Origin: Acidimicrobiaceae bacterium
Lineage (GTDB): Bacteria > Actinomycetota > Acidimicrobiia > Acidimicrobiales > Aldehydirespiratoraceae
DNA: 64,000 bases
Assembly: GCA_009837445.1 (NCBI GenBank)
Contig: VXTM01000038.1
Location: 1,920 to 65,919 of the forward strand
Direction of reading: 5' to 3'
The position numbers and the translations under genes are program-made. The notes under the pieces are model-generated. The model made no database searches. It was not told the origin of the DNA and saw nothing but the letters and a program-made list of their open reading frames with translations. This document shows, in pieces, positions 1 through 64,000 of this stretch. Numbering within the stretch: the stretch's first letter is position 1; every line of letters starts with the position of its first letter.

Positions 1-55
1 GTCGCGAACTGGCAGCACAATGCACGCATACCGTGCAAAACGCTGCCAATTCCCC
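1..55. repeat. Hairpin repeat family A, copy 1
   Basis: First of two identical 55-base units lying in tandem (the second is at 72-126). Each unit has an outer inverted pair (TGGCAGC and GCTGCCA) and a perfect inner pair (TGCACG and CGTGCA, 5-base loop), so the RNA or single strand folds as a two-step hairpin. Related copies lie at 7193-7240 and 60171-60218. There is no T-run, so it is not a canonical rho-independent terminator. The unit begins at the window edge and further copies may lie outside. Confidence 0.85.
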
Positions 56-71
56 GAGCCGCCGCAGCCCC

Positions 72-126
72 GTCGCGAACTGGCAGCACAATGCACGCAT
101 ACCGTGCAAAACGCTGCCAATTCCCC
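72..126. repeat. Hairpin repeat family A, copy 2
   Basis: Exact second copy of the 55-base unit at 1-55, offset by 71 bases, with a 16-base GC-rich spacer between them. It ends 6 bases before the xsc stop codon, so it sits in the 3' untranslated region of the xsc message. Same outer (TGGCAGC/GCTGCCA) and inner (TGCACG/CGTGCA) stems as the other copies. Confidence 0.85.
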
Positions 127-132
127 TGGGTG

Positions 133-1899
133 TCAGGTGTAGTCCCGGTACTTGTCCAGATGGCGGACGGGTCGGCTCAGGGCGTCCTTGCGGAAGGGAT
201 CGCCCAGCTCCTTGGTGCACATGGCCTCGATGACGGTGGTTCGGCCGCCGTTCATCTGGGCATCGATGGCCGCGGTCAGCGCCGGCCCGACCTCCTCAAG
301 CTGGTTGACCCGCACCCCGTCGGCTCCCATGGCCCGGGCCACCTCGGACCAGTCCTCGCCGCCGTCGAGCTCGCCGGCCACGAACCGGCGCCCGTAGAAG
401 TCGACCTGGTTCTTCTTCTCCGCGCCCCATTGGCGGTTGTGGAACACCACCGCCGTGACCGGGATGTTGTGGCGTACCGCGGTCATGGTCTCCACCATGC
501 TCATGGCCCAGGCACCGTCACCCGCGTAGGCGATCGCAGGTCGGTCGGGCGCGGCCTTCTTGGCTCCGATGATGGTGGGCAGGGCGTACCCGCAGTTGCC
601 CCAGCTCATGGCAGCGAAGAACGAGCGGGGCTCCTCGAAACGCAGGTAGCTGTTGGACACCGAATTGATGTTGCCGATGTCGGTCGACACCATCACCCGC
701 TCGGGCATGGCCTTCTCCAGCTCCCGCAGCACCTGGCGGGGATGCATCCAGTCGTCGGACTCGGCGGCGGCCTGCTTGATCATGTCCACGCTGAAGTCGT
801 CGGTCTCCTCGGTCCAGTCGTCGAGCTCGGCCTCCCATCCGGCCTTCTCGTCGGCTGTCTCCGCGGCCCGCTGCACCCGGGTGGCGTCGCAGGCCAACTC
901 CCGGCCCTCCAGCCTCGCGCTCAGGGCGGCCGCGGCTGCACCGGCGTCGCCGCAGATGCCGACGTCGATGCGCTTGACCAGGCCGAGCATCTTGGAGTCG
1001 GCGTCGACCTGGATGACCTTGGCTCCGGTGGGCCAGTAGTCGAGGCCGTGCTGGGGCAGGGTGCCGAACGGTCCGAGGCGGGTGCCGAGGGCCAGCACCA
1101 CATCGGCCCGGGAAATGAGCCGCATGGCCGCTTTGGAGCCCTGGTACCCGAGAGGCCCGCACCATTGCGGGTGCGACGCCGGGAACGAGTCGTTGTGCAG
1201 GTAGCTGTTCACCACCGGGCACCCGAGGCGCTCGGCCAGCGCCACCGTCTCGGCCATGGCGTCGCCCATCACCACCCCGCCACCGGCGATCATCACCGGG
1301 AACGAGGCCGAGGCCAGCAACTCGGCGGCCTTATCGAGGGTGCGGTCGCCGCCCGGGCCCCGGTCGAGGCGCTGGGGCTGGGGGATGTCCACGTCGATGT
1401 CTCCGTAGAAGCGGTCCCTGGGGATGTTGAGCTGTGTGGGGCCCATCTCCGACAGGGCCCGGTCGAAGCAGCGGGCGGTGAGCTCGGCCATTCGGTGCTC
1501 GTTGTTGACGTGGCCCTGGTACTTGGTGAACTCCTCGAACATGGGCAGCTGGTTGGCCTCCTGGAAGCCGCCCAGGCCGATGCCCATCGTCCCGGCCTCG
1601 GGCGTGACGATCACCACCGGGCTGTGAGCCCAGAAGGCGGCCGCGATGGCGGTCACGCAGTTGGAGATGCCGGGCCCGTTCTGGCCGATCACCACGCCGT
1701 GCCGGCCCGACACCCTTGAGAACCCGTCGGCCATGTGGGCCGCGCCCTGCTCATGGACCACCGGCACCAGCTCGATGCCGGCCGGTTCGAAGATGTCCAT
1801 GGCGTCCATGAAGGCGCTTCCCATGATGCCGAAGATGGTGTCCACGCCATGGACCACCATTGTCTCCACGAACGCTTCGCTGGGAGTCATACGGGTCAT
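133..1899 (-). CDS. xsc: Sulfoacetaldehyde acetyltransferase (ThDP enzyme)
   Basis: 588-residue thiamine-diphosphate enzyme. Xsc converts sulfoacetaldehyde and phosphate to acetyl phosphate and sulfite, the desulfonating step of taurine, isethionate or sulfoacetate breakdown in the cytoplasm. The N-terminus MTPSEAFVETMVVHGVDTIF and the HEQGAAHMADG block (catalytic Glu about residue 50) match Xsc rather than acetolactate synthase; the ThDP/Mg block starting GDGAW is near residue 459. The ATG at 1899 is chosen over the longer frame because GGAGGG lies 8 bases upstream and the family starts here. It stands alone; the nearest class III aminotransferase is 52 kb away, and no sulfite exporter or phosphotransacetylase is seen. 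A palindrome 56-74 bases upstream may be its operator. Confidence 0.9.
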   Translation of the reverse strand: MTRMTPSEAFVETMVVHGVDTIFGIMGSAFMDAMDIFEPAGIELVPVVHEQGAAHMADGFSRVSGRHGVVIGQNGPGISNCVTAIAAAFWAHSPVVIVTPEAGTMGIGLGGFQEANQLPMFEEFTKYQGHVNNEHRMAELTARCFDRALSEMGPTQLNIPRDRFYGDIDVDIPQPQRLDRGPGGDRTLDKAAELLASASFPVMIAGGGVVMGDAMAETVALAERLGCPVVNSYLHNDSFPASHPQWCGPLGYQGSKAAMRLISRADVVLALGTRLGPFGTLPQHGLDYWPTGAKVIQVDADSKMLGLVKRIDVGICGDAGAAAAALSARLEGRELACDATRVQRAAETADEKAGWEAELDDWTEETDDFSVDMIKQAAAESDDWMHPRQVLRELEKAMPERVMVSTDIGNINSVSNSYLRFEEPRSFFAAMSWGNCGYALPTIIGAKKAAPDRPAIAYAGDGAWAMSMVETMTAVRHNIPVTAVVFHNRQWGAEKKNQVDFYGRRFVAGELDGGEDWSEVARAMGADGVRVNQLEEVGPALTAAIDAQMNGGRTTVIEAMCTKELGDPFRKDALSRPVRHLDKYRDYT

Positions 1900-1954
1900 G
1901 TCTGCGTCCCTCCGTAAGCCGCGATTTCCGAGCCCGGCGCGCACCCGAGCAACG

Positions 1955-1973
1955 CTGTTAGAGCCTATAACAG
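1955..1973. promoter_or_regulatory. Palindrome in xsc / UPF0016 divergent promoter
   Basis: CTGTTA-N7-TAACAG inverted repeat between the divergent xsc and UPF0016 genes. It overlaps a TATAAC that could serve as a -10 box for the rightward gene. The shape and position suit a repressor operator, for example a GntR-type site, but no regulator is encoded next to it. Palindrome seen directly; function inferred. Confidence 0.4.
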
Positions 1974-2051
1974 TTTGTGGAGACGCCGCAGCCCCGGCTT
2001 GGCCGGTCTGCCTGCTCGCTTCCACGCCAGCGGACCTGCAATGCTCATCGA

Positions 2052-2651
2052 GTGGTCGATCTCCTCGGTGCATTCGGGATCGTCTTCGTTGCCGAACTGG
2101 GCGACAAGACGCAACTGGCCGCCGCGGGCTTCGCCACCCGGTATCGCGCTAGCACGGTCGCGGCCGGAATGTGCGCCGGGTACGTTGCCGTCAGCACGTT
2201 CTCGGCGCTTGTCGGCGTCGCCGCCGGAACGGCGCTGCCGACCCGCGCCATAAACGTGACCGCCGGGCTGCTCTTCATCATCGTGGGCCTGGTAGCTCTG
2301 CGGCCGGCGGCCCGCTCCCAGCACTCCGACGGCTCCCCAACCTCACCGCGGGGCCGAGGGGCGACGCTGTCGCGGCGCGGCGCGTTCGCGGTCGCAGCCT
2401 CGATTGCCGGCGCCATCGTTGTGGCCGAACTCGGCGACAAGACGATGCTGGCCACCGTCGCACTGGCCGCTCGCAATGATGCCGTCATGGTGTGGATCGG
2501 TGCGACGCTCGGGATCTGCACGGCCGGCCTTCTGGCAGTGTTGCTCGGTCGAGCCATGGCTGCACGACTGCCGGACCGCGTGATCAGGCGAGTCGGTGGT
2601 GCCGTCTTCATCGGAGCAGGGGTTGCCGTCCTCGCCGTCGCCCTGAGTTGA
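2052..2651 (+). CDS. UPF0016/GDT1-family cation (Mn2+/Ca2+) exporter
   Basis: Integral membrane protein of about 199 residues made of two homologous halves, each with the family signature ELGDKT (about residues 15-20 and 126-131) in the first helix. The hydrophilic linker between the halves is rich in Arg, Ser and Pro. GDT1/TMEM165/MneA-type members export Mn2+ or Ca2+; the substrate here is not determinable. I chose the GTG at 2052 because family proteins begin a few residues before the first signature helix. An in-frame GTG at 1977 would add 25 basic residues and lies about 6 bases after a TATAAC, so a leaderless longer form is possible. It is divergent from xsc. Confidence 0.8.
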   Translation: MVDLLGAFGIVFVAELGDKTQLAAAGFATRYRASTVAAGMCAGYVAVSTFSALVGVAAGTALPTRAINVTAGLLFIIVGLVALRPAARSQHSDGSPTSPRGRGATLSRRGAFAVAASIAGAIVVAELGDKTMLATVALAARNDAVMVWIGATLGICTAGLLAVLLGRAMAARLPDRVIRRVGGAVFIGAGVAVLAVALS

Positions 2652-2692
2652 GCTGGTACCGGTGTAGCTACTGCCCCCGCCCCGGCCTCCTC

Positions 2693-4840
2693 TCAGGACC
2701 GCAGGGAACGGAAGCGGCGCAGGCGGAGGCTGTTGGTCACCACGAACAGCGACGACAAGCCCATCGCGGCGGCAGCAGCCATCGGGCTCAGCACGCCGGT
2801 GGCGGCCAGGGGGATGGCAGCCACGTTGTACGCGAACGCCCAGAACAGGTTGACCTTGATGGTGGCCAGCGTGCGGCGCGACAAGGCGATGGCGTCGGGC
2901 ACCGCCCGCAGGTCGCCGCCCACGACAGTGAGATCCGAGGCCTCGACGGCCACATCGGCGCCGGTTCCAACCGAGATGCCGAGGTCGGCCTGGGCCAGCG
3001 CCGGCGCGTCGTTGATGCCGTCGCCTACCACTGCCACCCGCTTGCCGGCCTCCTGGAGCCTCACCACCGCGGCAGCCTTGTCGCCGGGGAACACCTCGGC
3101 AGTCACGTCGTCCACGCCGATGGCATCGCCGACGGAACGAGCGGTGCGGCGGTTGTCGCCGGTGATGAGCGACACCGCCAAGCCCATGGCCCTCATCTGT
3201 TGGACCGCCTGCCGGGACGTGGGCTTGATGGTGTCTGCCAGCGCGATTACCGCCTCGGCGGCGGATCCCCTGCCGACGAGGATCGCGGTATGGCCGCCGG
3301 CCTCGGCTCGGGCCAAGGCGTCCTCGAGTTCGTCGGGGACTTGCTCGAAGAGCGGCCGCCGCCCCACCCGGACCTCGGCGCCGTCCACGCGGCCGACCAC
3401 ACCCAGGCCGGGGCGGTTCAAGAAATCGGTCACGGCCCGATTCGAGGGCCACCGCCGGGCGACCGCAGAGCCGACCGGATGCTCCGAGCGCGACTCCAGG
3501 GCACCCGCCAGCAGGCCCATCGCGGTCACGTCGGTACCCGCGGTTGCCACCACGTCGACCACCTCAAGCCGGCCCTCCGTGACCGTGCCGGTCTTGTCGA
3601 GCACTACCGCGTCCACGTGGCGAGTGTCCTCAAGTACTTCGGCGCCCTTGATGATCACGCCGAGTTGCGCTCCCCGTCCGGTGCCGACCATGACAGCCAG
3701 CGGCGTGGCCAGACCGAGGGCACACGGGCACGAGATGATCAGCACCGCTACCGCGGCGGTGAAGGCGTCCGGGGCGGCCGAGCCGATCAGGAACCAGACC
3801 GCGAGCGTGGCCGCGGCAAGGACCACCACCACAGGGACGAACACGCCAGCAACCCGGTCGGCCAGCCGCTGCACCGCGGCCCGCCCTCCCTGGGCCTCGT
3901 CCACCAGGCGCACGATCTGGGCCAGGGCGGTGTCGGCCCCCACCTTCGTGGCTTCCACCTCCAGGGTGCCGTCGGCGTTGACGGTGGCGCCGATCACCTC
4001 GTCGCCAGCAGCGACCTCGACCGGGACGGACTCACCGGTCACCATCGACATGTCAACCGCCGAGGCGCCGCTCATCACAACACCGTCGGTGGCGATCCGC
4101 TCGCCGGGGCGAACGATGAACCGCATCCCCACCGCTAGTTCGTCCACCGGGATCTCGGTGCCGTCGGCCAGGCGAGCAGTGGTGGCCCCCAGCCGGGCCA
4201 GAGCCCGTACCGCCTCGCCCGAACGGCGGGTGGCCCGGGCCTCGAGCCACTTCCCCAGTACCACCAGGCCGACGATCACGGTGCCCGTCTCGAAGTAGAC
4301 GTGGCCGTCATCGACGCCAACCACCAGGACCACGGTCGACCAGACCCACGCTGCGGTGGTGCCCAGCGAGACCAGCGTGTCCATGGTGGCGGCCCGGTGG
4401 CGGAGGTTGCGCAGCGCGGCCCGGTGGAACGCCCCGCCCGAGCCGAAAACGACTACTGCCGACGCCACCAGGGCGGCCCAGCGCCAGCCGTCGAAGCGCA
4501 GCGGCGGCAGCATCGAAACGGCTACCACCGGTAGACCGGCGACTACGGCAACGATTAGGCGACGGCGCAGGCCGTCTATCCGGCGCCGCTCGGCCTCGCC
4601 GTCGTCGGCGGTGTCGACGGGTGCCGAGTATCCGGCCCGCTCCACCACCCGGCGGAGGTTCACGTCGTCGATGGACCCGTCGTGCAGCACCGTGGCCCGG
4701 CTCGAGGCGAAGTTGACGCGGGCGTCCAGCACGCCGTCGGCAGCTCCAAGCGCGGTCTCCACGCGGGCGGCACAGGCGCCGCAGGTCATGCCGTCCACCC
4801 GGATGTCGGTCCGGACCTTCATCGACGACCCGGTTCCCAT
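2693..4840 (-). CDS. copA: Copper-translocating P1B-type ATPase
   Basis: 715-residue heavy-metal P-type ATPase that exports Cu(I) across the cytoplasmic membrane at the cost of ATP. Order: one N-terminal HMA domain with [12 protein letters not shown] (about residues 17-28), paired helices, actuator loop TGES (about 266), CPC metal site in a membrane helix (about 369), phosphorylation motif DKTGT (about 415) and hinge GDGINDAP (about 604). CPC plus a CxxC HMA domain is typical of Cu+ rather than Zn/Cd pumps. An in-frame ATG 18 bases downstream (MKVRTD) is an alternative start; neither has a strong ribosome site. No CsoR, CopZ or CueR gene is adjacent. Divergent from hisC. Confidence 0.92.
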
Positions 4841-4866
4841 ACTCTCAATGCTACGCCCGGCGAGCC

Positions 4867-4921
4867 CCCGAAATTCCCGGCTGCAACGACCTCAGCGGTC
4901 CTTGACGACAGGGATTTCGGG
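4867..4921. promoter_or_regulatory. Spaced inverted repeat between copA and hisC
   Basis: CCCGAAATTCCC at 4867-4878 is mirrored by GGGATTTCGGG at 4911-4921 (one-base offset, 32-base spacer). It fills much of the 111-base divergent intergenic region. It might be an operator pair or a fold of the hisC leader; it does not resemble the usual CsoR or CueR sites I know. Symmetry seen, function unknown. Confidence 0.3.
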
Positions 4922-4951
4922 AGTGGGCCCGGCATGGGGCAGACTTGCGGG

Positions 4952-6073
4952 ATGCCTCCTTCTGAGACCGAGCCCGCAACGCCGGTGGGGCGAGTGCGGC
5001 CCGCGGTGGACGCCCTGCCCGCGTACAAGCCGGGCAAGGCCGCCGAGCAGGCCGAGCGTGAGCACAACATCGCCGAGGCCATCAAGCTGGCCTCCAACGA
5101 GAACCCGTACCCTCCCCCGGCTGCGGTGGTCGAGGCGGTGGCCGCGGCTTGCCGGGGCGGCAACATCTACTGCGACCACCGGGCCACCGCGGTCCGGGAG
5201 GCCCTGGCCGACCGGCTTAGGCTGGCCGTCGAGCAGGTCACCGTCGGCGCGGGCTCGGTGGCGCTGCTGTACCAGCTGGCCACCGCCTACATCGACCCTG
5301 GAGACGAGGCGGTCACCCCCTGGATCTCCTTCGAGGCCTACCCCATCTCGGTGCAGACCATGGGCGGGACCCTGGTTCGGGTGCCGCTCACCGCGGACCA
5401 CGCGTTCGACCTCGACGCGGTGACGGCCGCAGTGACCGAGCGCACGAAGCTGGTGCTGCTGGCCACCCCCAACAATCCCACCGGCACCGCGGTGTCCACC
5501 GCGGCGGTGTCGAGGCTGCTGGAGAGCGTCCCCGGCCATGTGGTGGTGCTGGTGGACGAGGCCTACCGCGAGTTCGCCGACCCCGCCCTCGGCGATCCGG
5601 TGGCCGAGTTGCTGCCCCGCTTCGACAACGTGGCCGTGGCCCGCACCTTCTCCAAGGCCTACGGGCTGGCCAGCCTGAGGGTGGGCTACGTCATGGCCCA
5701 TCCCGAAGTGGTGTCGGCCATCGACAAGTGCCTGATCCCCTTCAACGTCAACGGCTTGGCCCAAGCCGCCGCCCTGGCCGCACTCAGCGACGGCGCGACC
5801 GGCGAGGCCCAGGCCAACATCGACACGATCAAGACCGAGCGGGGCCGGCTGGCCGCCGCCCTGACCGCTGACGGCTGGGTCATCCCCGACGCTCAGGCCA
5901 ACTTCGTGTGGATGCAGCTGGGCGACCGAACCGACGAGGTGTGCATCGCGCTGGAGCAGCGGGGCGTGGTGGTCCGCCCGTTCTCGGGGGTGGGGGTCCG
6001 GGTCACTGTCGGCACCCCCGCCCAGAACGACCGCTTCCTGTCCACACTGGCCGAAGTGGCCCGGCCGAGATGA
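4952..6073 (+). CDS. hisC: Histidinol-phosphate aminotransferase
   Basis: 373-residue PLP fold-type I aminotransferase. HisC converts imidazole acetol phosphate and glutamate to histidinol phosphate in histidine synthesis. Family marks: KLASNENPYPP near the start, LLATPNNPTGTAV, VDEAYREF, and the PLP lysine in ARTFSKAYGLASLR (Lys235), followed by the phosphate-binding RVGY. Length is normal. The ATG at 4952 is preferred because the family begins here; an ATG at 4934 is possible. No other his genes are adjacent, so it could alternatively serve as an aromatic or other aminotransferase of the same family. Confidence 0.85.
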   Translation: MPPSETEPATPVGRVRPAVDALPAYKPGKAAEQAEREHNIAEAIKLASNENPYPPPAAVVEAVAAACRGGNIYCDHRATAVREALADRLRLAVEQVTVGAGSVALLYQLATAYIDPGDEAVTPWISFEAYPISVQTMGGTLVRVPLTADHAFDLDAVTAAVTERTKLVLLATPNNPTGTAVSTAAVSRLLESVPGHVVVLVDEAYREFADPALGDPVAELLPRFDNVAVARTFSKAYGLASLRVGYVMAHPEVVSAIDKCLIPFNVNGLAQAAALAALSDGATGEAQANIDTIKTERGRLAAALTADGWVIPDAQANFVWMQLGDRTDEVCIALEQRGVVVRPFSGVGVRVTVGTPAQNDRFLSTLAEVARPR

Positions 6074-6161
6074 TCCTCGAGTCGCGCCACGCGGCGGCTC
6101 GGGCGCTAGCTACTATGCGGGTGAGCGAGGGTACGTTCTGTCGGTGGGAGGTGGCACGCTC

Positions 6162-7178
6162 ATGACGGATACACGCGCCGCGAACGGTGGGTCGTCGAGT
6201 CCGGTCACCGGCGGCTACGAGCCGGACGTGCCCATCACGGTGTCGCCGATACTGGACTGGCCGCCGCGACCGGCGGCGACGCTGAAGCACATCGCCTCGA
6301 TGATGCTGCCGCAGGGGATGATCTGGGTGGGGATTGCCACGGTGGCGTGGAACTTCTTCACCCCGTCGATGGAGCGCATGGCGACGCTCAGCCCTAGGTG
6401 GATCCTGGAGATATACGTCCGCAACGTGGTGATGTTCTCGCTGGTGGCGGGAACGCTGCACATGGTGCTGTACGCCCGGCGGGCCCAGGAGCAGCGGTAC
6501 AAGTACCAGCGCCAGTGGCTGAGCACCACCAACCGGGAGTTCCTCTGGAACCACCAGACCCGCGACAACGTGTTCTGGTGCCTGGTCAGCGGCTGCTCGG
6601 TCTGGACCGCCTACGAGTCGCTGACCATGTGGTTCTACGCCAACGGCTGGATCCCGCAGGTCGAGTGGGACTCCGCCTGGCTGTACCTGTCGTTCCTCAC
6701 CGTGTTCACGTCACTGTGGTCGGTCACCCACTTCTACTTCATCCACCGGGTGCTGCACACCCGCTGGGTCTACGACCACGTCCACTACCTGCATCACCGC
6801 AACGTCAACCCCGGGCCGTGGAGCGGCCTGTCGATGCACCCGGTCGAGCACATGATGTACCTCAGCATGTTCCTGCTGTGGTGGGTGGTGCCGGCCCACC
6901 CGTTCATCCTGATCCTCACCCTGTCGTCCAACAGCATCGCGACGGCGGTGACCCACTCCGGCTTCGAGCGGTACGAGTTCGCCAAGCGCAACGGGCCCTC
7001 CATGAAGGGCGCCGACTACTTCCACCACCTCCACCACCGGTACTTCGAGTGCAACTACGGCAACCGGCCGGTGCCGCTGGACAGGCTGTTCGGCACCTTC
7101 CACGACGGCACGCCCGAAGCCCACGCCCGCATGCGCCAGCGCATGAAGGCCCGCCGCCGCGCCCGCACCAAGGCCTGA
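6162..7178 (+). CDS. Sterol desaturase/fatty acid hydroxylase family membrane protein (paralog 1)
   Basis: 338-residue membrane di-iron oxygenase of the fatty acid hydroxylase/sterol desaturase superfamily. The histidine clusters are present: HRVLH (about residue 195), HYLHHR (about 208) and HHLHHRYFE (about 288). Several hydrophobic helices precede and separate them. The ATG at 6162 has GGAGG 10 bases upstream. A close paralog lies at 11171-12196, with the same N-terminal DWPPRP motif and the same C-terminal tail; the two flank the molybdenum hydroxylase operon. Substrate is unknown: sterols, hopanoids, carotenoids or fatty acids are possible. A family A hairpin lies just after the stop. Confidence 0.82.
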   Translation: MTDTRAANGGSSSPVTGGYEPDVPITVSPILDWPPRPAATLKHIASMMLPQGMIWVGIATVAWNFFTPSMERMATLSPRWILEIYVRNVVMFSLVAGTLHMVLYARRAQEQRYKYQRQWLSTTNREFLWNHQTRDNVFWCLVSGCSVWTAYESLTMWFYANGWIPQVEWDSAWLYLSFLTVFTSLWSVTHFYFIHRVLHTRWVYDHVHYLHHRNVNPGPWSGLSMHPVEHMMYLSMFLLWWVVPAHPFILILTLSSNSIATAVTHSGFERYEFAKRNGPSMKGADYFHHLHHRYFECNYGNRPVPLDRLFGTFHDGTPEAHARMRQRMKARRRARTKA

Positions 7179-7192
7179 CCCCCCCCCTAAAG

Positions 7193-7240
7193 GAACTGGC
7201 AGCAGAACGCACCCTATACGGCGCAAAACGCTGCCAGTTC
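7193..7240. repeat. Hairpin repeat family A, copy 3
   Basis: Diverged copy of the unit at 1-55. It has the longest outer stem of the family, GAACTGGCAGC (7193-7203) paired exactly with GCTGCCAGTTC (7230-7240), and a weaker inner GCACC/GGCGC stem. It lies between convergent genes (the hydroxylase ends at 7178, the MoaD-like gene ends at 7254), so here it could act as a bidirectional transcript end. Confidence 0.8.
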
Positions 7241-7253
7241 GTGTGACGCCGGG

Positions 7254-7502
7254 TCAGCCGCCGGCGGTCTGGGGGACGAAGTACACCTGGGCGCCGTCGG
7301 CGACCGGCTCGTACTCGGGATGGGCGATGAGCAGGCCGTCGATCACGACCGACACGCCGGCCCGCAGGGCGTCGCCCAGGCCCGGGTAGCGCCGGTCGAG
7401 GTCGTCGATGAGGGCGCCGACGGTGGATCCGTCCGCCTCCACTTCCGCGATGCCCCCGGTGGGGCCCCGCAGGTTGGAACTCAGATGGACCCTGACCGCC
7501 AC
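7254..7502 (-). CDS. MoaD/ThiS-family small sulfur carrier
   Basis: 82-residue beta-grasp protein ending in Gly-Gly, as in MoaD and ThiS sulfur carriers, which are thiocarboxylated on the terminal glycine. The body (VDGLLI near residue 55, then YFVPQTAGG at the end) fits. The GTG at 7502 gives a family-sized protein and lies 20 bases after the Mo-subunit stop; the longer open frame is out-of-family. As last gene of the molybdenum hydroxylase operon it most likely supplies sulfur for molybdopterin, but it could be a dedicated modifier. The partner MoaE and an E1-like MoeB are not in the window. Confidence 0.72.
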   Translation of the reverse strand: MAVRVHLSSNLRGPTGGIAEVEADGSTVGALIDDLDRRYPGLGDALRAGVSVVIDGLLIAHPEYEPVADGAQVYFVPQTAGG

Positions 7503-7522
7503 GAGCCTCTGCCCAGGGTCAC

Positions 7523-9784
7523 CTAGGCGCCGTTGGAGCCGCCGTTGGATGTGATGGCGTCCAGCACCCTGATGGGCGACATCGGCAGGTCGCGGATGCG
7601 GCAACCGGTGGCGCCGTAGATGGCGTTGGCCACAGCCGGGATGGGGGGAACGATGCCGGTTTCGCCCACGCCGCGCACGCCGTAGGGATGGGCCGGGTTG
7701 GGGACCTCGACGATGATGGCGTCGATCATGGGCAGGTCCGAGGCCACCGGCACCCGGTAGTCCAGGAAGCTCGGGTTCTCCATCACGCCGTCGGAGTCAT
7801 AGATGTACTCCTCGTTGAGGGCCCAGCCGACGCCCTGGGCCACCCCGCCCTGGATCTGGCCCTCCACGTAGCTGGGATGGATGGCGGTGCCGGCGTCCTG
7901 GGAGGCGGTGTAGCGCACCACCCTCACCACGCCGGTCTCCGGGTCGACCTCCAGGTCGCAGACGTGCACCGCGAAGCCGGGGCCGGCCCCGTGGGCCTCC
8001 AGCGACCCGGTGGCGGTGAGCGGCCCGCCGGTGCGCTTGGCCTTGGCCGTGATCTCGGCCACCGACAGCGGGGCCTTGTCGCCGTCGCTGCCGGTGTAGA
8101 CGGCCTGGCCGTCCACCCAGTCGATGTCGTCGACTTCGACGCCCATCATCTTGGCGGCCCGGCCCCGCAGCTCGACCACCATCCTGCGGCAGGCCTCCAC
8201 CACCGCCATCCCGGTGGCGAACGTGGCCCGGCTGCCCTCGGTGACGTCGGTGAAACCGACCGCCTCGGTGTCACCCACCACGGGGCGGATGTCGTAGACG
8301 TCGATGCCCAGCTCCTCGGCGGCCATCAAGGCCATCGAGGCCCGGCTGCCGCCGATGTCGGGGCTGCCGGTGACCACGGTGGCGGTGCCGTCCTCGTTGA
8401 GGTTGACGGTGGCGCTGGACGACTCGCCGATGTTGAACCAGTAGCCCGCGGCGATGCCCCGACCCTGGTTGGGTCCCAGCGGCGCCTTGTAGTTCGGATG
8501 GTCGCGCACTGCCTCGAGGCACTCGACGAAGCCGATGCGGGCGAACGGGAACCCCATGGTGGACGGGTCGCCCTCGGTGACCGCGTTCTGGATCCGGAAG
8601 TCGATCGGGTCGATCCCCAGCTCCTCGGCGATCTCGTCGAGCATGGTCTCCATCGCGTAGGCGGTGAGGGGCGCGGCCGGAGCTCGGTAAGCGGCCGAGC
8701 GGGCCGTGTTGATCACCACGTCGAGCGCCTCGATCTCGAAGTTCGGAATCTTGTAGGACTCGAACACGGTCATGGCCCCCAGCAGTCCCCCGGGACCGGC
8801 GTAGGCGCCGTTGGTGTAGATCAGGTAGGCGTCCCCGGCCACGAGGGTGCCGTCGCGCTTCACGCCGAGCTTGATCCTGAGCTTCGTGCCCGGGGCGGGG
8901 CCGGTGGCCCGGAACACCTCATCGCGGGTCATCACCATCTTCACGGGACGCCCCGCCTTGGCCGACAGGGCCACGGCCAGCGGCTCGAGGTAGATGGTGG
9001 TCTTGCCGCCGAAGCCGCCGCCGATCTCGGCGGGGATCACCCTGATGCGGGTGTTCTCCCAGCCGAGCAGCGTCGCGGTGGACGACCGGACGTTGAAATG
9101 TCCCTGCGAGGAGCACCAGATCGTGGTGTGGCCGTCCTGGCCGGTGTCGGCCACGCAGGCGTGGGGCTCGATGTATCCCTGGTGGACCGGCTGGGTGGTG
9201 AACTCCCGCTCGATCACCAGGTCGGCCTCGGCGAACCCGGCGTCGAGCTCGCCGCCCGAGAACCGGGTGATGTTGCTGATGTTGGAGGGCTCCTCCGCGG
9301 GCGGGTTGGCTCCCGCGGTCATCATGTGAGCGTGCAGCACGGGGGCGTCGGCGGCCAGCGCCTGGTCGATGGTGAGCACCGCCGGCAGCACCTCGTACTC
9401 CACCTTGACCGCGGCCGCGGCCGCCTGGGCCTGGTCGCGGGTGGAGGCGGCCACCGCAGCCAACGCGTGGCCCTCGTAGAAGACCTTGTCGCGGGCGATC
9501 ACGTTGATGCACATGTCGTACTGGCGGTGGCCGGGTTCGACGGCCGGGAAGTCGTCGCCGGTGATCACCGCTTTGACGCCGGGCATGGCCTCGGCCTCCG
9601 ACGTGTCGATGGACACGATGCGGGCGTGGGCGTGGGGTGAGCGCACCACGATGCCGTGGAGCTGCCCCGACATGTTGAGGTCGGCCGCGAAGCGGGCCCG
9701 GCCGGTCACCTTCTCGAGCCCGTCGTGGCGGACGGGCCGGGTGCCGACGTACTTGTAGCTGGGCTTGGGCTCTGTGACGGTCAC
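7523..9784 (-). CDS. Xanthine dehydrogenase-family molybdopterin-binding subunit
   Basis: 753-residue large subunit of a molybdenum hydroxylase (CoxL/XdhB-type). It hydroxylates a substrate with water, passing electrons through Fe-S and FAD subunits encoded upstream. Features: N-terminal KVTGRARFAADLN, the GGGFGGK cofactor loop, and GVGETGIVPP near residue 707 carrying the expected catalytic Glu. The active-site loop reads AYRAPAA, not the AYRCSFR of form I CO dehydrogenase, so CO oxidation is unlikely. Family members act on purines, aldehydes, nicotinate or aromatic acids; the substrate here is unknown. It follows the 2Fe-2S gene by 9 bases. Confidence 0.88.
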   Translation of the reverse strand: MTVTEPKPSYKYVGTRPVRHDGLEKVTGRARFAADLNMSGQLHGIVVRSPHAHARIVSIDTSEAEAMPGVKAVITGDDFPAVEPGHRQYDMCINVIARDKVFYEGHALAAVAASTRDQAQAAAAAVKVEYEVLPAVLTIDQALAADAPVLHAHMMTAGANPPAEEPSNISNITRFSGGELDAGFAEADLVIEREFTTQPVHQGYIEPHACVADTGQDGHTTIWCSSQGHFNVRSSTATLLGWENTRIRVIPAEIGGGFGGKTTIYLEPLAVALSAKAGRPVKMVMTRDEVFRATGPAPGTKLRIKLGVKRDGTLVAGDAYLIYTNGAYAGPGGLLGAMTVFESYKIPNFEIEALDVVINTARSAAYRAPAAPLTAYAMETMLDEIAEELGIDPIDFRIQNAVTEGDPSTMGFPFARIGFVECLEAVRDHPNYKAPLGPNQGRGIAAGYWFNIGESSSATVNLNEDGTATVVTGSPDIGGSRASMALMAAEELGIDVYDIRPVVGDTEAVGFTDVTEGSRATFATGMAVVEACRRMVVELRGRAAKMMGVEVDDIDWVDGQAVYTGSDGDKAPLSVAEITAKAKRTGGPLTATGSLEAHGAGPGFAVHVCDLEVDPETGVVRVVRYTASQDAGTAIHPSYVEGQIQGGVAQGVGWALNEEYIYDSDGVMENPSFLDYRVPVASDLPMIDAIIVEVPNPAHPYGVRGVGETGIVPPIPAVANAIYGATGCRIRDLPMSPIRVLDAITSNGGSNGA

Positions 9785-9793
9785 TTGCGGCTC

Positions 9794-10279
9794 CTAGCTC
9801 TCGTTCGTTGCGGTGATCTGCGTGGCCGCAGCCTGCACGGCGCGCACGATCTTGTCGTAGCCGGTGCAGCGGCAGAGGTTGCCGGCGAGGCCGTAACGGA
9901 TCTCGGTCTCGGTGGGTTCGGGGTTGCGGTCAAGCAGCGCCTTGGCCGCCACCAGGAAGCCGGGGGTGCACACGCCGCACTGCAGGGCGGCGCCCTCCAG
10001 GAAGCACTGCTGTAGAGGATGCAGGTCGTCGCCGCTGGCCATGCCCTCCACGGTGGAGATGGTTGTACCCTCGGCCTCGGGGGCGAGCACCAGGCACGAG
10101 CACAGCAGCCGCCCGTCCATGACGATGGAGCAGGCCCCGCAGTCGCCGGTGCCGCAGCCCTCCTTGGCCCCGGTGAGGCCCACTTCGTCGCGCAGGGCGT
10201 CGAGCAGCGTCTGGCCGCCGTCGCAGAGGAACTCGGCCGGGTCGCCGTTGATGGTGCAGGTGACGTGGACGCGGCTCAT
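9794..10279 (-). CDS. Molybdenum hydroxylase 2Fe-2S subunit
   Basis: 161-residue two-cluster subunit (CoxS-type). The plant-type ferredoxin cluster is bound by C42, C47, C50 (CGTGDCGAC) and a Cys near 60; the second, helical-domain cluster uses QCGVC and CRCTGY motifs near the C-terminus. It carries electrons from the Mo site to FAD. Its ATG overlaps the TGA of the FAD gene by 4 bases (ATGA), indicating coupled translation. Confidence 0.93.
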   Translation of the reverse strand: MSRVHVTCTINGDPAEFLCDGGQTLLDALRDEVGLTGAKEGCGTGDCGACSIVMDGRLLCSCLVLAPEAEGTTISTVEGMASGDDLHPLQQCFLEGAALQCGVCTPGFLVAAKALLDRNPEPTETEIRYGLAGNLCRCTGYDKIVRAVQAAATQITATNES

Positions 10280-11145
10280 GACTGGCCTCCTCGCTCGCGG
10301 GCCCGCTCAGCGGCGATGGTCACCGCCCGGCGGGCCAGCACGCCGGCCACCTGCCGGCGGTAGGCGACGGTGCCCCGCTTGTCGTCTATCGGGGTGGTGG
10401 CGGCCGCCGCGGCTGCCTCGACCGCGGCGAGCGCATCGCCGGAGGGCTGATTGCCGATCAGGGCGGCCTCGGCCTCGGGGACCCGCACCACGGTGGGGGC
10501 CACCGCGCCCAGCGCGATGGCGGCTGCGGTTACGTTGCCGTCGGCGTCGAGGGTGACCCGGGCGGCTGCGCCCACCACCGCGATGTCCATCTCGGTGCGG
10601 GGGATGAGGCGAAGGTAGGCGTCGGCTGTGCGGGCCGGAGGCTGGTCCAGCTCGAACTCGACAAGGATCTCGCCGGGAGCCAGCGACGTCTGGCCGGGAC
10701 CGGTGGCGACCTCGGCCGCGGCCACGGTGCGCTCGCCGCCGGGGCCGGCGATCACGGCCCGGGCCTCGTTGACGATCAGGCTGGGCGGGGTGTCGGCCGC
10801 GGGCGAGGCGTTTGCCAGGTTCCCGCCCCAACTCGAGCGGCTCTGGATCTGGTCCGAGCCGATCAGGCCGCTGGCCTCGACCAGGCCGGGGAAGGCGGCG
10901 ACCAACCCTGGGTCGGCGCAGATGTCAGCGGTGGGGGTGGCGGCGCCGACGGTGTAGGTCGAGCCGTTGGCGCTGATGGCGCACAGTCGCTCGATGCGCT
11001 TGAGGTCGACCATCACGGTCGGTTCGGGTCGCCCGGCTCGGATCTGCGGGATCAGGTCGGTCGCGCCCGCGTACACACGGGCGTCGGCTTCAGAACCCAG
11101 CAGATCCACAGCCTCGGCCACCGTGGTCGGGGAGGCATATCTCAT
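10276..11145 (-). CDS. Molybdenum hydroxylase FAD-binding subunit
   Basis: 289-residue FAD subunit (CoxM-type, PCMH-like fold). The diphosphate-binding loops are recognisable: ARVYAGATDLIPQIR early and SSWGGNLANASPAAD at about residues 105-120. It passes electrons from the 2Fe-2S subunit to the final acceptor. It is first in the operon and is read divergently from the second desaturase paralog at 11171, leaving only 25 bases between starts. I chose the ATG at 11145 (MRYASP); an ATG at 11157 is possible. Neither has a clear ribosome site, which would suit a leaderless message. Confidence 0.87.
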   Translation of the reverse strand: MRYASPTTVAEAVDLLGSEADARVYAGATDLIPQIRAGRPEPTVMVDLKRIERLCAISANGSTYTVGAATPTADICADPGLVAAFPGLVEASGLIGSDQIQSRSSWGGNLANASPAADTPPSLIVNEARAVIAGPGGERTVAAAEVATGPGQTSLAPGEILVEFELDQPPARTADAYLRLIPRTEMDIAVVGAAARVTLDADGNVTAAAIALGAVAPTVVRVPEAEAALIGNQPSGDALAAVEAAAAAATTPIDDKRGTVAYRRQVAGVLARRAVTIAAERARERGGQS

Positions 11146-11170
11146 GACCGAGAGCATAAGGTCGTAGCCC

Positions 11171-12196
11171 ATGGCGGACACACCCCCGGCAGTCAGCTCA
11201 ACGCCCGGTCCGGCAGCCAAGGGCTTCGAGCCCGAGGTTCCCATCGCGACGTCGCCGATGTTCGACTGGCCGCCGCGCCCGGTGGCCACCCTCCGTTACC
11301 TGGTCACACCGGTGATGCTGCCCTACGGCATGTTCTGGGTGGCGCTGGCCGCAGTGTGCTGGAACTACCTCACCCCGTCGATGGAGCGGATGGCGAGCCT
11401 GCGTCCGGGATGGATGCTCCAGATCTACGTCCGCAACGCGCTGATCCTGGCCGCGGTGGCCGGATCGCTGCACCTGGCGCTGTACATGAGGCGGGCCCAG
11501 CAGCAGCGCTACAAGTACAACCGGCAGTGGATGAGCACCACCAACCGCGAGTTCCTGTGGACCAACCAGACCCGCGACAACATGTTCTGGTGCCTGGTCA
11601 GCGGCGTCACCATCTGGACGGCCTACGAGTCGCTCACCATGTGGTTCTACGCCAACGACTGGATCCCGCAGGTTGAGTGGTCGTCAGGGTGGCCGTACCT
11701 GTCGGTGCTGACCGTCGGGGTGTTCCTGTGGTCGGTGACCCACTTCTACCTGAACCACCGGCTGCTGCATGTGCGCTGGTTCTACGACCACGCCCACTAC
11801 CTGCACCACCGCAACGTGAACACCGGGCCGTGGACCGGCATCTCGATGCACCCGCTGGAGCATCTGATCTACTTCAGCGTGTTCGCGCTGTGGTGGGTGG
11901 TGCCGGCCCACCCGTTCATCGTGATCCTCGGCGGGCTGTTCCAGGGCGTGTCGCCGGCGGTGTCGCACTCGGGGTTCGAGCGCTTCGAGGTTGGCTGGCG
12001 TGAGGGGCGCACCGCGCCGGGCGCCGACTACTTCCACCATCTGCATCACCGCTACTTCGAGTGCAACTACGGCAACCGGCCGGTTCCCATCGACAAGCTG
12101 TTCGGCACGTTCCACGACGGCACGCCCGAGGCCCACGCCCTCATGCGTCAGCGCATGAAGGCCCGCCGCGGCGCCCAGGCCGGCACCCAGTCCTGA
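11171..12196 (+). CDS. Sterol desaturase/fatty acid hydroxylase family membrane protein (paralog 2)
   Basis: 341-residue paralog of the gene at 6162-7178, alike along its whole length (matching MERMA, YKY.RQW.STTNREFLW, SLTMWFYAN and GTFHDGTPEAHA blocks). The di-iron histidine clusters HRLLH (about residue 196), HYLHHR and HHLHHRYFE are all intact. It is a membrane protein and probably a hydroxylase or desaturase of a lipid substrate. It is divergent from the molybdenum hydroxylase operon by 25 bases and is followed 30 bases later by the DUF2236 gene. Which paralog is ancestral cannot be told. Confidence 0.82.
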   Translation: MADTPPAVSSTPGPAAKGFEPEVPIATSPMFDWPPRPVATLRYLVTPVMLPYGMFWVALAAVCWNYLTPSMERMASLRPGWMLQIYVRNALILAAVAGSLHLALYMRRAQQQRYKYNRQWMSTTNREFLWTNQTRDNMFWCLVSGVTIWTAYESLTMWFYANDWIPQVEWSSGWPYLSVLTVGVFLWSVTHFYLNHRLLHVRWFYDHAHYLHHRNVNTGPWTGISMHPLEHLIYFSVFALWWVVPAHPFIVILGGLFQGVSPAVSHSGFERFEVGWREGRTAPGADYFHHLHHRYFECNYGNRPVPIDKLFGTFHDGTPEAHALMRQRMKARRGAQAGTQS

Positions 12197-12226
12197 CCCC
12201 CGTCGCCCCGAAGTAGCGTGCGGGAC

Positions 12227-13123
12227 ATGGACACGCTGCAGCGCTACCGGGCCCGGCTGGGGGCTTCGGTCGGCGGGCTGTTCTCCCACGGGGAGATGCC
12301 GTTGCAGCGCACCGCCGACTATCCCGGCGACCCCGGGCTGTGCGGGCCGGGCTCGGTGAGCTGGAAGGCGATCGGTGACGTGAGCGTGTTCGTGGGAGCC
12401 ATCCGGGCCCTGCTGATCCAGGCCGCCCATCCCGAGGCAGTGGCCGGAGTCGATGACCACAGCCGCTACCGCGACGACCCGATGGGCCGCCTGAACCGGA
12501 CCGCCTTCTACGTGACGTCGGCCACCTTCGGGGCCATGCCCGAGGTGGAGGAGGCCGTCGGCCGGGTCCGGGCCGCCCACCAAGGTGTGAGCGGCACGTC
12601 GCACCGGGGCATGGCCTACGACGCGGCGATGCCGGATCTGGCCGCGTGGGTGCACAACACCCTCACCGAGTCGTTCCTTACGTCGTACCGGGAGTTCGGC
12701 CTGGGGCTCACCGAGGCCGAGGCCGACCGGTTCGTGGTCGAGCAGTCCCAGGTGGGGGCCATGCTCGGGGCCGCTCCCCTGCCCCAGACCGCGGCCGAGC
12801 TGCACGCCTGGGTCCGCACCAACCCGGCGCTGGCGCCCAGCCCCGGTATGCGGGCCGCGGTGGACTTCCTGCGGCAGCCGCCGCTGCCCGCCCGCCAACG
12901 AGTCGGCTACGACGTGCTGATGCACGGCGCGATCAGCACCATGCCCCCCGAGCTGACCTCAGTGCTCGGCCTGAAGGCCCGCCCCGGCGCCCGCCTGAGC
13001 GCGGCCGCGCTGCTGCGCTTCCTGCGCTGGGGTCTGCGCAACAGCCCCTCGTGGCGGGCCGCGCTGGACCGCTGCGGGGCCGTCTACGACCCCGCCAAGT
13101 TCAGGGAGATGCCCCGGCCGTGA
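12227..13123 (+). CDS. DUF2236/MpaB-like oxygenase-family protein
   Basis: 298-residue protein of the DUF2236 (MpaB/latex-clearing-protein-like) family, which includes haem b oxygenases and many uncharacterised actinobacterial members. The conserved block with AAHPEAVAGVDDHSRYRDDP (about residues 66-85) and a following R.N.T segment matches the family haem region. An in-frame GTG at 12218 is an alternative start. It lies 30 bases after the second desaturase paralog and overlaps the truncated haemoglobin gene by 4 bases (GTGA), so the three are probably co-transcribed. Substrate unknown. Confidence 0.72.
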   Translation: MDTLQRYRARLGASVGGLFSHGEMPLQRTADYPGDPGLCGPGSVSWKAIGDVSVFVGAIRALLIQAAHPEAVAGVDDHSRYRDDPMGRLNRTAFYVTSATFGAMPEVEEAVGRVRAAHQGVSGTSHRGMAYDAAMPDLAAWVHNTLTESFLTSYREFGLGLTEAEADRFVVEQSQVGAMLGAAPLPQTAAELHAWVRTNPALAPSPGMRAAVDFLRQPPLPARQRVGYDVLMHGAISTMPPELTSVLGLKARPGARLSAAALLRFLRWGLRNSPSWRAALDRCGAVYDPAKFREMPRP

Positions 13124-13650
13124 CCGCCGAACCCGACGCCGACGCGCGGGCCACCGGCCCCAGCGAACCGCCGACCGGCGACGACCGCGAGGACGACAGC
13201 TTCTCGGCGGGGGTGAACCTTAAGGGGCCGCTGCGCGAAGCCATGTCGGCGCCGCCGACCGTGTACGAGATCGTGGGCGGCCAACGCTTCTTCGACGATC
13301 TGGTCGACCGGTTCTACGACGCGGTCGAGGACGACCCGATCCTGCGGCCCATGTACCCGAGGGACATGGGGCCGTCCCGGCGGCGCCTGGCCGGGTTCCT
13401 GGCCCAGTACTGGGGCGGGCCACCGCACTACAGCGATGAGCGGGGCCATCCCCGGCTGCGGATGCGGCACTTCCCCTTCGCCATCGGGCAGGCCGAGCGG
13501 GACGCGTGGATGGTCCACATGACGGCGTCGCTCGACGCGGCCGCCTTGGCCGACGGCACCGGCCGCCCGCTTCCCGACGAGATCCGGGCCGCCATGTTCG
13601 ACCACTTCGACAACGCGGCCACCCACCTCATCAACCAGCCATCGGCCTAG
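13120..13650 (+). CDS. glbO: Group II truncated haemoglobin (GlbO-like)
   Basis: 176-residue protein with a GlbO-type 2/2 globin domain in its last 130 residues. Marks: FYDAVEDDPILRPMYPRD (B-helix Tyr), QYWGGP, HPRLRMRHFPF containing the proximal His, and the invariant group II Trp in ERDAW. GlbO binds O2 and may support oxygenases or detoxify oxidants. The GTG overlapping the previous TGA implies coupled translation with the DUF2236 gene and gives an acidic, disordered-looking N-terminal extension of about 40 residues. An ATG at 13243 would remove it and give a normal-sized protein. Confidence 0.85.
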   Translation: MTAEPDADARATGPSEPPTGDDREDDSFSAGVNLKGPLREAMSAPPTVYEIVGGQRFFDDLVDRFYDAVEDDPILRPMYPRDMGPSRRRLAGFLAQYWGGPPHYSDERGHPRLRMRHFPFAIGQAERDAWMVHMTASLDAAALADGTGRPLPDEIRAAMFDHFDNAATHLINQPSA

Positions 13651-13673
13651 CGCCGCGCCCCGCGCGCCCGACC

Positions 13674-13720
13674 TTCTTGATGTAGTTGACCTCACAGGAG
13701 GCGGTCAACTACATCAAGAA
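13674..13720. repeat. Hairpin repeat family B, copy 1
   Basis: Perfect 18-base inverted repeat: TTCTTGATGTAGTTGACC at 13674-13691 and its complement at 13703-13720, with an 11-base loop. A second copy with a 16-base stem is at 45354-45402. Both lie between convergent genes, and in both the TGA stop of the leftward gene is inside the arm (TTCTTGA). The sequence is much more AT-rich than its surroundings and has no T-run. Confidence 0.88.
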
Positions 13721-15399
13721 CGAGTCGGAGGCGTGAGGAGGTGGCGGCCACCGAAGGACTTGGGCGCATGTATGCGGCCCTCGTGCTGGGCCAGGTCGCC
13801 GTGGACCCACACGGCGTCGATGCCGTCGGGCGGGATCAGCGGGTCCTCGTAGCTGTTGCGCTCGGTTACGCCATCCCAGTCGAGCAGCACCAGCGAGGCA
13901 TCCGCGCCCTCTCGCAGCACCGGGCTCGGCAGGCCCATGAACTCACATGGCAGCACCGCCAGCCGGTGGACGATCTCGGCCACACCGATGCCCAACTCCC
14001 GGGCCATGCGCAGCGCCTTGGGGAACGACCCCAGCGAGCGGGGATGGGGCTTCTGGCCCGGGCCAGGCATCAGCCCGTCGGTGCACAGCGCCATGTTCGG
14101 GCGCCGGAAGAACTTCTCCACGGTGGCCTCGTTGCCGTAGTGGCTGATGATGGACACCTCTCCCCGGTTGTGGAGGAAGAAGTCGCACACCGCGTCGTGG
14201 GCCTCGATGGACTCCATGTCGGTGACCCCGGCGGCCAGCACCACGTCCGAGAAGCGCTTGCCCAGGAACTCGTCGCCCACGCCGTCGAGCACTCCCGCGA
14301 TCTGGACGCCCTCGAGTCCCCCGCAGAACGCCACGAAGTTGTCCCAACCGGAGCCGTCGCCGTAGATCTTCTCGAAGGCGAAGCGGCGCACGTCGTCGTC
14401 GCTCAGCCGGGCCATGAACTCGGCTCGGGTCCCGGCGCGCACCTCCGGCGGGAACAGGGCGTCGGCGGTGGTGCTGCCCGCGGTGTACGGGTACATGTTT
14501 CCCATGGTGGGGATCGAGCCGCCGGCGTCGTTCAGACGGCCGGCCACGTCGCCGAACCGGTCCCAGTTGCGGCGCCCCGCGATCTTGGAGTGCTCGCTGC
14601 AATACCCGCCGCCGCCTTCCACCGCGGCGGTTATCACTTCGTCGAGGGCCTCGACGATGTCATCGCTCTCGGACCGCAGGTGCGGGTAGAGAGCGCCCGG
14701 CTTGACCTCGTTGAAGGCCCTCACCAGGGCGGTGATCTCCCGCTGGTCGGAGTAGACGGCAGGGTTGTAGACGAGCCCGGTGGATAGGCCGAGGCACCAT
14801 GGCGCCTCTCGCCGCACGACCTCCGCCATAGCCCGGATCTGCTCGTCGTCGGCAACCCGGTCGAGGTTGCCCATCACGGTGCGCCGCACCGCGCTGTGGC
14901 CCAGGTGCATACCCAGGTCGGTGACGGAGCGGCCCCGGTGCCAGGCCATGAACTCCTCCACCGTCGACCACCCCCAGTCGAGGCCGCCAGCCGGGTCGTC
15001 CCCGTCCGGGTCGCCCGGCGGGCCGGCCATGCCGTCGAGGGGAACGAGCTGAGCCGCGTACTCGGCCCGCTGCTCCGGCACCACCGGTGCCGGCGAGAGG
15101 CCGTCCACGCCGCAGATGCGCTTGGTGACCCCGCCGCGCACCGCCATCTCGCAACTGATGGGGATGCCGTGCTCGCCGACGCGGGTGCCGGCTAGGGCGC
15201 CATGGTTGTGGGTGTCGACGAACCCCGGGGCCAGGACCCGACCGTCGGCGTCAATAGTGAGCTCGGCTCCAGCTGCCGCGCTGGGCGGAACCTCGCCCAG
15301 ATGGGTGATGACGTCGCCGTCGATGAGCGCGTCGCCGCGGTAGGGCTCGGTCGCCCCGTCGCCGGTGACGATCAGCGCATCGGTGATCAGCTGCCGCAC
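13714..15399 (-). CDS. N-acyl-D-amino-acid deacylase-family amidohydrolase
   Basis: 561-residue metal-dependent amidohydrolase of the D-aminoacylase group. The N-terminal LITDALIVTGDG and the metal motif GFVDTHNHG (HxH, about residues 62-64) start the TIM-barrel domain; a later HLGHSAVR and an EHSK block add likely metal or acid residues. Members cleave N-acyl-D-amino acids or related amides or imides; the substrate here is unknown. The GTG at 15399 is chosen because the family begins at this point; a TTG at 15426 adds nine residues. Its TGA stop lies within the family B hairpin. Confidence 0.78.
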   Translation of the reverse strand: MRQLITDALIVTGDGATEPYRGDALIDGDVITHLGEVPPSAAAGAELTIDADGRVLAPGFVDTHNHGALAGTRVGEHGIPISCEMAVRGGVTKRICGVDGLSPAPVVPEQRAEYAAQLVPLDGMAGPPGDPDGDDPAGGLDWGWSTVEEFMAWHRGRSVTDLGMHLGHSAVRRTVMGNLDRVADDEQIRAMAEVVRREAPWCLGLSTGLVYNPAVYSDQREITALVRAFNEVKPGALYPHLRSESDDIVEALDEVITAAVEGGGGYCSEHSKIAGRRNWDRFGDVAGRLNDAGGSIPTMGNMYPYTAGSTTADALFPPEVRAGTRAEFMARLSDDDVRRFAFEKIYGDGSGWDNFVAFCGGLEGVQIAGVLDGVGDEFLGKRFSDVVLAAGVTDMESIEAHDAVCDFFLHNRGEVSIISHYGNEATVEKFFRRPNMALCTDGLMPGPGQKPHPRSLGSFPKALRMARELGIGVAEIVHRLAVLPCEFMGLPSPVLREGADASLVLLDWDGVTERNSYEDPLIPPDGIDAVWVHGDLAQHEGRIHAPKSFGGRHLLTPPTRS

Positions 15400-15479
15400 G
15401 GCCTCACGGTATCCGCGCCGTTCCAATCATCGAAGCCAGCCGGGAGCGCCGGGTGCGGCGAGGCGTCCTTAACGAAGGG

Positions 15480-15782
15480 CTAGGACTGCCGGACTCCGGT
15501 GAGGGGGAAGGTGCCCACCGAGCCCCAGAGGGATCCCGAGAGGTTGTCGCCCTCGACAGTGGCTGCGACGGTCAGCTCGAACTCTCCCATGGGCATCTGG
15601 ACCGTGACCGAGAACGTAACGTCGTCGCCGTCGTAGACGACCTCGAGGACTTCGATGGTCCCGAAATCGATCGTGATCAGGGCAGTCCCATCGGCGTTGA
15701 GCACCGCCTCGGGTGTCAGCTCGCCGATGGGGGTCACGAACTTCAGGATCCAAGTGCCGACCGCGGCAGGTGTCTGGCTCAT
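15480..15782 (-). CDS. Small beta-rich protein of unknown function
   Basis: 100-residue protein with no cysteine, no signal peptide and no membrane segment. Alternating hydrophobic strands (ALITIDFGTIEVLEV, VTFSVTVQMP, FELTVAATVEGDNLSGSL) suggest a small beta-barrel or lipocalin-like fold, a resemblance only. The ATG at 15782 has GAGAGGACC about 8 bases upstream. It is read toward the amidohydrolase gene, about 80 bases away, and divergently from the dehalogenase-like gene. I do not recognise a family. Confidence 0.6.
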   Translation of the reverse strand: MSQTPAAVGTWILKFVTPIGELTPEAVLNADGTALITIDFGTIEVLEVVYDGDDVTFSVTVQMPMGEFELTVAATVEGDNLSGSLWGSVGTFPLTGVRQS

Positions 15783-15879
15783 GTATGTGGTCCTCTCGCC
15801 TCGATCATCCGAACTGTTGGAGGCTAGGCCGCGGCCGGTGCAGCAACCCCAAGCGCGTGCTCTCTAAGCTCCTTCATCG

Positions 15880-17985
15880 GTGAGGCTGTTCTCGCACCGC
15901 AAGCGGCCGGTCCACCTCGGGCCGTACCCACTGGAGCGCCTGCCCCGCCTCGACTCAGCCGGCGCGGCGCCTCCGGGCTCGGGCGCTGGGCCGCTGCCGC
16001 CCCGGCCGGGGGAGGTCGAACCGGCCGGTCCCCGGTCCGCGCTGCACGCCTACCAGCTGTACCTGGACCTGTTCGGCAGCCAGCGCCACGGGGAAGTCGC
16101 CCCGGAGGCGCCGAGCCCGGCCGACCCGGTCGAGATCTCCGACAACCTGAAGGCAGGGCTCTACTTCCTCGACGCCGACATGGTCGGATGCGGTCTGATC
16201 GGCGACGAGGCGTGGACCGGAGAGCGACGCAATCATAGGTACGCGGTGGTCACCCTCATCGCCTTCAGCCGCAAGCTCCCCGGCGAGTTCCCCGGCGACG
16301 GCTGGATCGACGGTACCCGCCAGGTCAACGCCGACCTCCGCGCGGCCGAGTTGGCCGTGATTACCGCCTCCTACATCCGCAACCTCGGCCACGACGCGGT
16401 GGCCCACATGCCCGGCTGCACCGATCTCGACCTCGACCGGGTGGCGCTGCAGGCGGGTCTGGTGGAAGTCCGGGGATCGGAGTTGAGGGCTCCGTACCTG
16501 AAGGGCGGGTTCGCATTGTCGGTGGTGAGCACCGACTGGGAGCTCGCCCCCGACAGGCCGCTGGCCCGGCGCGGTCCGCTGGCGGCGCTGCGCAGCACTG
16601 GCGGTCCGGGCTGGCTGCTGGGCCGGGGCGGCACCCGGGCCGGCATCGGCCGTCTCAACGGCGACCACCGTCCGCTACACATGGGCCGCTACCCGATGGA
16701 GCGCATCAAGCGGGTCGACGAGCCCACCACGCTGATCATCGAGGACGAGGTGCCCAGGGTGCCGGTGCGGGCCGGCGGCTTCCCGCGGGCGGCCAACGGC
16801 GACATGGGACCCAAGTTCCTCGCCGACGTGAAGGTGTTCGCCTGGAAGACGCCCCAGGCGCAGGCCTACGTGCACCAGATCGACGCCATGGTCCCCTTCC
16901 AGGACGGCGAGGTAACCGCCGGAGCCGAACCCGGCAGCACTGACCCGGGCCGCAACGCGGACGCCCTCAAGGCGCTGGCCTACCACCTCGGCGGAGACAT
17001 GGCGGGCGTGTGCCGGGTGCCGATGTACGCCTGGTACTCCCACCGCAATGACGGCTCCGTCGTGGAGCCCTATCACTCCAACGCGCTGGTGATCCTGCTC
17101 GACCAGGGATACGAGACGATGGAGGGCGCCAGCGGCGACGACTGGGTGAGCGGCGCCCAGTCGATGCGGGCCTACATGCGGGGCGCCCAGATCGCGGGGA
17201 TCATCGCCGCCCACCTCCGCTCGCTCGGCTTCAGCGCCCGCAGCCACACCAACAGCGACTCCGACGTGCTGCACATCCCCCTCGTGCTGCACGCCGGGCT
17301 GGGTGAGTTGAGCCGCATCGGCGAACTCGTACTCAACCCATTCGTGGGTCCCAGGTTCAAGTCGGTGGTGGTCACCACCGACATGCCGGTCACGCCCGAC
17401 CGCCACATCGACTTCGGGCTTCAGGACTTCTGCTCCAAGTGCACCAAGTGCGCCCGGGAGTGCCCGTGCGCGGCCATCCCCTTCGGCGACAAGGTCATGT
17501 TCAACGGAGCCGAGATGTGGAAGCCCGACGTCGAGCGGTGCACCAAGTACCGGCTGGGCAACCTGCGGGGGTCGGCCTGCGGACGCTGCATGAAGACCTG
17601 CCCGTTCAACATCGAGGGCGTGCTGGCCGAGCGGGCCCTGCTATGGGCGGCCATCAAGCTGCCATTCACCCGCCGCTGGCTGGCCCGCCTCGACGACAAG
17701 GTCGGCAACGGCTCCATCAACCCGATCAAGAAGTGGTGGTGGGACCTGGAGTGGCGCGACGGCCGGACCATCGTGCCGCCCAAGGGCACCAACGCCCGCG
17801 ACCTGGACATGGACGGCGACAAGGTGGCCGCCCGCCAACAGATCGCGCTCTACACCGCCGACATGCTCCCGGCCGGCGATGCCGTCGGCGTGCCGGTCAA
17901 GCTCGTCCGCAAGGAGGCCCTGGCCCGGGCCGAGGCGGCTGAGACTCCCGACCAGGCCCGAGCCCGAGTCGCCCGCCGGGCCTAG
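15880..17985 (+). CDS. Reductive dehalogenase-like corrinoid/4Fe-4S protein
   Basis: 701-residue protein resembling cytoplasmic, aerobe-type reductive dehalogenases of the Nitratireductor RdhA kind. There are two copies of an opening motif, HLGPYPLERLPR near residue 12 and HMGRYPMERIKR near 267, which fits a degenerate N-terminal B12-fold domain followed by the functional one. The C-terminal ferredoxin-like part binds two 4Fe-4S clusters: CSKCTKCARECP (C518-C528) and Cys554 with CGRCMKTCP (C567-C574). No Tat signal is present and no RdhB anchor is adjacent. It may remove halogens from organohalides using cobalamin; queuosine epoxide reductase (QueG) is a distant relative but shorter. GTG start. 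Confidence 0.78.
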   Translation: MRLFSHRKRPVHLGPYPLERLPRLDSAGAAPPGSGAGPLPPRPGEVEPAGPRSALHAYQLYLDLFGSQRHGEVAPEAPSPADPVEISDNLKAGLYFLDADMVGCGLIGDEAWTGERRNHRYAVVTLIAFSRKLPGEFPGDGWIDGTRQVNADLRAAELAVITASYIRNLGHDAVAHMPGCTDLDLDRVALQAGLVEVRGSELRAPYLKGGFALSVVSTDWELAPDRPLARRGPLAALRSTGGPGWLLGRGGTRAGIGRLNGDHRPLHMGRYPMERIKRVDEPTTLIIEDEVPRVPVRAGGFPRAANGDMGPKFLADVKVFAWKTPQAQAYVHQIDAMVPFQDGEVTAGAEPGSTDPGRNADALKALAYHLGGDMAGVCRVPMYAWYSHRNDGSVVEPYHSNALVILLDQGYETMEGASGDDWVSGAQSMRAYMRGAQIAGIIAAHLRSLGFSARSHTNSDSDVLHIPLVLHAGLGELSRIGELVLNPFVGPRFKSVVVTTDMPVTPDRHIDFGLQDFCSKCTKCARECPCAAIPFGDKVMFNGAEMWKPDVERCTKYRLGNLRGSACGRCMKTCPFNIEGVLAERALLWAAIKLPFTRRWLARLDDKVGNGSINPIKKWWWDLEWRDGRTIVPPKGTNARDLDMDGDKVAARQQIALYTADMLPAGDAVGVPVKLVRKEALARAEAAETPDQARARVARRA

Positions 17986-17998
17986 ACCCGCCCGGCGC

Positions 17999-19084
17999 CT
18001 AGCAGAGCGTGAGGGCGAACATGGTGACGTCGCGGGCTGAGGCGGCGTAGACCTCCGGCATGACGCTCGGCATCAGCAGGTCGCCCGCGTGGCATGTCCC
18101 GTTGACGGTGCGGCAGTAGGTGGGCACGCCGGCCTGCACCAGCTTGCGGTAGTAGTCGAGGCCCTCGTCCCGCAGCGGGTCGAGCTCGTTGACCGACACC
18201 ATATGGGGAGGCATGCCCCGCAGGTCGTCCACCGAGGCGTGCCAGGGCCAGGCCAGCGGGTTGGTCAGGTTGGCGCCGCCCGGGTCGTAGGCCTCCACGA
18301 AGTACCCCATCAGGTCGTTGGCCAGGAAGTAGCCGTCGTTCTCGTGCAGTGAGCTCAGGCCGGCAGGCGGGCTGGCGTAGGTCCCGGAGATGTACGGGCA
18401 CTGGGCGAACACGCCGTCGATCATGTCGAGGCGGCCGTCCTGGCCGGCCTTCAGCGACGTAGCCAGCGTGAGGTTCCCGCCGCCGGACTCGCCCGACACC
18501 ACTAGCTTCGACACCCCGAGGTCGTCCCGGTGAGCGTGCATCCATTCCAGCGCCGCGGTGCAGTCGTTGAGAGCCGCCGGGAACGGGTGGCAGCCGAGCA
18601 CGCCGGCGGCGTTGCGGAACTCCACCCCGACCACGACCAGGCTCCGGGCCAGCTCGTCGCGCCAGCGCTGGTAGTTGAGGTCCGCCGCGGTGAGGATCAC
18701 CATGCCGCCGCCGTGGATGTGCAGGACCCCGGGGCGGGGGCCCGTGTCGCCGGCCGGCCGATGGATGTACAGGGTTATTTCGTTGCCGTCGACGCCGGTG
18801 ATGACCTCGGTGCTCGACTCCACGCCCTCGACCGGTGCTAGCGGCTCGAACATGCCGTTGAAGACCTGCTGGAAGCCGGGCTCGCCCAGCGCCGCCAGGG
18901 CGCGGATGTCGTCGAGCGACGAGTCGGCGGTGAGGGGAACCGGGTCGGCCCGCCCGGCCATGCCCAGCGGCTCGAGCACCGCCACCATGCGGGGGTCGGA
19001 GCGAGGGTCCGTGGCCAGCGTCATGCCGGGGTCGCCCAGCCGTCCAGGGAGGCTGGGCCTCACAGTCGTCATCGTGTCCGTCAT
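17999..19084 (-). CDS. Alpha/beta hydrolase fold-3 (HSL-family) esterase
   Basis: 361-residue carboxylesterase of the hormone-sensitive-lipase family. The oxyanion-hole motif HIHGGGM is at about residues 122-128, the nucleophile is in GESGGG (Ser about 200), and a C-terminal TCHAGDL supplies the likely catalytic His. It has no signal peptide, so it probably acts in the cytoplasm on short acyl esters. The ATG at 19084 has GGGAGA 8 bases upstream. Divergent from the MFS pair; convergent with the dehalogenase-like gene, ending 13 bases from its stop. Confidence 0.85.
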   Translation of the reverse strand: MTDTMTTVRPSLPGRLGDPGMTLATDPRSDPRMVAVLEPLGMAGRADPVPLTADSSLDDIRALAALGEPGFQQVFNGMFEPLAPVEGVESSTEVITGVDGNEITLYIHRPAGDTGPRPGVLHIHGGGMVILTAADLNYQRWRDELARSLVVVGVEFRNAAGVLGCHPFPAALNDCTAALEWMHAHRDDLGVSKLVVSGESGGGNLTLATSLKAGQDGRLDMIDGVFAQCPYISGTYASPPAGLSSLHENDGYFLANDLMGYFVEAYDPGGANLTNPLAWPWHASVDDLRGMPPHMVSVNELDPLRDEGLDYYRKLVQAGVPTYCRTVNGTCHAGDLLMPSVMPEVYAASARDVTMFALTLC

Positions 19085-19216
19085 CGTCGTCTCCCTTCTG
19101 GACTCGGCCAGCCCGTGGGTGGCCGCACCCTAACCCGCCAGCGGTCGGCACGACGGTAGAGCGGGGCGCTGGGCCCGTAGCGGGCTGTAGACGGCCCTTG
19201 GGGCAGACTCCCCGCC

Positions 19217-20422
19217 GTGAATGGCCCGGAAGACCGCATGGGGCGCAAGGAGTTCATCTGTTACGTGGCGCTGCTGAGCGCCATGGTCGCCCTGGCCATC
19301 GACATGCTGCTGCCCGCCTTCGAAGAGATGCGGGCCGCGTTCAACCTCCCCGAGGACTCCACCAGCCTGGCCCTGACGATGACCCTGTTCTTCATGGGCG
19401 TGGCCGTGGGCACGCTGTTCTACGGACCGATCTCCGACGCGGTCGGACGCAAGCGCGTGGTGCTGGCCAGCACGGTCATGTATGCGGTGGCTGCCATGGT
19501 GGCCGCACTGGCGCCGTCGCTGGCGGTGGTGTACGCCAGCCGCTTCGCCTGGGGGCTGGCCGCCGCCGGGCCGCGCACCCTGTCCCAGACCATCGTCCGG
19601 GACCGCTTCTCCGGCACAGCCATGGCCCGCGTCATGACACTGGTCCAGGCTGTCTTCTTCATCGGGCCGATCGTGGCCCCGGTCATCGGGAAGGCTCTGG
19701 TGGAGTTCGGCTCCTGGCGCTGGGTGATGGCCTTCGGCGTGATCACCGGGCTGGTTGCGCTCGTGTGGTCGGTGCGCCTGGCCGAGAGCCTGGCACCAGC
19801 GGCCCGCCGGCCACTGCGGCTCGGTGCCGTGCTCGTCGGATTCCGCACCGTGCTCCGCAACCGCACCGCCACCGGCTACATGCTGGCCAACACCTTCGTG
19901 TTCGCGGCGTTCTACTCGTTCCTGGCCAGCACCGAGCTGATCTTCTCGGCCGTGTACGGCCAGCCGGAGTGGTTCGTGCCGTACTTCACGGCGATGAGCG
20001 TGGCCGCGGCGCTCACAGCCGTGGGCATCAATCGGGTGCTGCGCTCGATCGAGGCGAGACGGGTCGCGCTCGGAGCAGGGATGACCTTCTCGGCGGTGTC
20101 GGCGGCGCTGCTGGGCGTCGCCGTCGCCGGCAACGGCGTCCCTCGCCTCCTGGTGTGGCTGGCGCTGTTCAGCATGGCCAACTGCTGCCACACGGCGTTC
20201 TTCCCGACATGCATCAGCCTCGCGCTGGAGCCGATGGGAAAGCTCGCGGGCACGGCTTCGTCGGTGATCGTCTTCAGCACGTCGATGCTGGGGGCGCTGC
20301 TGGCCTCCTTCACCGACCGGGCCATCGAGGACACCGTCATGCCGATCAGCATCGCTTACCTCGTCTACAGCCTGATCGGGCTGGCCTGCCAGTTCTGGGC
20401 CCGCGCCGGCGCGTCGCCGTGA
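19217..20422 (+). CDS. MFS multidrug exporter, Bcr/CflA type (first of pair)
   Basis: 401-residue, 12-helix major facilitator. The loop 2-3 motif reads FYGPISDAVGRKR, and the helix 4-5 region AAGPRTLSQTIVRDRFSGTA is typical of Bcr/CflA drug or bicyclomycin exporters. Proton-driven efflux of an unknown small molecule is likely. A GTG start aligns its N-terminus with the downstream paralog. It overlaps that paralog by 4 bases (GTGA). Confidence 0.85.
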   Translation: MNGPEDRMGRKEFICYVALLSAMVALAIDMLLPAFEEMRAAFNLPEDSTSLALTMTLFFMGVAVGTLFYGPISDAVGRKRVVLASTVMYAVAAMVAALAPSLAVVYASRFAWGLAAAGPRTLSQTIVRDRFSGTAMARVMTLVQAVFFIGPIVAPVIGKALVEFGSWRWVMAFGVITGLVALVWSVRLAESLAPAARRPLRLGAVLVGFRTVLRNRTATGYMLANTFVFAAFYSFLASTELIFSAVYGQPEWFVPYFTAMSVAAALTAVGINRVLRSIEARRVALGAGMTFSAVSAALLGVAVAGNGVPRLLVWLALFSMANCCHTAFFPTCISLALEPMGKLAGTASSVIVFSTSMLGALLASFTDRAIEDTVMPISIAYLVYSLIGLACQFWARAGASP

Positions 20423-21615
20423 GCGAGCCACTGCGCCGGATGAGCGAGCGGGAGTTCGTGCTCCTGATGGGAGTGCTGACCGCCCTGTCGGCAATGGCGA
20501 TCGACATCACCTTGCCCGCGTTCGCGGAGATGCGTCCCGCCTTCGGCCTCGACGACGACTCCACCCGGCTGTCGCTCACCGTGACCCTGTTCCTGATGGG
20601 TGCGGGGGTCGGACACCTGTTCTACGGCCCCATCGCCGACGCGGTGGGGCGCAAGCCGACGCTCGCCGGAGGCTTGCTGCTGTACGCCGCGGCTGCGCTG
20701 GCGGCAGCGCTGGCCCCGTCGCTCGGCGTTCTGTACACCGCCCGGTTCGTGTGGGGGTTTGCCGCCGCGGGCCCCCGGGTCTTGACGCAGGCGATCGTGC
20801 GCGACCGCTTCGCCGGCACGGCCATGGCCCGGGTGATGACGCTCATCCAGACGGTCTTCTTCATCGCGCCGATCACCGCACCGGGCATCGGCAAGGCCTT
20901 GGTCGTGATCGGCTCATGGCGCTGGGTGATGGCCTTCGGGGTGGTGACCTCGCTGGCGGCGGTGGCGTGGATACTGCGCCTCGACGAGACCCTTGACCCT
21001 GCCCATCGCCGGCCGCTGCGGCTGGGGCCGATGCTGGCGGGCTTCCGGTTCGTGATCGCCAACCGCACCGCTCTGGGCTACACGCTCATGGTCACGTTCG
21101 GCTTCGGGGCCTTCCTGGCGTACCTGGGCAGCACCGAGCTGATACTCAGCGATGTGTACGACCGCTCGAGCTGGTTCGTGCCTTACTTCACGGTGGCAGG
21201 CGTGGTGGCGGCAGTCGTTGCTCTGAGCAGCAACCGTCTACTGCACCGGATTCACGCCCGTCAGCTGACGCTGGGGGCGGGCAGCGCTTTCGCGGCGGTG
21301 TCGGCCGTGCTGTTCGTCGTGACGGTCGCCGCTGGCGGGCTGCCTCCGTTCGGGGTGTGGCTGGTGCTGTTCAGCCTGGCCAACGCCATTCACGTGGCGG
21401 TGTTCCCGTCCGGGGTCTCCCTGGCCATGGAACCGATGGGAGAGATGGCCGGCACGGCCGCGTCGGCGATCGGGGTCAGCACCTGGATGCTGGGCTCGCT
21501 GCTGGCCTCGTTCACCGACCGGGCCATCGACGGCTCGGTGATGCCGATCGGCGTCGCGTATCTGACCTACACCGCGATCGCGCTGGCCTGCCAGCTCTGG
21601 GCCCGCGGCGGCTGA
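20419..21615 (+). CDS. MFS multidrug exporter, Bcr/CflA type (second of pair)
   Basis: 398-residue 12-helix transporter, homologous along its length to the gene just upstream (matching FYGPIADAVGRK, RDRFAGTAMARVMTL and GSWRWVMAFG blocks). The pair arose by tandem duplication and is translationally coupled through a GTGA overlap. It may act alone or as a heterodimer with its partner. Divergence is spread through both halves rather than being concentrated in one region. GTG start at 20419; the longer open frame upstream is a shadow of the first gene. Confidence 0.83.
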   Translation: MSEPLRRMSEREFVLLMGVLTALSAMAIDITLPAFAEMRPAFGLDDDSTRLSLTVTLFLMGAGVGHLFYGPIADAVGRKPTLAGGLLLYAAAALAAALAPSLGVLYTARFVWGFAAAGPRVLTQAIVRDRFAGTAMARVMTLIQTVFFIAPITAPGIGKALVVIGSWRWVMAFGVVTSLAAVAWILRLDETLDPAHRRPLRLGPMLAGFRFVIANRTALGYTLMVTFGFGAFLAYLGSTELILSDVYDRSSWFVPYFTVAGVVAAVVALSSNRLLHRIHARQLTLGAGSAFAAVSAVLFVVTVAAGGLPPFGVWLVLFSLANAIHVAVFPSGVSLAMEPMGEMAGTAASAIGVSTWMLGSLLASFTDRAIDGSVMPIGVAYLTYTAIALACQLWARGG

Positions 21616-21650
21616 GCGTTCTATCGACCGGAGCCGGCCGGCGGACGGGA

Positions 21651-22616
21651 CTACTGCTGTTGCTGGCTCTGCTGGTGGCGCCAGTTCGGGGCCGGCGGCG
21701 CGGCGACCTCTGAACGGGCCGGGCCCGGGCCGTCCACCGGGCTCAACTGCGGTTCGACCTGCCTTCCGATCACCACCTCCGCGTCCACCTCCGCTGTTCC
21801 CGACCCAGTGAAGGCGCCCCGCACCGGCGGTACGTCGCCGTAGTCGCGCCCCCGGCCGATGACGACGTGGCGCTCACCGACCTCGCCTCCGTTGGTCGGG
21901 TCGAGGGCCCACCAGCCCCATCCGGGCAGGGCCGCCTCGATCCAGGCGTGGGTCTGCACGCTCACCACGTTGGAGTCCTCGGCGTCCGGCGCGGTCTCGT
22001 CGGCCGCGAACAGATAGCCCGACACGTAGCGGGCGGGGATGCCCGCGCTGCGCAGCATCCCGGTCGCCAGATGGGCGAAGTCCTGGCACACGCCCGCGCC
22101 GCCCTCAAGCACCTCGGTCAGCGTGACGCCGATGTCGGTGACGCCCTGGCGGTAGGCCAGAGCCCCCCTGACGTCGGCCACCACCGCCCGGACCATGCCC
22201 TGAACCGCAGACTCCCCCGCCACCGCCGACGCGGCCCGCCGCTCGACGGCGTCGCCACTGGCCCACTGCACGTGCTGGGACGGAGCCAGGAACTCGAGGT
22301 GGGCGATCTGGAAGTCGGGGTCGATCAGCATGGCGGCGGCCACGGCCTCGTCCGGCGCCGGGCGCGGCTCGGTCTCCACCGTGGCCTCAGCCAGCAGTTC
22401 CAGCTCGGTGTGGGGCGTGCGGATGCCGAGGTGCTCGACGGTGGTCCCCCAGTAGTCGGACAGCGGGAGAACCTGAAGCTCCGGGCGCGATGTCAACCGG
22501 TAGGACAGCACCTGCTGGTGCTCGTCGTGCAGGGGCCGCACCCGCACCTCGTTCTGCGACTCGGTCACCGGCTCCGAGTAGCGGAAATGCATCCGGTAGG
22601 CGATCCCGAGCCTCAT
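21651..22616 (-). CDS. Transglutaminase-like cysteine peptidase-family protein
   Basis: 321-residue protein: an N-terminal bacterial transglutaminase-like domain (HFRYSEPVTESQNEVRVRP) and a core with the catalytic triad in GAGVCQDFAHL (Cys), TQTHAW-like VQTHAWIEA (His) and ALDPTN (Asp). Last of a three-gene operon with the alpha-E and ATP-grasp proteins, a set known to be conserved and thought to make or process a peptide-like product. The tail after the domain ends in a Gln-rich HQQSQQQQ, which is unusual. It overlaps the alpha-E gene by 4 bases (ATGA). Confidence 0.86.
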   Translation of the reverse strand: MRLGIAYRMHFRYSEPVTESQNEVRVRPLHDEHQQVLSYRLTSRPELQVLPLSDYWGTTVEHLGIRTPHTELELLAEATVETEPRPAPDEAVAAAMLIDPDFQIAHLEFLAPSQHVQWASGDAVERRAASAVAGESAVQGMVRAVVADVRGALAYRQGVTDIGVTLTEVLEGGAGVCQDFAHLATGMLRSAGIPARYVSGYLFAADETAPDAEDSNVVSVQTHAWIEAALPGWGWWALDPTNGGEVGERHVVIGRGRDYGDVPPVRGAFTGSGTAEVDAEVVIGRQVEPQLSPVDGPGPARSEVAAPPAPNWRHQQSQQQQ

Positions 22617-23593
22617 CGCGCCCCTCCGGTTGGCGCTGCGCCGGGGCGGATGTACTGGGAGCGCACGGTGGCCATGGCCAGTGGTGGCACGATGCCGGTG
22701 TGCACGTCGCTGGCCAGCTCCAGGAACTGCGTCAGGAAGTCCTGCAAGGTCGGCACGGGCGCGGCAACCATGGCCTCCTCGATCTCGCCGAGCTCCAGGC
22801 GGGCTCGCAGCAGGGCGGCCTTGCGGCGGGGGCGGTCCAGGGCCACGGCGGTGGTAGCCAGTCCGGTGAGGCACTCCTCGGCCCGGTCGAGACACGTGAG
22901 CACCGAGCGGGGCAGGTCGACGGCATGCAGCAGGTAACGCACCACGCTGTCGAAGTCGGGGGCGTTGCCGTGCTGGCGGTGGTAGGCCTGAAGCGAGCTG
23001 GTGAGGCGCAGCATCCGGGTGGCGTCCATCACGCCACGGGAACCGGTATGGCTCGCCTCGAGCAGGCCCACGGTGAAGATCGACCGTTCCAGCATCCGCC
23101 CGAGGACCGCGAAGGCGTGGCCCTCGTCGCGCCTCATGCCCTCGTTCAGGATGCCCGATATGGCCAGGCAGGCCCGGCGGACCATCAGCAGGACCTCGTG
23201 GAGCCCGCCCGCCGCGGCGTTGGCGTGGCCAAGGAACGGGAACCTCAGGAACAGGCCGTTGGCCTCCTCCCACAGCTCTATCGGTATGCGGTCCCTGACC
23301 GTTCGCAGGTTCTCGCGGACCGCGACCACGGCCGACACCACCGAGCCCGGATTGTCGGTGTCCGAGAGCAGGAAGGCGATGAGCTGCGGCTGGCTCTCCA
23401 GTGGCCCGACCGCCTCCAGCTCGTCCTGGAGGCCGAGGGTCCTCACGAGCATCTCGCCCTCGGCGGTGGCCTCGCCCGTGCGCAGATGGGTGATCGAGTT
23501 GGCCGCGTAGTTCAGGCACCGGGACGTGTTCTCGGCCCGCTCCAGGTAGCGGCCGGCCCACAGCAGCGACTCGGCGTGCCGGGCCAGGATCAT
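22613..23593 (-). CDS. Alpha-E domain protein (DUF403)
   Basis: 326-residue all-helical alpha-E protein, starting MILARHAESLLWAGRYLERAEN, the family opening. Function is not established; it occurs almost always with a circularly permuted ATP-grasp and a transglutaminase-like protein, as here, and may act as an adaptor or carrier for the ligase product. Position between the two enzymes and the ATGA overlap with the transglutaminase support a single operon. Confidence 0.88.
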   Translation of the reverse strand: MILARHAESLLWAGRYLERAENTSRCLNYAANSITHLRTGEATAEGEMLVRTLGLQDELEAVGPLESQPQLIAFLLSDTDNPGSVVSAVVAVRENLRTVRDRIPIELWEEANGLFLRFPFLGHANAAAGGLHEVLLMVRRACLAISGILNEGMRRDEGHAFAVLGRMLERSIFTVGLLEASHTGSRGVMDATRMLRLTSSLQAYHRQHGNAPDFDSVVRYLLHAVDLPRSVLTCLDRAEECLTGLATTAVALDRPRRKAALLRARLELGEIEEAMVAAPVPTLQDFLTQFLELASDVHTGIVPPLAMATVRSQYIRPGAAPTGGAR

Positions 23594-23645
23594 GGTGCCG
23601 CCCTGAACATGAATGGGACCGCTGGAGTCATGGCATGCCGGGGAG

Positions 23646-25121
23646 TCACGACGCCTCGGGGGCCAGGATCCAGGTGTCCTTGGAGCCGCCGCCCTGGGAG
23701 GAGTTGACGATCAGAGACCCGCGCCTCATGGCCACCCGGGTGAGCCCGCCGGGAAATACCTGGGTCCGCTCGCCGGTCAGCACGAACGGCCGCAGGTCCA
23801 GATGGCGGGGCTCGAGGCGATCCCCGGCCAGCGAGGGCACCGTAGACAGCTGCACCAGCTCCTGGACGATCCAGTTGCGGGGGTCGGCCTCGATGGTGGC
23901 CCGGGCCTCGTCGAGCTCCTGCTCGGTGGCGTGGGGACCGATCAGCACCCCGTAGCCGCCGGACTCGCCGACCGGCTTGGCCACCAGTTCGCCCAGCCTG
24001 GCCAGGGCGTCGGCGCGCTGGTCGGGATCCCACATCATGTAGGTCGGTACGTTGTCGATGATCGGCTCTTCGTCAAGGTAGTACCGGATCAGCTCGGGCA
24101 CGTAGGGATAGACGCCCTTGTCGTCGACGACGCCGTTGCCGAGCGCGTTGCACACCGTCAGGGTGCCGGCCCGCAGCGCGCTGAGCAGCCCTGGCACACC
24201 CAGCGTCGAGTCAGGCCTGAAGGCCACCGGGTCGAGGAAGTTGTCGTCGATGCGCCGGTAGATCACGTCCACCTTGACCAGCCCCTCGATGGTGCGGGAG
24301 TAGACGGTGTGGTCGTCGACCACCAAGTCGCGGCCCTCCACCAGCTCGACTCCCATCGAGCGGGCCAGGAAGGCGTGCTCGAAGTAGGCCGAGTTGAAGA
24401 TGCCCGGGGTCAGCACCACGATGTGCGGGGAGTCCCGACCGTCGGGCGCCATCGATTCCAGCGTCGAGCGCAGCATCCTGCCGTACTGCTCGGTGGGCTC
24501 CACCGGATGGTCGTAGAACAGCCAGCTGCACGCCTTGGCCATGGCCGCCCGGTTCTCGATCACATAGGAGATGCCGCTGGGGCTGCGCAGGTTGTCCTCC
24601 AGGACGCGGTAGCGGCCGTCGGCGGCCCGGACCACGTCGATCCCGGCGATGTTGCAGTGAGCGGAATGGGGGACCCGGATGCCCATGGCGTTGCGCTCGA
24701 AGCCCTGCGACGACACGACCAGCCACCGGGGCACCACGCCGTCGGCGATGGCCTGGCCGCCACCGTTGTACAGGTCGGCCAGGAAACAGTTGAGAGCGGC
24801 CACCCGCTGGCTCAGGCCCCGGGACAGCTCGTCCCATTCGGCTGCGGCGATGATCCGGGGGAACAGGTCCATGGGCCAGATGCGCTCGGTTCCCTCCTCC
24901 TCGCTGTAGACGGTGAAGGTGATCCCCTGGCGGCGGAACTCGTCGGCGACGAGGTTCTCGAGTCGCTTCACCTCGTCGATGTCGAGCTCGCGGAACCGCT
25001 CGACTATCCGGCGGTAAGGGCCCCTCACCGCTCCGTCGGCGTCGAACGCCTCGTCGAACGCGCCGCCCGGCTGGTACCGGTCGAGCAGCCCGCTCGCTTG
25101 TTGACGGGACGGCTCACCCAC
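23646..25121 (-). CDS. Circularly permuted type-2 ATP-grasp protein
   Basis: 491-residue predicted COOH-NH2 ligase of the circularly permuted ATP-grasp family. Recognisable blocks are EDNLRSPSGISYVIENR, VTPGIFNSAYFEHAFLA-type region, NALGNGVVDDKGVYPYVP and the C-terminal MRRGSLIVNSSQGGGSKDTW. Members are predicted to build a small peptide or to add amino acids to a carrier, with the alpha-E and transglutaminase partners. First gene of the operon; GTG start at 25121. No peptide substrate gene is visible nearby. Confidence 0.88.
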   Translation of the reverse strand: MGEPSRQQASGLLDRYQPGGAFDEAFDADGAVRGPYRRIVERFRELDIDEVKRLENLVADEFRRQGITFTVYSEEEGTERIWPMDLFPRIIAAAEWDELSRGLSQRVAALNCFLADLYNGGGQAIADGVVPRWLVVSSQGFERNAMGIRVPHSAHCNIAGIDVVRAADGRYRVLEDNLRSPSGISYVIENRAAMAKACSWLFYDHPVEPTEQYGRMLRSTLESMAPDGRDSPHIVVLTPGIFNSAYFEHAFLARSMGVELVEGRDLVVDDHTVYSRTIEGLVKVDVIYRRIDDNFLDPVAFRPDSTLGVPGLLSALRAGTLTVCNALGNGVVDDKGVYPYVPELIRYYLDEEPIIDNVPTYMMWDPDQRADALARLGELVAKPVGESGGYGVLIGPHATEQELDEARATIEADPRNWIVQELVQLSTVPSLAGDRLEPRHLDLRPFVLTGERTQVFPGGLTRVAMRRGSLIVNSSQGGGSKDTWILAPEAS

Positions 25122-25183
25122 GGCCGGCCATCGTAGATCACAGCCCGGCGCCGAACGGGAGCGCGGGACTGTGCGCAGGCCGG

Positions 25184-25666
25184 TCAGCCCGCGGTCTTGG
25201 CCTGCTCGAAGATCACCTTTTTGAGGACGTCGTTGGCTGAGAATCGCCCGATCGGTCCGGTCGAGTAGACCGCATTGACGATGGCGCCCGAAGGATCCAC
25301 CAACCAGCCGGTGGCGTGCAGGAAGGTGCGATCACCCTCCTGGATGAATGCGCCGGTGGACCGGGCCACGGCCACCGCATCCAGCCCGGCAACCGCCTTC
25401 ACGTAGCCCAGCCGGAGCCCGGCGACGAGCTCGGCCGTGCGCTCGACGCTGTCCACCGAGCCGGCGACCACCCGGACGCCAAGGTTCTTCAACAGGTTCG
25501 CGCTGTGATCGAAGTCAACCAACTGTTGACGGCAGTACGGTCACCAGTGGCCCCGGTACAGCAGCACCGCGGCCCAGGAGTCGGCCACCAGGTCGGCAAC
25601 GTCGACGCGGTTCCCATCGAGGTCCTCGGCCGCGATGGCGGGCAATCGGTCTCCGTTGTTGAGCAC
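25184..25666 (-). CDS. Peroxiredoxin-like selenoprotein (Sec42, UxxC)
   Basis: 160-residue thioredoxin-fold AhpC/TSA (redoxin) family protein read through an in-frame TGA at codon 42 (25541-25543). The frame reads LLYRGHW-U-PYCRQQL; family relatives have Cys at this place (WCPYC), the peroxidatic or redox cysteine. Reading continues in the same frame to a normal stop with a full-length redoxin domain (VRVVAGSVDS, ATGWLVDPSG). The GTG at 25666 has GGGGAGG 5 bases upstream. A hairpin fitting the bacterial SECIS rules directly follows the TGA. It likely reduces peroxides or disulfides. A pseudogene with a Cys-to-stop change is the alternative. Stands alone, convergent with no partner gene. Confidence 0.8.
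25514..25543 (-). promoter_or_regulatory. Bacterial SECIS element of the peroxiredoxin-like gene
   Basis: TGA at 25543-25541, then after 10 bases a perfect 6-bp stem GTCAAC/GTTGAC (25530-25525 with 25519-25514) closing a 5-base loop AGTTG. The loop begins 16 bases past the TGA and has a G in its first two positions, as bacterial SECIS elements do. It would recruit SelB with Sec-tRNA. Computed by eye; no folding program was run. Confidence 0.7.
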
Positions 25667-25793
25667 GGGTCCTCCCCGGTGTGGATGCGGCCGCGGGTGA
25701 CGGCCGGGCACGACGCTAGCGACCGCAGCCCGAGCCGGACCCCTCTGGCCGACCGGCCGCCGGGAGAGGCCCCAGCCGGAAGGGACGGATAGC

Positions 25794-26573
25794 TTGCGCT
25801 CCATGAACCTTGCTGAAGTGCACGAGTCGGTCCTGGAGACGGTCAGCGACGGCGAGCCTCTGGCTGTGCCCCGCATGCGGCCCGGTGACGGGGGAACCCA
25901 CCCGCTGATCGTGATGTTCATGGACAAGCCCGGCATCCGGGAGGCTCTGCGCGCCTTCGGCAGGCGCCTCGCCTCCAGCGGCTACGACGTGATCCTGCCG
26001 GACCTCTACCACCGCCACGGGCGCATGATCGGCTACGGCCCGGCCGAGGCGGCCGCCGACCCGGGCGCCCAGGACCACATGATGATGCTGTTGAGGTCGC
26101 TCACCGACGAGGGCATCCAGAACGACCTCGACGCGGCCCTGGACGCAGTGGCGGCCGACCGGCCCGCGGGGTCCATGGAGCCCGCCGGCTGCATCGGCTT
26201 CTGCCTGGGGGCCCGGGCCGTGTTCCGGGCCATGATGCGCCTGCCCGACCAGTTCACCGTGGGCGCGATGTGGCATCCGTCGTTCCTGGTGGACGGTGAG
26301 ACCGACTCTCCCCACCTCACCGCGGGCGAGCTGGCCGGCTCGCTCTACGTGGGCTTCGGTGAGGCCGACCGGATGATGAGCGTGGCCAGCATGAGGCCGT
26401 TCATCAAGGCGGTGTCGGCTCTGGGCGACCGGGCCGTCGTCGACATCCTGCCCGGTGCGGACCACGCCTACACCTGGCCCGACGCGCATACCTACAACGA
26501 AGCCGCCGCGGCGCGGGCCTGGACCCAGACGCTGACCCTGTTCGGCAACGTGCTGGACCCGGAGCGTGGCTGA
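25794..26573 (+). CDS. Dienelactone hydrolase-family protein
   Basis: 259-residue alpha/beta hydrolase of the dienelactone hydrolase family. The nucleophile is the cysteine of GFCLGAR (about residue 140), as in DLH; the Asp and His follow in GEADRM and GADHAYTWPD. It hydrolyses a lactone or ester, but the substrate cannot be told. The TTG at 25794 has AAGGGA 9 bases upstream; the ATG at 25803 (MNLAEVHES) is an equally reasonable start. First of four overlapping genes; overlaps the FMN oxidase gene by 8 bases. Confidence 0.82.
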   Translation: MRSMNLAEVHESVLETVSDGEPLAVPRMRPGDGGTHPLIVMFMDKPGIREALRAFGRRLASSGYDVILPDLYHRHGRMIGYGPAEAAADPGAQDHMMMLLRSLTDEGIQNDLDAALDAVAADRPAGSMEPAGCIGFCLGARAVFRAMMRLPDQFTVGAMWHPSFLVDGETDSPHLTAGELAGSLYVGFGEADRMMSVASMRPFIKAVSALGDRAVVDILPGADHAYTWPDAHTYNEAAAARAWTQTLTLFGNVLDPERG

Positions 26574-27720
26574 CCCCGCCGTCAAGTACCAGACGGTCGA
26601 CGACCTGCGCCGGCGGGCCCGGCGCCGCACGCCGCGCTTCGCCTGGGAGTACCTCGACAGCGGCGAAGGCTCCGAGCGGGCCAGGGACCGCAACGCCGAG
26701 TCCCTCCAGCGGGTGCTGCTGACACCCCGGTTCCTCAAGGGCTTGCTGGAGCCCGACGTCAGCACCGAGTTGTTCGGGGTCCGCTACTCGCTGCCCGTCG
26801 GGATCGCCCCCATGGGCCTCACCGGGCTCATGTGGCCCGCCGCCGACACCGCCCTGGCCGACACCGCGGCCCGCTGCGGAATTCCTTTCGTTGCCAGTAC
26901 GGTGAACACGGCCGACATCTCGGTGCTGGGGCCGCGAACGCAGGGCATGGGCTGGTTCCAGCTCTACCCTCCGAGGGACACCGACGTCCGGGAAGACCTG
27001 CTGGACCGAGCCCACCGGGCCGGGTTCAGCGTCCTGGTGGTCACCGCCGACGTACCGGCCCGAGCCCGCAGGGAGCGCCAGACCCGGGAGCGGGTCTCGA
27101 TGCCGCCCCGGATCACGCCCCGCCATGTGGCGCAGGCCGCGCTGAGGCCGGCCTGGACCCTCGGGCTGCTGCGCAACGGCATCCCCCGGTTCCATACCCT
27201 GGAGCACTACGTGGACCGGGCGACGCTCCGGGAGCTGGCCGGCTTCGTGGGCGCCAGCCTGGGCGGCACCCTGTCGTGGGACTACCTGGCCGAGACCAGC
27301 GAGCTGTGGCCCGGACCGGTGGTGGTCAAGGGGATCCTGCACCCCGACGACGCCGCCCGCTGCGTCGAGACCGGCGCGGACGCGGTGGTGGTGTCCAACC
27401 ACGGAGGGCGCCAGCTCGACGCTGCGCCCGCGGCGATCGAGGCCCTGGGACCGGTCGTAGAACGCATCGACGGGAGGGTGCCGGTGCTGTTCGACGGCGG
27501 CATTCGCAGCGGCCTCGACATCGCCCGGGCGCTGGCTCTCGGCGCTGACTTCACCTTCACGGGGCGGTCGTTCATGTTCGGCCTGTGTGCCCTGGGCGCC
27601 TGGGGCGCCGACTTCGTGGTGTCCATGTTCGAGCAGCAACTGACCAGCGTCATGCACCAGCTCGGCTGCGAGCGCCTAGCCGAACTCCGCGACCGCGACC
27701 CCCGCCTGACGCCGTGTTGA
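26566..27720 (+). CDS. FMN-dependent alpha-hydroxy acid oxidase/dehydrogenase (LldD family)
   Basis: 384-residue TIM-barrel flavoenzyme that oxidises an L-2-hydroxy acid (lactate, glycolate, mandelate or similar) to the 2-oxo acid. Marks: GIAPMGLTGL, the VVSNHGGRQLDAAPAA active-site block with the catalytic His, and DGGIRSGLDIARALALGA for FMN phosphate. No transmembrane segment stands out. GTG start inside the previous gene; its TGA overlaps the next gene's GTG/TTG start. Substrate not determinable. Confidence 0.88.
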   Translation: MADPAVKYQTVDDLRRRARRRTPRFAWEYLDSGEGSERARDRNAESLQRVLLTPRFLKGLLEPDVSTELFGVRYSLPVGIAPMGLTGLMWPAADTALADTAARCGIPFVASTVNTADISVLGPRTQGMGWFQLYPPRDTDVREDLLDRAHRAGFSVLVVTADVPARARRERQTRERVSMPPRITPRHVAQAALRPAWTLGLLRNGIPRFHTLEHYVDRATLRELAGFVGASLGGTLSWDYLAETSELWPGPVVVKGILHPDDAARCVETGADAVVVSNHGGRQLDAAPAAIEALGPVVERIDGRVPVLFDGGIRSGLDIARALALGADFTFTGRSFMFGLCALGAWGADFVVSMFEQQLTSVMHQLGCERLAELRDRDPRLTPC

Positions 27721-28352
27721 GATTCGTCGAGGAGATCCTCCTGCTCCTGCTGCGCGATGACGATGGGAGATTCGTGGCCGTGCCCGGCATCGCGCTCGAC
27801 AATGCGATCGCGGGCGGCGTGCTCATGGACCTCGCGCTGGAGAACCGCATCGACACCGACCCGGAGCGTCTGATCCTGATCGACCCGACGCCGGTCGGCG
27901 ACAGCCTGCTGGACCCGACACTGGCCGCGATAGCCGGCGGCGAGCAGCGCGACGCCCTGTACTGGGTTGGGCAGACGGCCCGACGGGCTGGGGAGATCCG
28001 GCGGGAAGCGCTGGAGCGCCTGGTCGAGCGGGGCATCCTGGAGCACCACGAGGGACGCTTCCTGTGGGTCTTCCGCTCCCGGCGCTACCCGATCATCGAC
28101 GGCAGGGCCGAGCGCGAGGTGAAACTGCGCATCCTGGGCGTGCTGCTAAGCGACGAGATACCCGACCCGCGCGACGTTGTGATCATCGGCCTGGCCGAGG
28201 CCTGCGGCATCCTTCGCGAGCTGATGCCCAGGGGCGACTACGACCATGCCCGGGCCCGAATCGACCAGGTCCGCAAGCTGGATCTGATAGGACAGGCCAC
28301 CTTACGTGCGATCCACGACATAGAGATGTGGCTCGCCGCCGGACAGGCATAA
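27714..28352 (+). CDS. GPP34 (GOLPH3-like) domain protein
   Basis: 212-residue protein starting with LRFVEEILLLLLRDDDGRF, the opening of the GPP34 phosphoinositide-binding fold also found in many actinobacteria. The blocks AIAGGVLMDLALENRIDT and ERLVERGILEHHEGRFLW fit the family. In bacteria its role is unknown, perhaps membrane association. It begins GTG TTG overlapping the stop of the FMN enzyme and ends 2 bases before the transporter start, so it belongs to the same operon. Confidence 0.82.
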   Translation: MLRFVEEILLLLLRDDDGRFVAVPGIALDNAIAGGVLMDLALENRIDTDPERLILIDPTPVGDSLLDPTLAAIAGGEQRDALYWVGQTARRAGEIRREALERLVERGILEHHEGRFLWVFRSRRYPIIDGRAEREVKLRILGVLLSDEIPDPRDVVIIGLAEACGILRELMPRGDYDHARARIDQVRKLDLIGQATLRAIHDIEMWLAAGQA

Positions 28353-28354
28353 GG

Positions 28355-29230
28355 ATGAGCGCAACCCCGACACCGGAGCAGACGGCCGCACAACTGGTGC
28401 GAGCCGGCGTCGGGAAGGCCCGCGCCATGATGGCGTCCACCGTGGTGCTGGCGGTGATGGCCGGCGCGTTCGTCGCGCTGGGCGCCATGCTGACGAGCAC
28501 GATCGCGGCCCAGTCGACGCTGGGCGCGGGACCCACCCGGCTCCTCATGGGGCTGGGACTGACGATGGGCCTGTTCTTCGTGGTGGTCACCGGCGCCGAG
28601 CTGTTCACCGGCAACAACCTCATGGTGATGGGCGTCCTCAGCCGCACGATTCTGGCGAGGGAGCTGGCCCGCAACTGGGCGCTGGTGTACGTGGGCAACC
28701 TGATCGGCGCCCTCGTCATCGTGATGCTGGTTTTCTACGGCCGCTGGTGGGAGCAGGGGGACTTCTCGTTCTCCGAGTTCTCGGTGACATCGGCCGACGC
28801 CAAGGTGAACCTGTCGTTCGGGATCGCCTTCCTGCGGGGCATCGTGGCCAACATGCTGGTCTGCCTGGGCGTGTGGATGGCCACCGCGGGTCGCACGGTC
28901 ACCGACAAGCTGCTGGCGGTGTTCCTGCCGGTAACGGCCTTCGTGGCGGGCGGGTTCGAGCACTCGGTCGCCAACATGTTCTTCCTGCCGTTCGGGGCGC
29001 TCGTCGCCGCCGATGCCGACGCCCTGGCCGCCGCGGGTCTCACGGCCGCCGACGTGAGCCGGCTGGACATTGCCGGTATCGCCCAGAACCTGGTGGCCGT
29101 CACGCTCGGCAACATCGTCGGCGGCGTCCTAGTCGGCCTGGCCGACTGGACCGTCCACCTGCGCCGCCGCGCCGTAGCCGCCGCCGCAGCCGCAAGAGGC
29201 GAGAACGTGCGCGGGGACCCCGATCCCTAG
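28355..29230 (+). CDS. Formate/nitrite transporter family protein
   Basis: 291-residue FNT-family channel with six predicted helices. The family motifs GAELFTGNNLMVMG and GGFEHSVANMFFLPFG are intact. FNT proteins carry formate, nitrite or hydrosulfide across the membrane; formate is favoured because a formate dehydrogenase lies 0.8 kb away, but it is in a different transcription unit. The ATG at 28355 is preceded by AAGG, only 3 bases after the GPP34 stop. Its TAG shares the CTAG palindrome with the stop of the convergent hydratase gene. Confidence 0.87.
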   Translation: MSATPTPEQTAAQLVRAGVGKARAMMASTVVLAVMAGAFVALGAMLTSTIAAQSTLGAGPTRLLMGLGLTMGLFFVVVTGAELFTGNNLMVMGVLSRTILARELARNWALVYVGNLIGALVIVMLVFYGRWWEQGDFSFSEFSVTSADAKVNLSFGIAFLRGIVANMLVCLGVWMATAGRTVTDKLLAVFLPVTAFVAGGFEHSVANMFFLPFGALVAADADALAAAGLTAADVSRLDIAGIAQNLVAVTLGNIVGGVLVGLADWTVHLRRRAVAAAAAARGENVRGDPDP

Positions 29231-30018
29231 AGGCTCGCTGACACCGTGCCGACGTTTTCTATCTCGGCGTGTATCTCGTCGCCGGGGGTTAGGGGCAGCA
29301 TCCCGCATAGGGAGCCGGTCATGATGGTCTCGCCTGCTTGTAGCGGGGTGCCGTGCTGGCACATAGCGTCGGCCAGCCACAGCACCGAGTTCAGCGGGTT
29401 GCCCAGGCAGGCGGCTCCGTTGCCGGTGGCGGCCGGCTCGCCGTTGATAGTCAGCTCCATCTCCACCCGGCGCAGGTCCACTGCGCTCAACGGCACCGGG
29501 CGGGTTCCGAGCACGTAGAGGCCACTGCCCGCGTTGTCGGCGATCATGTCGAAGTTGGTGATGTCCCACCGAAGGCGGCTGTCAACGATCTCCAGCGCGG
29601 GCAGCACGTAGGCCGTCGCGCTGATCACGTCGGCCACGGTGTGCTGGTCCTTGTCGAGGTCAGCGCCGAGCACCACCGCGACCTCGACCTCGACCCGCGG
29701 CTCGATCAGCCCGGCGCCGCCGATGTCGTCGCCGTCGGTGCGGCACTTGTCGGCGTACAGGACGCCCCAGATGGGCTCGTCCATGCCGAGCTGCTCCTGC
29801 ACAGCCGGGTTGGTCAGACCCACCTTGTGCCCGCTGATCCGCCGGCCGCTGGTGAGCCAGTGATCGGTGTTGATCTGCTGCACCGCGTACCCGGCCTCGG
29901 GGCTGGCCGAGGAACCCAGCAGGCCGCGCACCGGCTCGCAGGGAACACCGGCGGCCATCGCATCTCGCAGTTGCCCGGCCGCTTCCGCGAGCGCGCCCGG
30001 CATGGGTGAATCGTTCAT
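29227..30018 (-). CDS. 2-keto-4-pentenoate hydratase / 2-oxohepta-3-ene-dioate hydratase family protein
   Basis: 263-residue fumarylacetoacetate-hydrolase-superfamily protein of the MhpD type (GHKVGLTNPAVQEQLGMDEPIWG, VEVEVAVVLGADL, a metal-binding EVEVA cluster). Members hydrate 2-hydroxypenta-2,4-dienoate or decarboxylate oxalocrotonate in meta-cleavage pathways. No other aromatic ring-cleavage gene is nearby, so the physiological substrate is open. It lies 51 bases downstream of the formate dehydrogenase operon on the same strand and may be read with it. Its stop shares CTAG with the transporter. Confidence 0.82.
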   Translation of the reverse strand: MNDSPMPGALAEAAGQLRDAMAAGVPCEPVRGLLGSSASPEAGYAVQQINTDHWLTSGRRISGHKVGLTNPAVQEQLGMDEPIWGVLYADKCRTDGDDIGGAGLIEPRVEVEVAVVLGADLDKDQHTVADVISATAYVLPALEIVDSRLRWDITNFDMIADNAGSGLYVLGTRPVPLSAVDLRRVEMELTINGEPAATGNGAACLGNPLNSVLWLADAMCQHGTPLQAGETIMTGSLCGMLPLTPGDEIHAEIENVGTVSASL

Positions 30019-30068
30019 GGTTCAGGCTCCTTGCTTCAGGGCTTCAGAGGTTCAGGGAATGGGCCGGG

Positions 30069-30932
30069 TCACTCGCCGTGGACGTACTGCCAGCCGAAGC
30101 GGCCCTTGATGCACAGGTGGCCGCTGGTCACCGAATGGTCGGACGGCGAGGTGACCTTCACGATCCGCTCGTCCTGCACATGCAGGTCGAGGTTGCAGCC
30201 CACGCCGCAGTAGGAGCACACCGTGCGGGTGACGGTCTGGTCCTCGGGACGCCACTCCCCCACCTCGCGCAGGTCGTACTCGGTCTTGAACTGGAGCGCG
30301 CCGGTGGGGCACACGCCCACGCAGTTGCCGCAGTAGACGCAGGCCGAGTCGGGCAGGGTCACGTCGAACTCGGTGGAGATCCGGGCGTCGAAGCCCCGGC
30401 CGGCCACCGCGATGGCGAAGGTGTGCTGGGCGTCGTCGCCGCAGGCCTCCACGCACTTGTAGCACAGCACGCACTTCGAGTAGTCCCGGATGTAGAGCTC
30501 GTCCTGGACCTTGACCGGCTCGTCCACCCGCTCGACGGGATGGTCCTCGTCGGAGTAGCGGTCGGGGTCGGCGCCGTAGACGTCCATCCAGTGGTGCAGG
30601 TCCTCGGCCTGGCTCAGGTCCACGCCGGAGCCCAGGAACTCGAGCACCATGCGGCGGCTGTGGCGCACCCGGGGGGTGTCGGTCTGGACGACCATCCCCT
30701 CTTCGGCCGGGCGCGAGCACGACGGCACCAGCGCCCGGGATCCCTCAAGCTCCACCACGCACACCCGGCACACGTTGACCGGGGTGAGGTTCTCGGCCCA
30801 GCACAAGGTCGGGGTATCGATACCGGCCTGGACGCAGGCGGCGTGGATGGTGGAGCCCTCGGCCACCTCCACCGGCTGCCCATCGACTGTGATCGTGACG
30901 GCCGTCTCGGTGATCGTGGCGGCGCCGGTCAT
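30069..30932 (-). CDS. Formate dehydrogenase Fe-S subunit (N-terminal half of the alpha chain)
   Basis: 287-residue electron-transfer protein equivalent to the N-terminal part of NAD-dependent FdhA/FdsA and NuoG. Order: 2Fe-2S domain (C-x-n-CRVC), His/Cys 4Fe-4S region, two 4Fe-4S motifs (CVLCYKCVEAC and CVYCGNCVGVCP, about residues 153-220), then the Mo-type 4Fe-4S domain CSYCGVGCNLDLHV. It ends just after CIKGRFGWQYVH, exactly where an intact alpha chain would continue into the molybdopterin domain, which is the separate gene at 32696-34624. Its start overlaps the NuoEF-like stop (ATGA). Both pieces presumably assemble into one enzyme. Confidence 0.85.
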   Translation of the reverse strand: MTGAATITETAVTITVDGQPVEVAEGSTIHAACVQAGIDTPTLCWAENLTPVNVCRVCVVELEGSRALVPSCSRPAEEGMVVQTDTPRVRHSRRMVLEFLGSGVDLSQAEDLHHWMDVYGADPDRYSDEDHPVERVDEPVKVQDELYIRDYSKCVLCYKCVEACGDDAQHTFAIAVAGRGFDARISTEFDVTLPDSACVYCGNCVGVCPTGALQFKTEYDLREVGEWRPEDQTVTRTVCSYCGVGCNLDLHVQDERIVKVTSPSDHSVTSGHLCIKGRFGWQYVHGE

Positions 30933-32692
30933 GAGGGTGCCGACGCTATCAGGCCCAGTGAGAGGGCGGAGCGGACCGCGGAGGCGGCGGTGTGGCCCAA
31001 ACCGCAGATGGAGGCGTCCACCATCACCTCGGCCATCTCGTCGATCAGGGCCCGGCGGGACGGCGAGAGCGACCCCCGCTTCTGCATCTGCACCAGGGTC
31101 TCGTGCTGGCGCACCGCCCCGACCCGGCACGGCACGCACTGACCGCACGACTCGTCCCGGAAGAACTCGGCGATGCGCACCACCACATCGGTCATGTCCA
31201 CCGACGAGTCGAACGCCATCACCACTCCGGAGCCGAGGGTGGTGCCCGCGGCCCGGGTGTCCTCCAGGGTGAGCGGCAGATCCAGCGAGTCGGGGCCGAC
31301 GAACGACCCGGCCGCGCCGCCCATCAGCACGGCCTGAAGCTCGCCGGTGCCGGCCACACCGCCGGCCAGCTCCAGCAGGACGCCCAGCGTGGTGCCGAAC
31401 GGAACCTCGTAGAGGCCGGGCCGTCCGACCTTCCCGGACAGGCACAGCAGCTTGGTGCCCGGCGAGCGCTCCGTTCCCCGGGTCCGGTAGTCGTCAGGAC
31501 CGTCGAGAATGATGTCGAGCACGTTGAGCAGGGTCTCGGGGTTGTTGATGGCCGTCGGCTCGCCGAAGAGGCCGTGGGTGGTGGGGAACGGCGGCTTGTT
31601 GCGGGGCTCGCCCCGGAAGCCCTCCAGCGAGTTGAACAGGGCGGTCTCCTCGCCGCAGATGTAGGCGCCCGCCCCCCGCCAGATGGCGATGTCGAAGTCG
31701 TGGCCCGTGCCGGCCGCATCCGGACCGAGCAGGCCGGCAGCCCGGGCCGCGTCGATGGCGCCCTGCAGGCGGGCGGTGGCCAGCGGATACTCGCCCCGGA
31801 TGTAGATCCAGCCGTTCTGGGCTCCGGTGGCCAGGCCGGCGATGGTCATGGACTCGATCACCGCGAACGGGTCGTGCTCCATCACGATGCGGTCCTTGAA
31901 CGTGCCCGGCTCGGACTCGTCGCAGTTGGCCACCACATGCTTGGGCCGTCCCGACTCGGCGGCTACGGCCCGCCACTTAACGCCGGTCGGGAAGGCCGCT
32001 CCGCCCCGTCCCGACAGCCCCGAGGCGGCCACCGCCTCAAGAACCGCATCGGCCCCCATCTCGCCGGCCCGCTGCAGGGCCTCGTAGCCGCCGTGGGCGC
32101 GATAGGACTCCAGCGACTCGGGGTCGGCCACCCCGATGCGGCGCAGCAGCCTCAGCGACGGGTCGCCGGCCTGGGGCAGCGCGAAGGGCTCGGCGTCGGC
32201 GGGCACGTGGTCGGGCCGACCGCCCGACCCCTGCACGAATAGCGCGGGGGCCCGCTCGCACTGGCCGAGGCACGGCCCCAAGTGGACATGGCCGCCCGAG
32301 GCCCTGACCGAGGCGGCCAGGTCGTCGTAGCCGGCGATCTGGCAGGCCGCGTCGACACACACGTGGAACGTGTCGCCCTCGTGGTCCGGGGGCTCGGTCC
32401 GGAACAGGTCGTAGAAGGTGGCCACGCCGAAGGCCTCGGCGGGGGGCACGCCCAGCACGTCGGCCACGTAGTTGATGCCGCCGGGGCTGATCCATCCGAC
32501 CGCGTTCTGGAGGGCGTGCAGCGCGGGCAGAAGGAAGTGGCGCCGCTGGAGGCGCCGGGCCCGCCCGGAGATGTACAGCCGCTCGGTCTCGGACTGCACC
32601 ACGGCGTCCACGCCCCGGTCACGCAGCGCCTCATCGACCGCGGCGGCTTCAGCGTCGGTGGCGCGGTCCGCGCCCAGATAGATGTCGGTCAT
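30929..32692 (-). CDS. NAD-dependent formate dehydrogenase beta subunit (NuoE-NuoF fusion)
   Basis: 587-residue NADH-binding flavoprotein. Residues 1-170 resemble NuoE with 2Fe-2S cysteines (CVDAACQIAGY, HLGPCLGQCERAP); the rest is NuoF with GRGGAAFPTGVKW for NADH/FMN, NCDESEPGTFKDR and a C-terminal 4Fe-4S motif ESCGQCVPCRVG. It passes electrons from the Fe-S subunit to NAD+. Middle gene of the three; starts 3 bases after the catalytic-subunit stop and ends in an ATGA overlap. An NADP-linked or bifurcating variant cannot be excluded. Confidence 0.9.
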   Translation of the reverse strand: MTDIYLGADRATDAEAAAVDEALRDRGVDAVVQSETERLYISGRARRLQRRHFLLPALHALQNAVGWISPGGINYVADVLGVPPAEAFGVATFYDLFRTEPPDHEGDTFHVCVDAACQIAGYDDLAASVRASGGHVHLGPCLGQCERAPALFVQGSGGRPDHVPADAEPFALPQAGDPSLRLLRRIGVADPESLESYRAHGGYEALQRAGEMGADAVLEAVAASGLSGRGGAAFPTGVKWRAVAAESGRPKHVVANCDESEPGTFKDRIVMEHDPFAVIESMTIAGLATGAQNGWIYIRGEYPLATARLQGAIDAARAAGLLGPDAAGTGHDFDIAIWRGAGAYICGEETALFNSLEGFRGEPRNKPPFPTTHGLFGEPTAINNPETLLNVLDIILDGPDDYRTRGTERSPGTKLLCLSGKVGRPGLYEVPFGTTLGVLLELAGGVAGTGELQAVLMGGAAGSFVGPDSLDLPLTLEDTRAAGTTLGSGVVMAFDSSVDMTDVVVRIAEFFRDESCGQCVPCRVGAVRQHETLVQMQKRGSLSPSRRALIDEMAEVMVDASICGLGHTAASAVRSALSLGLIASAPS

Positions 32693-32695
32693 GCG

Positions 32696-34624
32696 CTAGG
32701 CGGGGGCGGGTTCCGGTTCGAGTTTGGAGATGCGGATGGAGGCCGCTTTGAACTCCGACGTGCCCGAGCGCGGGTCCCACTCATCGTTGGTCAACACGTT
32801 GGTGTCGACCAGTTCGGGGAAATGGAAGGTGGTGAACGTGAGACCGGCAGGGATGTCCGGCTGCACGCGCACATCCATCTCCACCGAACCCCGGGGCGAG
32901 CTGACGAGCACCCGCTCGCCGTCGGCGATGCCGAGCTCGGCCGCGTCAGTCGGGTTGACGTCGATGGCGTCGCCGTAGCGGATGGGCGAGGCATAGCCGC
33001 CCGACTGCACGCCCGTGTTGTAGGAGTCAAGGGCCCGGCCGGTGGTGAGCCGTAGCGGGAACTCGTCGGTGAGCTCTTCAGGGGGGCCGGCGTGGTGGAC
33101 GATGCTGAACGGCGCCGGGTCCCGGCCGTCGAGGTCGTCGGCCCACAGCCAGCCGTGCAGGAACTCCGAACCGGGATGATCCTCTGCGGGGCACGGCCAC
33201 TGGATGCCGCCGGAAGCGTCGAGACGCTCCCACGACATGCCGGTGTGCATGGGCGACAGCGCGCGCATCTCGTCCCACAGCTCCTCAGCGCTGGGATGGC
33301 CCCAGTCGGCGCCGAGACGGCGGGCCAGCTCGCCGATGATGTCGATGTCGTGGCGGGCCTGGCCGGGTGGCGGCACCGCGGGGCGCACACGCTGCACCCG
33401 CCGCTCGCTGGAGGTGACCGTGCCCTCCGACTCGGCCCAGGCCACCGAGGCGGGCAGCACCACGTCGGCCATCTCGGCGGTGCGGGTCATGAAGATGTCC
33501 TGCACCACCAGGATGTCGAGGCCGGCCAGCAGCTTGCGGGCGTGGCCGATGTTGGCCTCGGAGTCGGCAGGGTTCTCGCCGATCACGTAGCAGGCCCGCA
33601 GCTCGCCGGCCTCCATTGCCTCGAACATGAGAGTCAAGTGCTTGCCGGGCACGCCGTTGAGCTCGACGCCCCAGGCGGCCTCGAACTTGGCCCGAACCGC
33701 GTCGTCGTCCACATCCTGGAAGCCGGGGAACTTGTTGGGTATGGCGCCCATGTCGCCGCCGCCCTGAACGTTGTTCTGGCCCCGGAGGGGGCACAGACCC
33801 GAGCCCCAGCGGCCCACGTGGCCGGTGAGCAGGGCCAGGTTGCACAGCGAGACCACATTGTCGACCGCGTTGTGGTGCTCGGTGATGCCGAGGGTCCACA
33901 GGATCTGGGCCTTGTCCGCTTCGGCGTAGGCGTGGGCCATCTCGCGGATGGCCTCGGCGGGAACTCCGGTCTGCTCTTCGGCCCAGTCGAGGGTGTAGGA
34001 CTCGACGTGGGCGGCGTAGGCCTCGAAGCCCTCGGTGGCGTGGGCGATGAACTCCGGGTTGTGCAGCCCGGCGCTGATGATCTCGCGGCCCATGGCGTTG
34101 GCCAGCGCGATGTCGGTTCCCACCGACAGGCCCAGCCAGCGGTCGGCGAACTTGGCCGAGGACGTGCGGCGGGGATCGATGGCGTACATGCGGGACCCGT
34201 TGCCGAGGCCCTTGAGGACGTGGTGGAAGAAGATCGGGTGGGCCTCACGGGCGTTGGAGCCCCACAGCAGGACGACGTCGGCCTCCTCGACCTCGGCGTA
34301 GGACGAGGTTCCGCCTCCTGCTCCGAACACTGTCGCCAGACCGACGACGGAAGGAGCGTGTCAAGTGCGGTTGCAGGAGTCGATGTTGTTCGACCCGATG
34401 GCCGTACGGATGAACTTCTGGGCCGCGTAGTTCATCTCGTTGGTGGCCTTGGAGCAGCTGAACATGCCGAAGCCGTCCGGTCCGTGGCGGTCGAGCACCG
34501 ACCGGAAACCGTCGGCGGCCCGGTCCAGGGCCTCGTCCCAGCTGGCAGGATGCAACCGCCCGTTGTTGCGGACCATCGGCGTGGTCAGCCGCGGCAGCCG
34601 CTTGTCGTATGACTTTCTGCCCAT
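32696..34624 (-). CDS. fdhA: Formate dehydrogenase catalytic subunit, selenocysteine-containing (Sec88)
   Basis: 642-residue molybdopterin oxidoreductase domain protein read through TGA at codon 88 (34361-34363). The frame is IDSCNRT-U-HAPSVVG; the relatives have Cys or Sec before this His, the Mo ligand of formate dehydrogenases. A SECIS-like hairpin follows. Downstream blocks GGGTSSY, LWGSNAREAHP, CPLRGQNNVQGGGDMG and the C-terminal TGRALDSYNTG and TFHFPE match FdhA. It begins MGRKSYDKRLPRLTTP and lacks the N-terminal 4Fe-4S domain, which is carried by the 30069-30932 gene. The ATG at 34624 has GGAAGG 5 bases upstream. First gene of the operon. It oxidises formate to CO2. Confidence 0.88.
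34332..34363 (-). promoter_or_regulatory. Bacterial SECIS element of fdhA
   Basis: TGA at 34363-34361 followed by a stem GTCGTC/GGCGAC (34348-34343 with 34337-34332, one G-U pair) and loop GGTCT (34342-34338). The loop starts 18 bases after the TGA. A GGUCU loop is also what I recall for the E. coli fdhF SECIS, so this hairpin is a good fit. Paired by eye only. Confidence 0.72.
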
Positions 34625-34697
34625 CGCGTCCTTCCTGACGGCCTAGTTGCAGTAACGATAGAGAACGAGCATCGATGTATGCCGATTCGCGGTGCCC

Positions 34698-35579
34698 TTA
34701 TGTGAGCGAGAGCGTCTCACGAGCCTGGTCGGGAGTCTGGATCCGGCCTCCCATCGACTCCACCACCTCGCGCGCCCGGGTCACCAGGTCGGCGTTGGAG
34801 GCGAAGACGCCACGAGACAGGTACAGGTTGTCCTCCAGGCCCACCCTGACGTGGCCGCCAAGCAGGACGGACTGCGCCACCCAAGGCATCTGGTTGGCCG
34901 ACAGGGAGAAGCTGGTGAACTCGGCGCCGTCGGGGAGCAGGCGGGTCAGCGCGGCCAGCAGGCCTACATCGGTGGGCGTGCCGTAGGGAATGCCGGTGCA
35001 CAGCTGGACCCACGGCGGATCGGCGATCAGGCCCTCGTCCACCAGTGTGTTGGCCAGCCACAGATGGCCGGTGTCGAAGATCTCCAGCTCGGGCTTGACC
35101 CCGATCTCCCGCACTCTCTTGGCCATGTCGCGGATCATGTTCGGGGTGCTCACATAGACCTGGTGGCCCTCGCCGAAGTTGAGCGTGCCGCAGTCGATGC
35201 TGCACATGTCGGGCCGGAGGGCCTCCACGTGGGCCAGCCGCTCCAGGCCGCTCACCAGGTCGGTCCCCTCGGGTCCGAAGTCGAACGGGTCGGGATCGCC
35301 TATCAGCAGGTCGCCTCCCATGCCCGCAGTCGTGTTGATGATCACGTCGGGGTTGGCTGCCCTCACCTGGTCCAGCACCTGGCGGTACAGGTCCACGTCG
35401 CGGGTGCCCTTTCCGGTGGCGGGATCACGCACATGAATGTGCACGATGGCCGCACCGGCGTCGGCCGCCTCCAGCGCGGCCGACGCGATCTCCGGCGGTG
35501 TGATCGGAAGGTCGGGATGCTTGCCCGCGGTGTCGCCTGCGCCGGTCACCGCGCAGGTGATGATCGGGTTGCGATTCAC
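34698..35579 (-). CDS. Beta-keto acid cleavage enzyme (BKACE, DUF849)
   Basis: 293-residue Zn-dependent TIM-barrel enzyme of the 3-keto-5-aminohexanoate cleavage family. The opening ITCAVTGAGDT, the metal site VHIHVRDPATG and SIDCGTLNFG are diagnostic. BKACEs cleave a beta-keto acid with acetyl-CoA; one characterised activity turns dehydrocarnitine into betaine and acetoacetyl-CoA. That would feed the methyl-oxidation genes nearby, but the specificity residues were not analysed. GTG start; reads away from proS. Confidence 0.85.
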   Translation of the reverse strand: MNRNPIITCAVTGAGDTAGKHPDLPITPPEIASAALEAADAGAAIVHIHVRDPATGKGTRDVDLYRQVLDQVRAANPDVIINTTAGMGGDLLIGDPDPFDFGPEGTDLVSGLERLAHVEALRPDMCSIDCGTLNFGEGHQVYVSTPNMIRDMAKRVREIGVKPELEIFDTGHLWLANTLVDEGLIADPPWVQLCTGIPYGTPTDVGLLAALTRLLPDGAEFTSFSLSANQMPWVAQSVLLGGHVRVGLEDNLYLSRGVFASNADLVTRAREVVESMGGRIQTPDQARETLSLT

Positions 35580-35677
35580 TGCCGGAACCCTACCGCTCCA
35601 GGCGCGCCGGGACAGCCTCCGTGCAGGGGCGACCTAAACACATCCGAGCTCCGTGGAATGGATACGGTGGCGGGGCC

Positions 35678-37393
35678 ATGAGATGGTCCAGGCTGTTCGT
35701 TCCCACGCTGCGCGATGCGCCCGCCGACGCCGAGGCGGCCAGCCACAAGCTGCTGGTGCGGGGCGGGTTCATCCGCCAGCTCCACGCCGGGCACTACTCG
35801 CTGCTGCCGCTGGGTCTGCGGGTGCACGACAAGGTCGAGAACATCGTGCGGCAGGGCATGGATGAGATCGGCGCCCAGGAGTTCCTGCTGCCGGCCATGC
35901 ACCCGGCCTCGATCTGGCAGCGCTCGGGGCGCTGGGAGTCGGTCGGCCCGGAGATGTTCCGGCTCCAGGACCGCAAAGAGGCCGACCTCGCCCTGGGAAT
36001 GACCCACGAGGAGGTCTTCACCGAGATCGCCCGGGAGATCACCTCGTACCGGTCGCTGCCCCAGATCTGGTACCAGATCCAGTGGAAGTTCCGCGACGAG
36101 CCCCGGCCCAAGTCGGGCCTGCTGCGGGTGCGGGAGTTCGCCATGAAGGACAGCTACTCGTTCGACCTCGACGACGCCGGGCTGGACCACAGCTTCGAGA
36201 TCCACCGCGAGGCCTACGCCCGCATCTTCGAGCGGTTGTCCCTCGACGCCATCGCGGTGCAGGCATCCTCGGGGATGATGGGCGGTACCGGATCGGTCGA
36301 GTTCATGGTGGCCTCCCCCGCCGGCGAGGACGACATCGCCCGCTGCTCGGGCGGCGGCTACGCGGCCAACGTGGAGCGGGCCACGTCCCAGCTGGCGCCC
36401 GTCGACGACGGCGACTCCAGTGACGAGCTCACCCGGTTCCCGACCCCGGGAGTGCGCACCATCGCCGCGTTGGAGACGGTGGAGGGCGGTGCGCCCGCCC
36501 ACCGGCAGATCAAGACCATGGTGATGGTGCTGGATGGCTCCATGACGCTGGCTCTAGTGCGGGGCGACCACCAGCTCAACCTCCAGAAGCTCGCCGACGG
36601 CACGGGAGCCGTCGACATCCGCCCGGCCGAGCCGGCCGAGACGCTGGAACGGCTGGGCGCCCATCCCGGCTCACTCGGTGCCGTGGGCGTCAAGGACCTG
36701 CCGATCGTGGCCGACCACGCCCTGCGGGGGCGTCGCAACCTGGCCACCGGCGCCAACACCGACGACTGGCACTACTCGGGCGTGGACATCGACCGGGACA
36801 TCGCGGTGGACGAGTGGCTCGACCTGCGAGAGGTGTCTGCCGGGGAGCCGTGCGTGAAATGCGGCCAGCCCTTGGAGGTGATCCGCTGCATCGAGACCGG
36901 CCACATCTTCAAGCTGGGCCGGCGCTACGCCGAAGCCATGGGTGCCACCGTGCTGGACGCCGACGGGGTGGAGCGCCCCATCACCATGGGCTCCTACGGC
37001 ATCGGCATTGGGCGGGCCATGGCCGCGGTGGCCGAGGTGCACCACGATGACCGGGGGCTCGTCTGGCCGGTGGCAGTGGCGCCCTACGAGACCGTGATCA
37101 CCGTAGCCAGCATGCGCGACGAGGCCGCGGTGGCCGCGGCCGAACGGCTCTACCGCGAGCTCCAGGGCTCAGGCGTCGAGGTGCTGCTGGACGACCGCGA
37201 CGCCCGAGCCGGCGTGAAGTTCGCCGACTCGGAGCTGGTCGGCATCCCCTGGCGGATCACGGCGGGACGGGCGGTGGCCGACGGCGAGGTCGAGCTGACC
37301 GAGCGGACCACGGGCGACACCCAGCGGGTCGGCATCGGCGATGCCGGGGCCCGGGTAGCCACTCTGCTCGACAGCGCCCGATCCCTGACCTGA
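35678..37393 (+). CDS. proS: Prolyl-tRNA synthetase
   Basis: 571-residue class II aminoacyl-tRNA synthetase charging tRNA-Pro. Bacterial-type ProS: MRWSRLFVPTLRDAPADAEA start, motif 2 around FRDEPRPKSGLLRVREFAMKD-type region, an editing insertion domain in the middle (about residues 235-390), motif 3 MGSYGIGIGRAM and an anticodon-binding C-terminal domain. The ATG at 35678 matches family starts; the longer frame is upstream noise. Length is normal. It is a housekeeping gene, convergent with the IclR gene (13 bases between stops). Confidence 0.95.
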   Translation: MRWSRLFVPTLRDAPADAEAASHKLLVRGGFIRQLHAGHYSLLPLGLRVHDKVENIVRQGMDEIGAQEFLLPAMHPASIWQRSGRWESVGPEMFRLQDRKEADLALGMTHEEVFTEIAREITSYRSLPQIWYQIQWKFRDEPRPKSGLLRVREFAMKDSYSFDLDDAGLDHSFEIHREAYARIFERLSLDAIAVQASSGMMGGTGSVEFMVASPAGEDDIARCSGGGYAANVERATSQLAPVDDGDSSDELTRFPTPGVRTIAALETVEGGAPAHRQIKTMVMVLDGSMTLALVRGDHQLNLQKLADGTGAVDIRPAEPAETLERLGAHPGSLGAVGVKDLPIVADHALRGRRNLATGANTDDWHYSGVDIDRDIAVDEWLDLREVSAGEPCVKCGQPLEVIRCIETGHIFKLGRRYAEAMGATVLDADGVERPITMGSYGIGIGRAMAAVAEVHHDDRGLVWPVAVAPYETVITVASMRDEAAVAAAERLYRELQGSGVEVLLDDRDARAGVKFADSELVGIPWRITAGRAVADGEVELTERTTGDTQRVGIGDAGARVATLLDSARSLT

Positions 37394-37406
37394 CGGGAAC
37401 TGGGTC

Positions 37407-38150
37407 TCAGTCGGACAGCTGCATCGAGAGGCGGCTGGCCGCTTCGATCACGGCCACTCCGTGGTCGTGGGTGTCGTCCGGGTCGGGGAACCGATACGCG
37501 GGACCGTGGACGTGCAGGGCCGCCTCCACGCTGCCGTCGCTCTCGAAGACGGGAGCAGCCACCGAGTTGATGCCCTCGGCGAACTCCTCGTACACCCAGG
37601 CGTAGCCGATGCTACGCACATGCTCCAGACGGTCCCGGAGCTCGTCGGGGTCGGTCATCGTCCACGACGTGCACTGCGCCAGCGGACCGGCTAGGTACTC
37701 CTCGATGAAACGCTCAGGCTGGTGGGCGAGGATCACCAGCCCCGACGGCACGGCGTGCAGGGGGGCGTACTCGCCGGTCCAGTCCCGAACCTGGATATTC
37801 GAGGAGGACTCTGTCTGGTCGAGGTAGTAGACCTGCCCGCCGTCGATGGTCGAGAGTCCGGCGACCTCGTCGAGGCTCTCGGCCAGCTCGAGCAGGTGGG
37901 GCCGGGCGGTGGCCACCAGGTTCCGGCCCCGGGGGGCCGATCCCGCCAGGTCGATCAGGCCGGGGCCCAGCCTGTACTCGCCGCCCGCCTCGGTCTGCTC
38001 GACGGCCTGCTCCTCCTCCAGGGAGGCCAGCAGCCGCGCCACCGTGCTCTTGGGCAGGTCGACCCGCTCGGCCAGCTCGGTTACGCCCACCGGGCCGAGG
38101 GCAAGGGCCCGCAACAGTGCGAACGACCGCTTGATCGACTGGACGGTCAC
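37407..38150 (-). CDS. IclR-family transcriptional regulator
   Basis: 247-residue IclR-type regulator: N-terminal winged HTH (VTELAERVDLPKSTVARLLASLE, about residues 22-44) and a C-terminal GAF-like effector domain beginning about residue 75 (AGLSTIDGGQVYYL, SVAAPVFESDG). GTG start. It lies downstream of the etfBA/FAD-enzyme operon on the same strand, 43 bases away, so it may be read with it. The GTTCCG-N5-CGGAAC palindromes at 42629 and 49007 are plausible targets, as IclR proteins bind such palindromes; this is inference. Confidence 0.9.
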   Translation of the reverse strand: MTVQSIKRSFALLRALALGPVGVTELAERVDLPKSTVARLLASLEEEQAVEQTEAGGEYRLGPGLIDLAGSAPRGRNLVATARPHLLELAESLDEVAGLSTIDGGQVYYLDQTESSSNIQVRDWTGEYAPLHAVPSGLVILAHQPERFIEEYLAGPLAQCTSWTMTDPDELRDRLEHVRSIGYAWVYEEFAEGINSVAAPVFESDGSVEAALHVHGPAYRFPDPDDTHDHGVAVIEAASRLSMQLSD

Positions 38151-38193
38151 ATCGACAGCCTACGGTTTGGCCGCGGGGGCACCGGAGCGGCAC

Positions 38194-39201
38194 TCATGAC
38201 CAGCGGCGGCGGATCTCGGCGCTGATGGCCGGGATGACTTGGTGGAGGTCGCCTATCACCGCCCAGTCGGCCTTGACCACCATGTTGGCCTCCGGGTCGA
38301 TGTTGACGGCCAGGATGTGCTTGGAGCCCATGGCGCCCACCCAGTGCTGGATGGCGCCGGAGATACCAGATGCGATGTAGATCTCCGGGGCGATGCGGGT
38401 GCCGGTCTGGCCGACCTGGTCGGAGTGAGGTCGCCAGCCGTTGTTGGTGACCGCCCGGCTGCACCCGACCCGCCCGCCGAGCAGCTCGGCCAGCTCCTCC
38501 AGAGGGGCGAACCCCTCGGCGGAGCCGACGCCGCGGCCGCCGCCCACCACGACGGGCGCGGTGGGAAGGGTGACTCCGGCCTCAAGGACCACACGCTCCT
38601 TCACGACGGTGCGGGCCAACTCGGGCGGCAGGTCGACGTCGATGCTCTGAACCGGGGGCGTGGCGCTCGGGGCGGGCTTGACCGGCGACGACGCCACCGT
38701 GTGGAGCGCGCAGCTGAGCAGGGCCGGGCCGGCTGCGCTCAGGGTGGCGTCCTCCAGCAGCGAGCCTCCCCACTGCACCCGGGTCATCGACCACTCCGCG
38801 CCGTCGCCGCCCGGCGGCGTGATGTCGGTGCAGTTGGCCACCATCGGTGCGTCCAGGCGGACCGCGGCCTGAGCGACGACCTCGTTGCCCCGCTCGCTGC
38901 CGCAGGTCAATACCGCACTGGGGCCTAGCAGGTTGGTGACCTGGGCGATGGACTCGCCCCAGGCTTCGGGACCGAAGTCGCTGAGCACCTCGCCGTCGAC
39001 GGTGTACACCCGCGCCGCACCGTGATTGCCGGCTTCGGCCGCGATCCCGTCGGGACCGGCCGCTTCGGGGGCGCCGGCGCCGATCACGGCCGCGTGCATC
39101 TCGACATCCATCTTGGCGGCCAGCGTCCGGCCGAAGGTGAGCGCCTCCCGGCCGGCCTCTCCGAGCGTGCCCCGGTCATGCTCCAGCACCACCAGCAGCA
39201 T
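38194..39201 (-). CDS. etfA: Electron transfer flavoprotein alpha subunit
   Basis: 335-residue EtfA. The C-terminal FAD domain shows [19 protein letters not shown]-type sequence followed by [19 protein letters not shown]. It takes electrons with EtfB from a dehydrogenase and hands them to ETF-quinone oxidoreductase. The ATG at 39201 overlaps the EtfB stop as TGATG; a GTG one codon earlier is possible. Directly downstream of the FAD/GcvT enzyme and EtfB, so its physiological donor is probably that enzyme. Confidence 0.92.
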
Positions 39202-39965
39202 CACAGCACCCCCAGCTCCTCGAGTACGTCCACCACCGCGGGGGCGGCTTCGGGACCGTGGCCCAGGATGGTCGTCTGCGACAGGGTCTCGGCAGGCCGG
39301 TGCAGGCGCACCAAGGCCTGTCCCCCCGCGTCGGCGTCGATCTCCATGGTGGTGATGGCCAGCTTCTTGGATGCCAGGCGGCCTCGCATGGTCGGGTACC
39401 GGGGCAGGTTGATGCCCTCCTTCACCCCGAGGGCGGCGGGCATCGCCAGTTCGTAGACCTCGAAGCCGCCGTCGATCTCGCGGCGGGCCCGCAGGGTCGA
39501 ACCGTTGATCTCGATCCCCTTGATGCCGTTAACGATGGGCCGTCCCAGGGAGTAGCACACCCGCACCCCCACCTGGAATCCGCCCGAGTCGGCCGACTCG
39601 TTGCCGAACAGGATCAGGTCGAATGGACCGCCGGACTCCTCCAGCGCTTCGATGGCTGACGTGAGGGCTCCGGCGGTGCGCTCGGGATCCCAGGCCGCGC
39701 CGTCGGTCTGGATCAGCACGCCGTGGTGGGCGCCCACCGACGCCGCGTAGCGCAGCTGCTCGGCGGCCTCGGCCGGGCCCAGGGTCAGCACGGTCACCTC
39801 GCCGCCGGTGCGTTCGGTGATCTGCACCGCTTCCTCGACGCCGCACTCCTCGTGCGGGCTGGTGGTGAAGCCGAGGTGGGCGGCGTCAACGGCCAGGCCG
39901 TCGGCGGTGACGTTGATACGGGCGCCCGGCGCCGGCACCCGCTTCACGCAGCACAGGATCCTCAT
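39201..39965 (-). CDS. etfB: Electron transfer flavoprotein beta subunit
   Basis: 254-residue EtfB ([14 protein letters not shown] start, [15 protein letters not shown] and [17 protein letters not shown] blocks). It binds AMP and forms the ETF heterodimer with EtfA. It starts 19 bases after the FAD/GcvT enzyme and overlaps etfA, placing all three in one operon. The set is the usual arrangement for ETF-linked dimethylglycine or sarcosine dehydrogenases. Confidence 0.93.
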
Positions 39966-39984
39966 CGTTCGCCGCTCGGGCCTC

Positions 39985-42519
39985 TCAGCTCTTCATGCGG
40001 GAGTCGTCGGGGTCGAACACCGCGCCGGTTCCGGCCACCCGCACCGGGAACAACTCGTTCATGTACATCACCTGGAGGTCGGTGCCCGGCACGGCCAGCT
40101 CGGCCGGCAGGTACCCCATCAGCAGGTGCTTGCCCAGCGACGGACCCGGTCCTGCGGTGGTGACCCTCGAGACCCGGCCGTGGGAGTCGACGATGCGCTC
40201 GCCGCCGGAGGTGAGGATGGGCTCGTTGCCGCCCTGCATGTAGCGCTTGCGGCCCCGGCTGTCGTGGAGGTCCTCCACGGTGAGCACGCACATCTTGACC
40301 TCTGCGTCGCCGGCCTCCCGGGCGGCCAGGTAGGCCTCCTTGCCGATGAAGTCGGCCGCCTTCACCCGGGGCCGGGCCAGGCCGGCCTCCAGCGGGTTGT
40401 ACTCGCTCTCCAGCTCGGCTCCCATGAGCCGGTAGCCCTTCTCGAGGCGGCCGGAGGTGCCGTACACGCCGCCACCGGTGGGCCGCAGCCCGTAGTCGGC
40501 GCCGACCCGCATCAGGGCGTCCCACACCGCGGGGCCGTCGTCCCAGGCCAGGTAGATCTCCCAGCCGGTGTCGCCCACATAGGAGATGCGGAACAGGGTG
40601 GCCGCCACCGGCCGGCCCGTGCCGCAGTCGAGCTCCACGTCGATCAGCGAGCCGTAGGGCGAGCCTGACTGGCTCAATTCGGCCTCGCACAGTGCGCCGA
40701 GCACCGCCGGCGCGTTGGGCCCCCACAGGCCCAGGGTGGTGATGTGGTCGGTGACGTTGGCGAAGCTCACCGACCCGTCGGTCGGCATGTGCCGGCGAGC
40801 CCAGAACTCGTCGCGCCCGCCGTCGAACACGCCGGTCACGACCCGGACCCGGTCCTCGCCCAAGCGCATCATGGTCAGGTCGGAGTGGAAGCCGCCGTCG
40901 GGGGTGAGCCACGGCGTGTAGATGGAGCGGCCCACACCAACGTCGATCTTGTTGACAGCCAGACGGTCGGCGTAGGCGACCGCGCCCGGCCCGGTCAGCT
41001 CGTAGATCTGGAAGGCGCTCAGGTCGACCAGCCCGCAGTTGTCTCGCAGGTTGAGATGCTCGGCGTTGGTGATCGGGCTCCACCAGCGGTTGTCCCATTC
41101 GACCTCCCGCTCCTCCAGCCCGTAGCGCTCCACCAGGTCGGCGTTGGACTCGAACCACTGGGGCCGCTCCCAGGTGCGGGCCTGGAAGAAGAAGGCGCCC
41201 AAGTCCTCCTGGCGCGAGAAGTAGGGCCCGACCCGCAGGTTGCGGCGGCTCTCCCACTGCTCGGCGGGGTGGACGATGCCGTAGGTCTTGTTGAAGTGCT
41301 CGGCGGAGCGGGCCCAGATGTGCTCGTCCGGGCGCTCCTCGGGATAGAAGCGGGCGATGTCGGCGCCGTGGGCGTCGATCACCCGGGGATACCCGAAGGT
41401 CATCCACTCGGCTACCACCTGGGCCATGCCCGGCCCCTCCTTGACCCACACCGCGGCGGCCGACCACAGGTTCCGGACCTCGGGGACCTCGCCCAGGCAC
41501 GGCATGGCGTCGGGGGTGAGCGACAGCAGGCCGTTGATGGCGTACTTGATCTCGGCGTCGCCGAGCATGTCCATCAGCTCGATGGCCTGCTCCATCTGGG
41601 GGTCGAAGTCGTCGGGCGTGAACGGCATCTCGGTGGGCGACAGCGCGGCCTCCTCGTTGGAGGGGATGTCGTCGGGGTGGTGGAAGATGGGCCGGTGGGC
41701 ATACGAGCCCACCTCCATGGAGCCGGCCGTCTGGCGCTCGTAGCAGAACGTGTCCATGTCGCGCACGATCGGGTAGCCGATCTCGTTGCCGGTCTGGGCC
41801 AGGACGTCGATCGGTCCGACGTCGGCCATCTGGTGCACGGCCGGCACCAGTGGGATGTAGGCGCCGGCCATGTTGGCCAGCCGGTTGGACCACACGCCGC
41901 AGGCGATCACCACGTATTCGGTGTCGATGGTTCCACCGCTGGTGACCACGGCCTTGGCGGTGTGGTCGCCGGGGTTGGGGCCGGGTTCGGTGACGATGTC
42001 GAGCACCTCGGTGTTGGCCAGCACCCGGCATCCGTTGTCGACGGCCAGACGGCGCATCACGGTGCCGGTCTCCAGGGAGTCAACCACCGAGACGGTCGGG
42101 CAGTAGAAGCCGCCCAGCACCACGTCGGTGTTGATGAAGGGGCAGAGCTCGGCCACCTCTTCCGGGGTGAGCAGGTGGGCCTCCACGCCCCAGGCGGTGG
42201 CCGACGTCATACGGCGCTGGAGCTCATCCATGCGCTCGGCGGTGCGGGCCACCTCGATCCCGCCCGAGTCCACCGACAGGTCTAGGTCCCGGTACTGGTT
42301 GGCGCTCTGCACCCCGAGCAGGCACATCTCCTTGTTGTGGTCCACCGGGAAGATGAAGTTCGACGCGTGCCCTGTCGAGCCGCCCGGATTGGGCAGCGGG
42401 CCCTTGTCCACCAGCACCAGGTCGCTCCAGCCGAGCTTCGTCAGGTGACCCACCAGGCAATTGCCGACGATGCCGGCCCCGATCACCACGCACTTGGCGC
42501 TGGTCGGAAAGTCGCTCAC
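39985..42519 (-). CDS. Dimethylglycine/sarcosine dehydrogenase-like FAD enzyme with GcvT domain
   Basis: 844-residue two-part enzyme. Residues 8-380 are a DAO-type FAD domain (VVIGAGIVGNCLVGHLTKLG; GSTGHASNF with the His that could carry covalent FAD); residues about 440-830 are a GcvT/aminomethyltransferase folate-binding domain (NCGLVDLSAFQ, TGWEIYL, EAGLARPRVKAADFIGKEAY). Such enzymes oxidise N-methyl groups of dimethylglycine or sarcosine to methylene-THF and reduce ETF, encoded just downstream. GTG at 42519 with GGAGG 7 bases upstream is preferred over the longer frame. Another methylated amine is possible. Divergent from fhs. Confidence 0.88.
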   Translation of the reverse strand: MSDFPTSAKCVVIGAGIVGNCLVGHLTKLGWSDLVLVDKGPLPNPGGSTGHASNFIFPVDHNKEMCLLGVQSANQYRDLDLSVDSGGIEVARTAERMDELQRRMTSATAWGVEAHLLTPEEVAELCPFINTDVVLGGFYCPTVSVVDSLETGTVMRRLAVDNGCRVLANTEVLDIVTEPGPNPGDHTAKAVVTSGGTIDTEYVVIACGVWSNRLANMAGAYIPLVPAVHQMADVGPIDVLAQTGNEIGYPIVRDMDTFCYERQTAGSMEVGSYAHRPIFHHPDDIPSNEEAALSPTEMPFTPDDFDPQMEQAIELMDMLGDAEIKYAINGLLSLTPDAMPCLGEVPEVRNLWSAAAVWVKEGPGMAQVVAEWMTFGYPRVIDAHGADIARFYPEERPDEHIWARSAEHFNKTYGIVHPAEQWESRRNLRVGPYFSRQEDLGAFFFQARTWERPQWFESNADLVERYGLEEREVEWDNRWWSPITNAEHLNLRDNCGLVDLSAFQIYELTGPGAVAYADRLAVNKIDVGVGRSIYTPWLTPDGGFHSDLTMMRLGEDRVRVVTGVFDGGRDEFWARRHMPTDGSVSFANVTDHITTLGLWGPNAPAVLGALCEAELSQSGSPYGSLIDVELDCGTGRPVAATLFRISYVGDTGWEIYLAWDDGPAVWDALMRVGADYGLRPTGGGVYGTSGRLEKGYRLMGAELESEYNPLEAGLARPRVKAADFIGKEAYLAAREAGDAEVKMCVLTVEDLHDSRGRKRYMQGGNEPILTSGGERIVDSHGRVSRVTTAGPGPSLGKHLLMGYLPAELAVPGTDLQVMYMNELFPVRVAGTGAVFDPDDSRMKS

Positions 42520-42578
42520 GTGCAGTCCTCCCTCATCGGGTCCCCGGGCACGGCGAGCCTCCAACCTGCTGCGCCCGA

Positions 42579-42604
42579 CGGTGACCGTCCCCGGACGGTC
42601 ACCG
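42579..42604. promoter_or_regulatory. 26-base perfect palindrome upstream of the FAD enzyme and fhs
   Basis: CGGTGACCGTCC, then CC, then its exact complement GGACGGTCACCG: 12-base arms with a 2-base centre, in the 212-base divergent region. It is 59 bases from the FAD-enzyme start and 127 from fhs. It may be a regulator site, or a hairpin in the leader of the leftward message. Function unknown. Confidence 0.5.
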
Positions 42605-42621
42605 CTGTGTGTTCTGTAATG

Positions 42622-42645
42622 CGGAATCGTTCCGAGATACGGAAC
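42622..42645. promoter_or_regulatory. GTTCCG-N5-CGGAAC operator-like site, fhs side
   Basis: Three half-sites in a row: CGGAA-tcg-TTCCG-agata-CGGAA. The core palindrome GTTCCG-AGATA-CGGAAC is at 42629-42645. The same core with a different 5-base centre occurs at 49007-49023 between folD and serA. It likely binds a dimeric regulator controlling both transcription units; the IclR regulator at 37407 is a candidate. Confidence 0.55.
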
Positions 42646-42731
42646 GACAAGCTACCCTCCGGGGTGGTTCCGTGCCAACCATCCGGCTGGCACGGCGACC
42701 GCGCACGACCGCTCCGAAAGGAAGGGCAACG

Positions 42732-44435
42732 ATGCCGTTTCCGACCGACCTGGAGATCGCCTCGCAGGCCAAGCTGAGGCCGCTCAGCGAGATCGCCGCC
42801 GACGCCGGAATCCCGGCCGAGATGCTGGAGCCCTACGGCGCCGGCGCAGCCAAAGTGAGCCTCGACGCCGTCGAGGCCATGGCCTCCGCCGGCCGGCCCA
42901 AGGCCCGTTACGTGGTGGTGTCGGCCATCACTCCGACGCCGCTCGGCGAGGGCAAGACGACCACGACTGTGGGGCTGGGCCAGGCCTTCCAGCACATCGG
43001 CCGCAGCGCCACCATCGCAATCCGCCAGCCTTCGATGGGTCCCACCTTCGGGATCAAGGGCGGCGCGGCCGGCGGCGGCTACAGCCAGGTCGTGCCCATG
43101 GAGCTGTTCAACCTGCATCTCACCGGCGACATGCACGCCGTGACCGCGGCCCACAACCTGTGCTCGGCCATGGTCGACGCCCACCTGTACCACGGCAACG
43201 AGGCCGGCCTCGACATCCACAACATCACCTGGCGCCGGGTACTGGACGTGAACGACCGGGCCCTGCGCAACATCACGCTGGGGTTGGGCGGGCGGCTCGA
43301 TGGCGTGCCCCGCGAGTCGGGCTTCGACATCACCGCGGCGTCCGAGGTGATGGCCGCGCTGGCGCTGTGCACCGGGCTGCACGACCTGCGGGCCCGGCTG
43401 GGGCGCATCGTGGTCGGCTACACGAAGGCGGGCACGCCGGTGACGGCCGAGGAGATCGGGGTGGCCGGGTCGATGGCGGTGATCCTGCGCGAGGCCATCA
43501 AGCCCAACCTCATGCAGACGCTCGAGAACACGCCCGCGCTGGTCCACACCGGGCCGTTCGGCAACATCGCCACCGGCAACTCCTCGATCGTGGCCGACCA
43601 GGTGGGCATCCGCACGTCGGACTTCCTGCTCACCGAGGCCGGTTTCGGCGCCGACATGGGCGCCGAGCGGTTCTTCAACATCAAGTGCCGCTACTCGGGT
43701 ATCGCCCCCGACGCGGCCGTGCTCGTGGCGACCGTGCGGGGCCTCAAGGCCCACTCGGGCAACCATCGGATCGTGGCCGGGCGGCCGCTGCCGGAGGCGA
43801 TCCTGGCTGAGAACCCCGACGAGGTCCACGCCGGGGGCGCCAACCTGCGCAAGCAGCTCGAGAACATGCGCATCCACGGGTGCACGCCGGTGGTGGCCAT
43901 CAACGTGTTCCCCGAGGACCACGCAGCCGACGTCGCCGCCATCGGGGAGATCGCAGCCGAGTACAACGCCCGCTCCGCGGTGACCACTCACTTCGCCGAC
44001 GGCGGGCGGGGCGCGGCCACCCTCGCCGAGGCGGTGGCCGAGGCGGCCGAGGAGCCCAGCGACTTCCAGGTGCTGTATCCCGACGACGCTTCCCTCAAGT
44101 CCAAGATCGAGACGGTGGCCACCCGTGTGTACGGGGCCGACGGGGTGGAGTACTCCGGTACCGCCAACAAGCAGCTGGCTACCTACACCGAGGCCGGCTT
44201 CGGCAACCTGCCGGTGTGCATCGCCAAGACGCACCTGTCGATCTCGTCGGATCCGTCGCTGAAGGGCGCCCCGACCGGCTGGACGCTGCCGGTGCGCGAG
44301 GTGCGGGCGTCGGTGGGTGCCGGGTTCGTGTACCCGATCTGTGGCGACATGCGCACCATGCCGGGGCTGGGCCGGGTGCCGGCCGCGATGGGCATCGACA
44401 TCGACGCCGACGGCAACATCGTTGGCCTCAGCTGA
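42732..44435 (+). CDS. fhs: Formate--tetrahydrofolate ligase
   Basis: 567-residue ATP-dependent enzyme joining formate and THF to 10-formyl-THF; the reverse reaction yields formate and ATP. The P-loop-like TPLGEGKTTTTVGLGQAF lies at about residues 68-85, with RQPSMGPTFGIKGGAAGGG and GFGADMGAERFFNIKCR as family blocks. Length is normal. The ATG at 42732 has GGAAGGG 6 bases upstream. It is 17 bases before the metF-like gene. Here it probably interconverts formyl-THF made from methyl-group oxidation with formate. Confidence 0.95.
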   Translation: MPFPTDLEIASQAKLRPLSEIAADAGIPAEMLEPYGAGAAKVSLDAVEAMASAGRPKARYVVVSAITPTPLGEGKTTTTVGLGQAFQHIGRSATIAIRQPSMGPTFGIKGGAAGGGYSQVVPMELFNLHLTGDMHAVTAAHNLCSAMVDAHLYHGNEAGLDIHNITWRRVLDVNDRALRNITLGLGGRLDGVPRESGFDITAASEVMAALALCTGLHDLRARLGRIVVGYTKAGTPVTAEEIGVAGSMAVILREAIKPNLMQTLENTPALVHTGPFGNIATGNSSIVADQVGIRTSDFLLTEAGFGADMGAERFFNIKCRYSGIAPDAAVLVATVRGLKAHSGNHRIVAGRPLPEAILAENPDEVHAGGANLRKQLENMRIHGCTPVVAINVFPEDHAADVAAIGEIAAEYNARSAVTTHFADGGRGAATLAEAVAEAAEEPSDFQVLYPDDASLKSKIETVATRVYGADGVEYSGTANKQLATYTEAGFGNLPVCIAKTHLSISSDPSLKGAPTGWTLPVREVRASVGAGFVYPICGDMRTMPGLGRVPAAMGIDIDADGNIVGLS

Positions 44436-44451
44436 GGATCTTGCGACATCG

Positions 44452-45330
44452 ATGGGGTCGCGACTCCGGTTTAGGACGCTGGTCTCGGAGTCCCTCGGGG
44501 CTCGGCTGCACCGGCTCGAGCTCATCGCCGGTCTGACCTTCGAGGTCATACCGCTCAAGAGTCTCGAAGGGGCCATCGAGTCGCTGCCCGAGGGTTCCAC
44601 GGTGTCGGTGACGGCATCGCCGGTGAAGGGCCAGGAGGCCACCTGCGAGATCACCGAGCGGTTGATGGCGCTGGGCCATATGGCCATCCCCCACGTCTCG
44701 GCCCGGCTGGTGCCCGACCGTGCCCGGGTCGTCGAGCTGGCGGGCTGGTTGCGCTCCGCCGGGGTGTCGACCATGTTCCTGGTCGGCGGCGACGTTGAGT
44801 CGCCCGGCGCCTACTCCGACGCGGCCTCGTTCCTGCGTGACCTGCTCGAATGCGATCACGGGCTGACCACCATCGGCGTGACCGCCTACCCGCACGGCCA
44901 CCCGCTTATCGACGACAGCGTGTTGCACGAGGCCCTGCACACCAAGCAGGCGCTGCTGGCGGAGGCGGGCCTGCAGGGCTACTGCAGCACCCAGATGTGC
45001 TTCGACCCGGGCCGCATCGAGGACTGGCTGCGGGCGGAGCGCGCCTCGGGGCTGACGCTGCCCGTGCATCTGGGAATCTCAGGCGTGGTCGAGCGGACCA
45101 AGCTGCTTACGATGGGGGCACGTCTGGGCGTCGGGCCGTCCCTGCGCTACCTGCGCAAGAACCGGGCCGCCATCATGAAGCTGATGACGTCCCCCAACTA
45201 CAGCCCCGACCACCTGCTGACCGCCCTGAGCCCGAGCCTCGAAGAGCTGGACGTGACCGGCCTACACGTCTTCACCTTCAACCAGGTGGGGGCCACCGCC
45301 TCCTGGCAAGCCTCCCACCGCCGCCACTAA
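44452..45330 (+). CDS. Methylenetetrahydrofolate reductase-family protein
   Basis: 292-residue FAD TIM-barrel of the MetF family, which interconverts methylene-THF and methyl-THF. Matches: MFLVGGDVESPGAYSDA (GGD motif), GVTAYPHGHPLI, STQMCFDP and PVHLGISGVVERTKLLTMGARLGVG-type region near residue 205. It is shorter than classical MetF at the N-terminus and weakly alike there, so a sub-family with a different cofactor is possible. Start ATG at 44452; a TTG 9 bases upstream also exists. Co-directional with fhs. Its end is followed by the family B hairpin. Confidence 0.78.
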   Translation: MGSRLRFRTLVSESLGARLHRLELIAGLTFEVIPLKSLEGAIESLPEGSTVSVTASPVKGQEATCEITERLMALGHMAIPHVSARLVPDRARVVELAGWLRSAGVSTMFLVGGDVESPGAYSDAASFLRDLLECDHGLTTIGVTAYPHGHPLIDDSVLHEALHTKQALLAEAGLQGYCSTQMCFDPGRIEDWLRAERASGLTLPVHLGISGVVERTKLLTMGARLGVGPSLRYLRKNRAAIMKLMTSPNYSPDHLLTALSPSLEELDVTGLHVFTFNQVGATASWQASHRRH

Positions 45331-45353
45331 CCCCGTCTCGCCCACCGTGCGCC

Positions 45354-45402
45354 ATTCTTGATGTAGTTGTGCCGATCTGGTGAGGTCAACTACATCAAGA
45401 AT
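45354..45402. repeat. Hairpin repeat family B, copy 2
   Basis: ATTCTTGATGTAGTTG (45354-45369) and its exact complement (45387-45402), 16-base stem with a 17-base loop. Core identical to copy 1 at 13674-13720. Between convergent genes (metF-like ending 45330, endonuclease-like ending 45395). The leftward gene's TGA stop lies in the arm, as in copy 1. Confidence 0.88.
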
Positions 45403-45970
45403 GCAGCGGCGAGCAGCACGCCGCGGCGACGGCGTCACATAGCGCCTTCGGAAAACGGATGTAGTCGTCCCATGTGAAGGACAGCACCTTCCAGCCGGCG
45501 ACCGTGAGACGGTTCCGTCGCCGCGGATCGGAGACGAAGGACTCGCGGTTCAAGTGAAAGCGGACGCTGTCGAGTTCGACGGCCACCCGATGGGCTGGGT
45601 ATGCGAGGTCGACCTGGGCAAGAAACGCTCCGGCCTCATTGCAGATCCGGTACTCGAGGCGGGGACGGGACAGTCCTGAGCCGATCAGCAAGTCCTCGAC
45701 CATCCGGCTCCACTCCCTGAGCGGAACGGGGTCGTCACCCAGACGGTCGTCGAGCACCGCGCTCAGGGCAGCGCACCCTCGGCGACCTGGCCGGGCGTGA
45801 GTCGCGAGCACCCCGTACAGGTCAGACGGCCGAAGGAGTTGGTCGCGCAGCACTGCGTCGATTACGCGCTCCAGTTGCGTGTGCGTGACCACGGAGGCCA
45901 GGTCCACAACGGTCCGGGCTCGGCCGGTGCAGGGCACACCCTGTCGCTCCGTCGGCTTGGCCAGGCGCAT
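45395..45970 (-). pseudogene. DUF559/AbiEi-like endonuclease-domain protein, probably 5'-truncated
   Basis: Open frame of about 191 residues from MRLAKPTERQGVP. The first part (RQGVPCTGRARTVVDLA) matches the middle of AbiEi/DUF559-type proteins, and the C-terminal part (LEYRICNEAGAFLAQVDLAYPAHRVAVELDS ... LTVAGWKVLSFTWDDYIRFP) is a Vsr/DUF559 nuclease-like domain with the usual D...E acid residues. Normal relatives have about 100 more N-terminal residues with a winged helix, and upstream the frame runs into the 3' end of rmuC. It therefore looks like a remnant, although a shortened functional protein is possible. Stop is in the family B hairpin. Confidence 0.6.
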
Positions 45971-46022
45971 CAGGCTCGACTGATGAAGCCTCTGAAATAT
46001 GCTGAAAGGACTTGGAATTATA

Positions 46023-47144
46023 TCAGCCAGCGAGACGGATGGGTTCGGTCTCCAGTTCCTCACGATTGTCGGAGTTCAAGGCGTTCGACTCGCGAAGGTG
46101 CTCGATCTTGCCAAGCTGCTTGTCCATCATCCTGCGACGGGTTCCCCCCGGCATGAGCTCGTCAACTCCCCTTCTGAGCAAGTCAGCGCGATTCGACACA
46201 GTCGTTATCGCCTCCGTGAACTTGTCCCACTGGGTCTCGAACGCGCCGAGCACACCCAGGATCTCCTGGGCTGAGCGCTCGAGAGCGAACGTGTCCATGG
46301 CCTTGCGCACGATGACCAGCACAGCTAGCAGCGTGGAGGGCGAGCAGATCAGAACGCCCTTCTCCAGCGCCCTGTCGGTCTCATCCCTGCAATTCTCGTG
46401 AATTGATGCATATAAGCCGTCGTTTGGGATGAACATCAGGACGCAACCGACGGTCTCCTGGGAATCGAGATAGCCGTCACGCCCGACAAGGCCATTGACA
46501 TGGCTTCGTACGGCCAGTCTCAGCCTCTTCCTGGCCTCGTGCCTCTCGCTCTCAGAGACTGCCTCCACGTACTCGGAATGGGCAGCTAGCGGGAACTTCA
46601 CGTCCATGTGAAGCCTCTCGTCCTTGGGCAACAAGAACGTGTAGTCAGGGATCCTGCCCGTGGGAAGCTTGGTTTGTTTCAGGTAGTTGACGTTCTCCTT
46701 CATTCCCGCGACACGGAGAACGTCCTCAGCCATCCGCTCACCCCACTTGCCGCGGGCCGTGGGGTTAGAGAGCACGTCCTTGAGTTGGCCCGTGGTCTTG
46801 GTCAGTTCGGAAGTCCCTCTGGCAGCCTCGCTGAGTTGCTCCGCGATGGTGCCGTGCTGCTTCGCCGCGTCAGTCTGCATCGACGTCAGAGCCTCACGCA
46901 TCGTCTTGACCTCTGCTTTGAACCCCTGAACCTGCTCATCGATGGCCCTGTGCCGCTGCTCCAGTTCTGTCTTGCCTGTGGAGAGGCGCGAATCAAATGC
47001 CTCTCGCGCCTCGCCCACCACGCTGGCGATGGCTGCCTCCACGGCGTCCTGTACCGAGTCGTCCCGGCGCCGGACGGCCGCGACCACGGCAAACCCAACC
47101 ATGATGACGGCGACGACAATGATGATTACGGCGGTGAGATCCAT
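46023..47144 (-). CDS. rmuC: DNA recombination protein RmuC homolog
   Basis: 373-residue RmuC-type protein: N-terminal transmembrane anchor (AVIIIVVAVIMVGFAVVAAV, about residues 5-24), a coiled coil of about 100 residues, then a PD-(D/E)XK-like nuclease domain with GKWGERMAEDVLR, PDYTFLLP and LHMDVKFPL. RmuC limits sequence inversion and recombination in E. coli; mechanism not settled. ATG at 47144 chosen so that the membrane helix is at the N-terminus. Codon use and composition are a little more AT-rich than neighbours toward its 3' end. Confidence 0.85.
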   Translation of the reverse strand: MDLTAVIIIVVAVIMVGFAVVAAVRRRDDSVQDAVEAAIASVVGEAREAFDSRLSTGKTELEQRHRAIDEQVQGFKAEVKTMREALTSMQTDAAKQHGTIAEQLSEAARGTSELTKTTGQLKDVLSNPTARGKWGERMAEDVLRVAGMKENVNYLKQTKLPTGRIPDYTFLLPKDERLHMDVKFPLAAHSEYVEAVSESERHEARKRLRLAVRSHVNGLVGRDGYLDSQETVGCVLMFIPNDGLYASIHENCRDETDRALEKGVLICSPSTLLAVLVIVRKAMDTFALERSAQEILGVLGAFETQWDKFTEAITTVSNRADLLRRGVDELMPGGTRRRMMDKQLGKIEHLRESNALNSDNREELETEPIRLAG

Positions 47145-47228
47145 GACGTCCACTGTAGGAAGGGGGTGCGACACGAGGGTGGAGGCTCGCTGATCGTGCT
47201 TGACTGCCCGGCGGGGGGTGGTGGCACA

Positions 47229-47993
47229 ATGGAGGGCGTGACTAGGGCGGATAGCGGGTGGCCGGCGGTGGAGCCGGTGCTGGAGGATCCTGTCGCTGAG
47301 CGGGCCCGGCTTCTAGACGATCTGGCCACCGCCTACCGGCTCTTCGGGACGCTGCGCTGGGCCGAACTGGGTGACGGTCACATCACCTGCCGCGACCCCG
47401 AGAAGCAGGACCACATGTGGCTGCTCCGCCATCGCGTCCCCTTCGAGCGGGCCCGGCCCACCGACCTCGTGCTCGTCGCTCCCAACGGCAGTGCCGCCGA
47501 CCCGGACGGGCGCCCCGCCCGCATCAACAACTCCGCCTACCACATCCACCACCCCATCCACGAGGCCCGGCCCGACGTGATGGCCGCGGCCCACGTGCAC
47601 ACCCATTGGGGCACCCCGTTCGCAGCGGAACGCCGCATGATCGAGCCAATAAGCCAGGAATCGGCGCTGTTCTACCGGGATCACTCCCTGTTCGACGACG
47701 AGGAGATACAGATCCTGTCCTGCGACGGAGGCAAGCGCATCGCAGCCGCTCTCGGCGAGCACCGGGCCGTGATCCTGGCCAACCACGGACTCCTCACCGT
47801 CGGCTCCAGCCCCGCCGACGCCGTCGGCTGGTTCGTGCTGATGGAGCGGGTCGCCGAAGTCCAGATGAAGGCTCGCCACGGGATCCCGGTATCGCCCGAG
47901 GCCGCCCGGCACGCCCAGGCCGACATCGTCGTCGAGGGCTACGGCTGGGACCTATTCAACTGGGCCATCCGCCGTCACCTGAACGTCGTCTAG
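47229..47993 (+). CDS. Class II aldolase/adducin-family protein
   Basis: 254-residue class II aldolase fold. Zn-binding histidines are visible in AHVHTHWG and a distal one in ILANHGLLTVG; the N-terminal GDGHITCRDPE block is typical of the FucA/adducin group. Members cleave sugar phosphates or hydroxyacids, or act as decarboxylases; the catalytic substrate here is unknown. ATG at 47229; GTG at 47238 is too close to GGAGGG. Convergent with folD, 28 bases between ends. Confidence 0.82.
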   Translation: MEGVTRADSGWPAVEPVLEDPVAERARLLDDLATAYRLFGTLRWAELGDGHITCRDPEKQDHMWLLRHRVPFERARPTDLVLVAPNGSAADPDGRPARINNSAYHIHHPIHEARPDVMAAAHVHTHWGTPFAAERRMIEPISQESALFYRDHSLFDDEEIQILSCDGGKRIAAALGEHRAVILANHGLLTVGSSPADAVGWFVLMERVAEVQMKARHGIPVSPEAARHAQADIVVEGYGWDLFNWAIRRHLNVV

Positions 47994-48021
47994 CCCGGGA
48001 AGGCCTCGGCGCCCCGGGGGG

Positions 48022-48921
48022 CTAGGCCGGGAAGGCTCCAAGCATCCGGGCCCCTGCCAGGGTGTTCTGCAGCAGGCAGGCGATAGTCATGGGACCGGTA
48101 CCGCCGGGCATCGGAGTGACCGCGCCGGCCACCTCCTGCACCGCATCGAAGTCCACGTCACCGACGATGCCGTCGGCCGTGCGGGAGATCCCCACGTCGA
48201 TCACCGCCGCACCCGGCTTCACGAAGTCCGCGGTGACGAGCCGGGCCATGCCGGCCGCGGCCACCAAGACGTCGGCCTGCTGGCAGACCGCCTGAAGCTC
48301 GGGCGTGCGGCTGTGGGCCAGGGTGGGCGTGGCGTCCACGCCCTTGCGGCCCAGCAGCAGGATCTGGGGCAGCCCCACCAGAGTCGAGCGGCCGATCACC
48401 ACGGCGCGCGTGCCCGAAGTCGGCACCCCGTAGCGATCCAGCAGGCGCATGACCCCCAGCGGCGTGCACGGCACATGCCCGGGCTGGCCACGAACAAGGC
48501 GGCCCATCGACCGGGGCGTCAGCCCGTCCACATCCTTCTCCGGCGGGATCAGTTCCAGCACAGCGTCGGCGTCCAGCCCCTCGGGCAGCGGGAGCTGCAC
48601 CAGGATCCCGTGGACGCCGGGATCGGAAGCCAAGCCCCGGACCGCCTCCTCCACCTCGCCCTGGGCGGTGTCGGCACCCAGCTCGACATGGCGCGACACC
48701 ATGGCCGCCTCCGCCGCCTTGCGCTGCTTGTTCCGCACGTATATGCGACTCGGCTTGTCGTCGCCCACCAGCACCGTGGCCAGGCAGACCTCAGGGCTAC
48801 CTGCCGCAGTGATCTCCGCGTTGAGCTCGGCGACGATCTCGTCCCGCAGCCGGTTGCCGTCCATGAGAACCGCCCCACCCCCGGTCCTCTCAAAGTCGTC
48901 CAGTTGGGAATGCTCGGTCAT
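48022..48921 (-). CDS. folD: Methylene-THF dehydrogenase/methenyl-THF cyclohydrolase
   Basis: 299-residue bifunctional enzyme converting 5,10-methylene-THF to 10-formyl-THF with NAD(P). Marks: YVRNKQRKAAEA (catalytic Lys), GILVQLPLPEGLD, DKDVDGL-type PPEKDVDGLTP, GRSTLVGLP and the final TPMPGGTGPMTIACLLQNT. ATG at 48921 has GGAGG 6 bases upstream. It is divergent from serA across a 167-base region that carries the GTTCCG/CGGAAC palindrome. In this window it links methylene-THF from the FAD enzyme to Fhs. Confidence 0.94.
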   Translation of the reverse strand: MTEHSQLDDFERTGGGAVLMDGNRLRDEIVAELNAEITAAGSPEVCLATVLVGDDKPSRIYVRNKQRKAAEAAMVSRHVELGADTAQGEVEEAVRGLASDPGVHGILVQLPLPEGLDADAVLELIPPEKDVDGLTPRSMGRLVRGQPGHVPCTPLGVMRLLDRYGVPTSGTRAVVIGRSTLVGLPQILLLGRKGVDATPTLAHSRTPELQAVCQQADVLVAAAGMARLVTADFVKPGAAVIDVGISRTADGIVGDVDFDAVQEVAGAVTPMPGGTGPMTIACLLQNTLAGARMLGAFPA

Positions 48922-49006
48922 CGTCCTCCTGTCGGGGGGTGAAAGATCGTCAATTCTTGTCGTCAGGCGGTCTCGACAGGGTAGACACACCGGGCCTACG
49001 ATGGTC

Positions 49007-49029
49007 GTTCCGGCATACGGAACTGTTCC
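49007..49029. promoter_or_regulatory. GTTCCG-N5-CGGAAC operator-like site, folD/serA
   Basis: GTTCCG-GCATA-CGGAAC at 49007-49023, immediately followed by t-GTTCC, giving three half-sites as in the 42622-42645 site. It lies in the divergent folD/serA promoter region, 66 bases before serA and 86 before folD starts. The shared, spaced palindrome suggests one regulator for serine and one-carbon genes. Confidence 0.55.
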
Positions 49030-49088
49030 AAAACAGCGCGTCTCAAGCTCGAATCGCGCCGTTTGAGAGACTCCGAGGTAGGAGCAGC

Positions 49089-50291
49089 ATGAGGATCCTG
49101 TTCGCCGACGGCCTGTCCGACGCCGCCGTTGAACGGCTGCGCGCCGGCGGCGACGCCTGCACGCTGCAACCCTCCCTCACCGCCGAGGAGCTGCCCGCCC
49201 ACGTCGCCGGCTTCGACGTGCTCGTGGTGCGCAGCACCCGGGTGACAGCCGAGGCCATCGAGGCGGGCACCGGCCTCGGACTGGTGGTGCGCGCCGGCGC
49301 AGGCACCAACACCATCGACTGCGAGCGGGCCTCGGAACTCGGCGTGTTCGTGTGCAACGTCCCGGGGCGCAACGCCATCGCGGTCGCCGAGCTGACCCTG
49401 GGACTGATGTTCGCCATCGACCGCCACATCGCCGACGCGGCAGCCGACGTGCGGGCCGGGCAGTGGAACAAGAAGGCCTACAGCAAGGCCCGGGGCCTGC
49501 ACGGCGCCACCTTGGGCATAATCGGCATGGGCGCCATCGGGCTGGAGGTAGCCAGCAGGGCGGCCGCCTGCGGGCTGACCGTCGTCACCGAGGACAAGCC
49601 AAGACCCCAAGACGTTCGCCGGCGCATGAGCGACATCGGGGTGCGAAACCTCCCCGATCGGGCCTCGGTGCTCGCCACCAGCGACATCGTGTCGCTGCAC
49701 CTGCCCGGCGGATTCGAAACCACCGGGATCGTCGACGCCGAGTTCCTCGCTGCGATGAAGCCGGACTCGGTTCTGATCAACACATCCAGAGGGGAGGTCG
49801 TCGACGAGGAGGCGCTGCTGGCCGCACTCAACTCGACCGACATGAGGGCCGGTGTGGACGTGTTCGCGGACGAGCCCGCCGGCGGGGCCGGCATCGTCGA
49901 CTCCGCGCTGGCCCAGCACCCCAAGGTGGTCGCCACCCACCACATCGGAGCCTCTACGCGCCAGGCCCAGGAGGCGGTGGCCGAGGGCACGGCCGAAGTG
50001 ATCGAGGCGTACCGCACCGGCTCGGTCATCAACTGCGTGAACCTCGAGCAGACCCCCAAGCGCACGGCCACTCTCAGTATCCGGCACTACGACCGGGTGG
50101 GAGTGCTGGCCGCCGTGCTGGAAGAACTCCGCCGCGGACACCTCAACGTCGCCACCATGCAGAACCGGATCTTTGCCGGCTCGGTGGCCGCGGCCGCCAC
50201 CATCGACGTGGCCGGCGCCGTCGAAGACAGCCTCCTAGACGCGGTCCGGGCCCTCCCCGACGTGATCCAGGTATCGGTGTTCGAGGCATGA
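49089..50291 (+). CDS. serA: D-3-phosphoglycerate dehydrogenase (ACT domain type)
   Basis: 400-residue D-2-hydroxyacid dehydrogenase: NAD fold with GIIGMGAIGLEVASRAAACG, catalytic Arg in VVRAGAGTNTID, Glu/His in DVFADEP and HIGASTRQAQEA, and an ACT-like C-terminal domain (YDRVGVLAAVLEELRRGHLNVATM). SerA oxidises 3-phosphoglycerate in serine synthesis; hydroxypyruvate or glyoxylate reductase would be alternatives. ATG at 49089 has GTAGGAG 6 bases upstream. It overlaps the DUF1015 gene (ATGA), a common neighbour of serA. A GTTCCG-type palindrome lies upstream. Confidence 0.9.
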   Translation: MRILFADGLSDAAVERLRAGGDACTLQPSLTAEELPAHVAGFDVLVVRSTRVTAEAIEAGTGLGLVVRAGAGTNTIDCERASELGVFVCNVPGRNAIAVAELTLGLMFAIDRHIADAAADVRAGQWNKKAYSKARGLHGATLGIIGMGAIGLEVASRAAACGLTVVTEDKPRPQDVRRRMSDIGVRNLPDRASVLATSDIVSLHLPGGFETTGIVDAEFLAAMKPDSVLINTSRGEVVDEEALLAALNSTDMRAGVDVFADEPAGGAGIVDSALAQHPKVVATHHIGASTRQAQEAVAEGTAEVIEAYRTGSVINCVNLEQTPKRTATLSIRHYDRVGVLAAVLEELRRGHLNVATMQNRIFAGSVAAAATIDVAGAVEDSLLDAVRALPDVIQVSVFEA

Positions 50292-51565
50292 GCAGGGCGG
50301 AGCCGATGCTGGCGCCCTTCGCGGGATGGCTGGTCAAGCCGGAGTGGGCCGACCGGGTGATCAGCCGCGCCTACGACAACCTCACGCCGCGCCAGCGCCG
50401 CTCCATCGTCAGGGAGAACCCGTACAGCTACGTGAACGTCACCCGCAGCAGCGAAGACCTGCTCGACGATGAGGACCTGTCCCTCGACAGGCTCGTCATG
50501 CAGGGCGCGACCGCTCTGACCCGCCTGCTCGACGCGGAGGTCTTCGCGCCGACCGGGCGACGCGCCCTGTACCTGTACCGCCTGACCCACGCCCGGGGCT
50601 CCCAGACCGGCCTCATCTGCACGGTGGCGGTGAGCGGCTTCGACGAGGGCCGCATCCGCATACACGAGGGCGTGAGGCAAGATCGCACCGATCTGCTGAC
50701 CGATCATCTGATGGGGGTGGGCGCCACGTCGCACCCGGTGGCGCTTGCGGTGAGGGCGTGGGCGGACTCCGAGTACGCGGCGCTGCTGGACGAGGCCGCC
50801 CACGCCGCGCTACCCGACCTGGAGTTCGGCTCGGAGCTGGTCCGTCACCAGATCTGGACGGTTCCGGCCAACCTGACCGACAAGCTCCTGGAGTCGCTGG
50901 CCGACAAGGTCCTGTATGTGACCGACGGTCATCATCGGTCGGCTGCGGCCCAGCGGGCCATGACCCGGGATCCGGACAACCCTGTGCTCGCCCGCACGCT
51001 GGCCGCGGTGTTCCCGCACAGCCAACTTCACGTCGAGGCGTACCACCGGGTGGTCGCCGATCAGAACCACGAGAGCCACGACGACTACCTGTGGGCCCTT
51101 CGCTCCAGGGTCAGCTACATGGGGGGAGAGCTGGAGCGGGTGCCCAGCGCCGAGGACGCCCGGCCCAGGCACCGGGGCGAGGTCGGCGTGTACGCGTCGG
51201 GAACCTGGCACCGGCTGACGCTGCCACCGCCGGATTCCGAGGCGGGGGCCCTCGACGCGCTCGATGTCGACCGGCTGCGCCGGCTGGTGCTGGACCCGGT
51301 GCTGGGCGCCGAGGAACTGGCCGCCACCGGCACCGTGGACTACGTCCCCGATACCGCGGGCCTCGACGAGCTGATAAGGCGCTGCGAAGCCGCCGACCGG
51401 ATCGGCTTCGTGATGTACCCGCTGTCGGTGGACGAGTTGCTGGCCGTGGCCGACGAGAACAGCAAGATGCCTCCCAAGTCCAGCTTCTTCTACCCGAAGC
51501 CCCGGGCGGGCGCGTTCCTGCGGGTGCTGGGCCGGGGCGCCACCGCCCACCTGGACCCGTCGTAA
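50288..51565 (+). CDS. DUF1015 family protein
   Basis: 425-residue DUF1015 (HipA-unrelated) protein: starts LAPFAGWLVKP, with ENPYSYVNVTR, TDGHHRSAAAQR (typical HHR cluster) and a C-terminal NSKMPPKSSFFYPKP block. Function is not established; the family often sits beside serA or serC and has been proposed to act in serine or phosphoserine metabolism. The GTGA/ATGA overlap with serA fits. It ends in a 60-base gap before the convergent sulfatase. Confidence 0.88.
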   Translation: MSRAEPMLAPFAGWLVKPEWADRVISRAYDNLTPRQRRSIVRENPYSYVNVTRSSEDLLDDEDLSLDRLVMQGATALTRLLDAEVFAPTGRRALYLYRLTHARGSQTGLICTVAVSGFDEGRIRIHEGVRQDRTDLLTDHLMGVGATSHPVALAVRAWADSEYAALLDEAAHAALPDLEFGSELVRHQIWTVPANLTDKLLESLADKVLYVTDGHHRSAAAQRAMTRDPDNPVLARTLAAVFPHSQLHVEAYHRVVADQNHESHDDYLWALRSRVSYMGGELERVPSAEDARPRHRGEVGVYASGTWHRLTLPPPDSEAGALDALDVDRLRRLVLDPVLGAEELAATGTVDYVPDTAGLDELIRRCEAADRIGFVMYPLSVDELLAVADENSKMPPKSSFFYPKPRAGAFLRVLGRGATAHLDPS

Positions 51566-51625
51566 CCGCCGCGACGGGTCGCGCAAGGGGTCGGGCCACG
51601 CTCGGCTTGGGACCGGGCAGGCGGT

Positions 51626-53899
51626 CTACTGGCGGGCCATCTCGGCACGGGCTGTGTTGGCGTCGTCCTGTGCGGTCCGGGGCGCCAGGCGGATCTCGAC
51701 CTCGCGCAGGGTGCCGGTGAACGGGAACGGCCCCTGGTAGTGGTCCGACACCGCGGAGCCGTGGTCGCGGCCGATGCTGGCCCCGACCGCGGAGACGATC
51801 CCCATGAACACCGGCAGGTCGCGGCGGCCGCACCCGGCGCCGTCGATCTCGAGCTCCGCCGTCCCGGTAGTACGGCTGACCCGCTCAAGGCGCACCGACA
51901 GGGTGGAGTCGCCGACGGGAACCTCGGTGTCGGACTCCACAACGGTGTGGTCGCCGAAGGCGTTGTAGTCGACAACGAGCCGGCCGCCCTTGACGAACAG
52001 CGAGACTCCCGCGCTGGCCGTGCCGGTCGCCCAGATCACGCCCTCGTCGCCGGGGGCACAGTTCACCCGCGCATCCAGGTGGAACCTTCTACCGCCCGGA
52101 CCGGGGGCGGCCTGCACCGCGATGGGCGACATCGGCAGGCGGTACCGGTAGCGGCGGCTCGTGGGATGGGGCGAGCGGTCGTTGAGGCGGGGCCTGAACA
52201 TGCCGACGAAGCTGTCGTCGAGGGGCAGCACGCCGTTGCGCTCGGCCTCGCTCCACCACAGCTCGATGAGCTCGGCGAGCTTTCCGGGCTGCTGCTCGGC
52301 GAGGTCGTCGCATTCTGAGGCGTCCACCGACAAGTCGTACAGCTCCCACCGGTCGGCGTCGAAGTCGGTGCCGTGGATGTGGCGGCACACGGCCTTCCAG
52401 TGGCCGGCCACCAGCGCCCGCGAGCCGGCCATCTCGAAGTACTGCAGGTCGTTGGTGGCCGGGTGGGCGGCGTCGGCCATCACCGGCGCAAACGAGTGAC
52501 CGGTGACCGGCATCTGCTCGAAACCCTTGAGCACGTCGGGAGGGGTGATGCCCAGCAGCTCGTAGATCGTGGGCACGACATCGGAGACGTTGGTGAACTG
52601 GTGCCGCATCGTGCCGCGCTCCGCCGCCGCGATGCCCTCGGGCCAGTGAACGACGAGGGGCACGTGGACGCCACCCTCGTGGGTGTTCTGCTTGTACCAC
52701 TTGAACGGGCTGTTGCCGCACTGGGCCCAGCCCCACGGGTAGTTCACATAGCTGCGGGGACCGCCGATCTCGTGCAGCCGGGCGATCGCCTCCTCGGGAA
52801 CCTCCGGGATCCCGTTGAACCACTTCATCTCGTGCATGACCCCGAACGGTCCGCCCTCCTGGGAGGCCCCGTTGTCGGACAGCACCACGAGGATGGTGTT
52901 GTCGAGCTGGCCCAGGTGGTCGAGTCCGTCCACCAGCCGGCCGATCTGGTCGTCGGTGTGGTCGAGGAAGGCCGCGAAGGCCTCCTGGAGGCGGGCTGCG
53001 AAGCGCTGGTGGGTCTCGGGGAGCGTGTCCCACGGCTCCACCCCCGGGTTGCGGGGCGCCAGCCGGGTGCCCTCACCGATCACGCCGAGTTCCAGCTGGC
53101 GCCGGTACCAGCGCTCCCGCACGACGTCCCATCCCTCGTCGTAGCGTCCCCGGTACTTGGCCAGGTAACTGTCGGGCGATTGATGGGGGGCGTGGGTGGC
53201 GCCGAAGGGCAGGTAGGCGAAGAACGGCCGGTCGGGCCGCACCCCCTTGCTGTCGCTGATCATCAGCAGCAGCTGGTCGACGAGGTCCTCGCTGAGGTGG
53301 TAGCCGTCCTCGGGCCCGGCCGGGGGGTCGGCCCGGTGGTTGTCGATCACCAGCTCGGGATTGAACTGGTCGGTCTCGCCCTCGAGGAACCCGTAGAACC
53401 GGTCGAAACCGCGGCCCAGCGGCCACTGGTCGAACGGGCCGGCGGCTGAGCTGTCCTGCGTGTGACCCAGATGCCACTTGCCCGCGCAGAAGGTGGCGTA
53501 GCCGGTGGCGCTGAGCACCTCGGCGATGGTGCCCGCATGGTTGGAGACGTGGCCGAGCTGGTTCGGGAACCCGGTCCTGAAGTTGGCCAGCGTGCGCAGG
53601 CCGACGGCGTGCTGGGAGCGTCCGGTGACCAGCGCGGCGCGGGTGGGTGAGCACAGCGGCGTGACGTGGAAGTTGGTGAACTGGAGCCCGCCCGCGGCCA
53701 GCCGGTCGACGTTGGCGGTGTCGATGTCCGACCCGTAGCAGCCGAACTGGGCGAAGCCGGTGTCGTCGAGCAGGATGATCACCACGTTGGGTGCGTCCTC
53801 GCCCGGGTGCGGGGGCTCGGTGAAGCAGGGTTCGGACTCGGCGGCGGTCCGGCCGATGCGACCCCCGAACGTCGGGATCGGGATGCTCGGTTGGGTCAT
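51626..53899 (-). CDS. Arylsulfatase-type sulfatase
   Basis: 757-residue type I sulfatase resembling the long actinobacterial AtsA. The metal residues DD (45-46) and formylglycine site CSPTR (Cys83, matured by an FGE not seen here) are intact; GKWHLGH, PHQSPDSYLAKYRG-like and SDNGASQEGG blocks follow. The last 200 residues form a beta-sandwich tail. No signal peptide was found, so it may be cytoplasmic. It hydrolyses sulfate esters, substrate unknown. It overlaps the upstream aminotransferase by 4 bases (ATGA). Confidence 0.9.
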   Translation of the reverse strand: MTQPSIPIPTFGGRIGRTAAESEPCFTEPPHPGEDAPNVVIILLDDTGFAQFGCYGSDIDTANVDRLAAGGLQFTNFHVTPLCSPTRAALVTGRSQHAVGLRTLANFRTGFPNQLGHVSNHAGTIAEVLSATGYATFCAGKWHLGHTQDSSAAGPFDQWPLGRGFDRFYGFLEGETDQFNPELVIDNHRADPPAGPEDGYHLSEDLVDQLLLMISDSKGVRPDRPFFAYLPFGATHAPHQSPDSYLAKYRGRYDEGWDVVRERWYRRQLELGVIGEGTRLAPRNPGVEPWDTLPETHQRFAARLQEAFAAFLDHTDDQIGRLVDGLDHLGQLDNTILVVLSDNGASQEGGPFGVMHEMKWFNGIPEVPEEAIARLHEIGGPRSYVNYPWGWAQCGNSPFKWYKQNTHEGGVHVPLVVHWPEGIAAAERGTMRHQFTNVSDVVPTIYELLGITPPDVLKGFEQMPVTGHSFAPVMADAAHPATNDLQYFEMAGSRALVAGHWKAVCRHIHGTDFDADRWELYDLSVDASECDDLAEQQPGKLAELIELWWSEAERNGVLPLDDSFVGMFRPRLNDRSPHPTSRRYRYRLPMSPIAVQAAPGPGGRRFHLDARVNCAPGDEGVIWATGTASAGVSLFVKGGRLVVDYNAFGDHTVVESDTEVPVGDSTLSVRLERVSRTTGTAELEIDGAGCGRRDLPVFMGIVSAVGASIGRDHGSAVSDHYQGPFPFTGTLREVEIRLAPRTAQDDANTARAEMARQ

Positions 53900-55188
53900 G
53901 TGTTGGCGGCGGCCAGCGCGTCGACGATCGCGGCTGCACCCTCGTCGATCTCGGCCTCGGTCACGTTGAGCATCGGGGTGATCCGGATCACGTTGCCATA
54001 AAGGCCGCCCTTGCCGACGAGCAGGCCCCGCCGGCGGCACTCCTCGAGCACCTGGCCGGCCCGGGCCGCGTCGGGCTCGATCGAGCCGGGATGCACGAAC
54101 TCCATGGCCTGCATCAGTCCCCGACCCCGCAGCTCGGCCACGAAGTCGGCCCGCTCCACGGCGGGAGTCAAAGCGTCCACCAAGCGCCGTCCCATGGCCA
54201 GCGCATTGGCCTGGAGGTCGTCCTCCAGCACCCGCCGCAGCGTGGCCCGACCCGCGGCCGCCGACAGCGGGTTGCCACCGAAGGTGGAGAACTGCAGCGC
54301 GCCGACCGAGTCGAAGATCTCGGCCCGTCCCACCACGCCGGCCAGGGTGATGCCGTTGCCGACGCCCTTGGCGAAGGTGAGCATGTCGGGCACGATGCCG
54401 TGGGCCTCGTAGCCCCAGAAGTGGTCGCCGGTGCGGCCCCAGCCGGTCTGCACCTCATCGGAGATGAACAGGATCCCGTGGGACGACAGCACCTTTCCCA
54501 TGGCCCCGAAGAAGCCGCCGGGAGGCACCGCGAACCCGCCGACGCCCTGGATGGGCTCGGCGATCATGGCGGCTACGTCCCCGGAGGTGGTCATGTCGAT
54601 GAGCTGAACGAGGTCGTCGACGCAGGCCGTCGTGTAGGCGTCGTCGTCGAGGTGGCGGAACGGGCTCCGCAGCCGGTAGCCGCCCTGGACGAAGGTCACG
54701 TTGAGGCCGGTGAGGCTGGTGCTGGACCAGCTGCGGTGGGCGGTCACGGCCTGGGCCGAGAACGTGCGCCCGTGGTAGCTGTTGCGCATGGCCAGGATCT
54801 GGTTGGAGCCGCGGTACACGGTGGCCATGAGCAGGGCGGCGTCGTTGGCCTCGCTCCCCGAGGGGGTGAAGAACACCCGGGCGTCGTCGATGCCCGACAC
54901 CCGGGCCACGTCCTCGGCGAAGGCGATCATCGGCTCGCTCAGGTACAGCGTGGAGGTGTGCATCACCTTGGCCGCCTGCTCCTGCACGGCGGCCACCACG
55001 GTGGGCTCGGCGTGGCCGATCATGGTGGTGAGCACCCCGCCGAAGAAGTCCAGGTAGCGGCGGCCCTCGACGTCCCATACGTAGCTGCCCTGACCCCTGT
55101 CGATCGACACCGGCTCGTCATGGAGCAGGTGCAGGAAGCTGGGCAAGGCCGAGCCGTAGCGCTCAGCCAGTTCAGCGTTGTTGGTCAT
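53896..55188 (-). CDS. Class III PLP-dependent aminotransferase
   Basis: 430-residue fold-type I aminotransferase of the omega-amino acid/AGXT2 group: FFTPSGSEANDAALL, NSYHGRTFSAQAVTAH, SDEVQTGWGRTGDHFW and the PLP lysine in FAKGVGNG (Lys274). Members move the amino group of GABA, beta-alanine, taurine, or act as alanine:glyoxylate enzymes. Taurine or another aminosulfonate is possible given xsc in the same window, but xsc is 52 kb distant. ATG at 55188. Translationally coupled to the sulfatase downstream. Confidence 0.87.
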   Translation of the reverse strand: MTNNAELAERYGSALPSFLHLLHDEPVSIDRGQGSYVWDVEGRRYLDFFGGVLTTMIGHAEPTVVAAVQEQAAKVMHTSTLYLSEPMIAFAEDVARVSGIDDARVFFTPSGSEANDAALLMATVYRGSNQILAMRNSYHGRTFSAQAVTAHRSWSSTSLTGLNVTFVQGGYRLRSPFRHLDDDAYTTACVDDLVQLIDMTTSGDVAAMIAEPIQGVGGFAVPPGGFFGAMGKVLSSHGILFISDEVQTGWGRTGDHFWGYEAHGIVPDMLTFAKGVGNGITLAGVVGRAEIFDSVGALQFSTFGGNPLSAAAGRATLRRVLEDDLQANALAMGRRLVDALTPAVERADFVAELRGRGLMQAMEFVHPGSIEPDAARAGQVLEECRRRGLLVGKGGLYGNVIRITPMLNVTEAEIDEGAAAIVDALAAANT

Positions 55189-55367
55189 GGGCCAGATTAT
55201 GCCCGCACCAGGCCCGGCGCGTCGTGGGCACTGCCTGCCGAACCGGGCTGCAACAAATCGGTGCCATCGAACGTCGAAGCCCATGTATGGAATACTGCAT
55301 AGGACACAATCTCATACGGGTCATCAGAACAGTCTCCGATGCCCGCTGCTGGACGGGTTGCTGACCT

Positions 55368-58300
55368 ATGGCGACATCCATCCGCATCCTCACATGCCTG
55401 GTCGCCCTGGCGCTGTGCGCCTCCGCATCCAGTGACGTGGCGCGGGCGGCAACCCAAGAGCCCGAAGCAACCATCACGCCGGAGACACCCGAGTCCGGCG
55501 AGGCCGTGAACCCCGCGCTCGACGGGGGTGGCGTCATCTCCTCCTCCAACGGCACTCATACGTGCGGGCTGCGACCCGACCGAACTATCACATGCTGGGG
55601 CGCTAACGACCTCGGCGAGGCGGATCCCCCCGAGGGACGATTCGCGATGGTCTCGGCAGGCGATCTCCACACCTGCGGGTTGCGCGTCGATGGCACCCTC
55701 GAATGCTGGGGCGGGAACTTCGACGGAAGATCGGACGCACCCGGCGGGACCTTCATCGCCGTCAGCGCGGGCAGCGATCACACCTGCGGGCTGCGCACCG
55801 ACGGCACCATCGAGTGCTGGGGCTTGAACTACCACGGTCCCGACCCGCCCAACGCGCCCTTCTTCGCTGTCTCCGGGGGCGGCCGCCACACCTGCGGGCT
55901 GCGCACCGACAACACCGTCGAATGCTGGGGCTGGAACGACCACGGCCAGACTGACCCGCCCGACGGGCAGTTCACCGCCGTCAGCTCGGGCAGCGAGCAC
56001 ACCTGCGGGCTGCGCACCGACAACACCGTCGAATGCTGGGGCTGGAACAGCCTCGGTCAGGCTGACCCACCCACAGGCCGATTCATAGCTGTCAGCGCCC
56101 ACGTCGTCCACACCTGCGGGATTCGGGACGACAACGCCATCACCTGCTGGGGCCACAACTATGACGGCCGAACACACCGCATCGAGGGACCGTTCGTCGC
56201 CCTGACCGCCGGTCCCTGTGGTCTGCGGGTCGACGGGTCGATCATGTGTCAAGGACTGTCCGAAGACGACCTTCCCGTTGGACCCGGTGGCCAGTTCACC
56301 GCCCTCAGCGTCGGCGTCTTCCACACCTGCGGGCTGCGCACCGACAGCACCGTCGAATGCTGGAGCGACGAGCGGGCCAGCATCGACAGCCCGCCGGACG
56401 GTCAATTCACCTCGGTAACAGTCGGCCGGAGCCACGTCTGCGGCTTGCGACCCGACCAGGCGATCACTTGCTGGGGTTCGGACACTCGGGGCCAGTCCGA
56501 TGCGCCCCAAGGACGATTCACGGCCATTGTCGCGGGCGACGTCTACACCTGCGGGCTGCGCACGGACAACCGCGTCCAATGCTGGGGAGGCACCACCTAC
56601 GGCCCGATCGAATCTCCCGACGGACAATTCGACCAGATCGGTGCAGGCACCGACCATGCGTGCGGGGTGCGCGTCGACGGCACGGTCGCCTGCTGGGGCC
56701 ACGACTTCTACGGCCAGTCCAACCCGCCCGGCGGCCTGTTCGTAGAAGTCGCTGCGGGCGAGAGCCACTCATGCGGCCTGAGGATTGACAACACCGTCGA
56801 GTGCTGGGGCAAAGACAGCGCGGGCCGCATCGACGCACCCGAGGGAACGTTCGATGCCATCGAGGCGGGCTGGGCCCATACGTGCGGGATGCGGACCGAC
56901 GGCGCCGTCGAGTGCTGGGGCTGGAACGGCTACCGCCAAGCGGAGGCACCCGGTGGGCCATTCATCGCGGTCGCGCCCGGCAGCATCCACACTTGCGGAT
57001 TGCGGACCGACCACACCGTCGAGTGCTGGGGCAGAGCACTGCCCGACGGAGAGTTCGGGCCCGAGCCGCAATCCGAGCCCGAGCCTCAACCCGAACTACC
57101 GAGCCCCTTGAACCCTGCGGTGGACGGCGGCGGCTTCATCTCCGGCGGCGACCACTTCACCTGCGGGCTCCGCACGGACAGCACCGTCGAATGCTGGGGC
57201 AGCAACACACACGGGCAGACCGCCGTCCCGGACGGCGAGTTCACCGCGGTCACCGCTGGCAGCGTCCACGCCTGCGGACTGCGTGCCGACGGCACCGTTG
57301 CCTGCTGGGGAGGAAACGACAGGGGCCAAGCAAACCCGTCCGAAGGTCGGTACACCGCGGTGGCCGCCGGGGGCGACCACACCTGTGGGATAGGAACTGA
57401 CGGCACGGTCAGCTGCTGGGGATGGAACTACCACCGCCAAACAAACCCCCCGGACGGGCAGTTCGCCACCGTCACCGCCGGCCGAACCCACAACTGCGCG
57501 ATAGGAACCGACGGGACGGTCGCCTGCTGGGGATGGAACTACCACGGCCAAACAGACCCTCCGGACGGGCAGTTCATCACCGTCACCGCCGGCTCGTACC
57601 ACAACTGCGGACTGCGGATCAACGAGACCATTGTGTGCTGGGGCTCGAACTCCTACGGCGAAGTCGATGCGCCCGGAGGACGCTTCGCCGCCGTCGCGGC
57701 CGGCGAGCACGTCAGCTGCGGGCTGCGAACCGACAGCTCCATCGAATGCTGGGGATACATCCGCGACTTCGTCACTAGTTCTCCCGGCAGGGGATTCGTG
57801 GCGCTGACAGCCGGGGCATTTCACTACTGCGGGCTGCTGGCCGACGGAGCGATCCAATGCTGGGACGGCTTCGACTACGGACAGGCCGACCCGCCGACCG
57901 GAGAGTTCACCGCCGTCTCAGCTGGCACCTACCACAGCTGCGGGCTGCGAACCGACGGCACCGTCGAATGCTGGGGAGGTCGCGACAAGGCCATGACCGC
58001 GCCTCCGGACGGTCAATTCACCACTGTGTCCGCCTACCACGGCTTCAGTTGCGGGCTGCGAACGGACGGCACCGTCGAATGCTGGGGCAGCAACGTGTTC
58101 GAACAGAGTGCTGCTCCCGATGGGCAGTTCGCCGACGTTTCTACCGGCTGGCTCGATACGTGCGGGCTCAAGACCGACAACACCATCGAATGCTGGAGCA
58201 CCTATAGCGGCCGCGAGATCGATTCGCCCCGCGGGCACTTCACCGCCGTCGCAACCGGCTCGGGTCACTCATGTGCGCTCAGGACGGACAGGACCATCGC

Positions 58301-58700
58301 GTGCTGGGGAAGCGACAGCCACGGACAGGCCGACCCGCCCGGCGGGAGGTTCATCGCCGTCACCTCTGGCTCCCTGCACTCCTGCGGACTGCGCGCCAAC
58401 TACAACTACAAGGTCACATGCTGGGGCTACCGCTGGGGGCAGCTCGATCCGCCGAGGTGGCAGTTCCGAGCCATCACCGCGGGCGATCTACACACCTGCG
58501 GACTGAGACTCGCCGGTACCGTCGCATGCTGGGGCACGAATGACGCCAGCCAGATCGAGCCCCCATACGGGAAGTTCACCGCTATCGAAGCCGGCCGGTA
58601 TCACACCTGTGGACTGAGGCCCGACAACACCGTCGAATGCTGGGGCGTTCCCAAGCCCAGTGGCAGATTCGGTCCCGAAACTACGCAGGCGGGCTCATAG
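55368..58700 (+). CDS. Secreted 28-repeat RCC1-like propeller protein
   Basis: 1110-residue exported protein: signal peptide (LVALALCASASSDVARA, cleavage about residue 27) then a Pro/Glu-rich linker. It has 28 repeats of about 37 residues of the type H-T-CGLRTDGTVECWG-x10-GQFTAVSAGS, each with a Cys pair spaced about nine residues apart. They fall into two blocks of 14, each opened by NPA-DGGG and closed by G-FGPE; a PEPQ linker separates them. Seven repeats per propeller would give four seven-bladed domains with paired cysteines stabilising strands. No LPXTG or C-terminal membrane anchor is seen, so it is probably secreted. Binding partner unknown. Confidence 0.8.
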   Translation: MATSIRILTCLVALALCASASSDVARAATQEPEATITPETPESGEAVNPALDGGGVISSSNGTHTCGLRPDRTITCWGANDLGEADPPEGRFAMVSAGDLHTCGLRVDGTLECWGGNFDGRSDAPGGTFIAVSAGSDHTCGLRTDGTIECWGLNYHGPDPPNAPFFAVSGGGRHTCGLRTDNTVECWGWNDHGQTDPPDGQFTAVSSGSEHTCGLRTDNTVECWGWNSLGQADPPTGRFIAVSAHVVHTCGIRDDNAITCWGHNYDGRTHRIEGPFVALTAGPCGLRVDGSIMCQGLSEDDLPVGPGGQFTALSVGVFHTCGLRTDSTVECWSDERASIDSPPDGQFTSVTVGRSHVCGLRPDQAITCWGSDTRGQSDAPQGRFTAIVAGDVYTCGLRTDNRVQCWGGTTYGPIESPDGQFDQIGAGTDHACGVRVDGTVACWGHDFYGQSNPPGGLFVEVAAGESHSCGLRIDNTVECWGKDSAGRIDAPEGTFDAIEAGWAHTCGMRTDGAVECWGWNGYRQAEAPGGPFIAVAPGSIHTCGLRTDHTVECWGRALPDGEFGPEPQSEPEPQPELPSPLNPAVDGGGFISGGDHFTCGLRTDSTVECWGSNTHGQTAVPDGEFTAVTAGSVHACGLRADGTVACWGGNDRGQANPSEGRYTAVAAGGDHTCGIGTDGTVSCWGWNYHRQTNPPDGQFATVTAGRTHNCAIGTDGTVACWGWNYHGQTDPPDGQFITVTAGSYHNCGLRINETIVCWGSNSYGEVDAPGGRFAAVAAGEHVSCGLRTDSSIECWGYIRDFVTSSPGRGFVALTAGAFHYCGLLADGAIQCWDGFDYGQADPPTGEFTAVSAGTYHSCGLRTDGTVECWGGRDKAMTAPPDGQFTTVSAYHGFSCGLRTDGTVECWGSNVFEQSAAPDGQFADVSTGWLDTCGLKTDNTIECWSTYSGREIDSPRGHFTAVATGSGHSCALRTDRTIACWGSDSHGQADPPGGRFIAVTSGSLHSCGLRANYNYKVTCWGYRWGQLDPPRWQFRAITAGDLHTCGLRLAGTVACWGTNDASQIEPPYGKFTAIEAGRYHTCGLRPDNTVECWGVPKPSGRFGPETTQAGS
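55557..58646 (+). repeat. Tandem RCC1-type coding repeats (about 111 bp period)
   Basis: In-frame repeat array inside the RCC1-like gene, 28 units of about 111 bases in two blocks of 14, separated by about 100 bases of Pro/Glu-coding sequence. Units differ in the variable 10-residue stretch after ECWG and in a few conserved positions; units 3 and 4 of the second block are nearly identical. Because the antisense strand of this array stays open, long Val/Ala/Pro reverse-strand frames appear but are shadows. Confidence 0.8.
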
Positions 58701-58739
58701 CCTCGGCCCCGACCGGAGCCGACCGGTCGGCCCGCTCCG

Positions 58740-60140
58740 TCAGTCGTTGCGGATCTTGCGGGCGAGAGCGACCGCCGCCCTGGCTTCGCGGTTGGTGCGG
58801 TACTCGTACATGTCGGCGCCGGCCATGAGCCAGCGGCTGCCGCGCACCCCAAGCCAACGGAAGGGCTCCGGTTCCCAGCGCCGGTGCCGGACGCCGACCC
58901 ACGGCAGGCCGACCCGCTCGGAGTCGGCGCCGCAGATCAGGTCGGCCAGGGTGCGCCCAGCCAGGTTCGACGGCGCCACCCCCTCCCCCACGTAGCCCCC
59001 CGCACCGGCGGTGCCCGCGGCCCGGTCAAAGTGCACGAAGGGGGTCCAGTTGCGAGGTACGGCGAGCACACCGCCCCAGCGGTGGGTGATCTGCGCCTTC
59101 GACAGCGCGGGGAACAGGTCCACCAGGGTGCGGTGGATCCGCTCGTGGGAACGATGGTGTTGCTCGATTGAGGGGCTGATCCGCGATCCGTACAGGTAGG
59201 GGACTCCCCGGCCGCCGAAGGCGATCCGGTCGTCGGCGGTGCGCTGCCCGTAGATCACCATGTAGCGGTCGTCGGCGAACGTGGGCCGGTCGGCCAGGCC
59301 GATCTCGTCGAACACCGACCGCGGCAGCTGCTCGGTGCCGATCATGAGCGAGTAGATGGGCAGTAGCTGCCGTTTCCGGCCCCGCAGGTCGCGGGTGTAT
59401 GCCTCGGTGGCCCGCACCACCACGTCGGCCCGCACCGTGCCCCGGTCGGTCAGCAGCCGTCCGGACTCGATGGCCACCGCGGCGGTCTGCTCGTGGATCT
59501 TCGCGCCGTGGCGCTCCACTGCCTCGGCCAGGCCCCTCACCAGCCGGGCGGGATCGACCGCCGCACACGGGGCGTAGAAGATCCCGCTGAGCACGCCGGT
59601 GGCTCGGCCGTACTCGCGGGCCTCCTCGGCGCTGAGCAGCCGGATCTCGTCGGTGTTGAGGCCCAGCTCGTGCTCGTGGGCGACCTGGGCGGCTTGGCGT
59701 GCCGCCTGAGGGGCGTTGCGGGCCCAGCGGATGACGCCTCCCTTGTGGTAGCCGCATTCGATCCCTTCGGCCGCGGTCACCCGGCCGATCTCGTCGACGC
59801 TGTCGAAGATGGCCCTGGCCAGGCGCAAGGAGGCGGGCAGGTCGGCGAGCGCCGCGTACTTCTGGATGCCCGCGGCCAGTTCGCCGATGGCCCAGCCCCC
59901 GTTGCGGCCCGAGGCCCCGAACCCGCAGATGTCGCGCTCGATCACGGTGACCCGCAGTGTCGGGTCGAGCTGTCGCAGGTAGTAGGCGGTCCACAGTCCG
60001 GTGAACCCGCCGCCCACGATGGCCACATCGGTGTCGGTGTCGCCTTCCAGCGCCGGCCTGGGCCCAAGCGACCCGGGATACGTGTCGAGCCACATCGACC
60101 GGGCGCGGTATCGGGCGTCGGAGGCCTGGCCGGGGGGCAT
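58740..60140 (-). CDS. FAD-dependent amine/amino acid oxidoreductase (DadA/PuuB-like)
   Basis: 466-residue DAO-superfamily enzyme: SMWLDTYPGS, the GGGFTGLWTAYYLRQLDP dinucleotide-binding motif (about residues 35-52), GFGASGRNGGWA and a C-terminal VGEGVAPSNLAGRTLADLI region. Relatives include gamma-glutamylputrescine oxidase and glycine or sarcosine oxidases. Start ATG at 60140 chosen from similarity around ARYRARSMWLDT; the longer frame runs through the family A hairpin. Substrate unknown. Confidence 0.85.
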   Translation of the reverse strand: MPPGQASDARYRARSMWLDTYPGSLGPRPALEGDTDTDVAIVGGGFTGLWTAYYLRQLDPTLRVTVIERDICGFGASGRNGGWAIGELAAGIQKYAALADLPASLRLARAIFDSVDEIGRVTAAEGIECGYHKGGVIRWARNAPQAARQAAQVAHEHELGLNTDEIRLLSAEEAREYGRATGVLSGIFYAPCAAVDPARLVRGLAEAVERHGAKIHEQTAAVAIESGRLLTDRGTVRADVVVRATEAYTRDLRGRKRQLLPIYSLMIGTEQLPRSVFDEIGLADRPTFADDRYMVIYGQRTADDRIAFGGRGVPYLYGSRISPSIEQHHRSHERIHRTLVDLFPALSKAQITHRWGGVLAVPRNWTPFVHFDRAAGTAGAGGYVGEGVAPSNLAGRTLADLICGADSERVGLPWVGVRHRRWEPEPFRWLGVRGSRWLMAGADMYEYRTNREARAAVALARKIRND

Positions 60141-60170
60141 CCCGGTACTGTACGCCCGCCACGGTGCCGA

Positions 60171-60218
60171 GAACTGGCAGCAATATGCACGCCATCCGTG
60201 CACAGCGCTGCCAATCCC
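60171..60218. repeat. Hairpin repeat family A, copy 4
   Basis: Outer TGGCAGC (60175-60181) / GCTGCCA (60207-60213) and perfect inner TGCACG/CGTGCA stems, as in copies 1 and 2. Unlike copies 1-3 it lies between divergent genes, immediately upstream of both starts, so the family is not simply a transcript terminator. Confidence 0.78.
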
Positions 60219-60250
60219 AGCTAGGCGGCCACCGGGAGTAGCCTGCGGGT

Positions 60251-61366
60251 ATGCGACGGCCGCCGATCAGGCACCTTGATCTGGCTGGATCGCCCGCGGC
60301 CATGGGTGACGCCCACGGGCGGGCCCACGCGGAGGAGATCCGCCGCTACGCCCACGAGCGCGTGACCCTCGTGGCCCAGGGATTGTGGAGCGGCGGGCCG
60401 CTGGAGCGGGGCGCGGTGCTGGAGCTGGCCGACGCCTGCCTGCCCGCCCAGGAGGCCTTCTCGCCCAGCCTGCACGCCGAGATGCTGGCCATGGCGGACG
60501 CGGCCGGCATCACCCCGGCCGAGGCAGTGGTGGTGGGCGGCTTCACCGACTTCGTGGACACGGTTCGGGCCGTCTCGGACGGCACCCACCCACCGGAGAC
60601 GGTCGAGGACGACTGCACCGCCTTCGTGGTGCCGGACAGCCGGGCCGAGGGAGCCGGCTTCGTGGGCCAGACGTGGGACATGCACGACGCCGCCACCGAC
60701 CATGTGGTGCTGGCCCGCCTGCGCCCCGACACCGGTCCCGACGCGCTGGTGTTCACCACCGTCGGGTGCCTGGGACAGATCGGCATGAACTCCGCCGGGG
60801 TCTGCGTGGGCATCAACAACCTCACCGGCAACGACGGCCGCCTCGGGGTGATGTGGCCCACCGTCATCCGCGAGATGCTGGCCCAGGCCACCGCGGCCGA
60901 AGCGCTGGACGTGCTGCTGCGAGCCGACCTGGCCGGCGCCCACAACTATCTGATCCTCGACGCCGAGGGGCGGGGGTTCAACGTCGAGGCCATGCCGTCG
61001 GCACGGCCGGTCGAGGTTCTGGCCGGTGAGCCGCTGGCGCACACCAACCACGTGACCCACCCCGCGGCCGAGCCCTTCGAGGGCGAGAGGGACGCCGAGG
61101 TCATGGCCAACTCGCGCCTTCGCCTGGAACTGGCCGACGCCCTGCTGTCCGATACGGGCCAGCCGATCGACGCCGAGCGGCTCATGGAGCTCACCCGGGA
61201 GCCCACCGCCATCTGCCGCTGGCCCGACGCCAAGTACCGGGTGGAGTCGAGCGGTGCCGTGATCATGCGGCCCCGCACCGGCGACCTCTGGGCGTGCTGG
61301 GGCCAACCCGCCGACAACGACTACCAGCACTTCTCGTTGACACCCGCCGCGGCCCGGGGCGCCTGA
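60251..61366 (+). CDS. C45-family peptidase / acyl-CoA:6-aminopenicillanate acyltransferase-like protein
   Basis: 371-residue Ntn-hydrolase-like protein related to penicillin acyltransferase (C45). The likely autocatalytic cysteine is in EDDCTAFVV (Cys about 119), with WDMHD and GQIGMNSAGVCVGINNL as family blocks. Members cleave or transfer acyl groups on amides. An Ntn precursor would be processed before this Cys. Divergent from the FAD oxidase; followed by a GNAT gene after 16 bases. Substrate unknown. Confidence 0.78.
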   Translation: MRRPPIRHLDLAGSPAAMGDAHGRAHAEEIRRYAHERVTLVAQGLWSGGPLERGAVLELADACLPAQEAFSPSLHAEMLAMADAAGITPAEAVVVGGFTDFVDTVRAVSDGTHPPETVEDDCTAFVVPDSRAEGAGFVGQTWDMHDAATDHVVLARLRPDTGPDALVFTTVGCLGQIGMNSAGVCVGINNLTGNDGRLGVMWPTVIREMLAQATAAEALDVLLRADLAGAHNYLILDAEGRGFNVEAMPSARPVEVLAGEPLAHTNHVTHPAAEPFEGERDAEVMANSRLRLELADALLSDTGQPIDAERLMELTREPTAICRWPDAKYRVESSGAVIMRPRTGDLWACWGQPADNDYQHFSLTPAAARGA

Positions 61367-61382
61367 GCCAGAACCGACGGCC

Positions 61383-62015
61383 ATGGGCGAGCTGACCTAC
61401 ACGAGCATCCGCGCCGAGTGGGCCGAGGCGATGGAGCACATCGAGCACACCTCGTTCCCCACCGCCGACCGGGCCGACCTCTACTGGGCCGACGAGCTGA
61501 GGGCCCTGGCCCGGGAGTTCGGTGACGGCGGCGTGGTGGTGCTCGACGGCGACACGCCGGTGGCTATGGGTCTGGGAATCCGGGTCGACTTCGACTTCAG
61601 CCACACCCAGCACTCGATCCGCGACCTAGTCGGCACCGGCGGCGGCACCGGCCACGTGCCCAACGGCGCGTGGTACTACGGGACCAGCATCGCGGTGCTG
61701 CCCGAGTACCGCCGCCGGGGCATCGGCCAGCGCCTCTACGACATGCGCAAGCAGATCTGCCGCGACCTCAACCTGGCTGGCATCGTGGCCGGCGGGGTTA
61801 TCCCCGGCTACGCCGACCACAAGGACGAGATGTCGGCCGCCGACTACGTGGCCAAGGTGTCGGCCGGAGAGCTGTACGACGCCACCCTCACCATGCAGAT
61901 CGCCAACGGCTTCGAGGCCCGGGGCGTGATCGCCGACTACATCACCGACCCGGCGGTCGACAGCTGGGCGTCACTGATCGTCTGGGAGAACCCCGACTAC
62001 AACCCGGACGCCTGA
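61383..62015 (+). CDS. GNAT-family N-acetyltransferase
   Basis: 210-residue GNAT protein with motif A in AVLPEYRRRGIGQRLYDMRK (acetyl-CoA pyrophosphate loop RRRGIG) and a C-terminal NGFEARGVIADYI segment. Likely acetylates a small amine or amino acid. It is 16 bases after the C45 gene and probably co-transcribed with it. Target not determinable from sequence. Confidence 0.8.
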   Translation: MGELTYTSIRAEWAEAMEHIEHTSFPTADRADLYWADELRALAREFGDGGVVVLDGDTPVAMGLGIRVDFDFSHTQHSIRDLVGTGGGTGHVPNGAWYYGTSIAVLPEYRRRGIGQRLYDMRKQICRDLNLAGIVAGGVIPGYADHKDEMSAADYVAKVSAGELYDATLTMQIANGFEARGVIADYITDPAVDSWASLIVWENPDYNPDA

Positions 62016-62071
62016 CATTCGGAGGCCGGCGCTCCCCTGGACCTGACCCGGGTCGGGCAGGCCAGCTGCGG

Positions 62072-62683
62072 TCACGGTTTGCCGGTCAGCAGGTCAAGAA
62101 GCTCGTCGTAGGCGGTGCAGGCGGGATACTGCGGATACTCGGACCGCACGTTGGCCGGCGCCCGGAACAGCACCCCGGCGTCGGCTGCGGCCAGCATGGT
62201 CATGTCGTTGTACGAGTCGCCGACCGCCACCACCCGGTAGTTGAGCGAGCGGAAGGCGTCGACGGCCTTCGCCTTCTGGTCGGGAAGCCGCAGCCGGTAG
62301 TCGGCGAGGCGGTCGTCCTCCACCACGAGCGTGTGGCACAGCAGTAAGGGCCAGCCCAGCTGGGCCATCAACGGGCGGCCGAACTGCTCGAAGGTGTCCG
62401 ACAGCAGCACCACCGGCACGCGCGACTGGAGCTCTCGCAGGAAGCCGAGCGCGCCGTCGAGCGGGGCGAGACCCTGGACCACCTCCATGATCGTGGTCAT
62501 CCTGACGCCAGCTGCGTCGAGAGCCTCGATCCTGCCCTTCATCAGCACGTCGTAGTCGGGCTCGTCCCGGGTGGTGCGGCGCAGGAAGTCGATGCCGGTG
62601 CGCTCGGCCACCGCGATCCACACCTCGGGTGTAAGCACGCCCTCCACGTCGAGCACAGCAAGGGACTGGTGCGTGGAGGGCAC
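62072..62683 (-). CDS. ThrH-like HAD phosphatase (phosphoserine/homoserine type)
   Basis: 203-residue HAD hydrolase like Pseudomonas ThrH. The nucleophile motif is LDVEGVLTPE (Asp12; Glu rather than Asp at position 14 as in ThrH), followed by TTRDEPDYDVLMKGRI, LLSDTFEQFG and VGDSYNDMTML. ThrH removes phosphate from phosphoserine and can transfer it to homoserine. It could serve serine synthesis with serA in the window. Convergent with the GNAT gene. Confidence 0.85.
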   Translation of the reverse strand: MPSTHQSLAVLDVEGVLTPEVWIAVAERTGIDFLRRTTRDEPDYDVLMKGRIEALDAAGVRMTTIMEVVQGLAPLDGALGFLRELQSRVPVVLLSDTFEQFGRPLMAQLGWPLLLCHTLVVEDDRLADYRLRLPDQKAKAVDAFRSLNYRVVAVGDSYNDMTMLAAADAGVLFRAPANVRSEYPQYPACTAYDELLDLLTGKP

Positions 62684-62689
62684 TGGTGA

Positions 62690-63148
62690 TCAGCCTTCGC
62701 CCATCATCGCGGCGGCGCGCCGGTCCAGCTCTGCGTCGTCGACGTCCTCGATGTGGGTGTGCACGCTCCACTTGTGGCCCCATGGGTCAAGGAACTGGCC
62801 CATGCGGTCACCGTAGAACTGATCCTCGACAGGGCTCAGCTCCGTGGCCCCGGCCTCCAGGGCGGCTGCAAAGATCGCGTCGCAGTCTTCAACGTTCACC
62901 GCCATCGACACCGGCGTCCCGCCGAGAGTCTTGGGGCCGACCACGCCCATTTCGGGCCACTCGTCGGACAGCATCACCAGCGAGTCACCGAGGCGCAGCT
63001 CGCAATGGCCGATGCGACCGGCGAAGGTCATACGGCGGCTCTCGGTGAGGCCGAGTACGCCCGTGTAGAAGTCGATTGCCTCGGCGGCACCGTCAACGCA
63101 CAGGTACACGCTGATCCTCGGATAGTCGTCGGGGATGGGCTTGACCAT
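62690..63148 (-). CDS. VOC-family (glyoxalase-like, PhnB-type) protein
   Basis: 152-residue vicinal oxygen chelate protein: VYLCVDGAAEAIDFYTGVLG opening, GHCELRLGDSLVMLSDE and a C-terminal DPWGHKWSVHTHIED segment. Members act as glyoxalases, resistance proteins or unknown; this one is closest in look to PhnB. ATG at 63148 has GGAAGG 9 bases upstream and is chosen over the ATG at 63157. It reads into the ThrH gene, 6 bases away. Confidence 0.85.
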   Translation of the reverse strand: MVKPIPDDYPRISVYLCVDGAAEAIDFYTGVLGLTESRRMTFAGRIGHCELRLGDSLVMLSDEWPEMGVVGPKTLGGTPVSMAVNVEDCDAIFAAALEAGATELSPVEDQFYGDRMGQFLDPWGHKWSVHTHIEDVDDAELDRRAAAMMGEG

Positions 63149-63271
63149 GGGGAACATCCTTCCCGGTAGGCGGGCGGTAGGAGCCTGGCGGGTCCATCCG
63201 TCCGTGTCGGCCCTGCATTATCGCCGGACTGTGGCCAACTCGCCCACCTCCAGGCCCGGAGGCAGGGCGCC

Positions 63272-63604
63272 TCAGCCCTCCACTAGGGCGATCAGCTCTT
63301 CGTCGCTGGGGATCTCGACGCCGGGCACGTAGTAGGTGTAGAGGCTGGCGATCACCTCGCCGAGCCCCGAGTCGTCGCCGGCGGCCACCTCCGCGGTGAT
63401 AACCGAGCCGTGTATGTGGACCGACGACAGCTTGCCGGTGGCCAGCATCCGGCGGGCCAGCTCATCGGAGGGGCGGTCGCCGAGGATCTCCTCCCCCGCC
63501 AGATAGCGCTCGTGACCCATGCCGGTGAGGGTCCGGTTCAACTCGAACCGCACCAGCCCGGGCCGGGGCGACGAGGTGCGCAGGAAGGTGACGGGCTGGC
63601 CCAT
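63272..63604 (-). CDS. Small protein with possible Nfu N-terminal-like fold
   Basis: 110-residue protein. The stretch SSPRPGLVRFELNRTLTGMG, followed by RRMLATGKLSSVHIHGSVITAEV, loosely resembles the Nfu_N domain of Fe-S scaffolds (SPNP...LKF.LN...SVF..GDFVTV). No CxxC is present, so a direct scaffold role is not supported. It lies 12 bases after rnhB on the same strand and may be co-transcribed. Identification is weak. Confidence 0.5.
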   Translation of the reverse strand: MGQPVTFLRTSSPRPGLVRFELNRTLTGMGHERYLAGEEILGDRPSDELARRMLATGKLSSVHIHGSVITAEVAAGDDSGLGEVIASLYTYYVPGVEIPSDEELIALVEG

Positions 63605-63616
63605 GGCGACTGCAGG

Positions 63617-64000
63617 CTACAGCCGACCGTTCGCCGCGGCTGCACCCCCGGCTGCAGGATCGAACAGCCGGGGCTCGGTGTCCTCGCACGGCGGGTGCAG
63701 GCGCGGGACGCCGCTCCAGCGCAGATCGTCCATGAAAACCCAACGCCGGCGGTGGATCGCGCACGGGCCCCAAGCGGCCAGCGCGGCGATGTGGCGGGGG
63801 CACGGATAGCCCTTGTTGGACGCGAACCAGTACGCCGGATAGCGCTGGGCGGCTTCGACCATGAGGCGGTCGCGGGTGACCTTGGCGACCACCGACGCGG
63901 CCGCGATGGAGAGGCTCGACGCGTCGCCCCTCACGATGGTGGTCACGTCCGGTCCGTCGCCGGGGTCCGCTCCGGTTCCGTCGGAATCGGTGGGGTCATC
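63617..64000 (-). CDS. rnhB: Ribonuclease HII, C-terminal part (runs off window)
   Basis: Partial gene, 127 residues visible, open to the right edge of the window. The RNase HII motif GDASSLSIAAASVVAKVTRDR-type block with NKGYPCPRHIAAL marks the family; it cleaves the RNA strand of RNA/DNA hybrids. Upstream of that motif is an acidic Asp/Gly/Pro-rich insert (DPTDSDGTGADPGDGPD) that is unusual. Catalytic DEVGRG part lies outside. Translation start not visible. Confidence 0.88.
   Translation of the reverse strand, partial: DDPTDSDGTGADPGDGPDVTTIVRGDASSLSIAAASVVAKVTRDRLMVEAAQRYPAYWFASNKGYPCPRHIAALAAWGPCAIHRRRWVFMDDLRWSGVPRLHPPCEDTEPRLFDPAAGGAAAANGRL

Follow-up and report, generated by a model that had tools for sequence, protein, structure and literature searches.

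The locus described here raises the question of whether a TGA codon that interrupts an otherwise open redoxin frame is translated as selenocysteine (Sec) or marks a gene in decay. The gene lies on the (-) strand of the window, the 64,000-nucleotide stretch of Acidimicrobiaceae DNA that was analyzed as a whole, and its frame, conservation, selenocysteine machinery, RNA-level constraint and protein family were computed here. The answer, to which we give a probability of about 0.95, is that it encodes a selenoprotein with a UxxC redox pair, in which Sec would be inserted at residue 42 with the help of a hairpin recognized by SelB.

An in-frame TGA conserved across one order

The peroxiredoxin-like (Prx-like) gene occupies positions 25184..25666 of the (-) strand and comprises a frame of 160 codons from a GTG start to a TGA stop. 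Its sole interruption is the TGA at codon 42 (25541..25543, (-) strand), found within the motif YRGHW-U-PYC (U being Sec), where the TGC codon of Cys45, the partner of Sec42 in U-P-Y-C, follows at 25532..25534 (-). The sequence GGGGAGGA (25670..25677, (-) strand), recognized by eye directly 5′ of the GTG start and at short spacing from it, is a likely ribosome-binding site. Re-reading of the frame confirms the position, strand, codon and motif given in the initial annotation. The standard code divides the gene at the TGA: one frame (25541..25936) terminates there, and a TTG-started fragment of 112 amino acids (25184..25522, (-) strand) lies 3′ of it. Routine gene finding would probably split the gene in two. 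The initial annotation also pointed to the frame staying open to a normal stop after the TGA. This openness is real, but it has been rejected as proof on its own, because in this GC-rich window 187 TGAs, counted over six frames, are preceded by at least 40 and followed by at least 60 open codons.

Relatives were collected by protein search in samples that overlap. Matches at an E-value of 1e-8 were obtained in 17 of 149 relatives, and 11 of these had the TGA; a sample of 397 genomes of the order yielded 35 matches at 1e-12. A sample of 396 genomes of the phylum yielded 3 matches, and the 4 matches in 395 genomes of the class had all been found before. The TGA form is present in 31 genomes including the window's own (loci L028-L038 and L051-L070), which belong to eight families (f1, f17, f18, f28, f42, f52, f57 and f59) of one order. 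Two of the 31 are represented by named records as well: MAG Acidimicrobiaceae bacterium SB0673_bin_3 (L045), from a family of the Actinomycetota, and Acidimicrobiia bacterium p16x60bins.22 (L046). The TGA occupies the identical alignment column in every one of the 31, with an ATG, GTG or TTG 39-44 codons upstream and 113-126 open codons downstream. The inner stop is TGA in every case, and the end stops are divided among TGA (13), TAG (13) and TAA (5). Further stops listed for G077 (a second TGA), G192 (a TAG) and the Cys form G413 (its single TGA) proved to be end stops only. Identity to the window's protein ranges from 43 to 97% for 27 proteins compared and from 48 to 50% for the other three. 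The motif is U-P-Y-C in 30 of the 31 TGA forms and U-S-F-C in L038. The gene is patchily distributed, being found in 3 of 16 genomes of its own genus.

The initial annotation held that relatives carry Cys where this gene has its TGA. Eleven relatives do have TGC or TGT at this column (L039, L040, L041, L047-L049, L072, L073, G162, G303 and G413), including the Chloroflexota loci from Ktedonobacter and Dictyobacter (L047-L049), which show the motif GHWCPYCRQQL; the distant loci L042-L044 have Cys likewise. When 31 Sec proteins were combined with 10 Cys proteins in one tree, which was rooted at the midpoint and for which the program warned that long branches meet, the Sec proteins make up one side of a single branch (SH-aLRT 99), so that one switch between Cys and Sec is sufficient. 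Other stops and a decayed downstream frame in close strains had been named beforehand as signs that would speak against a selenoprotein; neither was found. The codons past position 52 evolve with dN/dS values of 0.05-0.33 in all eight pairs chosen, and those before the TGA with values of 0.05-0.40.

The RNA directly downstream of the TGA

A putative SECIS hairpin is located at 25514..25530 (-), with the stem GTCAAC/GTTGAC and the loop AGTTG. A stem of 6 bp and a loop of five bases with G in second place, starting 16 bases past the TGA, had already been described in the initial annotation, which also placed the hairpin 17 bases after the TGA. The former features hold, and the latter figure has to be corrected, as the stem starts 10 bases and the loop 16 bases after the TGA. 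The bacterial SECIS (bSECIS) model, as given in the accessible part of PMC13188914, allows a loop of 3-9 nt, a stem of 4-16 bp and a spacing of 16-37 nt, with a G in the first two loop bases and an energy at or below -7.5 kcal/mol. The geometry of the hairpin (loop AGUUG, 6 bp) agrees with this model, its spacing of 16 being the lower limit of the published range. Its energy depends on the length folded: the core reaches -5.5 kcal/mol and a 48-nt fold that contains it -9.4 kcal/mol, against the -7.5 kcal/mol of the model. Shuffled sequences were as good in 131, 163 and 143 of 200 cases for 48, 54 and 67 nt, respectively, and the minimum-energy fold includes the hairpin when 48 or 54 nt are folded, but not when 34, 60 or 67 nt are. 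Among 60-nt folds of 11 Sec loci, it appears in three (L031, L032 and, with a bulge, L034).

Hairpins of this kind are not rare in the window. Of 2536 sense codons in seven window genes, 190 (7%) are followed by a Watson-Crick stem of at least 6 pairs whose loop size, spacing and loop G are within the permitted range, and 457 if one G-U pair is accepted; a perfect 6-bp stem at the exact spacing and loop size follows two. Since a comparable hairpin occurs after 7% of sense codons and the energy is unremarkable, the hairpin has been rejected as stand-alone proof. The initial annotation gave it too much weight, and it is the comparative evidence that carries the case. An Rfam scan of the window gave no match at gathering scores.

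The strongest signal at the RNA level is found in the codons themselves. Codons 46-52 (CGT CAA CAG TTG GTT GAC TTC; 25511..25531, (-) strand) are almost invariant synonymously in the 31 genomes, with a mean synonymous difference of 0.045 vs 0.51 in the 94 other usable columns. No non-overlapping run of seven columns falls below 0.41, and 200,000 random draws of seven columns never yielded a value as low as that of codons 46-52. CGT, CAG and GAC are each used in 31 of 31 sequences, and CAA in all 26 that have Gln at its position. In the gene of the window, third positions are G or C in 88% of codons elsewhere vs 57% within this stretch. Such a synonymous freeze is as expected of a SECIS element, and both the freeze and the recurrence of TGA at one codon across 31 genomes are far beyond chance. 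The RNA case has been rested on this freeze, as the support from energy, folding and covariation is weak.

Regarding covariation, the stem is paired in 95.4% of cells (18 distinct rows), a pair count equalled by 54 of 500 shuffles, and one change is two-sided. The 17-nt core (GUCAAC AGUUG GUUGAC) is identical in 24 of the 31 genomes, five distinct cores exist among all of them, and the loop is AGTTA in two. The core of L038 (GTCGGC/GTCGAC) carries the two-sided change, in which one A-U is replaced by G-C, together with a change of one A-U to G-U. The stem has one mismatch in L034, L051 and L058 and two in L054, the source being a Gln-to-His codon after Arg46 that creates a C.U mismatch. Two mismatched cores, when folded alone, regain six pairs by bulging out one base, which leaves AGUU as the loop; within 34 nt, this remains true of L034, but not of L054. 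The Cys relatives lack the stem, forming 1 to 4 of the 6 pairs in eight loci.

The same selenoprotein might instead depend on another RNA element, a hairpin of eight pairs at 25518..25541 of the window with the loop CCGTCAA. It is paired in 97.2% of cells vs 95.4% for the hairpin described above, it is the minimum-energy fold of the window's 34-nt stretch, with a similar fold winning in L038 and L054, and codons 43-45, which lie in its 5′ arm, show a synonymous difference below average (0.19-0.36). Against it, two-sided changes are absent, columns 6 and 9 of the 5′ arm vary, the nearly invariant columns 28-33 fall outside it, and its loop starts 8 nt past the UGA, outside the 16-37 nt of the model. 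We therefore consider it unlikely, though worth keeping in mind, that this second structure is the element recognized.

Selenocysteine machinery and competing readings

The absence of selB or selC from the genome had been put forward in advance as an observation that would tell against Sec. Both genes are present, as are selA and selD, in the same draft genome (3.9 Mb, 52 contigs, 93.8% complete). The tRNA-Sec gene is found at C51:124783-124874 with 68.3 bits (cut-off 47), and ARAGORN assigns it as tRNA-SeC with the anticodon TCA. The gene for SelA lies at C21:107264 (370.9 bits, cut-off 268) near that for SelB at C21:110006 (277.9 bits, cut-off 242). The selD gene at C6:36209 (L026 1501-2415; 359.6 bits, cut-off 125) has an in-frame TGA of its own, in GAG-U-GCK. 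A second match to the tRNA-Sec model (L010 1502-1589, G000:C21:205279-205366; 48.5 bits) was discarded as a false Rfam-model match, being a tRNA-Ser(TGA) according to ARAGORN.

Among the relatives, selA is matched at an E-value of 1e-20 in 30 of the 31 Sec-form genomes and scores above the cut-off in 29. The sole genome with no match (G411) is 73% complete, and G119 shows a partial match below the cut-off. The gene is also found in six of eight Cys-form genomes (it is absent from G130 and G303) and, within the genus and family, in 19 of 20 genomes that lack the redoxin gene. The presence of selA therefore fits the reading as a selenoprotein gene, but is not specific to it.

Several readings of the TGA that dispense with Sec, or relegate it, have been weighed against these data. 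One could suppose that a gene for a Cys redoxin is decaying and that its TGA arose by nonsense mutation or assembly error, as TGA is one base away from TGC and TGT and the genome is a draft; yet the same codon is TGA in 31 genomes with frames of normal length, at protein identities that span 43-97% in the 27 compared, and the low dN/dS after codon 52 in the eight chosen pairs points to selection on what follows. Pseudogene and assembly error have accordingly been rejected, and we regard them as extremely improbable. A comparably negligible chance is given to the proposal that UGA is another sense codon in this organism (e.g., for Trp) and that Sec is not involved. The frame would indeed be open whatever residue the TGA encodes, but TGA is also the end stop of the window's gene and of 13 of the 31 genes, the genome holds the full Sec machinery, the TGA occupies a Cys column next to a Trp, and constraint acts on the RNA directly 3′ of it; general reassignment has been rejected on these grounds.

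A third proposal treats the UGA as a regulated stop, at which mostly a peptide of 41 residues would be made and the full-length selenoprotein only when selenium is plentiful. Readthrough of UGA is generally incomplete, which lends this proposal some plausibility. Nevertheless, 41 residues hold no complete domain, as the AhpC-TSA match extends over residues 5-129, and selection acts over the full frame, so that a main role for the short peptide appears very unlikely. Sec insertion at codon 42 is predicted with near certainty from the comparative data.

According to the mechanism proposed for this selenoprotein, SelB carrying Sec-tRNA(Sec) would bind the hairpin that starts 10 nt past the UGA, and selenocysteine would be inserted at residue 42 in place of termination. 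Sec42 would then act as the nucleophile and Cys45 as the resolving residue of the U-P-Y-C pair, which would cycle via a selenenylsulfide as it reduces either a peroxide or a disulfide, and might be re-reduced by a thioredoxin-type system. This chemistry, together with the cellular location, reductant and substrate of the protein, is what we infer for the product.

A predicted UxxC redoxin and its known counterparts

The read-through product matches PF00578 (AhpC-TSA) with 53.3 bits (cut-off 26) and PF08534 (Redoxin) with 43.6 bits (cut-off 26.6), and both matches span the TGA. PF00578 is also matched at an E-value of 0.001 by all 35 members of the protein alignment A2. The designation peroxiredoxin-like given at the outset is therefore well founded, although the protein is not a canonical peroxiredoxin: the Thr or Ser that precedes the peroxidatic residue by three positions in those enzymes (TxxC or TxxU) is lacking, Sec42 standing in the place of the Thr. 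A profile comparison with solved structures ranks the peroxiredoxins 6q5v (7e-13) and 5xbs (5e-12) first, followed by Bcp/PrxQ, AhpC and ResA; the best 60 of 128 matches comprise 53 of the peroxiredoxin kind and seven of ResA. With the window's protein alone, the best structure match is ResA (4.7e-6). These Pfam and PDB sequence matches suggest that the product is a single-domain redoxin with a thioredoxin fold. The residues shared without exception by the 35 A2 proteins are R38, G39, W41, U/C42, C45, L49, F52, S70, V71, D72, D96, P125, G140 and R141, the last encoded at 25244..25246 (-).

Sec42 and Cys45 likely form the UxxC pair of a Prx-like thiol:disulfide oxidoreductase or thiol peroxidase. 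Whether the main role is peroxide reduction, as a Sec-dependent thiol peroxidase, in preference to disulfide exchange is a matter on which the data are nearly balanced; we give peroxide reduction somewhat less than an even chance, and it is compatible with the selenoprotein reading. It is favored by the predominance of peroxiredoxins, AhpC and Bcp among the best structure matches and by the alignment of the invariant G140-R141 with the GR of 6q5v. On the side of disulfide exchange are the ResA match of the single protein and the alignment with 6q5v itself, in which T-P-V-C lies over U-P-Y-C and places Sec42 at the Thr and Cys45 at the Cys. Aligned with ResA, Sec42 coincides with the first Cys of WCPHC, and the UxxC motif resembles this arrangement and not the TxxU that the accessible part of PMC13188914 gives for Sec peroxiredoxins.

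Several classes of known proteins come close to this one. The accessible text of PMC13188914 lists a "Prx-like thiol:disulfide oxidoreductase" (PF00578, UxxC/UxxU) and a "Redoxin family protein" (PF08534, UxxC), and that of PMC9312934 the same selenoprotein classes. Earlier, 22 Prx-like selenoproteins were described in the Sargasso Sea data, 21 with UXXC and one with UXC vs the TXXU of Sec peroxiredoxins (PMC1088965, as far as accessible), and 225 UxxC sequences were named "Prx-like 1" in the GOS data (accessible part of PMC2398784). With the first class (including "Prx-like 1"), which is bacterial, our protein shares a PF00578 score above the cut-off and UxxC; the likeness is one of domain and motif description, and the clade found here has its TGA in one order only, among the genomes sampled. 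The Redoxin class, likened by the same kind of description, shares UxxC and a PF08534 score above the cut-off, with PF00578 scoring higher here. The peroxiredoxin-like selenoproteins of cd02970/pfam13911 (AhpC-TSA_2) carry UxxS where described in the accessible parts of PMC13188914 and PMC9312934, in contrast to the UxxC found here, and PF13911 is not among the Pfam matches of the window's protein at an E-value of 0.1. Sec peroxiredoxins with TxxU (PrxU and others) belong to the same AhpC/TSA family, but our protein has Sec at the Thr position and Cys at the peroxidatic position, and scores 14.9 bits with the PrxU model NF040737 (cut-off 270). ResA/TlpA thiol-disulfide oxidoreductases have CxxC at the same place (GTWCPHC vs GHWUPYC), the first of these Cys residues being Sec here; inspection of the 160 residues by eye revealed neither a signal peptide nor an anchor, and the ResA model gives 23.2 bits (cut-off 170). 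The best NCBIfam match is the SelL-related redox protein NF040769, at 26.4 bits far under its cut-off of 120.

Other redoxin genes of the same genome also hold inner TGAs. Two AhpC-TSA genes, which we take to be Bcp/PrxQ-like, have a TGA in TAG-U-T (TxxU): L002 1501-1866 (G000:C47:13617-13982) and L001 1501-1887 (G000:C12:14215-14601). Both likely encode Sec peroxiredoxins, with possible hairpins 3′ of the TGA. Two more redoxin genes have a TGA at the active site, in WSSW-U-GCR (L004 1501-1839, G000:C39:282614-282952) and in WAPH-U-PTCR (L095 1005-1343, G000:C39:397604-397942). Five of the 11 AhpC-TSA matches of the genome, the window's included, contain an inner TGA, and the selenoproteome thus looks rich in redoxins.

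The genes around the locus code for a circularly permuted ATP-grasp protein, an Alpha-E protein, a dienelactone hydrolase and an FMN-dependent dehydrogenase. When the window was compared with 20 related loci, leaving aside the redoxin and overlapping antisense frames, the most widely shared ORFs occurred in just four of the 21 (including the window, G008, G009 and G142), indicating that the gene has no conserved operon partner. A search of phage records gave no match to the redoxin, and viral contigs gave one distant match over residues 1-54 (L098). Further along the window, 30069..32692 (-) encodes a NuoEF-like fusion and a Fer2/Fer4/Molybdop_Fe4S4 protein, a combination known from NAD-dependent formate dehydrogenases, and a formate/nitrite transporter is encoded nearby (28064..29230, (+) strand); the next listed gene on the (-) strand is an FAA hydrolase (29227..30018) and not a catalytic molybdopterin subunit.

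Since Prx-like classes with UxxC have already been published, the kind of selenoprotein is known, and the gene is a well-supported, ordinary addition to the Prx-like/Redoxin UxxC selenoproteins, its class being assigned by domain and motif description. A literature search that covered few subscription journals found no paper naming Acidimicrobiia or Acidimicrobiales together with selenoproteins. The gene brings a firm selenoprotein, whose SECIS element is strongly conserved, to the Acidimicrobiia, the lineage given by the two named records. Because genes of this type may readily survive in annotations as mere pieces, estimates of redox capacity in these genomes are probably too low. The hairpin, short as it is and with several natural variants, also lends itself well to studies of what SelB reads. 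More tentatively, and with odds that we would set below those of a peroxidase role, the proteins might constitute an uncatalogued, lineage-bound Prx-like subfamily that is Sec-only in one actinobacterial order, and whose shared SECIS element overrides codon choice and can re-pair by a bulge after the Gln-to-His change. No Cys member is found inside the Sec clade, and the UGA has been kept in 31 members over deep protein divergence. If such a subfamily exists, it would offer a natural series for SelB-SECIS recognition and would point to an enzymatic task for which Cys is insufficient.
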